Assembly (NCBI GenBank): GCA_023053575.1
Contig: JAKZAP010000022.1
Span: 10,644,518-10,708,517, forward strand
Direction of reading: 5' to 3'
Length of the DNA: 64,000 nucleotides
DNA from: Branchinecta lynchi
Taxonomy: Eukaryota > Arthropoda > Branchiopoda > Anostraca > Branchinectidae
The notes beneath the pieces are model-generated. The model did no database searches. It was not told where the DNA came from and was given only the letters and a program-made list of their open reading frames with translations. The translations under genes and the position numbers were made by a program. Below are positions 1-64,000 of this stretch, one piece after another. Each line of letters starts with the position of its first letter. The stretch's first letter is position 1.

Positions 1-99
1 TCAAAATATCTCATTCCTTTCGGCAGTTACAGGGCGCACAGACGGACAACTTTTTCGATGTCATAGGTATCCCGCCACTTACGTTTTGGATCCCAAAAA
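1..99 (+). repeat. Family A right end, cut by the window edge
   Basis: It carries the family A right-end motif (ATGTCATAGGTATCC, CCACTTACGTTTT, GGATCCCAAAA). Confidence 0.8.
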
Positions 100-390
100 G
101 CAAAAGGTTTGTGTGCCGGGAGTAGGAATGGAACGCACGACCTCTTGACTGCTATCCTGATACTATGTCCAAAACACGGCCAAAGGCGAACTTTTACAGT
201 GCACAAGAGCATAATTACAGTGCATAAGGGGCAAGAGCCTGCCAGCTAGCTTTGGGAACACTAAGGAGGGGGTTCGAGATAACAAAGAAGGGGGGTCCCG
301 TCGACAATAAGTCCCTGTATCTTTATCTAAGCCCGCCAGGTCGGTTTGATGGCCGAAAGTTGCGTAGTCCAAGTTTGCTGTGCCTTTAAG

Positions 391-496
391 TTTGTCAGAG
401 TCTGAGGAACATTCAATGATAGTATTCTTTACTACTACATATCAATACATGCAACTTGTTCATACAACTACGCAGGTTACAAGTTTTTCATCGGGG
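391..496 (-). repeat. Half copy of the TAGCATG-rich MITE
   Basis: Reverse complement of the first ~110 bp of 7648-7949 (CCCGATGA end, AAAGAATACTATCAT, CCTCAGACT). Confidence 0.7.
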
Positions 497-499
497 CTA

Positions 500-1018
500 A
501 ATATCACGGACCGAGTCGCGATAACCAGATCCCTTTAAAATATGAAGGGCATGGTTGTCCCCATCCACACTACAAGATGTACGGGTGAACTATTGAGAAA
601 TAAAGCATAGGGAGAATGTTGTCAGGAAAAATTTATTTTAATTTACGCATTATACCCAGATTTCTAGATAATATTTTCCCAACCCATGCAACATGATTTT
701 TGAACGATAACATCTCATCAACAATTAGTCAGAAGCAATTTGTGTCAGTAAGGTTGGGGATTAGCCGATCGTCCAAATACAATAAAGTTTGACCTACTTG
801 CGTTTTAGTTGCGTACTAGTTTTAGATTATCTGCCCTAAACCAAATATCAAGCTTGTTGACTGTGTCAGTAATATATAACTTTAGGAGATCACTTATTTT
901 GGCTTCCATAAATTCAGTTGACGTATCCGTTTTGCTGTCACCTTGTGCTGAAGGAATGTTTACTTTAAAGCATCCGTGCTAGTCCATTCATATTTTCTCT
1001 CCACTCCCAAATAAAATA
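500..1018. other. Unassigned intron sequence
   Basis: AT-rich; no coding potential, splice-flanked exon or repeat that I can recognise. Confidence 0.5.
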
Positions 1019-2217
1019 GAACAAGACCAAAGGTTTCGATGGGATCCCAAAAATATAATATTTGATCCAGACAATTGCGAACGAACTACAATACTTGTCC
1101 AGAAAAAAAAGGTCAGAAATGAATTCAGCGTGTCACCTTATCCGTATAACGAACATCTAATCAACTTCAAGTAAAAGTTCAACTTTCAACTTAAAACAAA
1201 ACTTTTACTTTGAACAAACTTTCCGGTTTTAGCCGAATTCCGGGCGAACTACTTGCCCGGCGAGAAAATGGTTTTCACCATCGTGTTTAGCCCGTCTTCT
1301 TATCCCTAAATGGAACATCTAATCAATTTCAAATAAAACTTTTACTTTTAACAGACTTTCCGGTTTTCGCCGGATTCCGGGCTAACTACTTGTCCGGCGA
1401 ACAAATGTGTTTCACCATCATGTTCAGCATGTCTTCTTATCCCTAAATCTAAAATCTAATCAACTTCAAATACAAATTTTACTTTTAACAAACTTTCCAG
1501 TTTTGGCCGGATTCCGAGCGAACTACTTGTCCGATGACAAAATGGTTTTCACCATCGTGTTCAGCATGTCTTTTTACCCCATAATGGACTATCACATTAT
1601 ATGTTTAAAAATATTTCGTTTGCCCCTTAAATTAAACCCCTTCCATTTATTCCAACAATGTTTTCAACGGATACGTCAGCTACGATTCTTTATCAGCGAT
1701 ATTTCGGCCCTTCTTGGCAAGGGTACTCGTCAGGCTGTCAGTCCTCTTGTTCAACTTTGGGGAAGGAAACAAACCTGTAATAAATAACTGAAGAGCTTCT
1801 ACCGACTATAAATATCTTATTAAAGTAAATATCTTCAAATACCACTATAATGAAAAAATTAGTCCTGAGATTTAATTTTTGACACCGACGCTGTTTTTGC
1901 TGCACGATTGGGGCGATGACAAGAAGGGCCGAAATATCACTGATAAAGAATCGTAGCTGACGTATCCGTTGAAAACATTGTTGGAATAAATGTTTCAAAG
2001 TCAGCTTGGGCTCAAAGAATATTTATAAACCCCTTCCTCCACCCCTAAATGTAGGGCTACAGAGCCCATCTACGAACTTGACCTTAGTCTTGACCCAAAC
2101 AATCCTCACACCAAGTTTCATCAAAATATCTCATTCCCTTCGAGAGTTATAGTGCTTACAGACGGACAACTTTTGTGATGTCATAGGTATCCCTCCACTT
2201 ACGTTTTGGGATCCCAA
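1019..2217 (+). mobile_element. Family A element, full length with a nested insertion
   Basis: The left end is AACAAGACCAAAGGTTTCGA then GGGATCCC; the right end is CTTACGTTTT then GGGATCCC. Between them are ~137-bp units (spacer GAACATCTAATCAACTTC, unit core CCGGTTTT...CCGGATTCCGGGCGAA, then ACTTGTCCGGCGA). It is interrupted at 1644-1992 by an inverted-repeat element. No obvious target duplication flanks it. Confidence 0.75.
1644..1992. mobile_element. Inverted-repeat element nested in family A
   Basis: 74-bp terminal inverted repeats beginning CATTTATTCCAACAATG and ending near CGGCCCTTCTTG (1644-1717 and 1919-1992) flank about 200 bp of unrelated DNA. The family A sequence TAAACCCCTTCC occurs on both sides (near 1632 and 2026), which may be a duplication made on insertion. 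Confidence 0.7.
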
Positions 2218-2221
2218 AGAT

Positions 2222-2436
2222 GAGATTTTCGGGGTTTTTTTCTTGATCAACTAGTTACCCCTCCAAGATGATGTGCGAGGGATAAATACAATTTCGGATT
2301 TCGGTTGCACTTCCGGCAAACTTTCGCTGAGGACGGTTTGCCGGAAGTGCAATCGAAATATCCGAAATTGTATTTATCTCTCGCACATCATCTTGGAGGG
2401 GTAACTAGCTGATCAAGAAAAAACCCCGAAAATCTC
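2222..2436. mobile_element. Fold-back element (near-perfect ~100-bp arms)
   Basis: GAGATTTTCGGGG ... CTTCCGGCAAAC is followed after ~16 bp by its reverse complement down to CCCCGAAAATCTC. It starts 4 bp after the GGGATCCCAAA end of family A. One arm recurs at 44463-44560. Confidence 0.85.
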
Positions 2437-2439
2437 GTT

Positions 2440-4150
2440 TTACTATTTTATTTGAAATGAATTAGCTTGGCTTCAATCCTTATAGTCTCCACTCCCGTTG
2501 GGTGTTTAGTAACTTTTTCTCATTTTTCACAGAATGTCTATTCCAACTGGAATGGCAATCTGTCTTCTTTTTCTTTATCATGAATGTGGAGAGGCGAAAT
2601 ATCTGGAATATTTAAATTTCCCGACCCCATAGTTTTTCCCAAAACCTAATTACATTGCATGTAACTCGCAACTCCTGGTGGCAGCTTTTTTCCTTCCATC
2701 TCTCGTCAGCTTTTTCGTTTCTCTCTTTTTACTTGGATGGGAGAGATGCACACCAAGCCAAGGATAGGCACCAGCTGGTGCGAATCAGACGTCGGTGTGG
2801 GGGGGGGGGGGGGGTAGAAGGGGAATTTTGTATGAGTCGACCTCACATAACTTGTTTTAATGCTTCCATTGACATTCTCCAAGCCGTTCTTTTACACTCT
2901 GTGTTATGATTAAGATGTGGTAGCTTTCGGCTTTTTACTGTGGGGTCGCCCCTTACGACAGGTGAAAGCGTTACCCCTTGTTCCCATTGTCTTATCAATA
3001 AAATTCTCCCTCTATATCGAAACAATGACTAAGGAAAGACAGGCATTGTTTTAATGCATGTTTCCTCCTAGTCAGGTTGGGCTCAAAGATTTGGTTTATT
3101 TAATTTACTGATTTTTTAAAAACATAAGCACAAATCGTGGCATAACGCCAAATAGAGCACTTACTTAGCAACAGGCGATTATACAAAAGCAAAAATATTA
3201 TCTCTCTCACACCTTGGTGGGGAGAGGGGGGGGGGGGAGAATTCGAGGGAGATACCGGAGATTTTCCGGAAGTGCTCCAGCTTGAATGCAACTTGATGAG
3301 TGGTGGGAGCAAATGCCCTAGAGGTCTTTTGCTTGCTTTGCTTGTCGACTGAGAAGTGACCCCAGTTGACCTTCAGTTCAATAAATAGCTGTATTAATGA
3401 TAACAAGCTGCACCAACATTCCAGAGCATGACATTTGCCAATATCTCTGATTTTTTTCAGAAACATACACACAGCTGACAGGAATGGAAAACAAATAGGA
3501 TCCAACATCTGTTCGATAATACTATGACAGGTTCTGGACCCAGGTCAACAGTGACTCACACGCTTCACTTATTTATTGTAAACGTCCGAAAGATGGACGG
3601 AAAAACGTATGGAACACCCAGTAAATCCGCTCGATTTACGGAACCAAAACTGACCGAATTATCGGCGAATCTTGATTCGGGATCTGAGCGCTCCTGGTAG
3701 GTAAATTAAGACTGGAAACGCTACTCTGTACTTTAGCTTGAAAGAAGGGTCCCCCTCGTGAAAATTTCCCAAAACTTGAAACAAGAACCGATCTTCAAGT
3801 TCGCACTATTTTTTTTATTTTTTTTCTAAATTTCTATATTTGTAATGTATCACCCTCGTTCATGTCGTAACCGTAAGTTAGTTCAGTTCGGAGAGCAAGA
3901 TATTATTCGGTCACTCGAGAGGACGTCGACGTCTCTACTAAAACATCTATTGATTTTTATAGGCCCAGTTAGGAATCAGTCCAAACTGTCGTGCTTTATG
4001 TTGATTTTTATTTGTGTAGTTTTTCCTTTTTTTCCTTTTACTCCATTGTCGTATTTTGCAATTGGTGGGTCATAAATCAAATGTATAATATATATATATA
4101 TAAAATAATGGTGATAGCATACAGTGATGGCTAAACTGTCGTGCTTTATG
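2440..4150. other. Unassigned intron sequence
   Basis: Contains G-runs near 2800 and 3225 and AT-rich DNA. Frames over 60 codons show no domain, and no exon with good splice sites was found. TAGTCAGGTTGGGCTCAAAG at 3069 echoes 1998-2016. Confidence 0.5.
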
Positions 4151-4154
4151 TTGA

Positions 4155-5125
4155 TTTTTGGGATGCCAAAACGTAAGTGGAGGGATACCTATGACATCGC
4201 AAAATGTCCGTCTGTCTGTAAGCACGATAACTCTGGAAGGGAATGAGATAATTCGATGAAACTTGGTGTGAGGATTCACTGGGTCAAGAGTAAGGTCAAG
4301 TTCGTAGATGGGCTCTGTAGCCCTACATTTGAAGGTGGGGGAGGGGGTTCAAATAGAGGGACCAACAAAATATTTGTAAACAGCTAATGTGTCGATTATG
4401 GGGTAATAAGACATTTTGAGCACGACAATGAAAACAATTTTCTCGCCGGACAAGTAGTTCGTCCGGAATACGGTAAAAACCGGAAAGTTGGTTAAAAGTA
4501 CAAGTTTTATCTAAAGTTGATTAAATGTTCGGATCAGGGGGAAGAAGACATGCTGAACACAATGGGGAAACCATTTTCTCGCCGAACACGTAATTCGTCC
4601 GGAATCCGGCGAAAGCCGGAAAGTTGGTTAAAAGTAAAAGTTTCAATTGAAGTCGATTAAATGTTCGATTTAGGTGTACAAGGACATGTTGAACACGATG
4701 GTGTAAACCATTTTCTCGCCGAACAAGTAGTCCGCCCGGAATCCGGCCAAAACTGGAAAATTTGTTAAAAGCAAAAGTTTGATTAGATGCCGGATTAAGG
4801 GGTAAGAAGAGAGGCTGAGTCTGTATGTGACAATCATTTTTACCCGGACATCATAATTAGTCCGGAATCCAAGTCAAGGTTTTATTTAAAGTTGATTAGA
4901 TGTTCTTTATAGGGATAAGGAGATACGCTGGATCCGTCCCTGAATTTTCTTTTTTTGCTGGACGAGTAGTCAAAATCGTCAAAATAGATGGCTTGCAGAG
5001 GTATATCTGAACTTGGTTTTCTCTGATGATTAGCCTGGCTAAGACTGGATCTGGCGAAGACAAGACCCAATTGTCTGGATCAAATATTAGATTTTTGGGA
5101 TCCCATCGACACCTTTGGTCTTGTT
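4155..5125 (-). mobile_element. Family A element, both ends present
   Basis: It runs in reverse from a GGGATGCC-mutated right end to the left end (CCTTTGGTCTTGTT), with about four core units between. Confidence 0.75.
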
Positions 5126-5136
5126 ATTTGTGTACC

Positions 5137-7432
5137 TTTTGGGAACCCAAAACGTAAGTGAGGGATACCGACATCTCTCTGTAAGCACGATAACTCTCGA
5201 ACGGAACCGATCTGATGAAACTTGGTGTGGGGATTCTTTGGGTCAAGGGAGAGGTCGAGTTCGTCAATGGGCTTTGTAGCTCAACGTTTAGGGGTGGGGG
5301 GAGGGGTTTCAAATTAAAGGGCGAACAATTTTTTTTTAACAGCTAATGAGATAGACGATTTAGGTAAGGAGACATGCTGAACACGAATATGAAAACTATT
5401 TTCTCGCCGGACAAGTAGTTTCCCTGGAATCTGGCCAAAACCGGAAAGTTTGTTAAAAGTAAAAGTTTTATATAAAGTTGATTATATGTTTGAGTAAGGG
5501 GTATGAAGACATGCTGAACATTTATATGATAATCATTTTCTCGTTGGACAAGTAGTTCGCCGGGGATCCGTCCGAAACCAGAAAATTGGTTAAAAGTAAA
5601 AGTTTTATCTGAAGTTGATTAGATGTTCGATAGAGGGGTAAAAAGACATGCTGAATCCACTTTTGATAATCATTTTCTACCCGAACATATAGTTCGCAGA
5701 GAATCCGGCTGAAACCGGATAATTTGTTAAAAGTTAAATTTTTTATCTGAAGTTGATTCGATGTTCGCTGAATTCGTTTGTAGTGAAGTGGAGTGTTCCT
5801 GGGAAAATCCACTATTGCGAGCGCTGTGGCAGCTTTCAGCTTTCGGTTTTCACCGTATTTTGTGGAGCTTGTAACTCGTGAACGAGTGCAAGTATCTAGT
5901 TCAAACTTGGTACACATGTGGGTACTGGGGTCTAGTTGTGTCTTTTGGTGTCCCACCCCCTACACCCACCCGGTTCAGGGGCAAATAGCCCAGATTGTTC
6001 AGTTCATCACTTGACCAGAGTTGGACATAAGACGATGAAATCCCGTGTACTTGTGGATCCTAGTGCTAGGAAACTACTTTTAAAGTTTCACCTCCCCCAC
6101 CCATCCCGTTCCTGGGCAACTGGGCCCAAATTGCCCAGGAGTAAAGTTCGTTGCCCGTGACAGGAATCAGCACGTATCAAGTTGAAACTTGGTCGGTTTG
6201 TCAACATTGGGGTCTCTTTTTCCTTATTGCGGGTCCCAAACCCCACCCCCACTTGGTTCAGGGGCGATTGGGCCCAGATTGACCATTTTTAATGTTTTTA
6301 ACTTGATAATATCTGGAGATAAAGCGATGAAATTCCTTTGTGCTTTGGATCATAGGGTTGGGGATTTACATGTAGAGTTGAAGCACCCCCCAGCCTCCCC
6401 GTTCATGGGCAAGTGGGCCCAATTTGCCCATGAGTTAAGTTCCTCTATGACATGTCTTGTGGATATGTATGTATAGATGCAGGAGTGTACCAGCAACCAA
6501 CAAAGACCATGTCGCGTATTTCAAAGCTCATGGGCTTTTGACCCGGGACTGGAATCAAAGTCTAAGCTGGTATACTTGAGGAAATAGAGGTGTAAATACG
6601 TATTTTTATGGGTCCAGACCCCCCCCCCCCTCCCGTTTATGGGCAGCTGGACACCAATTTCCCATGAGTTAAGTTCGTCTATGACAGGTCTCAAGTCCAA
6701 CTCTTGTATATTTTGGGAGATATATCTATTATTTTGGTGCAACAGCACCAAATAAGACGACGCGTCCTGCATTAATCTTTAATGAACAGTTGGAATCTAG
6801 ACTGTTTTGTCATATGATCGATGATATGCCGTTCTTAATGAATAGTGACAAAGGGGGTATTAGGCTGTTACGATTGGTTTACTGCACTTGTTATTGCCTT
6901 GCTAATGGAAAGAGGTCTAAAGGGTCGGACTGGTTCAAGCTGTTTGTGCAAGATCTTCAACATTTCTTTGGATTTAAATTTGCGGTTTGTTTTCATTTGA
7001 AGTGGGATGATTACAAATCAGGATATTTCAATACTTGTTTGGATTGGGGATGTGAAATATCTTATTTCTAAAACTGTTTGCATATAAAGTGCGATAAACA
7101 TTTTACTTTCACACTCCACGTCTGAGCGCTTGCGCACTTGTTGAGCTTTGGTTTTTGCCAGACAACTAGTTCGCCCGGAATCCGGTCGAAACTGGAAATT
7201 TGACAGAAGTAAGGCAAGAAGATTTGATCAGTTTCGTCAAAGTAGATCTGACATATAGCCTAGGGGTAAAGATACACATTGTGAACCCATATCTTAACTT
7301 GGTTTTCTTAGATGATTAGCCATTGCCCTTCTTCTGTTTCTAAATATTAACAGTACAAATGTTAAAGAATTCTAGTGGAGACCGGATATCCACAAGACCA
7401 AATTGTCTGCATCTTGTTCCTCTGGTCTTGTT
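5137..7432 (-). mobile_element. Family A element split by a ~1.36-kb insertion
   Basis: The right end and four core units lie at 5137-5781. The sequence resumes at 7140 with the left subterminal part and left end (TCTGGTCTTGTT). Other copies show these parts adjacent, so 5782-7139 is an insertion. Only 11 bp separate this copy from the one before. Confidence 0.7.
5870..6720 (+). repeat. Family C: diverged ~190-bp tandem units
   Basis: Four units each contain a motif like CCCGTTCATGGGCAACTGGG CCCAAATTGCCCATGAGT (near 5970, 6108, 6245, 6400 and 6640), with GATGAAATCC/TTGAAACTTGG boxes. It lies within the DNA interrupting family A. Short open frames here are by-products. Confidence 0.65.
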
Positions 7433-7647
7433 CCTTTTTTCTTTTACTCCATTTTCCCCTTGTGCATTTGATGAGTCATAAATTAAATCTCTATATAAAT
7501 ATATATATACCAATGGTGATAGCATAATATAATAGCATTTTGCGGTGATGATTTTGGAGGTAACCTATCGCGGGGCTTACCTAAACCACAGCTGTTACGC
7601 AGTTACCGTTATTTATTTATTTGAATTATTTCTTGAGGTGCTGACAT

Positions 7648-7949
7648 CCCGATGACAAATTTGTAGCCTGCGTAGTAGTATGGTAGTAGTACGACAACGC
7701 TGCTTGTAATACCATGCAGTAGCAAAGAATACTATCATTTAATGTGCCTCAGACTGGTCCAATCTTATGTAGTATTATCCAGTAGCATCCTGTCTTGCCA
7801 CAGTAGCATCCAGTCTTGCTAATAGTAGCATATAGTAGTATGCAGTAACACGGTAGCCCTGAAGTAGAAGCATGTAGTAGCATCGTTAGTACTGCTAACT
7901 TTTTCGTATTACTTCATAGCACTATTTTGAGATAAATTTTTCGCCGGGA
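7648..7949 (+). mobile_element. TAGCATG-rich MITE, full copy
   Basis: Ends CCCGATGACAAA and TTTTTCGCCGGG are inverted repeats. The interior has repeated GTAGTATG/GTAGCATCC motifs. The same layout is at 22309-22602, and half of it at 391-496. Confidence 0.7.
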
Positions 7950-8439
7950 TGTAACCGAGTGAGCAATAGACACGTACTGCAATTCTAAGACACTGCTCAA
8001 ATAGGTGTAGTCCGAAGAAACGCAATTACATAATATTTAATCATAATTACATAAATTGCGGAATATTACCGACCCTGTAACAATGATCAATAACAGCAAA
8101 TGAGAAATGAGGTCTCATAGGGAAATGCGCATACGGGGAAGCGGTTCTTCAGGTAAAAAGTGCACCAGCCCAAGCAGCTACTTTTATTACTACTTTCTTC
8201 TTTTCCTCAGGGCGCGCTGCAACAAGCTGCATAAGGAGAAACGACCTTGGTTCTTTTTCGTTTTACGCAGAGCCAATCAGATCACTTGGTTGGGTTCTGA
8301 CAGCGCGCCCAGGAATGAGGAGCTTCGCCAGTGTTGCCACGGGGACCATATACATTGTTCGAAGTCGAAGTAACAGCTTTTCTTCCAAAGAACACGTTTT
8401 GTTCTGTTACGACCTGGTTACGACTACTTATTGAACGTG

Positions 8440-8850
8440 TCCGAAAGCTTTTTGGTGCTGTAAATGCAGCATTTTCTTTTTTTTTTAGTCCGAAAGCTGT
8501 TACCTTTTTTTTCTTCTCTAGCACTTCTAGAATACCAAAATTTAAGTCAGGAAGAAGAAGAAGAAAAAAGAATTAGCTGTACAAAGCTGACAAAAGGATC
8601 AGCTACTGATATCCAACCTTCTTATCTTTCTTTTCTTCGTTGGCCATGATCGCCAGTTGTCTTAGAATTTGGAATGTTTGCAGAATTGTCTTTTCGAATT
8701 TGTTATGTTTGCCCCCGAAATCTCTGAGAGAATCGCCGTACTCCCCAGTTTCTTCTTGAAAATTCAGCATAAAATTTAGCATTCTTGCTGCATTAATTGA
8801 GCGAAAATTTAAGTCCGAAAGCGAAATGCTGCATAAAATGTTGAATTACT
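8440..8850 (-). repeat. Family E repeat
   Basis: Reverse complement of 59310-59705: shared blocks include AAATTCAGCATAAAATTT, CTCCCCAGTTTCTTCTTG and GCACTTCTAGAATACC. No coding. Confidence 0.65.
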
Positions 8851-8924
8851 TCAGCATTTTCGTTCGTTTCGGAGTTTTCGGACAAGTTCATTGTTAGCTC
8901 GAGGAACAGTGCTATCCACACAAT

Positions 8925-9118
8925 TTAGTAGTTTACACAACAATAGTTAGTTAAATGTAGTGTTAGAAGTGGTATTTATTTTTCATCAGGAAATAGATGT
9001 GAATTTTGTTTTTCGCCTGTTATTTAACAAGTCCCCCGAGACTTTCCCTGCAGATGATGCAGATTATTTGGTATGTATCTGTTTGTAATAAACGTAATTT
9101 AGTCTAATCTAAATCTAA
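8925..9118 (+). mobile_element. 5'-truncated 3' end of the same LINE
   Basis: The 60-bp block from AGATGTGAATTTTG through CTTTCCCTGCAG is nearly identical to 28323-28382 and is followed by a decayed TAATC-type tail. This is the usual outcome of incomplete reverse transcription. It lies in paxillin intron 5. Confidence 0.8.
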
Positions 9119-9545
9119 AACAGATAGTCAGATGGTACTTGTGTGTGTCTACGTCCCTAACTGCATTCATTAATTCTTAAACCCGGAGCTCGACCCGGAG
9201 ATCCAAATTTCATGTGTTATATTTGGAACTCGCTAACACCTCAATCTTTGCACTTTCCACGATTCACTAGTTCCCATGCGCATTATGCTCCCGACGAATG
9301 TTTGCCTATCATGCTCTTGATTCGGGAAAACGGCTTTCTGACTTTTGCCAAGAAGTCAATGGGTCTGGGAAAAGGATTAAACAGCCGAAGCTGAGGATAA
9401 TTTGTTAAAAGCAGACCTAAGTCTTACAGTTGTCAGAGAGTTTTGAATATTGGAACATGTACAGTAAATGGTGCGAGGTGTGCTTTAAGGGTTTGGCTAA
9501 GAGCCTCGGAATCCCCAGACTTTACTAGAAAAAAAGCTGACTTAC

Positions 9546-9639
9546 TTTGACATCCGAAAGCGATGCCATCAAGTCATCCAGTTCCTGAGTCGCTGTGGAG
9601 GCAGCGGTACTGGTCCGCTGGAGACTGTCAAGGATATCA
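9546..9639 (-). CDS. PXN: Paxillin exon 5 (LD4 motif)
   Basis: The 94-nt exon has acceptor TTTTGTTGCAG and donor GTAAGT. It encodes DILDSLQRTSTAAS and then TATQELDDLMASLSDVK. This is almost identical to vertebrate LD4 (ATRELDELMASLSDFK), which binds FAK and the GIT-PIX-PAK complex. LD4 is the most conserved LD helix, so this is the strongest evidence for the gene. The exon ends in phase 0. The next exons (LD5, LIM1-4) were looked for in 1-9540 on this strand and not found. Confidence 0.95.
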
Positions 9640-9757
9640 CTGCAACAAAAAGTGTCGAATTCAATCAATGTTTTATTCTGCATCTTCTCTCCATGAAAAT
9701 TCAGAGTTGAATCACTAAAATTCTTTGAACTTTTTCCGAAAGAATTTGAACCACCAT

Positions 9758-10042
9758 GAGCGTGTTCCACCCTTGTAACTATAGTAACTATTTTCGTTCC
9801 AACCACATGAAAAGTTACTACGCTGGCCGTTTCAACCTTCTCGAAATAGTAGCTAATAGTAACTATTTGCTCACCATGCTGGGGAGCGTGGTAACTACGC
9901 ATATCTGTAACGTAATTGGCCGGATTCGCCCTTGGCATGAGATTCTGCTGGAAAATGGAAAAATCATTCCAGCCGTGATGCAAAAAGCCAGAATTCGTGA
10001 CGTCATGTGTAGTAACTACGGTAAGTAGGGTGGAACACGCTC
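9758..10042. mobile_element. MITE with GAGCGTGTTCCACCC ends
   Basis: 285 bp with perfect 16-bp terminal inverted repeats (GAGCGTGTTCCACCCT). It sits in intron 4, 118 bp upstream of the LD4 exon. The interior has repeated GTAGTAACTA motifs. A reversed, decayed copy is at 14617-14910. Confidence 0.8.
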
Positions 10043-10374
10043 TATCTTGTCGCGAGTTGCTGTGCTTCGTTTTGTTCTCTTCATCGTTTCCTACATTGGA
10101 GATTATTGTCGAGTCTGACGAAGGAGGGATACAAGAAATGATTTTTCTTTTCTTTTTTAAGAGAAGCGATTTTTCTTCTTTAAAGAAGTGAGTTTCTTTC
10201 TGAGTTCCTGTTTAGAGCCTCTGGCCGGCAGTTAGAAGATAAGATAATTGCATTTTCTTTTACAGATAAAATCAGTCAATCAACAACAAAAAAGAGTCGG
10301 GCCGGAATATCGATTCCCAAGGAAAGCGACACAAGAAAACCGATTTTGCATGTCTGTTTGCTCCTCCAAACCCA

Positions 10375-10575
10375 GGGTTGGTCACCAAGAACCAGGGTGT
10401 ACGAGTTACTTCAGTATACTTTTGGTTACTCAGGGTTACTTTGGGTTATTTTTGGTTACATTGGGTTACTTTGGGTTACATTGCATTGGGTTACATTAGG
10501 TTACATTGGGTTACTTTTAGATGCTTTTGGTTTCCTTTCCAGGGTGTACGAGGTTACTTTTGGTGACCAGCTCCG
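10375..10575 (+). repeat. TTGGGTTAC minisatellite with inverted ends
   Basis: About ten copies of a 9-11-bp TTGGGTTACat unit (10423-10530) lie between TTGGTCACCAA and TTGGTGACCAG. CAGGGTGTACGAG occurs on both sides of the array. Open frames across it merely reflect the repeat. Confidence 0.65.
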
Positions 10576-10791
10576 AACACCCGATAAAGATTTACACAGA
10601 ACTACAGATTTTACGGCTTTCGTTATGAAAATAAACAAAAAGATATTGATCAAGCTTGTTTTCTCAACCCTCTTTAGATACTAACCGACTTCGGACAAAA
10701 GCTTTACTTCTCAATTTTTTTTTGTTTTTGTCCGATTCCGGGTAAGCTACTTGTCGAAGCGGAGAAAAAACAGAAAAAGGAGGTTCACCAC

Positions 10792-10969
10792 CAAGGCCGT
10801 ATCCAGGGGGGGGGGGGTAGGGAGTTGACCCCCCCCCCCCGAAACATAAAAAATACTAATTTTTATAGCTTTTCCCTCTGATTTATGTCTTTTTATACTT
10901 TTGTGTCCGACCAGCAGGCAACCCCCCCCCCCCCCCGCACCCCGAAATAAATTCCTGGATACGGGCCTG
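10792..10969. mobile_element. G-rich hAT MITE, copy 1
   Basis: Ends CAAGGCCGTATCCAGG / CCTGGATACGGGCCTG with G and C runs inside. Flanks TTCACCAC and CTCACCAC match at 7 of 8 positions, an 8-bp hAT-type duplication. Confidence 0.85.
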
Positions 10970-10979
10970 CTCACCACAC

Positions 10980-12650
10980 CTTATCTCGCTGGAAGTGCGA
11001 TTTATTATTTTTATTATTATTTAAACTAGGAGACGACCAACTAGTGTAAAAAAATGACAAAAGTAATAACAAACATTGGCATAAATATACTACAAATAAA
11101 ATAAAACAAATTCCAGCACATCAACCTGGAGAGAACCCGCAATACAGAAGGGAACCTCACGACAGCCAAATTGGCAAACTCAGCCGCACGGAGAGTCTCT
11201 AATACACTCATCTTAAAGCTCAATGGGCACATCAAACTACCCCAATCCCACTCTGTAACAACGTAGGAACAATGCTTACCCCCTAGATCAGCAGCTTTTT
11301 CAACAGTTTCATCTCAACAGTTTCACATTTCAAAGCGTAATTTTTTAGGCCAGAACATGCTCAGTTTACTAGCTTGGCCAAAGATAAAAGTGATGTTTCT
11401 TATAATACTTAGTAGGTCTTTATTTTATGCATAAATCAGCTTGCATAATTCACATTTGAATACATTATTTGTTTTTGAATGATTTTTGTACCTATGTTAT
11501 TTTTTATAAGCTTATTGCATATTCTGGTACATTTTATAAAGCAAGCTAATCAAGCTTCACAACACTATTCCACAAAGAAAAACTTTTAATAGGCACTTTC
11601 TAGAACAATCAGGTAAACTGCATCTGCGGCTTGGCTTTGGTGATGTCTCAAATATATCCTTTTCTATCAAGAATTGCTGGGAGTTTTTGAATTTCCTGCC
11701 ACGATATCCCAGCTCCTAAGATTTGGATCGCGAAAATGCCAGAGAGGTAAAGACAAGCACAAGAAAAAGGCCGATTTTCGTAGCGCCTTCTAAAGGAAGT
11801 CGGAAATGTTTATTTGTGAAGCGTTTAATACAAAGTAAAGCATTAGAAGTGTCCATTGTGCTTTAAAGACCTAATCCACGCATTCTGTTTACCTTCTCTT
11901 GCTGACGGCAAGCCACCAGTTTATTTAGATTTGAACTTGATTGCCGGGTTGCTGTTTTGGCTCGAGAAAAAACCCACACAGAACTCCTTCTTTTCCAGAT
12001 GACGAAATTTCTACGACTGATTGGCAAATAATTATAAGACTTAATTGAATATTTTATTTATATCTTCAGGAGCAGGCCTACCACACTGGTCTTGGTTTTC
12101 TAATTTATTTGTATTTGTAATAAACAGTTGGAGCATTAGACGTAATTTGTTTTGATCCTTTTGATCCTTTGATCCGGAATTTATTTGATCCTTGGCTCCC
12201 TACGTGCTATAACGGCTGTCCCGGATAATCGGCCGAGATTTAGTCCAGAGCGAATTATTTCAAACCTAGGAAATTTGTTGTGTGTTTTTTTTAATTTGCT
12301 CATTGTTTGACGGTGGTTTTTGTGGTTTTGAATATTTATAGTGGCAGTAGGAATGGTTATCATTGTTTGTGTGGTAGAAAGACCATTTTGTGTGGTCCGC
12401 TTTAAAAGCTGAATTTTGTTACAATAGCTGTTTTCAATGCTTTTCATCGGTTTTGGTTTTTAATAATTTCGTTTATTGTAAAAAGTGTAGGTGATAATAT
12501 TAAGGAAAAAGGAAATTAAGAACAGAATAGTACAGAGAATAGAATTTTAAAGTAAAAATGGAAAGAATAGGTGTCACACTTTCACTGAGAGGAGGGAGAA
12601 AGCTGAGAATAAATTAAGAAAAACTGAAGAAAAAAAAATAATTAGAAAAT
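10980..12650. other. Unassigned intron 4 sequence
   Basis: AT-rich; frames near 11041-11235 and 12181-12447 show no recognisable domain. Nothing supportable beyond short T and A runs. Confidence 0.5.
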
Positions 12651-12658
12651 ACACTCAC

Positions 12659-12704
12659 CCTCCTGGACTGAGACGGTCTCCATAAATACTACCCGGAAGG
12701 CTTC
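12659..12704 (-). CDS. PXN: Paxillin exon 4 (46-nt linker exon)
   Basis: The 46-nt exon has a strong acceptor (TTTTTCTGTTTCAG) and donor GTGAGT. Entered in phase 1 from exon 3 it reads SLPGSIYGDRLSPG plus two bases; the other frames either contain a stop or break the join to exon 5. It resembles the Pro/Ser/Gly linker with a Leu-Tyr-Gly motif that follows LD2 in vertebrate paxillin. Support comes from phase and splice sites rather than from sequence similarity, so it is slightly weaker than for the LD exons. Confidence 0.82.
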
Positions 12705-13097
12705 CTGAAACAGAAAAAACTTAAATCTTATTCCACGAAAATCACGCCCCTCCCCCCCCCCCCCTACAACCGAGGGTCTGGCTATGCAATACTCTTCGGG
12801 GAAACAACACTTTTAATCGACAACTCGTCCCCGAGGGGATACTCACTCTCCCACAATCGGTGTACACTCATTCCCTGCACCTGATGTAAACGGTATGGGC
12901 TCGTTTATTCTCGTGTAACGTGTTTTAGAATTTTAACGTCGCAATTTTGATATTTGTTATATTACTACTAAGGTGTTGAAGGTGTCTACAGATAACTGTA
13001 GGCTAAATAAATTTTGAAGTTGTGGATCCAGGCTAGAGCTAATTCCCTCCCGCTTTAGAGTTTTTTATAGGCATAGGGCTGGTCCAGATGTCAGGTA

Positions 13098-13660
13098 TAG
13101 ATAGATAGATAGATTTATTTGCGCTAAAAAGCCACAAGGGCCATGGCAAATACAAAATAATAACAACAAAACAACAACAATAACAAACCTACAAAAAACC
13201 TTCCCGATATGACAGAGCGATCCGAAGGAATCTTCCAAAACTCTTTAAATCCCCAAAATGTTTACTTTTTAATTTTCTAACAAGTTCCTCCCTCGAGAAA
13301 AAACCCACCCTAAAAATTTCCTCCCTTAGATACCTTAAACCCTCACAATCACAAATAAAATGCTCTACATCTTCATCAATCATCCCGCACAAAGGGCAGA
13401 AATAAGGACCAGACGAAACTCTAATTTTCCCAATATATTTTCTTCTTTGGCCAAAAGGCAAACAATCTCCTCTCAGACTAATTAAACATTTCAATTCTTC
13501 TGGAGATAACCCCGACTTAAAATAAATTTCTTCGCCCCATGCCTCCTTAACCCTATTGTAGAGATATTGCCAACTTTGCAAAGCAGGGGTAGAGGAAAAC
13601 ATGGACCACTTTCTCAATCGATGCCAGGAGCTCTCGGAGTTAAGGGGATCTTATTTTAAG
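13098..13660 (-). pseudogene. LINE ORF2 C-terminal fragment (family 2)
   Basis: The minus-strand frame runs from about 13660 to 13189. It includes WSMFSSTPAL, IYFKSGLSPEEL, RRKYIGKIRVSSGPYFCPLCG and EHFICDC, i.e. a CPLC...H...C zinc knuckle typical of LINE ORF2 C-termini. The 3' UTR ends at 13098 in a TAGA/ATCT tetranucleotide tail. It is 5'-truncated, with a stop just above 13660. The same family recurs at 29915-30625. Confidence 0.8.
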
Positions 13661-13689
13661 GGGAGTGTTTTGCTTCTTCCGGATATCCT

Positions 13690-13885
13690 GAATAGCACTT
13701 CGGAAGGGTTATAACAAAGGTGTGCGAATCTATCGACGGAGCGCTGAAGCTAAGAGCGACCAAGCTTAGTAGTGAGGCTTCATAGCCGTAGGAAAATATT
13801 GTTGTTGTTTTCTTTTGTAATGTGTACTATTGTTGTGTTATGTATATGGCCCCTGGGCTTTTAAATACACTTATCATTATTATAT
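13690..13885 (+). repeat. Probable LINE 3' end
   Basis: A T-rich stretch ends in ATGGCCCCTGGGCTTTTAAA and a short AT-rich tail, the same layout (GGCCC...GGGCTTTT then simple tail) as the 3' ends at 30594-30625 and, reversed, 13098-13160. No coding remains. Confidence 0.4.
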
Positions 13886-14295
13886 TTGACGAGAAAATTA
13901 TTGGCTTACTTTTTCTACCGCAAGGTATGTTCTCTGAAAGTTAAAAAATTGATTGATAGACTGATCTTTCTTTTGTCTTCTGTCGCCTCTTAGCATTTAC
14001 AGCACTAACATAGGGAAACTCATTGGTTCCTTTCATTGCGATTCATTCTTTCACACGACGTCGGCATTTTATGATATTATCAGGGGTAAATTGCCCTATA
14101 TTTACACTCATTTTCTTCCTTTTTTGGCTACAACTCCTCCTCTCGTCGACGTCAATATTTTATGACTTGGCATAACCTATTCTTTCTAACAAAATTTCTC
14201 TAAACAATATTTAATTTCAAAATCATTTCTGTTCTTAGACTTTTTTTTTAAATCTCACATAGACTAAACATTTCTCCGAGTAAGGATTAAAGTGA

Positions 14296-14410
14296 ACTGC
14301 AGTATTTGCTATTGGGATTATCTTATCTCTACTGATATAAGATTAATCCAAATTAGAGATAAGATTATCTCAGCAGAGACAAGACTAATCCCAGTAGTAA
14401 ATACTGCAAG
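14296..14410. repeat. Short fold-back repeat
   Basis: GCAGTATTTGCTATTGGGAT and, inverted at the other end, CAAGACTAATCCCAGTAGTA form a ~115-bp palindrome with GATAAGATTA motifs in the loop. Confidence 0.65.
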
Positions 14411-14616
14411 ATTTTTTTTAATGTGTATGATGGGCTTTATTTTCATTGTTTCATACATTATTTTTGACATCATCCGTTAAAATACCTTTCAACCCTAACT
14501 AACTTACTGGGCGGATAAACAAGTACAAAAAAATGTGTGAACAGGAACAGGTAAAGTGCCCTATTAGTATTTTCCATGACCCTTAAGAAACCAATACGTG
14601 GATGCACTCGCACTAA

Positions 14617-14910
14617 GAGCGTGTTCCACCCTATTTGCCGTTATTACTACGCATGACGTCACCGATTCCGGCTTCTTGGCGTCAAGACTGGAATGAATTT
14701 TTCTATTTACGGCAAAATATCACTCCACGGTCTAACCGGGCCAGTCACGCCACAGAGATCGTAGTTACCACACTTACTACGCTCACAAGCATGGTAAGCA
14801 AATAGTAAACACTATTTCGAGAAGGCTGGAACGGTCAGAGTAGTAACTTTTCACGAGGTCTAAACGAAAATAGTAACTATCAGTTACAATCGTTAGAAGA
14901 GTGGTACAAG
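14617..14910. mobile_element. Second GAGCGTGTTCCACCC MITE, one end decayed
   Basis: Starts GAGCGTGTTCCACCCTATTT and follows the reverse complement of 9758-10042 (ATGACGTCAC, TAGTAACTTTTC); the far end is degenerate. Confidence 0.7.
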
Positions 14911-15962
14911 TTCCCACAGAAGGATACGGGATACTCTTGATGAGTAACTCTTCACGCCGATGAGGAATCGCCGTATGCCTACCGAAGAGCCAGAAACGTT
15001 ACCACAACCTGACCACAACAAACGTTGTTGATTGGTTCACACACGATTTGAGTCAATAGGATTGTAATAAATTAAAATTAAATTAAAACCCGTTTAGTGC
15101 AGGCTACAGGCTGAGTATACTAGAAATGAAGAAGAAATAAACAAGACTATTCGCGGGAAGCGAAACTCAAAACAGAATCTGACACCATCTAACGGAAACT
15201 TCGTGACGAAACTCCAGAAAATCCAACTGCTTTGACGTAAGAATCGACTGACACACCATCTAAAAAGCGTCGCCTCTGCCAGATAACAGTTCCTTGTGGC
15301 AGCGATGTGCACTGATGCTCGTGTACAAAACGAACCATGATCGTAACGAGCGCATGCCACCTACAGTTCCAGAGATAACAAGTATCCAAAGCATGCCATC
15401 TATCAGTTTATTCCGGCGGCAACGTACTGTTATTGAAGCATTATAAGTTCGCCAGATGGCACACCTAGCACAAAGCATCCTCGCGAGAGGATTCCCACGC
15501 TTACAGTTCCACAAGATGGCAAAAGTAGAGGACAGTTGATCACCCCGGTATTCGGCCAACACAGTGAAAACGTATTTCTTAGCGCTTTACGTAAACGTGA
15601 GCATTGCAGTTGTGGTTAGAGCAAAATAACTCTAGAGAGTAATGTGCGAACTTTGAAAAAGTGACGCACTGTCAAATCGCAGCGACACTAGCTCCCCTAG
15701 AGGAAACGAACATCCCTACTGAAACTCAACTAGCACCGCATCTTAGCCTTGCTAGAATGTTCTACGCTCCGCCACTGCACACACGAACAAAGCGAGCTGG
15801 GCGGCGGTGCGACGGAGGCAAATTGTTGATGCATGGGAAGGATAGGTCGGATAAGATAGGAAGGATAAGAGCCCTTCTCACTGCTTTTCGTGCTCTGTCG
15901 AATTTGTGTGAATACTTATGTGTAAAATTTCTAATGATAACAAATGAACCTGAACGTTACTG
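14911..15962. other. Unassigned intron 3 sequence
   Basis: Several overlapping open frames (15094-15562 minus, 15661-15963 plus) have no recognisable domain and no splice support. CAGTTCCA...GATGGC-like strings recur loosely at 15280-15520. Confidence 0.45.
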
Positions 15963-15970
15963 ACCAGTAG

Positions 15971-16193
15971 TCGAGGGGTCGACGGCTCTCCCGGAATGGT
16001 GTACAGGTCCCGAAGGAATAATCAAGAATGGCCAAGAATAATCCGGAATAGTCAGGAATAATCCGGAATGGTCAAGAATAATCGGGAATGGTTAGGAATA
16101 ATCCGGAATGGCCAGGAATAATCCGGAATGGTCAGGAATATTCCATTATTCCGGAATGGTGTACATAAAAAACGAGAGTCGTCCACCCCTCGA
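15971..16193. mobile_element. TCGAGGGG inverted-repeat element carrying a 20-bp minisatellite
   Basis: Ends TCGAGGGGTCGACGGCTCTC and, inverted, GAGAGTCGTCCACCCCTCGA. Inside are about seven GGAATGGTCAGGAATAATCC units (16015-16165). CAGTAG flanks both ends (15965-15970, 16194-16199). Confidence 0.75.
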
Positions 16194-16199
16194 CAGTAG

Positions 16200-16518
16200 T
16201 AGGGTTGCCACATGTCGAACGATAGTGTCAATTGTCACTCTATTTTGGTTTTTGTCACTCTTGTCCTACGTCGGACATAAATCACTCTATTTCAGAAAAT
16301 GACAAAACCTGTGACAAAATGTGTAATTTTTGCAGCAGGGATTCCGACCAGAAGTGACTATTTCAAGTTTTTTCACGAAAGTAAAATTAAGATGTGTCAT
16401 TTCTACAGATGGATTCCGACCAAAAGTGAACATTTCATGAAAATAAATTTCACTCCCAGTTCACTCTCTGTTTTTGGCCAAAAGTCACTCTCTAAATATT
16501 TTTAATGTGGCAACACTG
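16200..16518. mobile_element. hAT-like element with GTTGCCACAT ends
   Basis: Left end TAGGGTTGCCACAT, right end ATGTGGCAACACTG. ACCAGTAG follows the right end (16519-16526) and also occurs at 15963-15970, just before the nested TCGAGGGG element, so the original 8-bp duplication was split by that insertion. No transposase frame. Confidence 0.75.
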
Positions 16519-16849
16519 ACCAGTAGTCGACTCACAGCAAGTGGGTGAAAATGGAACTGTTCAAAGTTAAAGCACACCTAGAACTATATACAGTTTATGT
16601 CCCAGTTTTTAAATACTGTAAAACTGGGCTGTTTTTTTGACAAATTATACACGGCTTTGGCTGTTATAAGTATTTGTCCATGCTCACTGGCTTCTAGCAC
16701 GATCATGGCAAAATTCAGATAACCGCGTCGATAGTATGATACCCGAACCTCATTCTGAGCATGTCACGCATGAAAAATAGCGAAACGCGGCAAGTGTGAA
16801 AATCAATGAGGTGTTATTAACGCCTTTACATGCGGTATAACTAATATAG

Positions 16850-17075
16850 TGCACGTCACTAAATTCCGGATTTCGGCTGCGCTCCTTCCCCCCTCGATGG
16901 TCGGATGGGGCAAGTGACTATTTCCAAGTTAGCCTGGTCGGGTCACTAATATGCCTCCTAAGTTTCATCGTCCTGGCACATCCGGAAGTACCCTAACTCG
17001 CAAACACCGGACTGACCGACCGACGGAAAAGTGATCGGTATATGGCACTTGGCCGGAAGGCAAGAGCCATAAAAA
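16850..17075 (-). repeat. Family B fragment with its terminal hairpin
   Basis: Reverse complement of the start of 42066-43493: ATGGCACTTG hairpin, GATCACTTTTCCGTCGGTCG, GTACTTCCGGATGTGCCAGG, then the GATGAAACTTAGG box. Confidence 0.7.
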
Positions 17076-17299
17076 CAAAAACATTGGCTAGCTGTAGAAA
17101 GTAGCCATGCTTAACTCTACCCAGAACGTAACAGAGATCTGAAGCCATATTGAGTAGAGGTACACTAGTAGTAAGTTTTCAGACCCAACCAACCTCCTCC
17201 CCAGGGATTGTCTCCCTTTAGCTTGTAGCAGGAGTAAGTTGGAAACCTCAGCATATATATATATATACTACACTGGTATACTAACAAGAAAAAATAAGC

Positions 17300-17612
17300 A
17301 TCAGGAATACATTTCCGATAGTCTGTCCGACGCAAACGAGCTGGAGCAACGCGGAACATCACAATTCGTTACCTCTACAAACAGCTATATCGCAGTAGAG
17401 CCTCAGAGAAGAAATTTCTAGAGTACCAGCTGATTGGTTGTCTACCATTGTGACGTTACATGTGTCGCGTTACAGACAGGGTCGTGCACGCCTGCTAGTG
17501 TTTTCTTCTAATATGCGCAGCGGCGAAGAGGGAAGTAGACGGGCGTCAACTCAAAAGCTCAGCAGGTACCTCTAGCTGTGCTCAGTTTTGTCGGGGTTTC
17601 CATAGTCGCTGC
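17300..17612 (+). repeat. Family I repeat
   Basis: Reverse complement of 47068-47333: shared ATTGGTTGTCTACC, GTAGACGGGC, CGCAGCGG.GAAGAGGGAAG and CGCTGCATGG. Non-coding; its function is unknown. Confidence 0.65.
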
Positions 17613-17656
17613 ATGGAACTAAAGGCGGTTGTTCTATTGGGTTATTTGTTCTTGAT

Positions 17657-17911
17657 ACAGTAGAGGTGTGTTTCTGTGAACAGTTACTTTTGTTCTAGTT
17701 TAATACTCTTTCTTATACAAAACAACTTTAACGTGCTTGACTACGTGAAAGCATCTTTGTAAAGGAATGGGCCTGTGGGGGGGGGGGGTCTAAATGGTAG
17801 AATGAAGATCCAAAATACCTATTCAGGTGTTTGTCAGACACAGCAAGTGCATGAAATGGCAAAGTCCAAAGTCAACAAACGTTCACATCAGCATATCTCT
17901 ACTGTACTACG
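17657..17911 (-). mobile_element. TA-flanked MITE (family J)
   Basis: TA-CAGTAGAGGTGTG ... CATATCTCTACTG-TA: inverted ends with a TA duplication, as in Tc1/mariner-derived MITEs. GACTTTGGACTTTGCCATTT (reverse strand) is shared with 60840-61054. Confidence 0.75.
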
Positions 17912-18037
17912 TTACTTTTCTAATCGCCCAAAATATCCCAACAGCAGAAAAAGAAAAGCCAAACGTTGATAACTCAATTGATTCAAATAATAAATCTCAA
18001 TAATAATTATCATTGAAAAATCAATGAGGTTATTTAC

Positions 18038-18134
18038 CTTTGCTATGTCGAGCATTATTCAGGTCGTGTAAAAGATTATCCAATTCGGAGGGGTGGTTCC
18101 CGCCTCTAGCACGTTGAGTATTCTCGTAGATCAC
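18038..18134 (-). CDS. PXN: Paxillin exon 3 (LD2-type motif)
   Basis: The 97-nt exon has acceptor TTCTTTCAG and donor GTAAAT. It reads VIYENTQ and ends SELDNLLHDLNNARHSKG. SELDNLLHDLN matches vertebrate LD2 (SELDRLLLELN), the FAK/vinculin-binding helix; the Leu, Asp and Leu-Leu positions are kept. It starts in phase 0, exactly continuing exon 2, and leaves one base for exon 4. Tyr41 sits in YENT. A TA-flanked MITE lies about 130 bp from the donor, inside intron 3. Confidence 0.92.
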
Positions 18135-18464
18135 CTGAAAGAAGTATCTCATCAAATAACAATGATTGTGATGCAAGAGCAAGACTTTGGTTTTGTCCTC
18201 GTTTTTTTTTGTTTCCTATGTCGACGATTTCATTTTATTCCTGGTAACTGGTAAGGGTCTAACGTGTGCGGTTGTTACAGAAAGTGTGGACCTTACGCCG
18301 GATTGATAAATATGACATTACATTTTGGAAAGCTCCGTAGAACTCTTGCCTGGGGCCAAAAAGGATGTTTTTTGCTTGTCCTCGAGCCAGAGCCTACAGT
18401 GTGCGAAGTGAAGTGGAGTAATATAGCCCATGTCAGACAGGACTATTTGAAGTTGATAGTCCAG

Positions 18465-18757
18465 CTAGTCTCGCACCCAAGTTGAAATCAGTTCAACTTT
18501 CGAGGGTACTAGCCAATCAGATTATTTTGGGGAATACTGGGGAATATTCTAATTGGCTAGTTTCGAACCAAGCCCAATAGATAAAATCACATCCACTCCT
18601 TGCTGTCTTGAAAACCGAAAGCGAATTTAGGTCATTTTTCTTCGGTCTGACGAGTTCAGCGTTAGCCAATCGGAACATGCCTGAGAATTCCCCTAAGTAA
18701 TGTGATTGGCTAGTACCCAGAAAAGTTGAACTTATTTCAACTTCGGTGCAAGACTAG
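18465..18757. mobile_element. MITE with ~60-bp inverted ends
   Basis: Ends CTAGTCTCGCACCCAAGTTG and, inverted, CAACTTCGGTGCAAGACTAG; homology runs on through GTTCAACTTTTC and GGGTACTAGCCAATCA. 293 bp, no coding; target duplication unclear. Confidence 0.8.
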
Positions 18758-18863
18758 ATGGTACCCGAAACTGGCAACAGTATCGATTGCGAACGGCAGA
18801 ACCAGCTAATTTTCGGTCTCAGAGCGATTTCTGGAACTGGCTGGTACCAAGTATTAGTTAAAA

Positions 18864-19215
18864 CGGGTGCGCGCCCCTACATAGACACGACGCTACGTAG
18901 ACACGTCAGTAAGTGGACAAAATCCGATGCTACATGGACAAATTCCCCGACACTACGCGGGCAAAAAAAAACGACACTACGTCGACACGACGGTACATCG
19001 AACGACGCTACGTAGACACGACGGTACGTGGAAAGACACTACGTAGACACGAAGGTACATCGAACGACACTACGTGGACACGTCACTACGAGGACAAAAT
19101 CCGACACTACGTCGAAAATCAAAAGTGTCTACGTAGTGTCGGTACTTGTACCGTCGTGTCTATGTAGTGTCGGTACTTGTACCGTCGTGTCCATGTAGTG
19201 TCGGTACTTGTACCG
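18864..19215. repeat. Family H minisatellite, inverted halves
   Basis: Many copies of ACACTACGTAGACACGACGG-like units run to about 19115, then turn to the reverse complement (GTGTCTACGTAGTGTCGGTA) to 19215. The array can fold on itself. Open frames are repeat artefacts. Confidence 0.75.
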
Positions 19216-19544
19216 TCGTATTCATGTTAAAACCGGTTGTGGATGGCCTTAAGAGAATTCTACGTGACATTAACGGTAGGATAGACGACCGTTCTCCCTG
19301 CCGGCTTTTCAGCACTTTCATCAACACGTTGGGGAAATATCAAATTACTGAATTGATTTGGTGCCGAAAATCTGACCGGGAATTCCAGCCCGCGGTCGAC
19401 CGGCCGTGATCATCTATCCAAATCATAAGAATAAAGGTACACATGGCTCAGGCTACAGTAAAGACAGATAACCAACTTCCGGACAAGATGTTGGCTAACA
19501 GGAATCCATCCTGCGATGGATCGTCCCATCATTCCGTCCAAATA

Positions 19545-20430
19545 AACAAGACCAAAGGTTCGACGGGATCCCAAAAAATCGACAATCCAGACGGTCGTGT
19601 CTTATATATTTCTGGTCTTCGCTATACACCTTTGACACGTTACTACTGAACCCGATTAATGTGCTTGTCACTGTGTACTAATTTTAAGTCTATTTAGTGT
19701 GTTTTTTATTTATATGAAAAGAATGTTGTCGTGTTTATTTACATTGTTTTGTTTAAGTGTTTTAATATGTATATTTTACTTTTGTGTTTTATTCATACTC
19801 CGCTGTTACGCAAAAACCGGGTCATAAATAAATAAATAAATAAAAAAATATTTATCCACAATCAACCCTCGAAAATGAAAAAAAATTGCTAAGTCTTTTA
19901 TCAAATTACAGCCAATCAACTAATCAGATCGGAAAACCAAATTCAGATATTGATTCGGCATGCATTTTTACCCCTATAATTCATCTCTCATCGACGTTAG
20001 GAAAGTCTCGAACATCTAATCAAATTGACGAGGCATTTTTGTTCCTACCAAACTTCCGATTTAACCAGATTCCGGGTAAACTTATTGTCCGGCGAGAAAC
20101 TTAGTTTCAGATTTGGGTTCAGCATGTCTCCTCAGTCCTCATCCTATATTCGACTATCTCATTGGGTTTTAAAAACCGGTTTCGGCCCGATTCCGGGCGA
20201 ACAACTTGTCCAGCAAAAAAAAAAAGAGTTTAAAACGATTTCAGCATGTCTCATTACCCTCTAATAAATTTCAGATAGAACTTCTCTTTTTAGCAAATTT
20301 TTCGGTTTTGGCCAAATTCCGGGTGAACTACTGGTCCGGCGAGAGAATAAATTTCGTATTCGGGTTCACCTCGTCTTCTTATCCTTCCATCGACTATCTC
20401 ATTGGCTTTTAAAACTTTTCGCGCCTTAAT
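19545..20430 (+). mobile_element. Family A element, interrupted and right-truncated
   Basis: Left end AACAAGACCAAAGGTTCGAC, GGGATCCC at 19545-19610; core units resume at about 19860 and stop near 20430 before the right end. Confidence 0.65.
19640..19855 (+). repeat. Possible retroelement 3' end with AAAT tail
   Basis: T-rich sequence ends at AAATAAATAAATAAATAAA (about 19826-19845). It appears to be inserted within family A copy 19545-20430. Confidence 0.4.
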
Positions 20431-20904
20431 TTGAAACCTGCGCCAAAACCACATCTAATTTGGGTAGACAAGGAGTGCAGGTCGATCTTTTATTAGCCTG
20501 TCCATGGTTCAAGGTGTGTAGTAATGATAGGTTACCATTTTAGTCTACCATTTTAGTCCATTGTGATTTGTGAGTTCTCGACCTTCCCACTCCGAAGTGG
20601 GTACTGCACCACGGGGTCACGTGAAACCGGGCCGTATGACAATGCTGGCGGTCTGTAAAGCTCCTGTGGTTTAAGGTTTTGCGACTTCGACTAACTAGTT
20701 ACGGACATCCAAAGCGCATCCACGACGTGAGTGGAAAACGATCTTGGAAAGTTGTACAACTGGATCGGCTTTCCGTGAATTCATGAGCGCAGCGAATTTT
20801 CGTTTGCTTTCGGTAAGCAAGCCTCTGAGAACGCCAGCGACTGCGAGGTCCTTGGAAGTATGAAGTCTGTGCCGGGTTCGACGGGTTGCAGAGATTTATT
20901 CAAC

Positions 20905-21895
20905 ATAAGGAACGAAACTGGAGGAAATCCGGCCGCAAAAACCTGGTCGTCTGTTCCCAGCATTGCAGGACTTCCGGCACCATCATCAAATCCGTCCGCT
21001 AAAGCAGATATTTTTTAACTTAAAGTACAATCGGCACTAATTATGCTTTATTTTTAAAAAAATGCCTTGCAAATAATAGTTTCCAGCCTACCCTAGGTAG
21101 CACTTCATAAATAGGCCGTTTTCTTGTTATCGCTTGTCATTACCTCTTCGCCTCCTCGGCGAAGACGATTTCTGAGATTGTACTTGCAAGGCGCGAAAAT
21201 TCAAAAACTCTCGATCCCACACGAAAATCGATAATTTATAGTGCTGAGCTGGTGTTCAGTTATAAGAGAGTATCATAGCTACTAAAACCAACATTCTCTA
21301 TAGCTCGCAGGTTGCACAAACTCTATCGGACGAAACAGACAGTTTGTAGTACCAAAGAAAAGTTTTCATTCCGGATGTGAAGTGCCAAAATACTTGCAGC
21401 TCCGTCCAGATTGTGCAAGAAATTCCCAGTTAATAGAATACCACAAATGGAATTATTTAATAATCAAGATAATGCGAGTATATAATACCAACAAATGGAC
21501 AAGAAAAAGAAACTCCGCTTACATTTGTCAAAGCTAGTAAACTGGAGAACGGCAGACAGCAAAAAAAAAAGCCATACGGTACAAATGCCAAAAAAAACTG
21601 TTTAGGAATCGGCTGACGTCTCATGTAATATCGCATTCTAGGGGGCGGTATATGACATTATAACAGTTTGATCTGCCCCTTGTACTTTAATGAATTAAAG
21701 TGGTAAAAACCTGGTCAAGGAAGCCTATCCGCAGCATCAGCTGATTCATCGCGGACTTGAACGCAGTCCGAATTTTCGCAGTAGAAATTTGTCCAAGTTT
21801 ACATGAATGAAAACAGAGAAATCCGGCCGAAAAACCTGATCGTCAGTCGGCCGCATGCAGGATTTTCGTCACCACCATCAAATCCGTACGGGAAA
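20905..21895 (+). repeat. Dispersed direct repeats of ~90 bp
   Basis: 20910-21003 and 21805-21897 share AAATCCGGCCG.AAAA.CCTG, GGTCGTC and CATCAAATCCGT. Weaker echoes (AAAATCCGGCC) are at 22035 and 23235. The rest of 20431-22100 shows nothing I can name. Confidence 0.5.
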
Positions 21896-22109
21896 GCACA
21901 AACGAAAGTGGAAAAATCGGGTAAAATAAACCTGATGGCCTGTCTGCAACTACCATCGTGGCCGATCGTTCACGAGCTTGAATTCTTGACAGGATTTTGG
22001 GCCATACAAAAATTGTACAACATATGAATGAAAGCGGAGAAAATTCGGCCTTAAAACACGGCTGCACCATAGAAATGGACAGGTGAGGAAAGGGATTTTC
22101 TAATCTTAC

Positions 22110-22210
22110 CTGTTCACCCTTATGATACTCGAACGTCTCTGAAAGCACGTGCTTGCCGCTGACGTTTGGGCTAGGTTCCACGGTCTTCTGTAAGTCGGCC
22201 AAAAGGGCAT
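22110..22210 (-). CDS. PXN: Paxillin exon 2 (LD1 motif)
   Basis: The 101-nt exon has acceptor CTCTTCCAG and donor GTAAGA. It reads DALLADLQKTVEPSP and continues to ...FEYHKGEQ. DALLADL completes the LD1 motif begun in exon 1; in vertebrates LD1 binds vinculin, actopaxin and ILK-associated proteins. Tyr33 (EYHKG) lies at about the place of the vertebrate Tyr31 phosphosite, but the context is not a clear YxxP Crk site. The exon starts in phase 1 and ends in phase 0. Confidence 0.92.
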
Positions 22211-22308
22211 CTGGAAGAGAAAACTAGCGTCAGTATCAGATTAACAATGATTTTTTCGAACGGAATTTATCGTTTGTAGTATTTAGTTCAATATATGTCA
22301 GTTCTTTC

Positions 22309-22602
22309 CTATGAAAAATTTGTAGCCTGCTTAGTTGTATGATAGTTGTACGAAAAAGCTGCATGAAAGCTGCACGATCTGTAAAGAATACTATCATTTA
22401 ATATACCTCAGACTGTGCAAATCTTAGGAAAGTAGTATCCAGTAGCATCCCGTCTTGCTATATTAGCGTCCAGTCTTACTAATAGTAGCATGCAGTAATA
22501 CGGTAGCCTCGAGACAGAAGCATGTAGTAGCATCAATTCCTACTGCATGCTACTTTTTCGTACAACTTCATGCTACTATTTTGAGTTAAAGTTTTCATCG
22601 GG
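22309..22602 (+). mobile_element. TAGCATG-rich MITE, second copy
   Basis: Matches 7648-7949 end to end (CCTATGAAAAATTTGTAGCC ... TTTTCATCGGG). GTTCTTT/GTTCTAT beside the ends is a possible imperfect target duplication. Confidence 0.65.
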
Positions 22603-23300
22603 TTCTATTCTTTATTTGGATTCTGTATATAAAATGACCTTGTAACAAGGCTGTCATTTCACTGCTAATGTTAGCCATTTCGGAACCAAATACCGCAACC
22701 TTTGATCAGTTTCTTGGTTTCTCTGACCTTTGATTGTCCTTTCAAAGCATCCCCGCCAGTACCTATGCCCACTCATTCTTTCGCTCCCTTTGTGCTCTTT
22801 CAGTTACCCATTTCTCATTTCACAGAATGTCTGTCCTATCTTGAATCACAATTGGTCACTTGTTCCCGAATCTCAGCCGGGCTGTGATGAGGGGTAGAGA
22901 GAAAAAAAAAAAAAAAAAAACGAGGTGGGAGAAGAAAGATAACTGATATTTAGAAAAGTGTTTATAAGTTTTGTGGTAAAATGAAGTGGAGAAGATTGGG
23001 AAAATATCCATCTTGGCGCAGAACGTCCTGGTTAAACCGGGTCCGCGTTTCGTTTAAATGCGGGCTCTACCCTCCGATACTTAACAACCAAGGACGGGTT
23101 CATGCGGTTTGGATTCGGAATATATTACTATCTCGAATCACAATTGGTCACTGGTTCACCGCGCATGCGGATAATACCTTGAGCAGACGATCTGGGGCGC
23201 AGTCATTCCATGTGAAAAAGATGAGATCTTTTCAACTTATGAAAGTGCAGAAAATCCGGCCTGAAACACTCATATTGCACTGTAAGCAAAATAATTGGTC
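22603..23300. other. Unassigned intron 1 sequence
   Basis: Contains a ~20-bp A run near 22900 and two copies of GAATCACAATTGGTCACT (about 22845 and 23135). No gene seen. Confidence 0.5.
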
Positions 23301-23309
23301 ATGATAAAA

Positions 23310-23425
23310 AATTCAGGATAGACCCCGACCAAGTATGGAAAGCTGGAGGCAAATGACGTTTGACGATGTATATGCCCCTTGCCGGCCATCGATTGTGTTA
23401 AATAAATAAGATAAAAGATAAAAGA
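23310..23425 (+). repeat. Possible LINE 3' end
   Basis: TATATGCCCCTTGCCGGCC is followed by TTAAATAAATAAGATAAAAG-like simple repeats, as in other LINE tails here. No coding sequence is attached. Confidence 0.3.
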
Positions 23426-23952
23426 AGACAATAAGTCTTGGAAAAGACATTTGTTTACTTTTACCATTCAATTTTATCTGGTTTCGAACCTAAAAAACGA
23501 AAGAAACAGTACACAATAGTTATGATCATTGGCGTCGCCAACTTTACAGCCAACGTCTTCACTGACTTGTCGAACAAAATCTTCAGCCAGGAAACAACAA
23601 CGGCCGTGTTTTGATTAGCTGCTAGTAGTTCAAACTCAGGTTCATTTAATTTCAAATATTCGAAACAAGTACTTTTACATAGTCATTCCCCATATTACAT
23701 CAGTCATTCACTGGCATCCAGTCAAACAAGTTCATTTAAGCGCCCAGTGATCGAGTTAGATAATTTGCATAAAGGATAGGAATTCGTTCGTTAAATACAG
23801 TGTTTACTGTCGAGCGAAATCGTAGGCTGGGCTGTATCTCAAAAGTTTGGCCAGTTACTGGAAGTCCCGTGGGGTACAGCCCACGTAAAAAGATAAGTAC
23901 CTGTATTTGCATCACTGTATTAGTATCTTTTTGATTGATGCTTCACTGAATA

Positions 23953-25002
23953 ATGGCAGATTATAAGGTCGGAGACCTAGCTTTCGGAAAGTTCTACGGC
24001 TACCCTCTGTGGCCGGTCCGAATAGTCGATGTTACAAGCTCAAAGAGAGGAAAAGCAGCTCCTGTAAAACTTTACCAAGTTTTCTGCTACGGTTCGCACG
24101 AAAATGTTGCACTCAAGGAGGCAGAGATTCTGCCCTACGACGAAAACTTTTCAGAAGCGTCTAAGAAAAAGGCGAGAGGGGTTGGTAACGCCTTTGCTGA
24201 ATTGGCAGCATTCCCGGATGTGTACAAGGAAAGGACGGGAATGGGTGGAGGCACTTCCCAATCCAGCATTTCATCGCTAGTTTCTACGCTAGTAACAGCT
24301 CAGGAAGAAATTGAAACGATAAAAAGTAATATGCGGGATGAAATTAAGAAGCAAGTTGCCGAGAAATGTATGGGTGATAAGAGTTCTGTGAAAGAGTCGG
24401 ACATTGACACAATAGTTTCCCAAATCTACGATTCTATTTCCCTTGAATATAGTCAAAAGTTTGCGACTATCGAGCGAATGCTAAAGGGATTCCACTCGCA
24501 AATATGTGCTCTTGAAACCCGTGTTGAACTAATCGAATCGCGTTACGATGATCATGAACAGGAAAAGCGCTCAAACATACTCCTTGTGCATGGTGTTTCC
24601 CAGTCAAATGGCGAGCCCACTACTAACGCCGTTCTTCGAGTGTTCAATGAAAGGATGGGCCTTAGCTTACAAGGATCTTCTATCAAGTCTGCGGAACGCA
24701 TGCGATCTCGTTTAAGTACAGATGCAACTAAAACATTGCCAGTGATTGTTACGTTCGATTCAAACAGTCAAGCTAGAGCCGTGTTCATGAACAAAAAGAA
24801 ACTGGCTAAGTCAGAGGTCTACATTTCGGAGTACTTGACCCCTAAAAGGAAGCTGTTATTGGACACTGCAAGAGACAAATTTGGTGCAAAGAATGTATGG
24901 TCGGATAACGGTCGTGTTTTAGCTCGAGTTCAGAATAGCACATCAGCTCTTAAGATTCGATCACTCAATGACGTTCTGAACAATGTGCCTGTAAATCCTT
25001 AA
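23953..25002 (+). CDS. LINE ORF1 protein: PWWP domain, coiled coil, L1-type RNA-binding region
   Basis: 349 residues. Residues 4-95 form a PWWP domain close to HDGF/LEDGF: VGDLAFGKFYGYPLWP (6-21), then QVFCYGSHE (42-50), LPYDEN (60-65) and a helical tail. The signature here is P-L-W-P (18-21). Residues about 105-205 are rich in heptad-like hydrophobics and should form a coiled coil for trimerisation. Residues about 205-345 match the RNA-binding region of many LINE ORF1 proteins (RSNILLVHGV, ERMRSR, LPVIVTF, YISEYLTPKRK). The likely role is RNA binding and chaperoning in the retrotransposition particle; the PWWP would add binding to nucleosomes or DNA. Many CR1/L2 ORF1 proteins carry a PHD finger at this end instead. 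The start is the first ATG of the frame, in a reasonable context (AATAATGGC). Confidence 0.9.
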   Translation: MADYKVGDLAFGKFYGYPLWPVRIVDVTSSKRGKAAPVKLYQVFCYGSHENVALKEAEILPYDENFSEASKKKARGVGNAFAELAAFPDVYKERTGMGGGTSQSSISSLVSTLVTAQEEIETIKSNMRDEIKKQVAEKCMGDKSSVKESDIDTIVSQIYDSISLEYSQKFATIERMLKGFHSQICALETRVELIESRYDDHEQEKRSNILLVHGVSQSNGEPTTNAVLRVFNERMGLSLQGSSIKSAERMRSRLSTDATKTLPVIVTFDSNSQARAVFMNKKKLAKSEVYISEYLTPKRKLLLDTARDKFGAKNVWSDNGRVLARVQNSTSALKIRSLNDVLNNVPVNP

Positions 25003-25161
25003 GCATGATTGGATTGTTGTTGTTGTCTTTTGTTATGTTTAAACCAAGGGTTTCGTTTCGTTTTCTGCAAAGATTATTTCGTTCTTTTTGTTGTGTTATC
25101 TTTCAGCCTACCCATCACAGTGTGTAAAATTAAGGATTAGGCTTTATAAGTTATTAATCAA

Positions 25162-28100
25162 GTGCCTGATAGGCTAGTTGATTTTGAGATTAATGCTCTC
25201 AGAGTTGATGATATTTTGTCCCGTCCATTAGCAAATGATGATTCAATTGTTAGTTACGCTGACCAAGGAATAAAAGTGAGTCGGTATGTGGACCAGCAGG
25301 CTCTACCTCAGTGGTCAGAAAAGGGTGATATTACATTTGGATTTTGGAACTGCCAGGGTCTGAGAACCGCGTATTCGGAAGTATGTCATATTTTAAGTGA
25401 ACTTAATGAACCTCCATTAGTCCTAGGGTTGTGTGAAACGTTTATCTCTAATAAGAATTACTCTGTCTGGGATTTTTGTTTTCCAGGATATATCCCAGAG
25501 CGGAAAGAACGACAATATATAGATCGTGGAGGCCTTGCATTGCTGGTTCGAGAAGGCACACTTTATTCGGTAAGGGAGGACTTGTCACTGTGGCTTGAAG
25601 GTAAGCTAGAGACCCTTTTTATTGAAATTGAAAATAAAAATGATAACAATGTTATTGTTGGGATTATATATAAAGTACCGTCATTTTGTGAAAATGAGTT
25701 TTTGGAAGAAATGGAGAAAATTATGGAAAAGCTTCAGAATGAAAAAAAGCATAAGATACTAATGGGAGACTTTAATATTGATCTTTTGAAGAATGAAAGC
25801 CGATTGAATTTTCTTAACTGTATGATTGGTTATTTTCAATATCCATTGGTAACAATACCAACTCGGATAACAGACCGGAGTGCGACATTAATCGACAATA
25901 TTTTTGTTGATGGTGAGCTGGTTAACCGTGCGTCTGCTGACGTTGTTTTGACGGATGGATCTGATCACTTATTCCTTGTTTCTAAAATCATTTTAAAAGT
26001 AGGAAATAAAGGTAAAATAAAAAGATGTTTTCGAGATATGAATGAAAAAAATTTACAGAATTTTGCGAAAAAATTTGGTGAAGCTGACCTAAGAAATGTG
26101 TTCGATGAAGATAACCCGTCTCTTGCATATGATATTTTTGCAAAAACATTTTTAGAGATATTGGATAACACTTGCCCTATAAAAAGATTAAAAAATAAAA
26201 ACCATAGTTTTCCTCGTAAACCGTGGATCACAAAATGTATTTTAAATTCAATACGTCAAAAAAACAAATTGTATAAAATTTACCTTGCAGACCCTTCGGA
26301 TTTTAATTTACGGCAATTTAAAGAATATAGAAATGCTTTAAACAAAATAAAAAGAAACGCATTAAAACTTTTTTATTCTAGTGAATTTGAGAAAAATAAA
26401 GCTAATATGAAAAAAACTTGGAAAACAATTAATTCTCTAATTGGGCGTAAATCTAAGAGTGAAGTAGTGACTAAACTCAAAACACAGAATGGGGATCTGA
26501 CAGACCCATTGGAAATTGCTAATCATTTGTATGATTATTTTACGAATGAAGGTGCTAAGCTGTGTGAAAAGGCTCGTGAAAGACTAAGCGATCCCCCAAA
26601 CCGTGTACAGCAGGAGGCAGATGTTACAACGACATTTGAGTTTCATGAGTGTTGTGAAGTGGAGGTAGCAAAAATTGTGAGTGATATGAAATCTAATTCC
26701 AGTGGTTTGGATGGTATACCATTAAAGGCTGTAAAAGTAGTGAAGACAAATGTGGTCCCAGTATTGTGCCATTTGATTAATAAATCAATGAAAAAAGGTG
26801 TTTTTCCTGAGGCATTAAAAATAGCGAAGTTAATTCCATTGCATAAAAGCGGAAAAAAAGATGAACCGACTAATAAAAGACCAATTTCTATTCTTCCTTT
26901 TTTTTCAAAAGTATATGAGAAAGTTGTTTGCTCTAGGTTAAGTAAATATATAGAAAGTAACCAAATCCTAATTAATACCCAATTTGGATTCAGAAAAGGG
27001 TTATCCACAGAGCTTGCAACAATTAAGCTAGTTGATTGGATTAATTCAGCATTTGAGTCGGGTCTTATCCCTGCTGCATTATTTCTGGATCTGAAAAAAG
27101 CGTTTGATACGATTGACCACCAAAAGTTACTTTTTGAATTACAAAGAATTGGTGTAACTGGTGTGAGCCTTAAGTGGTTTGAGTCTTATCTGTCTGAGCG
27201 TAAGCAAGTTGTATCAAATGGCTCAGTGTTGTCTCATCCACTTCCGGTGAAGTGCGGCGTACCCCAGGGATCCATCCTAGGCCCATTGTTGTTTTTAATA
27301 TTTATTGACCGAATAAAGCTGTATCTGTCACAGGCTGGAATTATATTATTTGCAGATGATAGCTTATTGCTTGTGGCAGCCCCATCGACTGAACTTCTAT
27401 TTTGTAAAATGGAAACAGCACTACTGGAGTTTGTCCAGTGGGCCGATTATAATCTTCTTACTTTAAATTATGATAAAACAAATTATATAATATTTTCGAG
27501 GATAGGTACCGTTGATACAAATCTGTCGCTGAATGTACATGGAAATAAAATCAATAGAGTTCGGGAAACGAAATATTTAGGGTTCATCATAGATGAGAAT
27601 TTATCATGGAAGGAGCACGCTAATACCATTTCACTTAAAATATCAAGATCCCTGGGCGTGCTTCGCCGCATTAAACATTTAGTGGCCGAAAAAACTATGA
27701 AAACAATTTATTTCGCTATATTTTATCCATACGTGTGCTATGGTTGCTCACTATGGGCAAGTAACTTTATTACGTGTTATAAAAGAATTCAGAAAATACA
27801 AAATAAAGCAATAAAACTTCTTTTTCACAATGATGTTAATAATTTGACACCTTCTGAAATTTTCTTTAAAAATAAACTCTTTGATGTTTCAAAAACAAGG
27901 GATTATCAAATTAGCATTTTTGTTTACAAATACTTTAATAATTTACTGCCTTCCTCTTTTGCAAATTTTTTTTCTACGAATAGTGATTACCACAATTATG
28001 AAACAAGGGGGTGTGGGGATATAGTTCATGAAATCCGGCAAACAACTCGTGCATCGTTCATTATTAGAAATTTTGCTACGAGTGTTTGGAATTCAATCCC

Positions 28101-28176
28101 AATTAAAGTCCGTGAGGCCCCGCACCTTGCTGCATTCAAAGCCACAGTGAAAAGGTTCTTCCTCACAAAAGAGTAA
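25162..28176 (+). CDS. LINE ORF2: AP endonuclease and reverse transcriptase
   Basis: About 1004 residues. The APE-type endonuclease spans ~58-275, with N63 (FWNCQGL), E92 (LCETF), GDFNID at 202-207, IDN at 244-246 and SDH at 267-269, so the catalytic set is complete. The reverse transcriptase spans ~515-765, with QFGFRKGLST (607-616), FLDLKKAFD (641-649, motif A Asp), GVPQGSILGP (699-708) and the active site FADD (730-733). The tail has no RNase H. It nicks target DNA and copies the LINE RNA by target-primed reverse transcription. The frame opens at 25150 after a stop, and no ATG precedes the endonuclease; the given start is a GTG codon and is arbitrary. ORF2 is in the same frame as ORF1, 160 nt downstream. 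Confidence 0.93.
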   Translation: MPDRLVDFEINALRVDDILSRPLANDDSIVSYADQGIKVSRYVDQQALPQWSEKGDITFGFWNCQGLRTAYSEVCHILSELNEPPLVLGLCETFISNKNYSVWDFCFPGYIPERKERQYIDRGGLALLVREGTLYSVREDLSLWLEGKLETLFIEIENKNDNNVIVGIIYKVPSFCENEFLEEMEKIMEKLQNEKKHKILMGDFNIDLLKNESRLNFLNCMIGYFQYPLVTIPTRITDRSATLIDNIFVDGELVNRASADVVLTDGSDHLFLVSKIILKVGNKGKIKRCFRDMNEKNLQNFAKKFGEADLRNVFDEDNPSLAYDIFAKTFLEILDNTCPIKRLKNKNHSFPRKPWITKCILNSIRQKNKLYKIYLADPSDFNLRQFKEYRNALNKIKRNALKLFYSSEFEKNKANMKKTWKTINSLIGRKSKSEVVTKLKTQNGDLTDPLEIANHLYDYFTNEGAKLCEKARERLSDPPNRVQQEADVTTTFEFHECCEVEVAKIVSDMKSNSSGLDGIPLKAVKVVKTNVVPVLCHLINKSMKKGVFPEALKIAKLIPLHKSGKKDEPTNKRPISILPFFSKVYEKVVCSRLSKYIESNQILINTQFGFRKGLSTELATIKLVDWINSAFESGLIPAALFLDLKKAFDTIDHQKLLFELQRIGVTGVSLKWFESYLSERKQVVSNGSVLSHPLPVKCGVPQGSILGPLLFLIFIDRIKLYLSQAGIILFADDSLLLVAAPSTELLFCKMETALLEFVQWADYNLLTLNYDKTNYIIFSRIGTVDTNLSLNVHGNKINRVRETKYLGFIIDENLSWKEHANTISLKISRSLGVLRRIKHLVAEKTMKTIYFAIFYPYVCYGCSLWASNFITCYKRIQKIQNKAIKLLFHNDVNNLTPSEIFFKNKLFDVSKTRDYQISIFVYKYFNNLLPSSFANFFSTNSDYHNYETRGCGDIVHEIRQTTRASFIIRNFATSVWNSIPIKVREAPHLAAFKATVKRFFLTKE

Positions 28177-28456
28177 GCAAGAGTCAGTCGCTTTCTTTCT
28201 TTTTTTTTCTTCTTCTTTTTTGTTTGTTTAGTATTTGGTTTAGTAATTAGTAATTAGAAATGTATTGTTAGTAGTAGTATTTATTTTTCAGTAGTAGTAG
28301 GATTTATTCTTCATTAGTAAACAGATGTGAATTTTGTTTTTCGCCTGTTATTTAACAAGTCCCCCGGGACTTTCCCTGCAGGTGATGCAGACAAATGTTA
28401 CGCATTGGTTTTATATTAAACATAATCTAATCTAATCTAATCTAATCTAATCTAAT
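28177..28456 (+). repeat. LINE 3' UTR and TAATC tail
   Basis: It contains a pyrimidine-rich run, a TAGTAGTAG stretch, a short perfect hairpin at 28357-28372 (AAGTCCC CC GGGACTT), then TAATC repeats. The segment from about 28260 onward is shared with 8925-9118. Confidence 0.85.
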
Positions 28457-29670
28457 CTTCATGTCAGAGAGCAGGCTCGACGGCCAGAAGATAAAATCAA
28501 ATAGTACAACATAACCATGGTCATACACAACTGTATACAATATAACAGCCACCACCGGTCCAAAGAAAGGGGACACCTAGCAAGTAACCTACGCACTAAA
28601 AAAAACCCAAAAAACAACAAGAGCTACGAGCTCATATGGCACTTGTTACGAGTAGATGGTAAAAGATAGTACATTAGAATGTCAAAAAATCCCCCTTCAA
28701 CCCCCTAGGATTGGACCTAGACATAAGGTATCTAATTTCACGCGAGCCTGAGCATTTCCGGCATCGCCCCAGATAATCTAGGGCAAATGTTTCACCATAC
28801 TAGTTTGATTCGTAGGAGTGCCGTACTATTGCCGGTACGCGCCTCGCCACCAAACTTCCGTACCAGGGCCCACCAGGTTATGACATTTGATTCGTGCACT
28901 TGGTCGAGCGGCCAGTGGTGCGAGGCTACGTCCGTATGATTATACCTGAAAGCCTCTGAAGGTAGAATCAATTCTGGAGGAAGTCAACGTTACGCAGCGT
29001 GACGGCTTTTAGGTGGCTTAACCTGACCTACTCTGATCTAAGGCAAGGGTGCTCCCTCCAATCTTCTCACTGTGGTCAAATACGACTAGGACACATAAAG
29101 TTCACATATCTGACATCTTCTCTTCTCGTCCTTCAAGCTTGACTCGAATAGGAACATATCTGCAAATTTACGATTTCCGCCTGACCCTCCTCCTTTACCG
29201 TTGCCGGATTCCAAATAACAAACTAGGCAGCATAAACTCGGTACTGTCCAACTTGCATCCCAGTCGGCCCATTCGTTTGATTTTTTATCATGTCACTAAG
29301 TTTACGGCCCCCCCCCCTCCAGCTACCCCAGCCAATACCGCCTGTGGTTCGGAGAGATGTTTTGCCTATCTAGCTCATTACCTCTTTTCACCCATAAAGT
29401 TTCACTCGAGTCAGACCACCCGTTGGCAAATTGTGCAAGTCAATAATTTCCGGATTCCCCTTCCATTAACTCCCCCCAAAATGGCCGGATCCAGAAACAT
29501 ACATTTTCTTAGGACATGGTGTTGGGTCTTTAATAAGTATGGTCCAGTTTTAGGAGAAAATACTGAGTCTACCTAGGGTTATAATTTTAAAGGCGGCTTA
29601 TCTGGAGGCCCTAGAAGATGGTTCCCGGGATCTTGGCCGGCGTTGATTAAGACGATTATGGATGATTGTG
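28457..29670. other. Unassigned intron 1 sequence
   Basis: A frame at 29049-29576 (plus) has low-complexity proline-rich parts and no known domain. No splice support. Confidence 0.45.
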
Positions 29671-29682
29671 GGGTAAGTGAAC

Positions 29683-29865
29683 CAAGGAAGTAGCCAGGGG
29701 GGGGGGTAGGGGGTTGACCCCCCCCCAACCATGCAAAAATAACGATTTGTGTAGGCTTTTCCCTCTGATCTATGTGTTTTTTATTCTTTTTTGTCCGACC
29801 AGCAGGCAAAAAAAAACACCGAAAGGCAACCCCCCCCCCCGAAATAATTCCTGGATACCGGCCTG
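29683..29865. mobile_element. G-rich hAT MITE, copy 2
   Basis: Same structure with a worn left end; flanked by a perfect 8-bp duplication AAGTGAAC (29675-29682, 29866-29873). Confidence 0.85.
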
Positions 29866-29914
29866 AAGTGAACTATGGAATAATCATTTGAGGTAGGTGA
29901 GGTTACGAGGGTAG

Positions 29915-30625
29915 TGAAGGCAAGGTTAATGGACCAGGAGATTCAGCAGTGGCTATGGGAGGTGAGCTCGACCCCTTCTCTGAAGATTTATGCTGCAGGA
30001 TTTAAGAATTTAGAGAGAGAGAGAAAGAGATAGGTTTAATTAGACAACATCGTAGCTGACAGCTAATTTGCGTTGCTTCACTATACTAAATAACAAACTA
30101 AAAAATTATGGGGGGGGGAACTTTATCTTAAGGTTGGTTTAGGACCCGACGAACTAAAGTGGATGGTGAGTTTTCGTGCAGATGCTTTACTGGTGGGTGC
30201 GATAAGAAAATATATTGGTAAAATTAAGTGCGGTTCTGGTCCTTATTTTTGCCCGTTATGCGGAAAGATGGATGAAGATCTGGAACACTTGCTTTGTTCT
30301 TGTAGTGAGTTGGGTGTACCGAGTGAAGTTTTTGGTAGGGAGGTTCTTCAAGGGGGGGCTCTGAAAGATTTGATTGGTAGCAAAGTGTTCCAAGAGTTGC
30401 GTCGGTTGGGTAGATTCCTGAAGGTTGCCACGGAGCACCGTGAACGTTTTATTCCAGGTTGATGTTGTGGTAGGGATAGGTATTGGTTTGTTTGATAGTT
30501 ATTTGGTTATTAGAATTATTAGTTGAATGCTGAATATTTGGACTGGATTTGGACAGTTGGAGCGCTTATTTATTTTTAGATTTTGTCCCGCTACGGCCCA
30601 CAGGGCTTTTTTGGGAATACATACA
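29915..30625 (+). pseudogene. LINE ORF2 C-terminal fragment (family 2), interrupted
   Basis: The plus-strand frame includes QQWLWEVSSTPSLKIY near 29950-30000, then VGLGPDELKWMVSFRAD and RKYIGKIKCGSGPYFCPLCG up to a stop at 30462. It aligns with the minus-strand fragment at 13189-13660, zinc knuckle included. About 110 bp with GA-rich and G-run sequence (30005-30118) is inserted in the frame. The 3' UTR ends with a TACATATA tail near 30600-30630. Confidence 0.78.
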
Positions 30626-30639
30626 TATATACATATACC

Positions 30640-31500
30640 GACGGGGAATATGCGTAATTGTAAGGGAACGATCTACCCCAAACTACGATCCCTATATATC
30701 TCTTAAAAAGACAGATCACACTGTATAGTGTTTCTTTTCTGATGTTCTCAGATAGTTGACCGCTTTTCAACTAAGCTTACAGAAAATTTCACACAGCTTC
30801 AGATGTTTTTAGCCTCTTTCCATGCTCCTTGCCTTGGGTGAAAATTTGATTAGTCGGTCTCCAGGCCAATAGACTTCTAGGAAACAACGATCGAGCGCCT
30901 GATGCAAAGAGAAGAAATCGTGGCAACCGTGATAATCAGTCTATTGTTAATGGAGAATATAGGATATACTTCACGTGAAGAATCTCGGGAAGAAGAATGA
31001 ATCGAAATACTACTGAAGTAGTGTTAAGATGTTGAACGTGGGGGAAGTTTCCAAATCCCACTTCTTAAAACATTGTTAAGAGGATGGACGAGTGGAGGCG
31101 AGGTTTAATGAAGTTAAGGCTCCTGGGGTGTGGGCTGAAGACATTCTGACATCGTAGGTGCCCACTAGACCCAGGACCAGTCAGGAAACCGGATATAAGA
31201 GACAATGGAAAGTCTCAAGGAATTCTATAGCTCAGCCGCTGTCAATCCAGAAATCCCTAATCAAGCTGGTTCACACATCCTAGCGATGCTTGAATTCATA
31301 TATCCAGTCAAGCCCGAGGCCTACTAGCCGAGATGGACCATTACATTGGTTATTTTATTGTACGAAACCATTTACAACAACATGTGTATGTAGATAATGT
31401 ACAAGACTGGACCCTAACTAAATATATAAATTGGTCCTTAACATAAATATAACGTAAGGTAACTGAGGTCTTGCTCCGACCCAGGATGAAAGAGAACTCT
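30640..31500. other. Unassigned intron 1 sequence
   Basis: No coding frame, known repeat or exon seen. Confidence 0.5.
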
Positions 31501-32863
31501 TTTTGGGATCCCAAAACGTAAGTGGAGGGATACCTATGACATCGCAAAAGTTGTCCGTCTGTCCGTCCGTCCGTCTGTAAGCACGATAACTCTCGAAGGG
31601 AATGAGATATTTTGATGAAACTTGGTGTGAGGGTTCGTTGGGTCGTCGGACCAGTCAAGTTCGTAGATGGGCTTTGTAGCTCTACATTTAGGGGTGGGGG
31701 AGGGGATTCAAATTAAGGGACAAACAAAATGTTTTGAAACAGCTAATGTGATAGTCGATTATGGGGTAAGAAGACATGCTGAACACGATGGTGAAAACCA
31801 TTTTGTCATCGGACAAGTAGTTCGCCCGGAATCCGGCCAAAACCGGAAAGTTTGTTGAAAGAAAAAGTTTTATTTGAAGTTGATTAGATGTTCGATTTAG
31901 GGGTAGGAAGACATGCTGAAGACAATGGTGAAAACTATTTTCTCGACGGACAAGTATTTCGCCCGGAATCCGGCCCAAACCGGAAAGTTTGTTGAAAGTA
32001 AAAGTTTTATTTGAAGTTGATTAGATGTTCGATTTAGACGATGAAGACGATGGTGAAAACTATTTTCTCGACGGACAAGTATTTCGCCCGGAATCCGGCC
32101 CAAACCGGAAAGTTTGTTGAAAGTAAAAGTTTTATTTGAAGTTGATTAGATGTTCGATTTAGAGGTAGGAAGACATGCTGAAGACGATGGTGAAAACTAT
32201 TTTCTCGACGGACAAGTATTTCGACCGGAATCCTGCCCAAACCGGAAAGTTTGTCAAAATTAAAAGTTTTATTTGGAGTTGATTAGATGTTCGATTTAGG
32301 GCAAGAAGACATTCTGAACACTTATGTGAAAACAAGTTTCTACCCGGACATGTATAGTTCGTCCGGAATCCGGCCAAAACCGGAAAACTGTTGGAAGTCA
32401 AAGTTTTATTTTTAGTTGATTAGATGTATGACAATCATATTTTACCCGGACATATAGTTCGACCGGAATCCGGCTGGAATCGGAAAATTTGTTATAAGCT
32501 AAATTTCTATTTGAAGTTGATTAGATGTTCATTACTGGGGAAAGAAGATACCCTGATTTCGTGTTTGAGCTTTCTTTTTTCGCCGGACAAGTAGTTCTGG
32601 AGTTCGGCCGGAACCGGGAAATTAGCAGAAGTGGCAGGAAGTTTTCGTCAAAACAGATATGATAGGGGTAAACACACATGCTGAATCCAAATCTGAACTT
32701 GGTTTTCTCAGGTGATTAGCTATTTTGCCTTAATCTGTTTCTGAATTTTAATTGTAAAAATGTTCAAGGAGTCTGGCGAAGACTGGATCCAGCTAAGACA
32801 AGACCCTGCTGTCTGGATCAGATATTGAATTTTTGGGATCCCATCGAAACCTTTGGTCTTGTT
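31501..32863 (-). mobile_element. Family A element, best-preserved copy
   Basis: 1363 bp from the perfect 16-bp palindrome TTTTGGGATCCCAAAA to CCATCGAAACCTTTGGTCTT. The core has about six units; three successive ones are nearly identical, spaced 137, 125 and 137 bp. Inferred as a non-autonomous element with a tandem-repeat core, possibly Helitron-related; the class is not proven. Confidence 0.85.
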
Positions 32864-33330
32864 GACTACGGAGTCTTCCGTAGCCAAAATACTTTGAATG
32901 AAATGGATCAAAGCCTGACCTCGGATTAGCCAGCGACTAACTGCAGCTAGCGGATGAAGACCGAGTGACCTATTGTCAAGATGACAGGAAATTAATGATG
33001 GCGATGAAAACCGAAGAGATATATAGAAAAGTAGGCGATAGAGGGAGGGAATAACTAGGAGGACTATTGCGGCGCAAAGTGCTATGGGATGTCTCCATAA
33101 CAGTAGACTGAATTACTATCATAGGTACGACTTGTCCTTAACTTCGGCAGCTACCACAGAGACAGCTTAGGTGGGATATAAAGAATAATCCCCGTTAAAG
33201 AGTAAGAGAAACAACCTCTTCGTTATAATCTCTAGTTTACTTTCAATGTGTTAGTTTTGTTAGTTTCTACCGCTGAAACACCCCACGGTTGAATTTAGCT
33301 CTGTTTTGTAGCGTTAACCTCAGTGACGAA

Positions 33331-34232
33331 CAGTGTTGCCAGATTGTGCTTGTAGAAAGAAGCTCACGTCCTTTGCACTAACAAATTCTAAAGTCGCCGA
33401 AGGCGAATTTTTTCGACAACATTAATCATCAAAGAGTCTTTCTGGGATCCCAAATAAAATTAAGGGCAACCTATGTTATCATAAGTAGCCCGTCCAAGCC
33501 CTATATTTAGGGGTAGGGGAGGTATCATTAACAGGACCTCAAACCAGATAATCATGGAAATATGAAGTTTTTACCCTCCTAAGTTTCATCTGAATTGCTC
33601 CACTCATTTGAGGCCATCGAGCTTTTTATCCCGATATCAACCAAGATGAAGACATGTTAACTTTTATAACTTTTTCGAACAGAACTAAAACAATTAATCA
33701 CGTGCGGTCATATTATGATAATCGACAAACAGTTATTTATTGGCTAAGACTTGATATCAACCTCCGAGATTATCGCGGCAAAAACTAGCGCAGGGTCATA
33801 AGAACCCAGTTCGGACCGAAAGAAATATGTCAAACACTCGTCAAACACGATTCCGGCCTGGAAAAAATGTCAGTAATCCGCGTCTAATTTTGAAATAGCG
33901 ATTATTACAAGAACCTCATATACAACCGTAGGAAACCTGCAGCTTCACACCTAAAAATATAAGAGAACCCAAATAAGAATTATCCAAGCGATATGGTTGC
34001 CAGCAATGCCAGCCTCCGCGTTCAGTAGTATGCAACAGTAGTGTAGGTAGGATATTGGAAAACTTTTGATTTTGAGTTACGTAAAGCTCGGGGTCCCAAG
34101 AAAACGCCCAAAAGAAGCCATATTTTAACAAAACAAGCCCACTTTCCCGCCCCAAGCCCGTCGCAAAATAGCCCGCCCCAGCTAACAGAAACAAGCCCAT
34201 GGGGCGGGAAACAAGCAAATCTGGCAACACTG
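33331..34232. mobile_element. hAT element with perfect 8-bp duplication
   Basis: Ends CAGTGTTGCCAGATT / AATCTGGCAACACTG, flanked by GTGACGAA (33323-33330 and 34233-34240). 902 bp; no transposase frame. It contains a decayed family A right end at 33430-33525. Confidence 0.9.
33430..33525 (-). repeat. Decayed family A fragment inside the hAT element
   Basis: GGGATCCCAAATAAAATTAAGG, CCTATGTTATCATAAG and CCCTATATTTAGGGGTAGGG match the right end with an internal deletion. Confidence 0.6.
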
Positions 34233-34240
34233 GTGACGAA

Positions 34241-36373
34241 CAAGGCTCTGACTACTTTGGAGTGGCTTTATGCCACACTGTCAACGAACAAAGCTCCAAA
34301 TTTTCGAAAAATTTCAATAATGTGCAATTTGGCGAAGGATCAATCCTTACTCAAATTCCTCTCCCAGGGGCTGGCACAGAGCACATCCATCGGGTCGCTT
34401 TTGGGCGACCCAGAATTCAAACCAACACAATTCTTCACCATCACTATTAACACTTGAGAAAAACGTAGTATCCTGTCAAGAATGAACTAAACTCTTGGAC
34501 AAAATTACTGAGAGCTTCGGAGACAGGGAGTTTGGCAGAAAGTAAAGAAGTTGAAAGTTGCCAGTAGGGCTATTTTAAAGTGTGAATCACGTGGGCGAAA
34601 CGACATAGGGCATCCCAAATAACGTCGTGACGAAAGATCAAAGCCGTCAACAGACAAAGAAGAATTCTAAACACGATGATGGAAGACGGGAGTCCAAAAA
34701 TCGATTGTTGTTTATAAACAAAAATGGACTAATTAATTTAATATTTTTGACGTGGAGATGGGCAAGATGATAATTGTCATAGTGAACTGAAGTTGACTTT
34801 TGCGTATGCCCTTGTTATATTTATGTAACATTTAAGGGGATACTTCTGAAATCGAAGAAAACAACGACACGAAATTGTAATTATATATTATTTCAAGGTT
34901 GGGTGGAACGATAGGCCTACAGGGTATCCCAAATAACGACGCGACGATTGATTAGTTCCGTCAAAAGGAGGGCCCTACTGAATAACACGACCAAAGGAAG
35001 AGGGATACTTAAGACGAGAATGACACGGTGGCATTACTATATTACAACGCGTTACCCAATTTTAAACTCGAATGAAACGTCACAGGACACAAAATATAAC
35101 GTCGTTGTCTTCTAACACGTACTTGACACTAAAGCCCAAATACCTTGAAAAGAATAGAAAGGAACCTAAAAGACTGGAGAGGTATTAGTAAAGAGGGAGG
35201 CAGTAAAAAGGGAGAAAACACGAGAAACACTAAAACCGAAGCACTCAGTAAACAATCAGTTACAAGCAAGAGCATCCAGAATCAACTAACACAGCCGAAG
35301 AGGAATGGCGTCTTATTCATGGTTTCCAAAGCGGGAAGTCTTAATTATCATCACTCAGAAAAAGGAGTAATACGGCAACACCCATTATAAACTGATACTA
35401 AAACAAGAAACAACACTTCGACCAAACCCTAGCTGACCCACAGCCGACATACAGAAGATGCCAATCTGAACAACAGGTCTTCCAAGCATATGAGAGCATA
35501 CCTACTCAGGTTGCGTATACAGTCGTTATTGCCACATACAACAATAACATGTCAGAAGTTTTGTAAAAGACAACACAAGGATGCGCAGTTTCAACAAATA
35601 GCACTTAGGATGTTAGCTATTATTTTTTTTTTTACTTTACGCATTAAAACATTATGCATACCAGAAGAGACGAAATATAGCCGAAAAAACGTCTGCTGAC
35701 TTTTTTGTTTGTCATCAAGATCACGGAAAAGTCAGGAGATACTTTTTCCGCTCTTCCTGCACTGCCTGTTCTGCATAACGTTTAAAGCATAACTTTTGCA
35801 AAATCATGACAGATAACATCCCAAGTGGTATCCGTTGAAACCGCGCATCCTTGTATTATCTCTTATGAAATTTTTGAAAGTATGGTTATGATGATAAAAA
35901 GAGCCAGTTGACGGGAGTACCTGCAGCATAGATAGTTATTTTCACTTGTGATGTTCACGGCCATCACATGTACTTTGTAACGGTCAAATAGCGTACCTTG
36001 TGGAATGAAAATGATAAGAGGGGAGGGGAGAAGCTAATTTTCTGGTCATGCGGGGACTATGGAACCAAAATAATAACACAACTATAATGATCTTAGCTGC
36101 TAGTAAATCGTTGGAACGCAACCTCAGTCATCCACGATATAGGATATATTGTCACCACCAATAACCACTGCCTTCAGGGGGTCTCGTCTTATCAAGTGAG
36201 AACCACCTATGTGGAACGAGGCAAAGAAGCACCTGACATAAGAACTGTTTTTTAAGGACATGTGAAATGAGGAATATTATTTTACTTTTTTTAACCACTT
36301 CATAACCTTACGACACTTTCCGAACAAGGAAAACCACAATACGACTATCGCACGTAGTCTAATTCTCACGAAT
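34241..36373. other. Unassigned intron 1 sequence
   Basis: Two GGGATACTT/GGCATCCCAAATAACG-like strings recur (34610, 34925). No gene, exon or named element found. Confidence 0.45.
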
Positions 36374-37218
36374 AACGAGACCAAAGGTTTTGATGGGATC
36401 CCAAAAATTTAACATTTGATCCAGACAATCGGGTCTTACAGAGGTCCGGTCTTCACCAGACTCATTGAGCACTATAGTAATAAAATTTAGAAACAGATTA
36501 AGGCAAATGGTAATCATCTGAGAAGACCAAGTTCAAATATGGATTCAGGATATGTGTTTACCCCTATAGCCTGCGTCATACCTACTTCAGATAAAACTTC
36601 AAGTTTTAACATTTTTTCCGTTGTCAGCCGGATTCTTGGCGAACTATGTATCCAGGTAGAAAATGGTAGAAAATACACGAATTCAGCACGTCATTTTACC
36701 CGTAAATCGAACACCTATTGAAATTCATATTAAACTTTTACTTGTAACAAATTTTCCGGTTTTAGCCGGATTCCGGGCGATCTACTTGTCCGGCTAGAAA
36801 AAAATTTTCATATCTGGATTCAGCATGTTTCCCTATCTGTAAATCGAACCTTTAATCAACTTCAGATTAAACTTTTATTTTTCAAACATTTTCGGGTTTT
36901 GGCCGGGTTCCAGGCGATCTACTGGTCCGACAAGAAAATCATCTTGATATACGGATTCGGCATGTCTCCTTGGGACATCTAATCCACTTCAGATAAAACT
37001 TTTACTTTCAACAAACTGTCCGGTGTTGGCCGAATTCCGGGTGAACTACTTGTCCGGAGAGTTTCATATCCGTGTTCAGCATGTCGTCTTACTCCATAAT
37101 CGATTAGCTTTTAAATTTTTTTTCTTCAAAATATCTCGTTACCTTCGAGAGTTATCGTGCTGACAGACGGACAACTTTTGCGATGTCATGAGTATCCCCC
37201 CACTTACGTTTTGGGATC
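36374..37218 (+). mobile_element. Family A element, both ends present
   Basis: AACGAGACCAAAGG ... GGGATCCC left; CACTTACGTTTT GGGATCCC right, followed by C and A runs. Three to four core units. Confidence 0.8.
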
Positions 37219-37509
37219 CCCCCCCCCCCCAAAAAAAAAACCTCTCTCGGTATTCGGTATCAGGTAAATTGACTTTGTGCTTGTCCAATTTCGCATAGAC
37301 ACGTCACAGAAACTGCTTGACGTCTAAATTGATTGGCTTCACCGAATCTATTTTTTGTAGTAATGACGCAAGTTTGATTCAAATATACAGTGGAAAAAGT
37401 TGTTTCTGTGTAAAGACTGGGATAGTAGCATAAACATCTAAAAAATATCAAGAAAACAAAACGAGGGTCGCGGAAGCTTTAAACCCTTCAGTTGAACTTT
37501 AAAACTCAC

Positions 37510-37567
37510 CCTTCTGAAATATTGACGTCTCGTTCGCATCTCGTGCCATCCTCAGTAGTGAAGACAT
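37510..37567 (-). CDS. Candidate alternative first exon of paxillin (hypothesis)
   Basis: An open minus-strand frame (reaching up to 37759) ends at a good donor, AAGG/GTGAGT (donor 37509-37504). From the in-frame ATG at 37567 it encodes MSSLLRMARDANETSIFQK plus one base. That phase would join exon 2 exactly, giving ...IFQK-DALLADL. It lies inside intron 1 on the same strand. A phase match has a one-in-three chance of being accidental. I recognise no domain. It could instead be the 5' exon of a nested gene, or simply chance. Confidence 0.3.
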
Positions 37568-37759
37568 ATTGACAGGCTCCTCCCCCGGTCTTTCCTCGCC
37601 CTCAATAGTTGCCCCCTCAAACCGTACTCTCCTTGGTCTGCTTAGTTTTCGCTCCAGCCCCTTACCCTCCCTTACTCCCACACAGTCACACAGATTAATT
37701 TTGTACAGCTGTTTTCCAACTTGCTTTAACAGGTGACGGACCAGAACAGGTCTTACCAA

Positions 37760-39760
37760 TTGGTCAGCCCTTCATGCAATGAGATTTGTCTGGTTTCAGT
37801 CGAAAGGCAAAATACTGGGAATAGTCTAAAAGTTGGAACACTCGAGACCAATCCAAGTGTGGTTCCAAACTCCCAAAAGAAAGAGACAGATAAAGCTCTT
37901 CCACGATTGATCAGCACCCTTAGGATACACTGTCTGTGATCTTTTTTACCACACCCAACAGGTCAACTGCGATCAAAAGCGCAACAAGAAATGAAACAGT
38001 ATAAACTAAAGTAGTGATAAGTCCCTTCAAAGTTTGTTTCCAGCCTCTTTAACGGTAGAGACCGATTAGGCTGATAAACTAACTGAAGTCCTGCTTAGGA
38101 GTCTTCTACAAGCTCTTCTATATCGTGCAACACCGTCAAAAGTTCAACCAAATGAACGTCTCCCAGCTGGTTCTGGATTTGACGTTGGTTCGTACGATAG
38201 AATAATTTCCAGTATCTTCACTCATTCACTGAACTCCTGAACTCACACTAACTCCCGGTCACCTGGTCAGAGGGTTTTGTTTACAAAGTAGACGAGATAA
38301 ACTTTTGCAGTAATTTTAACAAATCAATACGCCACATAAAATCCAAAGATCTGCTTTCTAAACAAACAAACTTTGCGTCAAAAAGAAATGGCCAGAGGCC
38401 TCACTGCTTCTGGTACTACCCAAAAGGCACAATGGAGGTCAACCGGAATATCACCGGATTTTCTGTCAGTGGACTTCAACATCGAACGCCGCCTTTTGCT
38501 ATTCACAAGAGATGGCACAGGAAGACATAAACCCCTGCGGAACAATGCCAGGCTGGTCCACTGCTTTTGAGAATATCCACAAAGCACAATTTGAGTTTAA
38601 CCGGATTAGCACCGGATTTTCTGTCACAGCGGCAATAATATTTAAAACCGCATCCTACTTATCACAAAAGATCGCACAGGATATGAGAAAGCTCCGGAAA
38701 CAAGACCGGGTTTCCGGACGAAAGAGGAATTTCAACGAAGACAACACAAGGGTAGACCGGCTACAGTTCAGTACTGATGATCGGTCGTGGGTTGAAAAAC
38801 TTGTCCAAGTATCAGATTGCCTCATGCATGGGAGCACCTACGAAAACCATCAACTTCTCTTGGCAAAACGACGACGGCCCCAGCAGAGAAGCTACAGCCC
38901 AGTATCAACTAAAGTATTTTTTTTTAAATACAAATAAATTTACGCAATCTAACCAACTAAGTAGCCTAGTTGTAAAAACTGGCCGTATTGTTCTATCTCG
39001 TGTCGTATTAAAGTATTCGTAATTTTATTTTAATTATTTAAGAAAAATTGACAGTAATGTACGAAATGTTTTCCCTAATGTATGTGGGCTTCCTTGTACG
39101 AATATTCTCGTGACAATATTATCGTTGTTTGTGTCTGTATCTGTTTGTTTTTGTTCAGTTATTAATGCCTTTTATATCATTATCTGTTTAAAAAAATCAG
39201 TTTATTAACTAAGTAGAATTTGTGTATGCTGCTGGCGTGCCTGGCACATTTATTAAGTCAAGTGCTATTTCCGTTGTAACAACACTCTACCTTACCATAT
39301 ACTGGGTGGAAGTAGCCTATTTATTCCGGTATCCATTTTCTTCAATTTTTTTTTTTTTAACTTGCATATCATTTCTGTTTAAAAACAACACATTTTCAAG
39401 AAGAATGGTTATGTTCCCTTAGTTAATGCAATCTGATCTGCTGGATAAATAACGAGCGGCCAGATTGATTGCCTTGCTGCTGTAAACGGCAAATTTGATT
39501 TTCGTCTTTTGTGAAAAATATTGGCTGGAGTTAAGTTGTTAAAAGAGAAAATGTAAGAAACTTCATAATCCTAATTACTACCGACCGACCGGCGATGGTT
39601 TCTCCCCAATTTTCGACCATATCAACAAATTCTTGAATTCAAAAATGCTGTTCATCTAATTCCCTTTCGCACAGGAAGCTTATGGAATTAATTTGGTCTG
39701 AAACCTCACAACTACAATTTTATATGCTGTTCCAGTTTGGATCGCTGCTCTTAAAGGACC
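37760..39760. other. Mostly unassigned; contains a ~158-bp tandem duplication
   Basis: 38420-38560 and 38578-38720 share AACCGGA.TA.CACCGGATTT, TCTGTCA and CACAA.AGATGGCACAGGA. The remainder has no recognisable gene. Confidence 0.5.
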
Positions 39761-39764
39761 CCTC

Positions 39765-40203
39765 TTGCTTGTTCTGCCTTTTATAATATACTTAGCTCCC
39801 ATGTGGAATTATAAGCTTCTAAAATCCCCACCTTTCTCCACTGTTTCGTTTCGTAACTACACATTTTTAGCGCTTTTTCGGCCTTGCCGAGTTTTCCCGT
39901 CAACCAACGAAAAGTTTGCCGGAATCTTGAACGTTCGCTGACAACTCTTCCATACATAAGGATGTGATAATCTTCTGTTAGTGACTTCTTTTACTTGCTT
40001 AGTTTTCGCACTTTTTAGCCAAGGCATGTTCAGTTTGAAAATGTTTTGCGCCCAGCCGCCGCGTCGGAGAGCAGGAAGGCTGGTTATAGTCGACAAGCGC
40101 TAAGGCGAGAATCGCTAGTTTCAGGTGGAAAGTAATGGTATTTTCGAAAACGTGTCTTCTGATCCCTTTCATAGGGAAAAGATCATTTCTAGTAAGAGTT
40201 GTG
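39765..40203 (+). repeat. Family K repeat, copy 1
   Basis: Shares TTCTGCCTTTTATA, TTTTTAGCGCTT.TTCGGCC and TTTCTAGTAAGAG..GTGCTTTAAG with 49183-49622 and, in part, 61500-61882. It abuts the LINE fragment at 40199. Confidence 0.65.
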
Positions 40204-40936
40204 CTTTAAGAAAAAACATATTCTGAGAAAACTAAAATCAGCTCAACGAATTTCGATGTTGGCAATCTCCAAATCTTTTCGTAGCGCACAGTCAGAAGTA
40301 ATAACAGCTATTTCTGGCGTGTTACCTATTCACATTAGAGCTTTTGAACTGACTGCATTAAGATATGCTCGCAAAGGCCGTCCTCAAAATTGGCCGATGT
40401 TTACTCCACCTTCTTTCCCTTTAGTTCAAAGATCATCTCTTCATAGTATTTTTACAGATGAAGTTCTTTCTGAATTGTTTGGACACAGTATTTTTGATAA
40501 TAATTTTATTTTAAACCGTCAGTTTCTAAAATCTAAGTTATATGAAATGTGGTATAGGGATTTTCAAAATTCAGTTAGCTACTGGCCAAGCCGTTTCTTT
40601 TCAAGTACAAATGATTTAATTGCTGCTTCTTCTTTTGAACCAAAATACCAGTTGACACAATTTATTACCGGCCATTGTCGTCTTAATAGTTTCCTGCATA
40701 GAATTGGTAAAGCTCCTTCTAGCTTGTGTTATTGTTGCCAAATTCCTGAAACTTGCAGCCATCTTTTATTTGAATGTCCTATATATTACACTCAGCGAAT
40801 GTCCTTGTATTTGTGTTTATCTCAACTAGGTCTTAGCTTTCCTTTTAGTCTGAATTTAGCAGTGAGTAATAAGTATATTAGAAATCTTGTTATTGTTTTT
40901 TTTTTAAAAAGAACTAGGAGATTAGAAATTTCGTAG
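40199..40936 (+). pseudogene. R1/I-like LINE ORF2 C-terminal fragment
   Basis: The frame of 245 residues begins in LKSAQRISMLAISKSFRSAQ...SGVLPIHIRAFE, the segment after the reverse transcriptase in R1/I/Jockey-type elements. It continues to ITGHCRLNSFLHRIGKAPSS and a CYCC...H...C zinc knuckle. It is truncated at the 5' side and joins directly to a repeat of family K (39765-40203). It is a different LINE clade from the two above. Confidence 0.78.
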
Positions 40937-40939
40937 TTG

Positions 40940-42060
40940 GTGATCACTGGTTGCGTCATCACTTTTCTTCAGTCGAGACTTTATGATTAGATTAGTGTTT
41001 TATTTTTGATGTCATGTAGTTTTAGTTTAGTATATAGAGTAAATACCTTGTTTGGTTTACTCACGATTAAATACTTGCAAACCTCACTACTGTAAGTTAA
41101 GTTTGTTTGCTTTGTCGAAAAAACCCGTCCTGAGTTAAGTCCAAAATTGGACCAAATGAACTGCCAAGCATAGCTACACCTCCACTTTCCATACCTGGAG
41201 GGTGAACAAAAACATGGCAATTTACTGCTGCTGAGAAGGAGGAAACAGGAAGAAGAGCATGAACCGTAGTAAGGTGCATGTCAAGTATGCCGGACACCTT
41301 TTGCCGGACACCTTTTCGATATTAAATCTTTCTATATCTTGGACAGGCTAAATGTACCCTGCATGAACTAAAATGTTATAAATTGGACGGTAGAAGCTGA
41401 ATAGGAGTTGAGGGTTGCGTCAGTCACACAGTTGAATTAAAAAATAAAAGCGTAGTTTAAAATACGGATTACCAGAAACATTAACGGGACACCTGCATCG
41501 AGAATTGCAAAATGGCACATATGCAAATACAAGCTAATATATGGTTGATTTTCTGCTTTCCGTAGTAGGCTAAATTCTATCCCCTAAACTTTCGTGTTCT
41601 TCCCCTCCGCCCTACTTAAATTTCCTTGAATTCATAGTCATCTTTCTAAAGAAGATCATCTCAATTTCATAGCTCCCGCCATCTACACAACTGAAACGGG
41701 ACAAGCTCCGCTAGAGAGCCACGAAGTAGCACGCATGTCTTTCTTCATAATCATGGCTTTTAGAAGAAAGGTGTCATATAAGTTAATGCGGAATAACATA
41801 GAGTCGTGACGTGTATTGTGACGTCATGTGATTGAGGACCCAACCTAGGATTTGGATTTCCTTAGGACAGTTTACAAATATAAACGCGACCGTCGCCTCG
41901 CTGGCCTCTCGGCTCTATATACAGATATTAAAATATATATTGACCGATAAACTACAATTTTTCGTGTTTAGAGGTAAAATAAATGTAACAGATGTGAAAT
42001 CACAAATGAGACGGATGAAATGTTTCCTATTGTTTGTATTTTTTTAATGTTGTATATGTA
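40940..42060. other. Unassigned intron 1 sequence
   Basis: GCCGGACACCTTTT is duplicated at about 41290. No gene seen. Confidence 0.5.
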
Positions 42061-42065
42061 GTTTG

Positions 42066-43493
42066 TGTGGCACTTGTAGCTTCGCTGAAGTGCCATATAC
42101 CGATCACTTTTCGGTCTGTCGGTCGGTCAGGCCACTGTTCGCGAGTTAGGGTACTTCCAGAAATGCTACGACGATGAAACTTGGCAGGACTATCAGGGAC
42201 CCGACCAAACTACTTAGAAATAGTTGCTTCCCCGATCCAACCATCGTGGGGGTGGTGGAGGGAAGAGGAATCCAGAATCTTGAGGTATGTATAAACTTTG
42301 GAAGGGGTGATCGCATCTTGATGAAACTTATTTTCTTTTTTCTTTTTCTTTTCCAAGGAAAGACCTCGTGTCTCGGATGTACATTTCAAGTCCGGACCAA
42401 ATCCGAAGAGTGTGTGGGGGGTGGAACAGGAAATCTTGTGACACGCTTGCAGTAGAGCGATTGGGATGAAACTAGCGGGGAAGAACAAGCACAAGCCCTA
42501 GATACAACACTGACAGAAACGGACCGGATTCGGGCACTGTGGGCATAGTTAGAGGGGGGTGGGGCGAATTCCGGTAATCACGTGTTAAGGTACTTCCGGA
42601 TGTGCTAGGACGATGAAACTTGGCTCAAACATTAGAGTTCCCTGATCCGACCATCGTGGGGGGAATGGAGGGAGGGGGAATCCTGAATCTTGAGGTATGT
42701 ACAACCTTTGAACGGGTAATCGGATCTTAATGAAATTTGAGATTTGGAACGATCTCGTATCTCAAATAACCTATTTAAAGCACCTGATCCAATGAATGTT
42801 GGGGGGGGGGGGAGCAAGCAAACTTTTACATGCAAACCGGTTAAACTTCGCGTAGTGCAAGTGCCAATCTCCAGATACTCTGCCTTCGGCCGGATGGGGG
42901 AAGGAAATCTTGTGACACGCTTAAAGTGGAGCGATCGGGATGAAACTTGGTTGTAAGAGCAAGCACAAGCCCTAGATACATCAGTGACCGAACCGTACCG
43001 GGTTCGGGCACTGTGGGGGGGGGCTGGGGGGGAGGGATCCGGAATTCCGTTGATCGAAAATTAAGGTACTTCTCGATGTGCTAGGACGATGAAACTTCTA
43101 GCACTCAAAGTAAAAAAAAATATATCGTTTGACCAAACGATATATATTCATGATCCCCATGATCAATTTGCCTTAAGGATTTGCTTGCAAGTGAAAGCCT
43201 TAACGTACAAACACTAATTTTGAGCAAAATATACATTTTCATGATCCCGAAGAGCTTATTATTATTTTTGCTTCAAAAGTTTTCATTACAGATGAATTTC
43301 TAGCGCCCTTAAAGTGTGCATCATCAGAGCCAAATGCAAAAATAAAATAAGTTTTACGAACGGTACATCTCGTGATTTCCAAGGGCCCATGATCATTATT
43401 ATCTCAAGGGTTTTACTTACAAATGATCAAAACAAACCCACGAATTGACGAATTCCTACTTTCATCCTTTGACCCAGCCTTACAAGTGCCACA
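42066..43493 (+). mobile_element. Family B element, complete, 13-bp inverted ends
   Basis: TGTGGCACTTGTA (42066-42078) and TACAAGTGCCACA (43481-43493) are perfect inverted ends. The left end also forms a hairpin with AAGTGCC at about 42090. Inside are three ~400-450-bp units with GTACTTCC..ATGTGCTAGGACGA TGAAACTTGG, GATCCGACCATCGTGGGG and G runs. No protein. Target duplication unclear. Confidence 0.8.
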
Positions 43494-45325
43494 TGGGCTT
43501 CTAACTCCTTTTGTTTTATTTTATTTCTACTGATTTGTTAGAAGATGTCGAAATTTGAATTGTATGCGAGACTTTTTTTTATCTGACTTTAGTATCATTT
43601 TCAATGGCGGAATAAACGCTGCTAAAATTGTATATTATTACCATTTTTGTACTATTAATGACGAAGCATAATATTTTTTTCGGGGGGGGGGGGGGTAGCT
43701 TAGTGTAGTTGGTCGTCCTAAGTGATGGACCGATCCTGATGTAGCCTACAGACGGCACGACGGAACATTAATTGACGCCCGGTTAATCGAAGCGAGTACT
43801 GCCCGGGGTCGTTGGTTCACAAACACACCCAACAAGTTTACAACTACAGCCCCCATCTTGCGGCAATGCCAATCAAGGATGATTAGTGAACCAAAATTGG
43901 TCCTCGTTAAAATCTCATTCAACCTTGCAAACTGCTAACGAGCTGATCTCACTTACACATGAATGATCAATTAATTAATTTCATTCAGACTTTTGGCAAA
44001 GCTATATGACTGACGTCTTCAAGACGACACAGTACACCTAAAAAAGGACATACTAGTACTCTGCTGCATATTATACCACAGCAATAAACTCATAGTTCTT
44101 GCTAGAATTACTTTCTTGTGATGACGATGCTGATGCTAAAATGTCTATATAACGTATAGGACAAATACAAACATATAGGATAAAAAGCTTACTTTACTAG
44201 AACATTTTTATGACCCAATATTTGTGCAAGTACAAATGACTGTTCTGGGGAAGTTAGTTGGTAACTAATCTGCAACAGATTAGATACTATCCAGGACAAC
44301 GGACTTTGATGGGAAACTTAAGAGAGGAAAATAAAGACGAAATGATTTGCAAATTCTTTTTAGGTAATAATTTGGGATTTTGACCAAGTTTTTGAACTCA
44401 ACAGAAAATTTTTAGGGGCTGCTCATCGGCAAATTTGGCGTATGCAAAAGAAATAGAGAAACGTGATTTCGGCTTTTTTTCTTGATCAGCTAGTTATCCC
44501 TCTAAGATGTTGTGCGAGAGAGAAATATAATTTCGGATTTTTCGGCCAATTACAGCGTAAAAAGGCAGAGGCATAATTTCGGATTTTTTCGGCCGATTAC
44601 AGCGTACATCAAGAGGCAGAGAGGGACAGAGGTAGACCGTAGGCAGGGATCGCGTAAACCTTGCGACAGAAGTGAGCAGCCCCTTTGAAGATGTAGCCCA
44701 ACCAAGCAAAAGCCGGAATACAGGACTCACACTCAGCCTTACCTAACACCCCAGTACTAGTACTAATTCAGTCTGCAGGACATTCCAGACGTCACGATCT
44801 TGGATCTCAAATCACGGCACACGCCCCATTCCCTTTCCTCACGTGTGCACCTATTAGTGGAGCTTCCAGCCCGAGTGCAAGACCTTTATCAAAGCCTTAT
44901 ATGGGAGACTCTTGAGTCACGCAACACGAGAATTTCTGGCACACATAAGATGAAATTATTGCTGATGTATCTGTTGCTACACCAGTCAGCAAAAAATATG
45001 GTCTACAATTCGACGACCGACTACAAGGCTACACGCGCACAAAAGGAAGCTCAGGGAGTAAAGATTCCATGTGGCGGGACATCTGACGTCTCTATTTTAT
45101 TTATTTCAAAGCATTGACAACAGGGGCCGTTACATTACATCTACAACTCAAATAGATAACAAGAAGAGAGGAAATATATAAGTGGAAGGCATGATACAGT
45201 AGAGGCACACAAACCTCAATCAAGACGGGTCGAACCAACAATATAGTCCACCCCCAAGCTCGCTGCTCGACATCTAAGAATAAATTATCCGCCTCTTTAG
45301 CAACATCTTCAATTGATGGTTGGGT
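43494..45325. other. Mostly unassigned
   Basis: TAGCTTAGTGTAGTTGG at 43697 and GGTTCACAAAC at 43813 recall RNA-polymerase-III A and B boxes but are ~115 bp apart, too far for a tRNA. 44463-44615 holds a fold-back arm. Confidence 0.4.
44463..44615 (+). repeat. Single arm related to the 2222 fold-back
   Basis: It shares CTTGATCAGCTAGTTA, AAGATG.TGTGCGAG and AATTTCGGATTT with the arm at 2222; the last ~60 bp (AATTTCGGATTTTT CGGCC.ATTACAGCG) are duplicated in tandem. Confidence 0.6.
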
Positions 45326-45329
45326 CTCA

Positions 45330-46220
45330 AAAGTTGTCCGTCTGTTAGCACGATAACTCTCGAAGGGGTTGAGATATTTTGGTCAAACTTGGCATGAGGA
45401 CTCTTAGGACAAAGTACAGGTCAAGTTCGAAGATGGGCTATGTAGCTCTATACTTAGGGGTTGGGGAGGGGTTTGATATTAAGGGGAACAAAAAATATTT
45501 TTAAAAGCTAATGAAATAGTCGAATTAGGGGTAAGGAGACATGCTGAATCCGAATATGAAATATATTTTCTCGCCGGACAAATAGTTCACCCGGAATCCG
45601 GCGAAAACCCGAAAATTTTTGAAAAGTAAAAGTTTAATATGAAGTTGATTGGAGGTTCGATTTAGGGGCAAGGAAACGTGCTGAAAATTATCGCCGGACT
45701 ATTAGTTCGGCCAGAATCCGGAAAAAACCCGAGAATTTGTTCAAAGCAAAATTTGTTATTTAGATTTGATAAGATGTTCAATTTGCGGGTAAGCAGACAT
45801 GCTGAATTCGCATTTGACAATCATTTTCTCACCGGACGTATAAATCGCTCAGAATCAGGCTGAAACCGGAAAATTTGTTGAAAGTGAAGTAGGATGTAGG
45901 GTTAAGGAGAGATGCTGAATTCGTTTTTGGGCTTTATTTTTTCGCCGGACAAGTAGTTCCGGAATTCCACCGAAACCAGAAAATTGGCAGAAGTAAGGCA
46001 GGAAGTTTCGATGTGCTTCGTCAAATAGATTTGACTTAAAGGGGTAAACACACATGCTGAATCCATATCTGAACCTGGTTTTCTCATATGATTGGCTATT
46101 TGGCCTTAATCTATTTCTAAATTTTAATAGTAAACGTGTTCAAGGAGTCTGGCGAAGACAAGACCCAATTGTCTGGATCAAACTTGAACTTTTGGGATCC
46201 CATCGAAACCTTTGGTCTTG
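45330..46220 (-). mobile_element. Family A element, right terminus worn
   Basis: Starts at GTTGTCCGTCTGTTAGCACG without the terminal palindrome; ends GGGATCCC, ATCGAAACCTTTGGTCTTG. About four core units. Confidence 0.75.
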
Positions 46221-47067
46221 ATTTTTACTACGTTATTGGTAGCAGCGAAAGATAGTCCACCTCACAGATAGGGATCAAATGACTCAGCTCCAAATGAGCA
46301 AGAATGCTTCCAAGCATGATGAGAAACTGTCGCTCATCTCACATGCAGACTTCTGGAACGTTTTACAGACCCCTTACGACCCTCCGACCCTCGCCGGCTC
46401 TTCTGAGGAAGGAGCGGTCTAGCCACTCTGATGATTTTACTGTCAACAGCCCCACTTGGGACTTAAGAAGGGCAGTGGTGAGCACAGGTGGTTTCGGTAG
46501 GTTTATCTTGACACTCAGAAACATGAAATGCCGTTATCCCTTTGGCTACCCTATACCCCTGGCCATTAGCAAGAGCGACAAGAACTCCTAGGAGACCAAC
46601 TTTATAGCCCTCCTTATGTAACGAAGGTGAGAGACCTTTGAGAGCTGGGGACTAACCGACCGACCCCCGCACAAGCTCATCGTTAGTCCATGATCTGCAG
46701 AGCTTGCATCCTAGACCATTAAGTACAGAAGTGAAAATAATTCAACGTCCTGAACAACGAAGAAAGAATGAACGAAGACTCCAAGTAATTTCTTTTGTAT
46801 TGCACAGCGAGCATTCCCTGCATGTGACAAGCATATAGAATCATCAAGACGAACAGGTACGGATGTAACATATCAAAGAAAAACACGCAAGTAGGCCAAA
46901 ATGCAATCCCAAAGCACGAAATCCTTCAAAATCCCAAAATGTCACGACTGGTTGTGAAACCCACACCATGCAAAGAGTCAAGCACGCAGCCTGTCGTTTA
47001 AAGAGGAGGAAGGTTTATTTTCTTGGCAATAACAAATAAGCCAATAGAACCTCCGTCTTTGGCCCCA
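46221..47067. other. Unassigned intron 1 sequence
   Basis: A frame at 46304-46591 has no recognisable domain. Confidence 0.5.
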
Positions 47068-47333
47068 TGCAGCGACTACGGATACCCCCAGAAAACTAAG
47101 CTGAGCTAGAAGTACTTGCTAAGCATTCGAGTTGATGCCCGTCTACTTCCCTCTTCACCGCTGCGCATACCAGAGGAAAAAGTGAGCAGGCGTGATGACC
47201 CGCTCTGCAGCCCGTCATATGTGACGTCACAACGATAGACAACCAATCGGCTTTTACTTTCGAGTTTCTCCTCCGGGGCTTTACTGCAATATAGCTGTTT
47301 GTAGAGGTAACGAATTGCGATGCTTCGCTTATG
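47068..47333 (-). repeat. Family I repeat, second copy
   Basis: Partner of 17300-17612; it abuts the family G element at 47334. Confidence 0.65.
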
Positions 47334-47722
47334 TAGCGTTTACACGGACAAGAAATCCCGTCGAGTAGAAAGGAATTCTGGTCGACTCGAAAGGATTCCG
47401 TTCGTGAAGACGACTAGAAAAAAAGTCTAGCGGGACGGGAATCCTTTCATGATGAAAGGAATTCCGGTCCACTTGAAAGGAATCTTGACGGCGGCGCTGG
47501 TAAAAAGTACAAAAAAAAAGGCTACCTAGCTTTTGAGAGCAGCAATCATCAGTACTGATGTCATAAATGCTCTCAAAACATTTTTCTTATTGGATAGTGA
47601 ATTTATTTGTGTCAGACTTTCTGGCTCGAAGAGTTAATTTTTTTCCCTCTGCGTGTAAACATAATCTTTTCACCAAGATCGGATTCTGTTCAAGTTTTCC
47701 TGTACTTGTAAACGCTGCATTA
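47334..47722 (+). mobile_element. Family G element with GCGTTTACA ends
   Basis: TAGCGTTTACACGGACAAG and, inverted, GTACTTGTAAACGCTGC. Interior has AAAGGAATTCCGGTC-type repeats. A truncated copy is at 61974-62235. Confidence 0.7.
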
Positions 47723-49182
47723 GCTCCTACAAGGGAATTTATTCGACTCCTCATGGCCGTATTACAAAGATAGGGAGACAGAGGTTCTAGTGCTTATTTG
47801 TTCTTGCTCTTAGCTCAACCATAGTTACGACGCAGCAACAAGCTTCAGATAGAAAGACCGCGAGTAGATTTTTCCCGAAATGTGTACACATGTCACCTTG
47901 AAAGGCGGCATTTGCATCCTTCTTACAGAACAAGTTGGATAGCAACCAGGACGTCAGAGGCGCCTCAGACGGCGTTCGTAAAGTGAGTAAAGCCGTTGGC
48001 AAAGTTCGTAAAGTTGCTCAACAAACCCGCGTAAAGCACGTTACAGAAGAAGTTTAGTTTTTTCGTAAAGTTATTAAGGTTGGTCAATCGGAGAAGAGAT
48101 TCCAAACCATATTTAATTTTTTATTATCTACAATGAGGAACAGAAAATGCTGAAATATGGTTTATATGTGGTAATAATAAGGCCGATTAATTTGAAATAT
48201 ATTTTTTTTTATTAAACAAGAAATTGCCACACAAAACTTTCTTAAAGTTAGGCTAACTAGGTCCAATTGTCGTCTGAGCGAAAACAAACTGTAGCCTTAC
48301 GGAACAGACTTTACGAACATTTTACGAACCTAAGCCTACGAACGCCACCCCAGTCGTCCTTGTGAACAATGTACGTCCAGATATGCTGTAATCGACCGCA
48401 GTTTCGCGCATGCTCCCATATTGCAACTGCTAATGACATGATCATGACTGGACCCAGACAAAGCCACGCCCTAATTTACCGAAGCACACAGCGAACCGGT
48501 AAGTGTATACTGCCCAAGATTTCATTTCAAAATCTCCAAGTTAAGGTGGAGTTTTAAACAGTTCGAAAGTCATGGTTAGAAGAAGAAGAAGAAACATTGT
48601 GTCCTTCGTGCTTTAACGCAAAAACCAAGCCAATTCCATTACAAGAAGAAGAACGCAGAAATATGTATTAGTGCAAACCACACCTCAATTAGTTAAAACG
48701 AGGGGGAGGTAAACTTACAACCCGGGGCTGGGAGTTCCTTCCTAGCAAGCCTATAGGGTTGGTAGGTCGATGAAGGGTCGTATTTCCCATACATTGTCCT
48801 ATCCATGGCCATTTTTCCAGACACTACTGAAAAGATTCAACTAATCACTTTCCTGTTCAAAAATAAGTAATAATAATAATTTAACTCTTAACGATAATAT
48901 TTCTTTGACATCCAAAACCTTCATTAAAGAACATTCGATCTTTCAATTTGATTGTAACCCTATGACCTTAGCCACCATAGGGCTAACATTGGGAGAAATT
49001 GGATGAACACTTACAAAGAAACAAAGAATGTGAAAGAATATAAAAGATTAGGCAAAGTACAGTTAAACGTTTGATGAAATATGGGACGAATGACTTCAAA
49101 TACTGCTCCGACGATTCAATTGGAGGAAGAAGTCCGAGTCTCTGGTCATTCTTGCATCGCGTGCTTGGACTTACGGACACGC
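47723..49182. other. Mostly unassigned
   Basis: Only family F (48221-48330) and short GAA/AAT runs are recognised. Confidence 0.45.
48221..48330 (+). repeat. Family F repeat
   Basis: Shared with the insertion at 59466-59570 in family E. Confidence 0.5.
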
Positions 49183-49622
49183 CTTACTTATTCTGCCTTT
49201 TATATTATCGATAGCTCCTTTACGGAATTATAGGCTTCTGAAATTCCCGACTTTCGCTATTATTTCGTTTTGTTCCTAAGTCTTTTTAGCGCTTATTCGG
49301 CCACGCAACGCAAATTTGGTCGAAAGCTTCGAGGATAGCCGATACTCTTCACACGTAAGGACATGAGAAGCTTTACACTTGTTTTTCATAATTTTGCTTG
49401 GTTTGAGCACTTTTTGACCACTGCGCGTTCAGTTTTCAAATATTTGGCGTCCAGGCGCCGAGTCGGAGAACGAGAGGGCTGGATAGAGTCAACAAGCACT
49501 AGCAAGAAAATCGCTAATTTTACGTGGCAAGTAATGGTATTGTCGAAAACGATGTTTCTGAGCCACTTAATCATGAAAATATCGTTTCTAGTAAGAGAGT
49601 GCTTTAAGGATAGTCCTGTGAT
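49183..49622 (+). repeat. Family K repeat, copy 2
   Basis: Matches 39765-40203 over its length. Confidence 0.65.
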
Positions 49623-49884
49623 ATTCGAAGGCCGACTGGCCTGTAGAGCCTACCGCCAATTTATATGGTGGTGGGGATACATTCTTGCTCCAAACACCTA
49701 GGCAACTTGGCAAAACTAATTTCAGACTGTCTGAGCCTATAGATATCGTAGTAGCGATCGTATTAACTGGTGAAGGGGTGAGCAACAGAGACAACGTGTC
49801 TCGTGTTCAAGTCCCCGGCAGAACACCTCTTAATTAGTTTTGTGAGAGCGGTGAATCTCAACCGAGTTCCAATTTCGAGCAGCT

Positions 49885-50019
49885 CAGGCCCGTATCCAGG
49901 AATTTTTTCGGGGGCGATTTTGCCTTTCGGGGGGGGGGGGGGTCTGCCTGCGGATCGGACAAAAAAATTTTGTACGTTTCGGAGGGGGGGGGGGTCAACC
50001 CCCTAGTACCAGCGGTGTG
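49885..50019. mobile_element. G-rich hAT MITE, copy 3 (decayed right end)
   Basis: The left end CAGGCCCGTATCCAGG is intact. The right end is degraded and no duplication is evident. Confidence 0.7.
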
Positions 50020-50237
50020 CTGCTCAAGAGTCAAGACATTCTGCGAACACTCGGTAAAAGGGCAAAGGCAGAAATTTGAAGAAAGGAACGAGGAGCTTTG
50101 GAGAGTATGTCCCCCAAGAAAACTCCCTGTATGGTGCGATGGTTTAGCTGGAAAATGTAAAACAAACTGAAATGGCATAAAGTGACAAGACATGCCAGTT
50201 GCATTTGCACTTTTATTATATCGTTTAATAATGCATG

Positions 50238-50419
50238 CAGGCCCGTATCCAGGAATTTATTTCGGGGGGAGGGGGTGCCTTTCGGGGAGTTTTTGCCTGC
50301 TGGTCGGACAAAAAAGTACAAAAAACACATAGATCAGAGGGAAAAGCCCATACAAATCGTTCTTTCTGTATGTTTCGGGGGGGGGGGGGGGTCACCCCCA
50401 CCCCCCGGTTACGGCCTTG
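50238..50419. mobile_element. G-rich hAT MITE, copy 4
   Basis: Perfect 8-bp duplication AATGCATG (50230-50237, 50420-50427) around CAGGCCCGTATCCAGG ... ACGGCCTTG. Confidence 0.9.
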
Positions 50420-50427
50420 AATGCATG

Positions 50428-52176
50428 GTACATTTCTCCTGTTTCTTTTTGTGATTTCTCTTTTCTTTTTCTACATCCGCGCTTATTTTTACTATGCCAA
50501 ATATACTGGGCCAATAACATGCATTCATTCGTTCATTAATACGTTGCACTCGAGCGCGGTTTACCGCCTCCGAGGATCGACAACTCTTACTTATACACTG
50601 TAGCCTATGCATGGAAATCCAAATTAGGTAATTTCGTGTTCCCTGGAGTCTACCTATCCTCAAATTTCCCCCAACGAAGGCACAAATCAACGCAGCCTTA
50701 TTCCTGTCTCAATTTTGTTTCAAATCCTCCTCTCTAAATTCGTTTTAAATCCTCTAGGAATTCGGAGTCTCGCTAGTTACGCTTACGACGCTAAAACAAA
50801 TAGCATTATCCGAGATGATGAAAAAGAACAACAGTTCCATTGCCAAGAGAAAGAAATGTGTGTTCGTTCAGCCTATACATGGCACTGAGTTGGCCAGTAG
50901 TCAATCTACCAATTACTACAATAGAGGCAGCGATGGACTTATAGCTGAAAGCCAGTAACCATCTAAAGAAGTAGTCACGCTTGATTTGAGCAGTACTTTT
51001 GATTTTAGCAAAAACTCGCAATAATTAAAAAAAAAAAAAGCCAAATATGACCATACATCAGCCACAACAATACTCGAACCACTAAAACAATAACACAAAC
51101 TATTTTCTTCATTGTATTTAAAACAAAAATTTAAAACAAAATTATATTCTCACCCCAGATTTTTCGGCGATGGGGGCAAGGCCTCAGAGAGGGTAAGGCC
51201 CCAGCTAATGCCTAAACCGCAGCCAGTTAACTACCGTCTTACAAAACTAGAAGCCTGAGAAGTTATGTACCCGCGTTTATTGACCTGTTCAACTTTTTGT
51301 TTTGTTTGACAAGATATCGATATTTTAAAAGTGTCGTTGATATGTGTGTGTAGCCTACCTCTGTACTGGCGACAGCCACAGAATCGGCTTTGACTGCTGT
51401 ATCGGTTTTGAAACAAACCGGACTGAACTGAATTAATTTCTAACGTAACTATTAAACCAAGACACCCACATTCCGATGGGCTTACCTTAAATTCATTTGG
51501 AGATAAACGATATTCTGTTATCCATAATTCTGCACAATGCTCTAGTGAGAATTAGATAAAATACATGAAATTGCATAATTATATGGCGGGATTACATAAA
51601 ATATAATAACAATAACTTATTCCAATGATTCCAACGCTAGCAGGCCCTCTGCAGCCTTCTCCCTCCTCCTTCCCTCTTGTCCTTTCCTATAGTTTTGCTA
51701 GCTGAAGCTCTACAGATATGGTAGTCTGGTCTACGAGAAGGCTTATTTACAAGAAGATGCAATCAGAAGGACCATCCATACCACTTGGTTAACACTACAC
51801 CTTGATCTCTTCCAGTTATGTCTCCTAATTTACAAAGTCGATATCACATACTTTTCTTAAAGCCAAACTTGATATATATATATATATATATGGGCAAGAT
51901 ACTATTAACCACCTTGTAGGACAGTGCCAAGAGCTTCCTTCATTGGGTTTAGTTTGGATGGATGGTGGTGTTCTCTTCCCCGGTATCTTAAAATCGACAA
52001 ATATAAGCGTAATTCGTGAGGTCGCTTTTTCGTTCGGAATGCAATGAAAAGACGAAAAAGTTGTGTTTTCATTTTTGGTGGTATAAATTGTTGTTGGCGC
52101 CTCACGTGTCTGTTGTATGGCCGTATTAGGCTTTTCGAATAATTATTATTATATATTTTTATATCATTTGACTAAG
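50428..52176. other. Unassigned intron 1 sequence
   Basis: A TA microsatellite lies at about 51870-51892. No gene seen. Confidence 0.5.
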
Positions 52177-52184
52177 ACTGTAGG

Positions 52185-52373
52185 CAGGCCCGTATCCAGA
52201 AATTTATTTCGGGGGGGGGGGGGGGGGGGTTGCCTTTTGAGGGGGGTTATTGCGTGCTGGTCGGACAAAAAAGTACAAAAAAACATAGATCAGAGGGAAA
52301 AGCCTACAAAGATGATTATTTTTGTCTGTTTCGGGGGGGGGGGGTCACCCCCCCCCCCCTGGATACGGCCTTG
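52185..52373. mobile_element. G-rich hAT MITE, copy 5
   Basis: Perfect 8-bp duplication ACTGTAGG (52177-52184, 52374-52381) around CAGGCCCGTATCCAG ... CTGGATACGGCCTTG. Confidence 0.9.
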
Positions 52374-52980
52374 ACTGTAGGTCGTTAATTTTGTATTAAT
52401 CATTTATGCCGCTGATGCTTTACTATGTTTGACTTTACCTTTAACAAAAAGTAACAAAGCCATTTTCAAGGGACGCAAATGAACCCTTCGGTTCCTGAGT
52501 CGTCAAATTGACCGCTAAAAAGTTACCGCCTGTAGCTGCAGTGTCGCAAATCATATTGAGATGGAGCCAATTTGTTACGGCACCTCAATATTTACAGTCA
52601 TCACCTCCGTAGTTTGAATGGAGGGGGAGGGGAGTATCCAGAATGCTAAAATGCATTTTCGGTTCAAGACTCACGTTCGCGGACAAAGCGCGCGCAAACA
52701 AACCGTAAGCCAACACAAACACTCGGCTACAATCACTATCGGAAACGCCGTACCTTAGATTTATCTCCTTCCGGCAGTAACAACTTCAGCAAAAAACTTG
52801 GCAAAAAGAACTACACCGACCACTCAGTAAAGCACAACCGTTCACACCACCAGAACACACGCAACTACGGACGAAGAATGCTAAGTTGCTCAACAAGAGG
52901 TGATCTGAGAAGTTTTCACTCATCAGGGCTCTTAAATTTCTTCTCAGCTAGGAAAGAGAGAAAGAGAGGATGATGACAGA

Positions 52981-53318
52981 ATTAGCGGAACAGTGGTCTA
53001 AACAGATTGCCTTTACAAAGACTGGAACAAGACAGCATGGAGGTAAACCGACAACTGAAGAGCTGAGCACACAAAGGTGGTAGCTCGCCTTTTTTGACAA
53101 ATTGGACATATTACAGGTCAGCGCTCCAAGTGGACTAGTTTCTGTTAGTCCCCCATTGCCTCATAACCAACACTTGCGTAGACATATATGGCCAATTAGC
53201 GGAACAGTGGTCTAACATATTGCCTTTAGAAAGACAGGAACAAGATAGCATGGAGGTAAACCGACAACTGAAGAGCTGAGCACACAAAGGTGATAGCTCG
53301 CCTTTCTTGACAAATTGA
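52981..53318 (+). repeat. Direct duplication of ~125 bp
   Basis: 52981-53103 and 53194-53318 both read ATTAGCGGAACAGTGGTCTA through GATAGC/GTAGCTCGCCTTT and differ at few positions. About 90 bp lies between. Confidence 0.8.
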
Positions 53319-53472
53319 GTAGAGAGCACCATCTTGGACCTGCGCTCTTTTTCCCGGTGCTACCAAATTATCGCATGATAATGTGATGATAATCCTACTG
53401 AGTGTACCTACTGATACACAAACTTTCCAAACTTTAAACGCGGTTATCTGGGAACTACAAAAAAGTGACTTA

Positions 53473-53960
53473 TCACCTTTGTGCGCTTAGCTCTTGATTA
53501 CTTACAGCATTATTACCAATAACTGACAAAGAGATAGGAAGAGCGTCAAAACGAGAGAACGGGTGACGAGGGCACGAAAAACAGTAGGTTAAATCCAGGT
53601 TCCGTATTCCAGATTCTAAGAAAACTTGGGCCTCCGCATTGTGAAGCCACACACAACTGTCAATCATCTTACTTTTCATCCTACGCCAGTCATTCGCACA
53701 TTCATTGTACATTTTAAGCCTGCTGCGTCTCTGACACACTTCCAGATTCTACAATCTGGGGAGGGGGGAGTGGCGGACAACGCCTCGGACTTCCACATAT
53801 TTAAGCCTGGCTTCACTTTCCGGATTCACATGGCTTCAAACCGACAATTTGTTCACATCATCATTACCAATAGGTGATACACAGATACCAAGAGTTTCGA
53901 AAAGAGTGAACGGGTTTCTGGAAGACGGGCTCGAGAAACTGTAGGTGACAGTGGAATTAT
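53473..53960 (-). repeat. Two diverged copies of an exon-like unit
   Basis: On the minus strand RHPFSRFDALPISLSVIGNN (about 53500-53575) resembles a second, weaker unit (RNPFTLFETL..CVSPIGNDD, about 53850-53935). The first ends GCT/GTAAGT, a good donor, and TCTCTTTGTCAG inside looks like an acceptor. I do not recognise a protein; it may be a repeat only. Confidence 0.35.
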
Positions 53961-54414
53961 GGTGAGAGACAGCCCAAAAATAATTTCTGGCTTGTATGAC
54001 TCATTCCACGTTGCACACCTGCTAGCACCTTAGGGAAAGAATTTTAAAACAGTACCGATGAAAATGGATGGGAAAATTGTGATTGCGCGAGCAGGTATGG
54101 GAATGCGTAAACCTACCATCGTCAATTAGTACGGATAGCCTATACACCACTGATCACAGCCATACAAAATAAAGGGCGCGGTGGACTAATCTGGGGTTAA
54201 CTGGCATTCTGCCTTGGATTAAATGGTAATATCTTTCACGATGACAATGAAATATACTTCTTCTATTTTTCGAGTGAGAAAGAGGAGGGAAACAGGAGAA
54301 AATGAAAAGAGATAGAATGCCAACAATAAAACTACTAACTCTAATAACAAATATTTACAAACAAATTTAAACAAATGATACTTTCTTTCTCAAAACATGT
54401 TGTTCCCCAAACTG

Positions 54415-55460
54415 AACAAGACCAAAGGTTTCGATGGGATCCCAAAAATTCAATATCTGACCCAGACAACTGGGTCTTGTCTTAGCCAGATCCAGTCATC
54501 GCCAGACTCCTTGAACATTTTTATAATTAAAATTCAGAAACAGATTAAGGCCAAATAGCTAATCATCTGAGAAAAACTTCCTGCCACTACCGCCAATTAC
54601 CTGATTTCGGTCAAACTTCAGAACTAATTGTCCGACGAAAAAACGAAAGCTCAAAAATGAACTCAGGGTATCTTCTTTCCCCAATAATGAACATCTAATC
54701 AACTTCAAATACAAATTTAACTTATAACAAATTTTCCGACTCCAGCCGGATTCCGGTCGAACTATATGTCCGAGTAAAATATGATTGTCACACACGGATT
54801 CAGCATCTCTTCTTACCCCTTAATCGGTTATCTAATCAACTAGAAATAAAACTTTAACTTCTACCAATTTTCCGGTTTGGGCCGGATTCCGCGCGAACTA
54901 CTTGTCCGTCGAAAAAATGGTTTTCACCACCGTGTTCAGCGTGTCTTCCTACCCCTAAATCGAACATCTAATCAACCTAAAATAAAACTTTTACTTTTAA
55001 CAAACTTTCCGGTTTGGGCTGGATTCCGGGCGAACTACTTGTCCGTCGAGAAAATGGTTTTCACCATCGTCTTCAGCATGTCTTCCTACCCCTAAATCGA
55101 ACATCTAATCAACTTCTAAAAAACTTTTACTTTTAACAAACTTTCCGGTTTTGGACAACAAAATGGTTTTCGCCATCGTCTTCAGCATGTCTTCTTACCC
55201 CATAATCGACTATCACATTAGCTATTTCAAAATATTTTGTTTGCCCCTTAATTTGAAACCCCTCCCCCACCCCTAAATATAGGGCTACAAAGCCCATCTA
55301 CGAACTTGACTGGTCCGACGACCCAACGAATCCTCACACCAATTTTCATCAAATTATCTCATTCCCTTCGAGAGTTATCGTGCTTACAGACGGACGGACA
55401 GATGGACAACTTTCGCGATGTCATAGGTATCCCTCCACTTACGTTTTGGGATCCCAAAAA
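54415..55460 (+). mobile_element. Family A element, both ends present
   Basis: AACAAGACCAAAGGTTTCGA ... GGGATCCC on both sides, with about four core units, 54415-55460. Confidence 0.85.
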
Positions 55461-55579
55461 GCCATATCTAAGTGTATATAGTCAGAGGCGAAACCAGGAG
55501 GATGGCGTGGGGGGGGGAGGGGGTACGAAAAATCCTGGCGAAGCTGTCGGTAGACCAGGAAACTTCTCGTTGAAAACCA

Positions 55580-56210
55580 AGAAAGCCAAGTTCAGGTATG
55601 GTTCAAGTTCAGCATATGTGTCATATCTATTTTGACGAAACTGATCGAAACTCCCTGCCTTATTGCCGCCAAATATCCGGTTTCGGCCAGATTCCAGATG
55701 AACTACGTGTCCGGCAAAAATTAAGCTGAAAACGAATTCAGCGCATCTTCTTACGCCTGTATCAAACCTATAATCAACTTCAGATAAACCGTAACTTTTA
55801 ACAAATTTTCAGGTTTTGGCCGGACTCCGGGCGAACCATTTGTGAGGCGAGAAAATAATTTTCACAAAGGGACTCAGCATGCCTCCTTACCAGTACATCG
55901 AATCTCTAATCAACTTGAGATACCGTAATAGTTCTTACGATTTTTCGGTTTCGGCCGGATTCTGGGCGAACTACTTGTCCGGGTAGAAAACGATTGTCAT
56001 ATACGGATTCAGCATGACTTCTTATCTCTAAATTGAACATTTAATCAAATTCACATGAAATTTTAATTTTAACAAATTTTCCGGTTTTCATCAGATTCCG
56101 GACGAACTAATTTTGCGGCGAGAAAATAAGTTTCAAATATGGATTCAGCGTGTCTCCTACCCCTAGATCGACTATCTCACTGCCTTTTAAAAATATTTTT
56201 GACCGAGGAT
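55580..56210 (+). repeat. Family A core without ends
   Basis: Begins in the left subterminal region and carries four units, ending before the right end; next to the complete copy at 54415. Confidence 0.65.
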
Positions 56211-56499
56211 ATGGTCCCATGGGGAATCCAAAAACTAAGGGAAGAAATGTTGATGAAGTCTGGTCTGAGTTCCAACCCTCCTACCCTACCCTCCCCAACC
56301 TAAACTACTACCCCACGCATGCTCAAGTTCAGAGCCATGCAATCCGATTCCCAACATCAAGCTATCCATTTTCATCTAGTGTCCAGGTACAAAACATGAC
56401 TATGAACATAGGCGGACTTGAACCAAGAGATAAAAGTGAAGCTAGCCAGCAATACAATCGAAATTCGTTAAAAAATAAACGATGAAGAATTTTAGCAGA

Positions 56500-56905
56500 C
56501 TGGCGCACTGCCGAGACAAAACACTCAGGCGACACTACATAGAAAACTTCATCACTACATAGACACGACGGGACGGAGACCGACACTACAGGGACACGAC
56601 TGTACAAGTACCGACACTACATGGACTGTCATGGACATGACGGTACAAGTGCCCACACTCCATGGACACGAAGGTATGAGTACCGATACTACATAGACAG
56701 TTTCTGATTTTCGACGTAGTGTAGGATTTTGTCCTCTTAGTGACGTGTCTACGTAGTGTCGTTTGATGTACCGTCGTGTCTCTGTAGCATTGTTTGATGT
56801 ACCGTCATGTCTACATAGTGTCTTTTTTTTTCCACGAAGTGTGGGAATTTTGTCCACGTAGAGGCAGATTTTGTCCACTTAGTGACGTATCTATGTAGGG
56901 GCGCA
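56500..56905. repeat. Family H minisatellite, second copy (reversed)
   Basis: Same units and the same flank (GTGCGCNCCCCTACATAG reversed at 56880-56910). Confidence 0.75.
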
Positions 56906-58210
56906 CACCTCCAAGGACTAATGCTACAACCTATGTGACTTTACCCTGCCAAGCCAAGACAGCCAATGGAGGACAAGACTCGACACCAATGATGCCTTAA
57001 ATTAAAAGGAGATTCAGATGATCTCACAGATTCCCTTTTCAAAAAGCAAAGTGAGAATCATACAAGCACAAGAATGAACAGAAAGTTGTTACATTTTTAA
57101 AACTTCTAGAAGACTTGTTGAGATCAAATCCCACTGAAATAGTAGATTCACTTTCTGCGTCACGGGCAGAAACTAATTGAGTGCCAGAACAGCTCTGAAA
57201 AGTGAAGCCGGTTTTAACCGTAGTCACAAGAACAGCCGGCGTATGAACTAGCAGAGCTTTCTACATTCTAGATTGCCAGAATTACCCATAAGTAAGCCTT
57301 AAGAGCTTAAGGTCCATGGACAAAGACCGATTACCAATTCAGTCCCTATCAGATAACCAAGATGATAGAAATATGAATAGGATGAACATCCTTCACTGTT
57401 CCTTGCAAAGTCAGCATACTGTGAGCTTATCACAGTCAGATCACAGGAATATCTTTACAGTCAAATGCTGGTGTTTAAGGTAAATAAATAAGGTAAATGA
57501 CATAGTATTGTGCAGAATATGTCACAAATTCTGCTTCTTTTCTAGCTTTTCCTGTGTACAACCTACAGCACAGTTTTTTATTTAATTCAACTTACCAAAA
57601 TCTTGTCTATCCAGCTTTATGCATATATTGGCTGTATCTCTGTTTCAATGTTTCACAGATCACAGAAACGTAGTGACTTTAGTACTTTAGTGACTTTAGC
57701 TGCAAGAAATGCGACTGGCGCTCTCGCGATACGAAGCAGGCCATCGGTCAGACATCATGAAAAAGTATTTTTTTTATTGCAGGTACATCGTGAGTTCACG
57801 ATATGTCAATTACTTACCAAGAATTTACTTATATACCTAGAGCTGTAAGCTATTTTGCTTATATTGGTCAATTTTAAGAATAGATTAAAATCTACCAAAG
57901 TTGGAAGCGAAGTGATGATTACAATACAACAAATTGCCAACACGTTTACAGGATTTTCAAATCCCTAGCGGCCTAATACTGCCGAAACGGCAAACAATTC
58001 AAAATTTGGAAAGCACATTACAAGTCTGGCTTCTGATCGATAAGTTACAGTTCGATAAGCATGATTGATACAAGATTTATCTGATACTACGCCATTTACC
58101 TTATATGTCCCTTTTCTACTATAGAATTTCAGACCTATATCAAGACTCTGTCAAGACTAGAGAGGACCAGAGTACTGAATATTAACTGAATAATCATCTG
58201 ACAAGAAAAG
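56906..58210. other. Unassigned intron 1 sequence near exon 1
   Basis: Contains a minus-strand donor GTAAGT (57591-57596) behind a 36-nt stretch that could be a phase 1-1 cassette; otherwise nothing recognised. Confidence 0.4.
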
Positions 58211-58216
58211 ACTTAC

Positions 58217-58229
58217 CAATCTGATCCAT
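58217..58229 (-). CDS. PXN: Paxillin coding exon 1 (start codon, 13 nt)
   Basis: On the minus strand ATGGATCAGATTG is followed by the strong donor GTAAGT (58216-58211). It encodes M-D-Q-I plus the first base of a codon. Joined to exon 2 it reads MDQIDALLADL, close to the vertebrate paxillin start MDDLDALLADL, which is also split by an intron at the same Asp codon. A pyrimidine-rich stretch ending TTTGCAG just upstream (58282-58290) could be an acceptor, so this may be the second transcribed exon, preceded by 5' UTR exons. The identification rests on the phase-perfect join and the LD1 match. Confidence 0.8.
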
Positions 58230-59300
58230 GTCTTTTTTAATCCTTTGCCAAGCCCAAACCTCTTGACAACCTTTTCAGTTACTGCAAATCCAAGGGAAAA
58301 AAATGGCGAAGCCAAAAACACTCTTCTTGCGTTGTCTGACTCTTGAGTGTTTCCTCTGAAGCACCACCACAATACAACAGCAGTACCACAAAACCACTCC
58401 AACTGATGGTCTACAGTCTTCACAGCATCACTGGGCCTAGATCAGCCAAGATCACAGCCTCAGCAAAATCCCTGAAGACAAATAAACAACAACACCCACA
58501 AAATTCAAAAATTCACTGCTTCGTCTTATCTTCTATCTCTTCTGCGATGGCTACTGTTCTCGAAATCAACCGTTCCAGAAGATTTGGCATTTCGAAACGA
58601 GATGGCACTCGCTGTGCAAATGTATGTTAGATCAGCGCTAGATCGTATCAGGGATCGCATAATGTTTAATTTCCTCAAATATATTGCTAAATGATTATAA
58701 ATGCTAGTGGCACGTTGACATAACGGTTTTTCTCTGACATTTCCTTTGATAATTGATTCACATAACTGTCTGAACTTCAAAGATAAGAAAACCTGACCAA
58801 GAATCCCTCAACGCCATCTGTGTATCCTCAGTTGCAGTCGGACAGCCAGCCGTCATCGAAATCTCGCCCACATTCAAAATCTGGTCAGGATGCGTGTTCT
58901 TAACTGAGTTGAATACACAGCTTAATCATCTAAGCTGTGGTTGAATATGACATGGATGGCACAACTCTGTTGATGATTTTTTTTTTGCTCAGGCCGAGCT
59001 GCTCTGGATATTAGGTAACTCGGTGGGTGGTGCTGTTTACCACAAATATTGGGCATTTCTGATTACAGTCTAGTAGTAGTAAGGACGGTACTTGTTTGTA
59101 TAAAAAGACCTGGAATCTAGATACTTTTTGATAACCATGCTTAAATGCTGGGTATGCTGGCATTTGTGTGCACAGTACTCAAGCAGTAATCCCCAGAAGG
59201 GTACATTACAATAGAGATTCGGTTGATTGGACAAAATATTATTTTATTTTGGCTTTGCAAGTGTTGTTTGTGGAATTTATGCAGGGAAGGACTGAATATG
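58230..59300 (-). promoter_or_regulatory. Region upstream of paxillin exon 1 (5' UTR and presumed promoter side)
   Basis: On the minus strand this is upstream of the start codon. A possible acceptor (GGATTTGCAG, 58282-58291) suggests part of it is intron. No TATA box or initiator can be named with confidence. Confidence 0.3.
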
Positions 59301-59309
59301 GAGAAATCA

Positions 59310-59705
59310 GTGAATGTGTCAGAAAGCTCAGTTAATACAGCATTAATTCAGCATAAAACTCAGCGAATAAATTCAGCAAAGAATTTTAATTTTATGCTGA
59401 ATTTTCAAGAAGAAACTGGGGAGCACAGCGATTTTCCTAGTAACTTCCTATAATCTTTTTTCTTTCTAAGACAAATTGCCAAACAAAATTTTCGTAATGT
59501 TATCTAGGTCAGATTCCCGTCCGAGCGGCAACAAACTTTACGGAGCATACTTTGCGAAAAAAGTAGTCCTCTATATAGCTAATTATTTTTTTCTTCTTCT
59601 TCCCAACTTTTTTCGGTATTCTAGAAGTGTCAGAGAAGAAATAAAGGTATCAGCTTTCGGACAAAAATAAATAAATATGCAGCATTTACAGCACTAAAAA
59701 GCTTC
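59310..59705 (+). repeat. Family E repeat with an inserted family F piece
   Basis: Reverse-complement partner of 8440-8850. About 105 bp at 59466-59570 is absent there and matches 48221-48330 (AATTGCCA.ACAAAA.TTTC, CGTC.GAGCG..AACAAACT). Confidence 0.6.
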
Positions 59706-60839
59706 TGGACACATTCAAACTAAAGTTGGATGACTGAACTAAAGTTGGATGAGTTATTGAATCTGGTCACAAATCAGAACCAAGGAATCTGATTAATGAC
59801 CGAATTATGAAATGGACTGACCAAATGCGATAGAACAGATATGAACTTGAGAAAAACCCTGTGAATTACCGAATTCGCTAACGAATGAAACCTTATAAAC
59901 AGGTTCAGTCACCAAATTTATGAAGGAAGGACCGAATGCGGTGAAATCGATGCTGACTGAACATAAGTTGGATGAATTAGCAAATTCGATAAAGAGAGTG
60001 GAACCAATAAACACATTAAATCACCCAATTTGGGAATGCGGGGACAGACAATCTTATGAAAAGGGCATCACGGCTTTGCAGCAATGCCCGTTTTAACGAA
60101 TTTTGCACCTTCGTCGAAATTTTTACCGAATGCCCAAAACGTAAGAGGGGCGCTGTGCAGCCCTCCCCCCCCCCCCCCCTTCGGACGCCTCTGCCAGCAG
60201 GCAGGAGCCAAATAATAGGAGGTACAAATATAATATGTATGAGCAGAGACGTTAATAGCAAAATGTTGGGGGGGGGGGCAAGGTATTTACAGACTGGCTG
60301 GTCATTTTAACAGACGGGTTTGCAGAAAAACAAGTGTTTTAATTGAAGATCTACTTATTTTCGAAAAAACAACTGTTTTAAGAAAAATCGTTTGTGGTGC
60401 AAATGGGTATTTCTTACAGACTAGCTGACAACATTGGGGGGTGGGCATCCCCGCTCCCCCCCCCCATATTTGATGCCCCTGTGTATGAGCATACTCCTGT
60501 CCCAGCGTTGGAGCATGGATGGCTGCCAAAATAGGCTTAGACCCTTAGTGAACAGTAATAAATTGACTAATCTTGCCTAAATCCAGCAAACTTTTGGAAA
60601 GGCTTCATCAGATGTTGAGTAGCATTCCGAGTTTGGTATAGTTTATGTCATGTACTGTTATGTTTAGTAGTTATGATATATTGTACTGCAAATGTTATTT
60701 CTTTTTAAAGTTCCATGCTAGTGGGTTAACAGCACAGTTTGCTGGACCACCTCTGTCAGAGTGCCAAATCAATATGTAGGCTAGCTTAGGTCCCATACCA
60801 AATGCTGGACCTTGTCAAACATCAATTCTTAGTGGTACA
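59706..60839. other. Mostly unassigned
   Basis: Loosely repeated AAGTTGGATGA and CCGAATT.. strings at 59720-60010; G/C runs at about 60160, 60268 and 60435. No gene seen. Confidence 0.45.
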
Positions 60840-61054
60840 GTAGAGGTATGCTTATTTGAGCGTTTTTTTTACTTTGGACTTTGCCATTTCTATGCACTTG
60901 CTGTGACTAAGTCAACTATGAGTTAGCCAAAGTAGGTAAGTAAGGGCCTCTGAAAAAACTTGAATAGATATTTTGATATTCCTTCTACCATTTAGCCCAA
61001 AACTGCACTGTGCAGAATTAAATAACTGTTCAAATAAACATACCTCTACTTTAG
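60840..61054 (+). mobile_element. TA-flanked MITE (family J), second copy
   Basis: CAGTAGAGGTATGCTTATTTGA ... inverted at TTCAAATAAACATACCTCTA, flanked by TA. Interior matches 17657-17911 reversed. Confidence 0.75.
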
Positions 61055-61394
61055 ATGGGACGGATTCATTTTGATCTAGACTAGGCTATGTCTACCATTT
61101 GGTTCTTCCATCAGCTGATCCTGGACATATGCCTACTTCCTGTGATAAAAGGCAAGTGACGGTGAGTCTTCTAACACTCTAATAAGACTGTATTGTGTGG
61201 TTTGCAGGTAGTTGCAGGCATGCAGGTGTCTTCTGTTTTGAGATTTCTTAAACTACTTCCTTTCCCCTTCCAAACTTTTCTGGGAATTTTCCTGAGCAGG
61301 GGGATCTACTAGGTCTGCTCAGATTTACTAGTTCCGTAAACAGTTGGGCACCCGACTTTTTTTTAGAACATGAATCCCTGTGTCATGATTATCT

Positions 61395-61475
61395 CCCAAA
61401 AGGGAAATCTGATTCAAATAAACTTGGTAGATCTTCGAAAAAGGAGATCTGATTCAAATAAACTTGGTAGATGGC
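61395..61475 (+). repeat. 42-bp tandem duplication
   Basis: ATCTGATTCAAATAAACTTG and GTAGAT occur twice, 42 bp apart. Confidence 0.75.
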
Positions 61476-61499
61476 AAGAGCACTTGCTCCTATTTTAAT

Positions 61500-61882
61500 C
61501 GATGAGCTTTTTGTTTCGGATTTTTGGTATCTCTGTGCATGGAATATTTAGCGACTATAACGGTATATGATTGCCGAAAAATACATCTTTTTTTGGTCCC
61601 ATGCAATAGCGGGTTGTCTTCAGAAGTGGCCTTACAATGTCTTTTTGGGGCCGTGGATCTGGAGATGACTTCCCAGCATTTAACCACGCCGCATATTTGT
61701 TTTAATTTTTCGCGAGAATAACAGTTTTTCCGCGAAGCTCTGCTAGAGTCGGCAAGCGTTAACAAACAAATCTCAATTCCACGAGGCAAGTATGAGTAGG
61801 CTATTTTTGGAAAACAGTATTGCCGGACCGTTTCATCGTGAAAAACCTATTTCTAGTAAGAGCCGTACTTTAACGAGGAGAC
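61500..61882 (+). repeat. Family K repeat, copy 3 (diverged)
   Basis: Keeps GGCAAG.GTTAACAA, CGAGGCAAGTA and TTTCTAGTAAGAGCCGTACTTTAA. Confidence 0.55.
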
Positions 61883-61973
61883 GAATGACAATTCTTCTTG
61901 GCCGTTAAAATTCAACTTTACGTTGATTGCATAGTTGACTGGGATGAATCGAACGCTCACAGTTATGAAGCGT

Positions 61974-62235
61974 TTACACGGACAAGAAAGGAATTCCGGT
62001 GGACTTCAAACGATTCCGTTCGTGAAGACGACTAGAAAAAAAGTCTAGTGGGACGAGAATTCTTTCATAATAAAAGGAATTCCGGCCTACTAGAAAGGAA
62101 TCTCGTCACCGGCGCTGGTAAAAAGACTAGAACAAGTCTAGCTAGCTTTTGAGAGCAGCAGTCATCAGTACTGATGTCATAAATGCTCTCAAAACGTTTT
62201 TTTTTTTATTGGCTAGTGAATTTATTTTTGTCAGA
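61974..62235 (+). mobile_element. Family G element, 3'-truncated copy
   Basis: Matches 47334-47600 (GCGTTTACACGGACAAGAAA, GAGAGCAGC.TCATCAGTACT) and then stops. Confidence 0.7.
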
Positions 62236-62399
62236 TTTTCTGGTTTGTGGAATTATGCCTTGGACAGACGATCAGAGTCGTGCGGTCGGAGACCGGAATT
62301 CCTGCCATGATTTTCAGAATCATCACTTCCATACGGAAAAGTTGAGATTTATTCATCTTTATGATTGCAGCATTAACATAACTTTCCAATAAAACGTCA

Positions 62400-62778
62400 A
62401 AACGAAGATTTCGGTTTACTTTTAACAAACCTTACGGTTTTGGCCAGATTCCGTGTGAACTACTTGTCCGGCGAAAAAATGCTTTTCATATTTATGGCCA
62501 GCATGTCTTCTTACCCCTAAATCGACTATATCATTAGCTGTTTTAAAAAAATGTGTTAACCCCTTAATTTGAAACCTCTCCCCCACCCCTAAATCTTGAG
62601 CTACAGAGCCTGTCTACGAACTCGGCCTCTCCCTTGACCCAAAGAGTCCTCACACCAGGTTTCATCAAAACGTCTTGTTCCCTTCGAGAGTTATCGTGCT
62701 TACAGACCGACAGACAGACGGACAACTTTTGCGATGTCATAGGTATTTCTCCACTTACGTTTTAGGATCCCAAAAACT
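62400..62778 (+). mobile_element. Family A right half
   Basis: One core unit and the complete right end to TTAGGATCCCAAAAAC; family B begins 20 bp further on. Confidence 0.8.
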
Positions 62779-62797
62779 TAGTTCGGTAGCTAGTTCT

Positions 62798-64000
62798 TAT
62801 GGCACTTGTCCTTCGGCCAAGTGCCATATAGCGATCGCAATTTCTGTCCTTCCGTCGGTCGTTCAGTCTGTCTGTCCCGGTTTTGCTAGTTCGGGCACTG
62901 CCAGATAAGCTAGGACGATCAAAGCCCTAGCCCTAGATACGTCATTGACATACCCGGACCGGATCCGTTCACTGTGGGGGGGGGGGGGTCCAAATTTCTA
63001 GTGATCCCCCAAGTTCGGTACTTCCTGGTGTGCTAGGACGACGAAACTTGGCAGGCGTGTAAGAGACCCGAACAGATTGACTTGAGAATTGTCGTTTCTC
63101 CGATCCGACCATGCGGGGGAGGAGTGAGGGGGAATCCGGAAGTGAGGTTTATTAACTTTCGATCGGGTGATCGGATCTTAATGAAACTTGATATATGGAC
63201 CTCGTGTCTCAGATGCTCCATTTTAAGTCCGGACAGGATCCGGTGATATTGGGGGGAGCCGGAGGGGGAACTTGAAATCTTGGAAAACGGTTAGAGTGGA
63301 GGGTTCGGGATGAAACTTGGTGGGAAGAACAAGCTCAAGTCCTACTTACGTGAATGACATAACCGGAATGATCCGGTCACTGTGGGAGAGTTGGGGGGGG
63401 GGAGGGGTCCGAGTTTCTATTGATCCCACGAGTTTGGTGCTTCCTGATGTGCTAGGACGATGAAGCTTGGCAGGCTTGTCAAGTACCCGAGTAGATTGAC
63501 TTGAAAATGTCGTTTTCCCCGATCCGACCATCGTGGGGGGAGTCTAGGGATGGGGAATCCGGAATCTAGTGGCAAGCTCAGCTATTGAACGGGTTATCCG
63601 ATATAAATGAAACTTGAAATTTAAATACCTCATGCCTCAGATGTCCCATTGTAAATCTGGACCTGGACCGCTTAGAGTGGAGGGATCGGGATGAAACTTG
63701 GTTGGAAGAACAAGCACGTCATCAATATAATAGTACGGAATTCGGATAATATGGGGGATTTGGTGGGTGGTCCTTATTTCTAGTGATCGTGCTAGTTTGG
63801 TACTTCTTGATGTGTTAGGACGATGAAACTTGGTAGGGGTGTAAGGGACCCGAACAGATTGACTTGAGAATAGTCGTTTCCTCGATCCGACCATCGTTGG
63901 AGGAGTGGAGGGATTGTGGATCCGCAATCTAGTGGCACGTGCAACTTTTTAATGGGTGATTGGATTTGAGTGAAACTTGGCAAGTGGAAAGAGCTATCGA
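62798..64000 (+). mobile_element. Family B element, cut by the window edge
   Basis: Starts with the hairpin TATGGCACTTGTCCTTCGG CCAAGTGCCATATA, then units with GATGAAACTTGG, GATCCGACCATCGTGGGG and G runs, about 380 bp apart. Confidence 0.8.

Follow-up and report, generated by a model that had tools for sequence, protein, structure and literature searches.

A LINE of Branchinecta lynchi with a predicted HDGF/LEDGF-type PWWP domain at the start of its ORF1 protein

The ORF1 protein of a LINE in the genome of Branchinecta lynchi almost certainly begins with a PWWP domain of the HDGF/LEDGF type, fused in frame to the remainder of the protein. The element lies within a stretch of 64,000 nt (GCA_023053575.1, contig JAKZAP010000022.1, positions 10,644,518 to 10,708,517 of the forward strand), to which we refer as the window, and copies were sought in the complete assembly of 575.7 Mb in 216 contigs. 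On the usual view, the endonuclease motif accounts for nearly all the target preference that most LINEs have. Much the same little target choice is described for the LINEs with an APE domain in the text of a survey of these elements (PMC4120745). We suggest that the present element is a young two-ORF LINE in which the PWWP domain of the ORF1 protein would dock the particle on nucleosomes, leading to insertion into preferred chromatin, and we put the probability of this reading at a little above one half (about 0.55). If it is correct, such elements may choose their landing sites via marked chromatin.

Structure of the element

The LINE occupies about 4.76 kb of the plus strand (23700-28458). 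Its 5′ end was compared in seven other copies. In window numbering five of these begin at 23698-23701 and one at 23707, and the seventh is 5′-truncated at 23857. The 5′ flanks of six of the seven copies and of the window appear unrelated, except that the opening bases of the element recur in two of them. The 3′ end was set from the tail of the window copy alone within its subfamily, comprising 7.2 units of (TAATC)n at 28423-28458. The shared 5′ end with unrelated flanks, together with the (TAATC)n end, therefore defines the element as 23700-28458 with a 5′ UTR of 253 bases (23700-23952, plus strand) leading up to the ATG of ORF1. At the junctions of the window copy, the single copy examined, there was no exact repeat of nine or more bases, the lengths judged, that might be a target-site duplication. 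Two further observations concern the termini. In L001, L005, L048, L049, L057 and others the opening bases of the element occur again, partly or several times, just upstream of the 5′ end, and two copies of another subfamily (L010 and L028) have a pentamer tail of (GAATT)n as against (TAATC)n in the window element.

ORF1 (23953-25002, plus strand) encodes 349 amino acids in an open frame. The PWWP domain is placed at residues 1-96 (23953-24240), of which residues 7-76 (23971-24180) are matched by Pfam. It is followed by a coiled coil at approximately residues 105-205 (24265-24567) and by a region resembling the RRM and CTD of L1 ORF1p at approximately residues 206-349 (24568-24999), all on the plus strand. 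The predicted model of ORF1 has helices at 106-140 and 148-205, and part of the coiled coil can be aligned with the trimer of L1 ORF1p. The layout of a type II (L1-like) ORF1, i.e. coiled coil, RRM and CTD, is present in the predicted models. The C-terminal region contains a match to Baculo_FP_2nd (PF25298, baculovirus FP domain 2) at residues 296-341, and this is found in 5 of the 13 subfamily representatives defined below. A viral origin of the match was considered and rejected, and we read it as the CTD of the LINE.

ORF2 (25162-28176, plus strand; 1004 amino acids) has matches to endonuclease and reverse transcriptase, with an L1 ORF2p match at E = 1.2e-21. Hallmarks of APE-type LINEs are present as dispersed copies, 5′ truncation and a 3′ tail, and the element classes as an APE-type LINE, i.e. 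a non-LTR retrotransposon. A profile search of the window ORF2 gave no match to RNase H; this and the short-repeat tail agree with a possible placement in the CR1/L2 lineage of the Jockey superfamily. The frame of ORF2 is open from 25150, and has no ATG before residue 188 of the open frame (25150-25713), i.e. past the start of the endonuclease match. ATTAAT occurs at the same point of ORF2 in all seven other copies compared, with L004 slightly different downstream, and in most of the other representatives an ATG occurs close to where the frame begins. It is likely that ORF2 of the window subfamily is translated from a non-AUG start or by reinitiation.

The PWWP domain and its distribution

The window ORF1 scores 36.4 bits with the PWWP profile PF00855, for which the curated cut-off is 25.6 bits. 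The predicted model contains the PWWP fold of a β-barrel with C-terminal helices, and among solved structures the nearest PWWP domains by both sequence and fold are those of HDGF, PSIP1 (LEDGF), HRP2 and HRP3. A chance match to the profile is ruled out by the Pfam score taken with the sequence and fold comparisons. The genome search with PF00855 was also run on 14 control genomes, and gave no signal in any of them. A preliminary description of this DNA had proposed an HDGF/LEDGF-like PWWP at the start of ORF1, in one frame with a coiled coil and an RNA-binding region and followed by ORF2. That proposal is confirmed in each of its parts.

The assembly search with ORF1 gave at least 130 matches (116 of 509 candidates were scored), merging into 114 loci. 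The match begins at or before residue 45 in 93 of them, and 82 span from residue 10 or earlier to residue 330 or later, 74 of the latter being free of stop codons. Another 21 loci start after residue 45. For two of these the PWWP profile has a hit further upstream in the same orientation (35 of the 115 genome hits of the profile were compared), and another four extend to residues 46-80 of the ORF1 of L026, i.e. into the domain. The remaining 15 may be truncated or may lack the domain. The search with L026 ORF1 itself gave at least 133 matches (114 of 577 candidates scored); one locus found in this way that lacks the N-terminus (L059) belongs to the L019 type and is truncated within the PWWP, and repeats of the 137-base type stand in front of it, as judged by eye.

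We fetched 20 loci as representatives (L009 to L028). The near-duplicates L013, L014, L017, L018, L023 and L028 were excluded, as were L024 and L025 for a damaged 5′ part, leaving 12 loci which with the window make up the 13 representatives. The Pfam PWWP was matched at E ≤ 0.01 in all 13. Matches to ORF2 lie downstream of ORF1 in 19 of the 20 fetched loci, several in pieces, with none in L014, and the ORF2 identity among ten representatives compared ranges from 37 to 81%. The idea of a one-off fusion is excluded by the number of copies and subfamilies that have the same PWWP-ORF1. The fusion is evidently old, and it is by these comparisons the usual ORF1 of diverse LINE subfamilies in this genome. 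Sister LINEs lacking the PWWP were not found in an ORF2 search in which 46 of 17,966 candidates were scored, so that near relatives only were covered. The identity of ORF1 to that of the window drops stepwise, from about 100 to 62% and then to 45-35%. Many copies within one such step are nearly identical and open, and this points to recent activity of the LINE.

The subfamilies also differ in how their two reading frames are combined. L010 (C21:19260200-19268700) and L019 (C20:12167100-12175600) have ORF2 sequences that are 81.4% identical, and their ORF1 C-terminal parts and PWWPs are 36.7% and 47.9% identical respectively. Among the ten compared, the ORF1 of L019 is nearest to that of L027 (C1:8151500-8160000), with 49.2% identity in the C-terminal part and 60.6% in the PWWP. 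On this comparison ORF1 has been swapped between LINE lineages, with a PWWP on both versions.

A host HDGF gene was looked for as donor. There was none among the host PWWP exons that were read (L029, L030, L032, L060 and L061), a set from which short exons may have escaped the profile. By eye these exons are presumably of ZMYND, NSD, BRPF and other types rather than HDGF; that of L030 has a bromodomain match just below its cut-off.

A database search returned 13 relatives, of which eight have a precomputed PF00855 match. P0006 has the PWWP motif by alignment, and P0001, P0003, P0009 and P0010 begin downstream of the motif. Their best matches among the fetched loci are 42-85% identical, indicating that related elements exist in other DNA sources. 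When the PWWP part alone was used as query there were 47 candidates with none at E ≤ 0.01, though P0002 carries the domain. Scans of prokaryote and viral collections gave 30 and 16 pattern matches respectively, none of which was confirmed. No report of a LINE with a PWWP was found by title or start of abstract in the openly licensed literature; a record elsewhere is possible, Repbase and Dfam lying outside the scope of the search.

Cage residues, selection and the possible role of the domain

The PWWPs of the 13 representatives were aligned with those of P0002, P0004, P0005, P0007 and P0008, giving 18 sequences. In the numbering of the LINE, F14, P18, W20, P21, F44, C45, Y46, G47 and H49 are invariant in all 18. 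Position 17 is tyrosine in 17 and phenylalanine in one, and position 50 is glutamate or aspartate in 17. Taking all alignment rows with a letter at the position, all 30 have C45. F14 and W20 are kept in 29 of the 30, and the exception is L024, in which this part is damaged. The cage of LEDGF consists of M15, Y18, W21 and F44, and H48 and E49 matter for its specificity (PMC3663649). Alignment with HDGF and PSIP1 places the corresponding positions of the LINE domain at F14, Y17, W20 and C45. Three of the four putative wall positions are aromatic and conserved and the fourth is cysteine in every sequence, so that in all 18 Met15 of LEDGF is replaced by Phe and Phe44 by Cys. By eye, Phe is found at the latter position in the three host PWWP exons that extend over it (L029, L030 and L032). 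An F44A substitution in LEDGF abolished binding, possibly through misfolding (PMC3663649). With cysteine at this position, binding of K36me3 cannot be taken for granted, and this residue argues against the LINE domain being a plain copy of that of LEDGF.

The altered cage might instead read another mark, either a less methylated form or methylation of some residue besides H3K36, or it might bind a non-histone protein that is methylated, and so bring the particle to other chromatin or a host factor. The joint replacement of F44 by C and of M15 by F in all 18 sequences is in keeping with this, and the PWWP of HDGF2 has been crystallized with H3K79me3 and H4K20me3 (PMC3119473). Against this, the PWWPs most similar in sequence and in fold come from the HDGF/LEDGF family, whose member LEDGF is a reader of H3K36me3, and we regard a different ligand as quite unlikely.

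The same cysteine could also mean that the domain reads no histone mark, and serves as a nucleic-acid-binding module for packaging or for strand handling in target-primed reverse transcription. In favor of this, the LEDGF PWWP has a higher affinity for DNA (KD = 150 μM) than for the histone peptide (17 mM) (PMC3663649). Against it, F14, W20 and H49 show no variation in the 18 sequences and Y17 hardly any, and K13, K71-73 and R75 are more variable, the reverse of the pattern of a pure DNA binder. This conservation of cage positions over basic ones favors reading over mere DNA binding, and we consider a role confined to nucleic acid unlikely. Of the basic residues that aid DNA binding only some are kept in the LINE domain, with K72 in 14 of the 18 sequences and K or R at position 75 in 13, and the net charge is 0 to +6 in 17 rows; this counts against docking on nucleosomes as well.

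Rates of substitution bear on whether the domain has a function at all. Maximum-likelihood dN/dS for the PWWP was 0.09, 0.11 and 0.05 in three subfamily pairs, values that are rough because synonymous sites are saturated. Two of these pairs gave a lower dN/dS for the coiled coil and RRM-CTD than for the PWWP, and two gave a dN that was lower for the PWWP than for either other part of ORF1. By the NG86 method dS was saturated and could not be calculated for most distant pairs; where it could, dN/dS of the PWWP was 0.32, 0.56, 0.19, 0, 0.21 and 0.19, and the value of 0.56 comes from the close pair L011-L014 with few changes. A passenger domain that plays no role in transposition would be at odds with this constraint, with the invariance across subfamilies and with the presence of a PWWP on both versions of the exchanged ORF1. 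Copies cut inside the domain do exist, yet 5′ truncation is common in LINEs and these lend no positive support, so that we consider a passenger highly improbable.

We therefore return to the docking of the particle on nucleosomes as our preferred reading. By analogy with L1 ORF1p, a trimer of ORF1p would form around the RNA of the element. The PWWP heads would then dock the particle on nucleosomes through DNA contact and the altered methyl-lysine cage, after which the ORF2 endonuclease would nick and reverse transcription would proceed nearby, in the preferred chromatin state. There is precedent in the PWWP protein JASPer, which is targeted to H3K36me3 chromatin and tethers a partner (PMC6877644), and chromatin targeting by the PWWP may be taken as a good hypothesis. 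In a more specific form, a LINE clade that has long possessed its own histone-mark reader, with a cage diverged from that of the host reader, would aim its insertions at transcribed gene bodies, i.e. introns, as a self-encoded counterpart of LEDGF-guided retroviral integration. We offer this form only tentatively. If ORF1p does bear a nucleosome reader that is under constraint and resembles those of the host, guidance of LINE insertion by chromatin would become directly testable through single residues (W20 and C45).

Genomic location and relation to known systems

The window copy very probably lies within an intron of a paxillin gene, in agreement with the preliminary description, which had placed it in a gene intron. 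A minus-strand exon at 9546-9639 corresponds to paxillin LD4 (Pfam Paxillin, E = 7.4e-5, 23.1 bits against a cut-off of 25; splice sites by eye). A second minus-strand exon at 22110-22210, with an AG acceptor and a GTAAG donor and no Pfam match of its own, contains the motif ALLADLQ, which we take to be of the paxillin LD1 type. This exon has no start codon, so an upstream exon must exist. A tentative candidate for the first coding exon, reading M-D-Q-I-, is found at 58217-58229 on the minus strand and joins in phase to give MDQIDALLADLQ. It is one of five hits to a loose pattern and was chosen for phase and residues; it is also the sole hit to a tighter pattern, which was drawn up with the candidate already known. 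If it is the first exon, the LINE is located in intron 1 of paxillin in the antisense orientation. The intronic window copy and the truncated copy L059 in a tandem-repeat array are single cases that offer no proof on insertion bias. CpG depletion was given up as a proxy for gene bodies, the window having CpG o/e = 0.87 and TpG/CpA = 1.02.

Other repeats were observed in the window. The segment 8953-9118, near the paxillin LD4 exon, matches the 3′ terminus of the LINE at 84-91% identity, and is either a truncated copy or a SINE with a LINE tail. A tandem repeat of 135-137 bases forms short arrays in both orientations (1186-1588, 4400-4780, 5363-5767, 31755-32427, 36586-36969, 54689-55151 and 55796-56171), and it is repeats of this type, by eye, behind which L059 sits elsewhere in the genome. 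Open frames at 13192-13650, 30094-30459 and 40196-40933, each with a weak match to zf-RVT below cut-off, are remains of other LINEs, as is a minus-strand segment at 576-761 that is 32% identical to ORF2 residues 797-858.

To our knowledge human L1 ORF1p has no PWWP, and human L1 ends in a poly(A) tail in contrast to the (TAATC)n of the window LINE. A closer parallel is found among the CR1, L2 and Jockey elements, for which a survey lists ORF1 proteins with PHD fingers, esterase, RRM, CCHC and L1-type parts (PMC4120745). The preliminary description had named PHD and esterase domains on CR1/L2-type ORF1 and knew of no PWWP there; the word PWWP does not occur in the main text of PMC4120745. The PHD-bearing ORF1 proteins of CR1/L2 likewise join a chromatin reader to a LINE ORF1, and in L2 subgroup 6 the PHD is N-terminal on an L1-type (transposase 22) ORF1, as is the PWWP here (PMC4120745). 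A targeting role for the PHD was proposed by the authors of that survey (PMC4120745). The reader is a PHD finger in those elements and a PWWP in the window LINE, and an L1-type ORF1 that starts with an HDGF-type PWWP is, as judged from its sequence, an addition to the PHD as a chromatin reader of ORF1. With two such readers, it looks as if their capture is a recurrent strategy and not an isolated oddity.

The PWWPs closest to that of the LINE belong to host proteins, i.e. LEDGF/PSIP1, HDGF, HRP2 and HRP3. The integration of HIV is guided by LEDGF, and the LINE would work alike, with a PWWP tether biasing insertion. HIV borrows the LEDGF of its host via integrase, whereas the window LINE encodes a PWWP itself.
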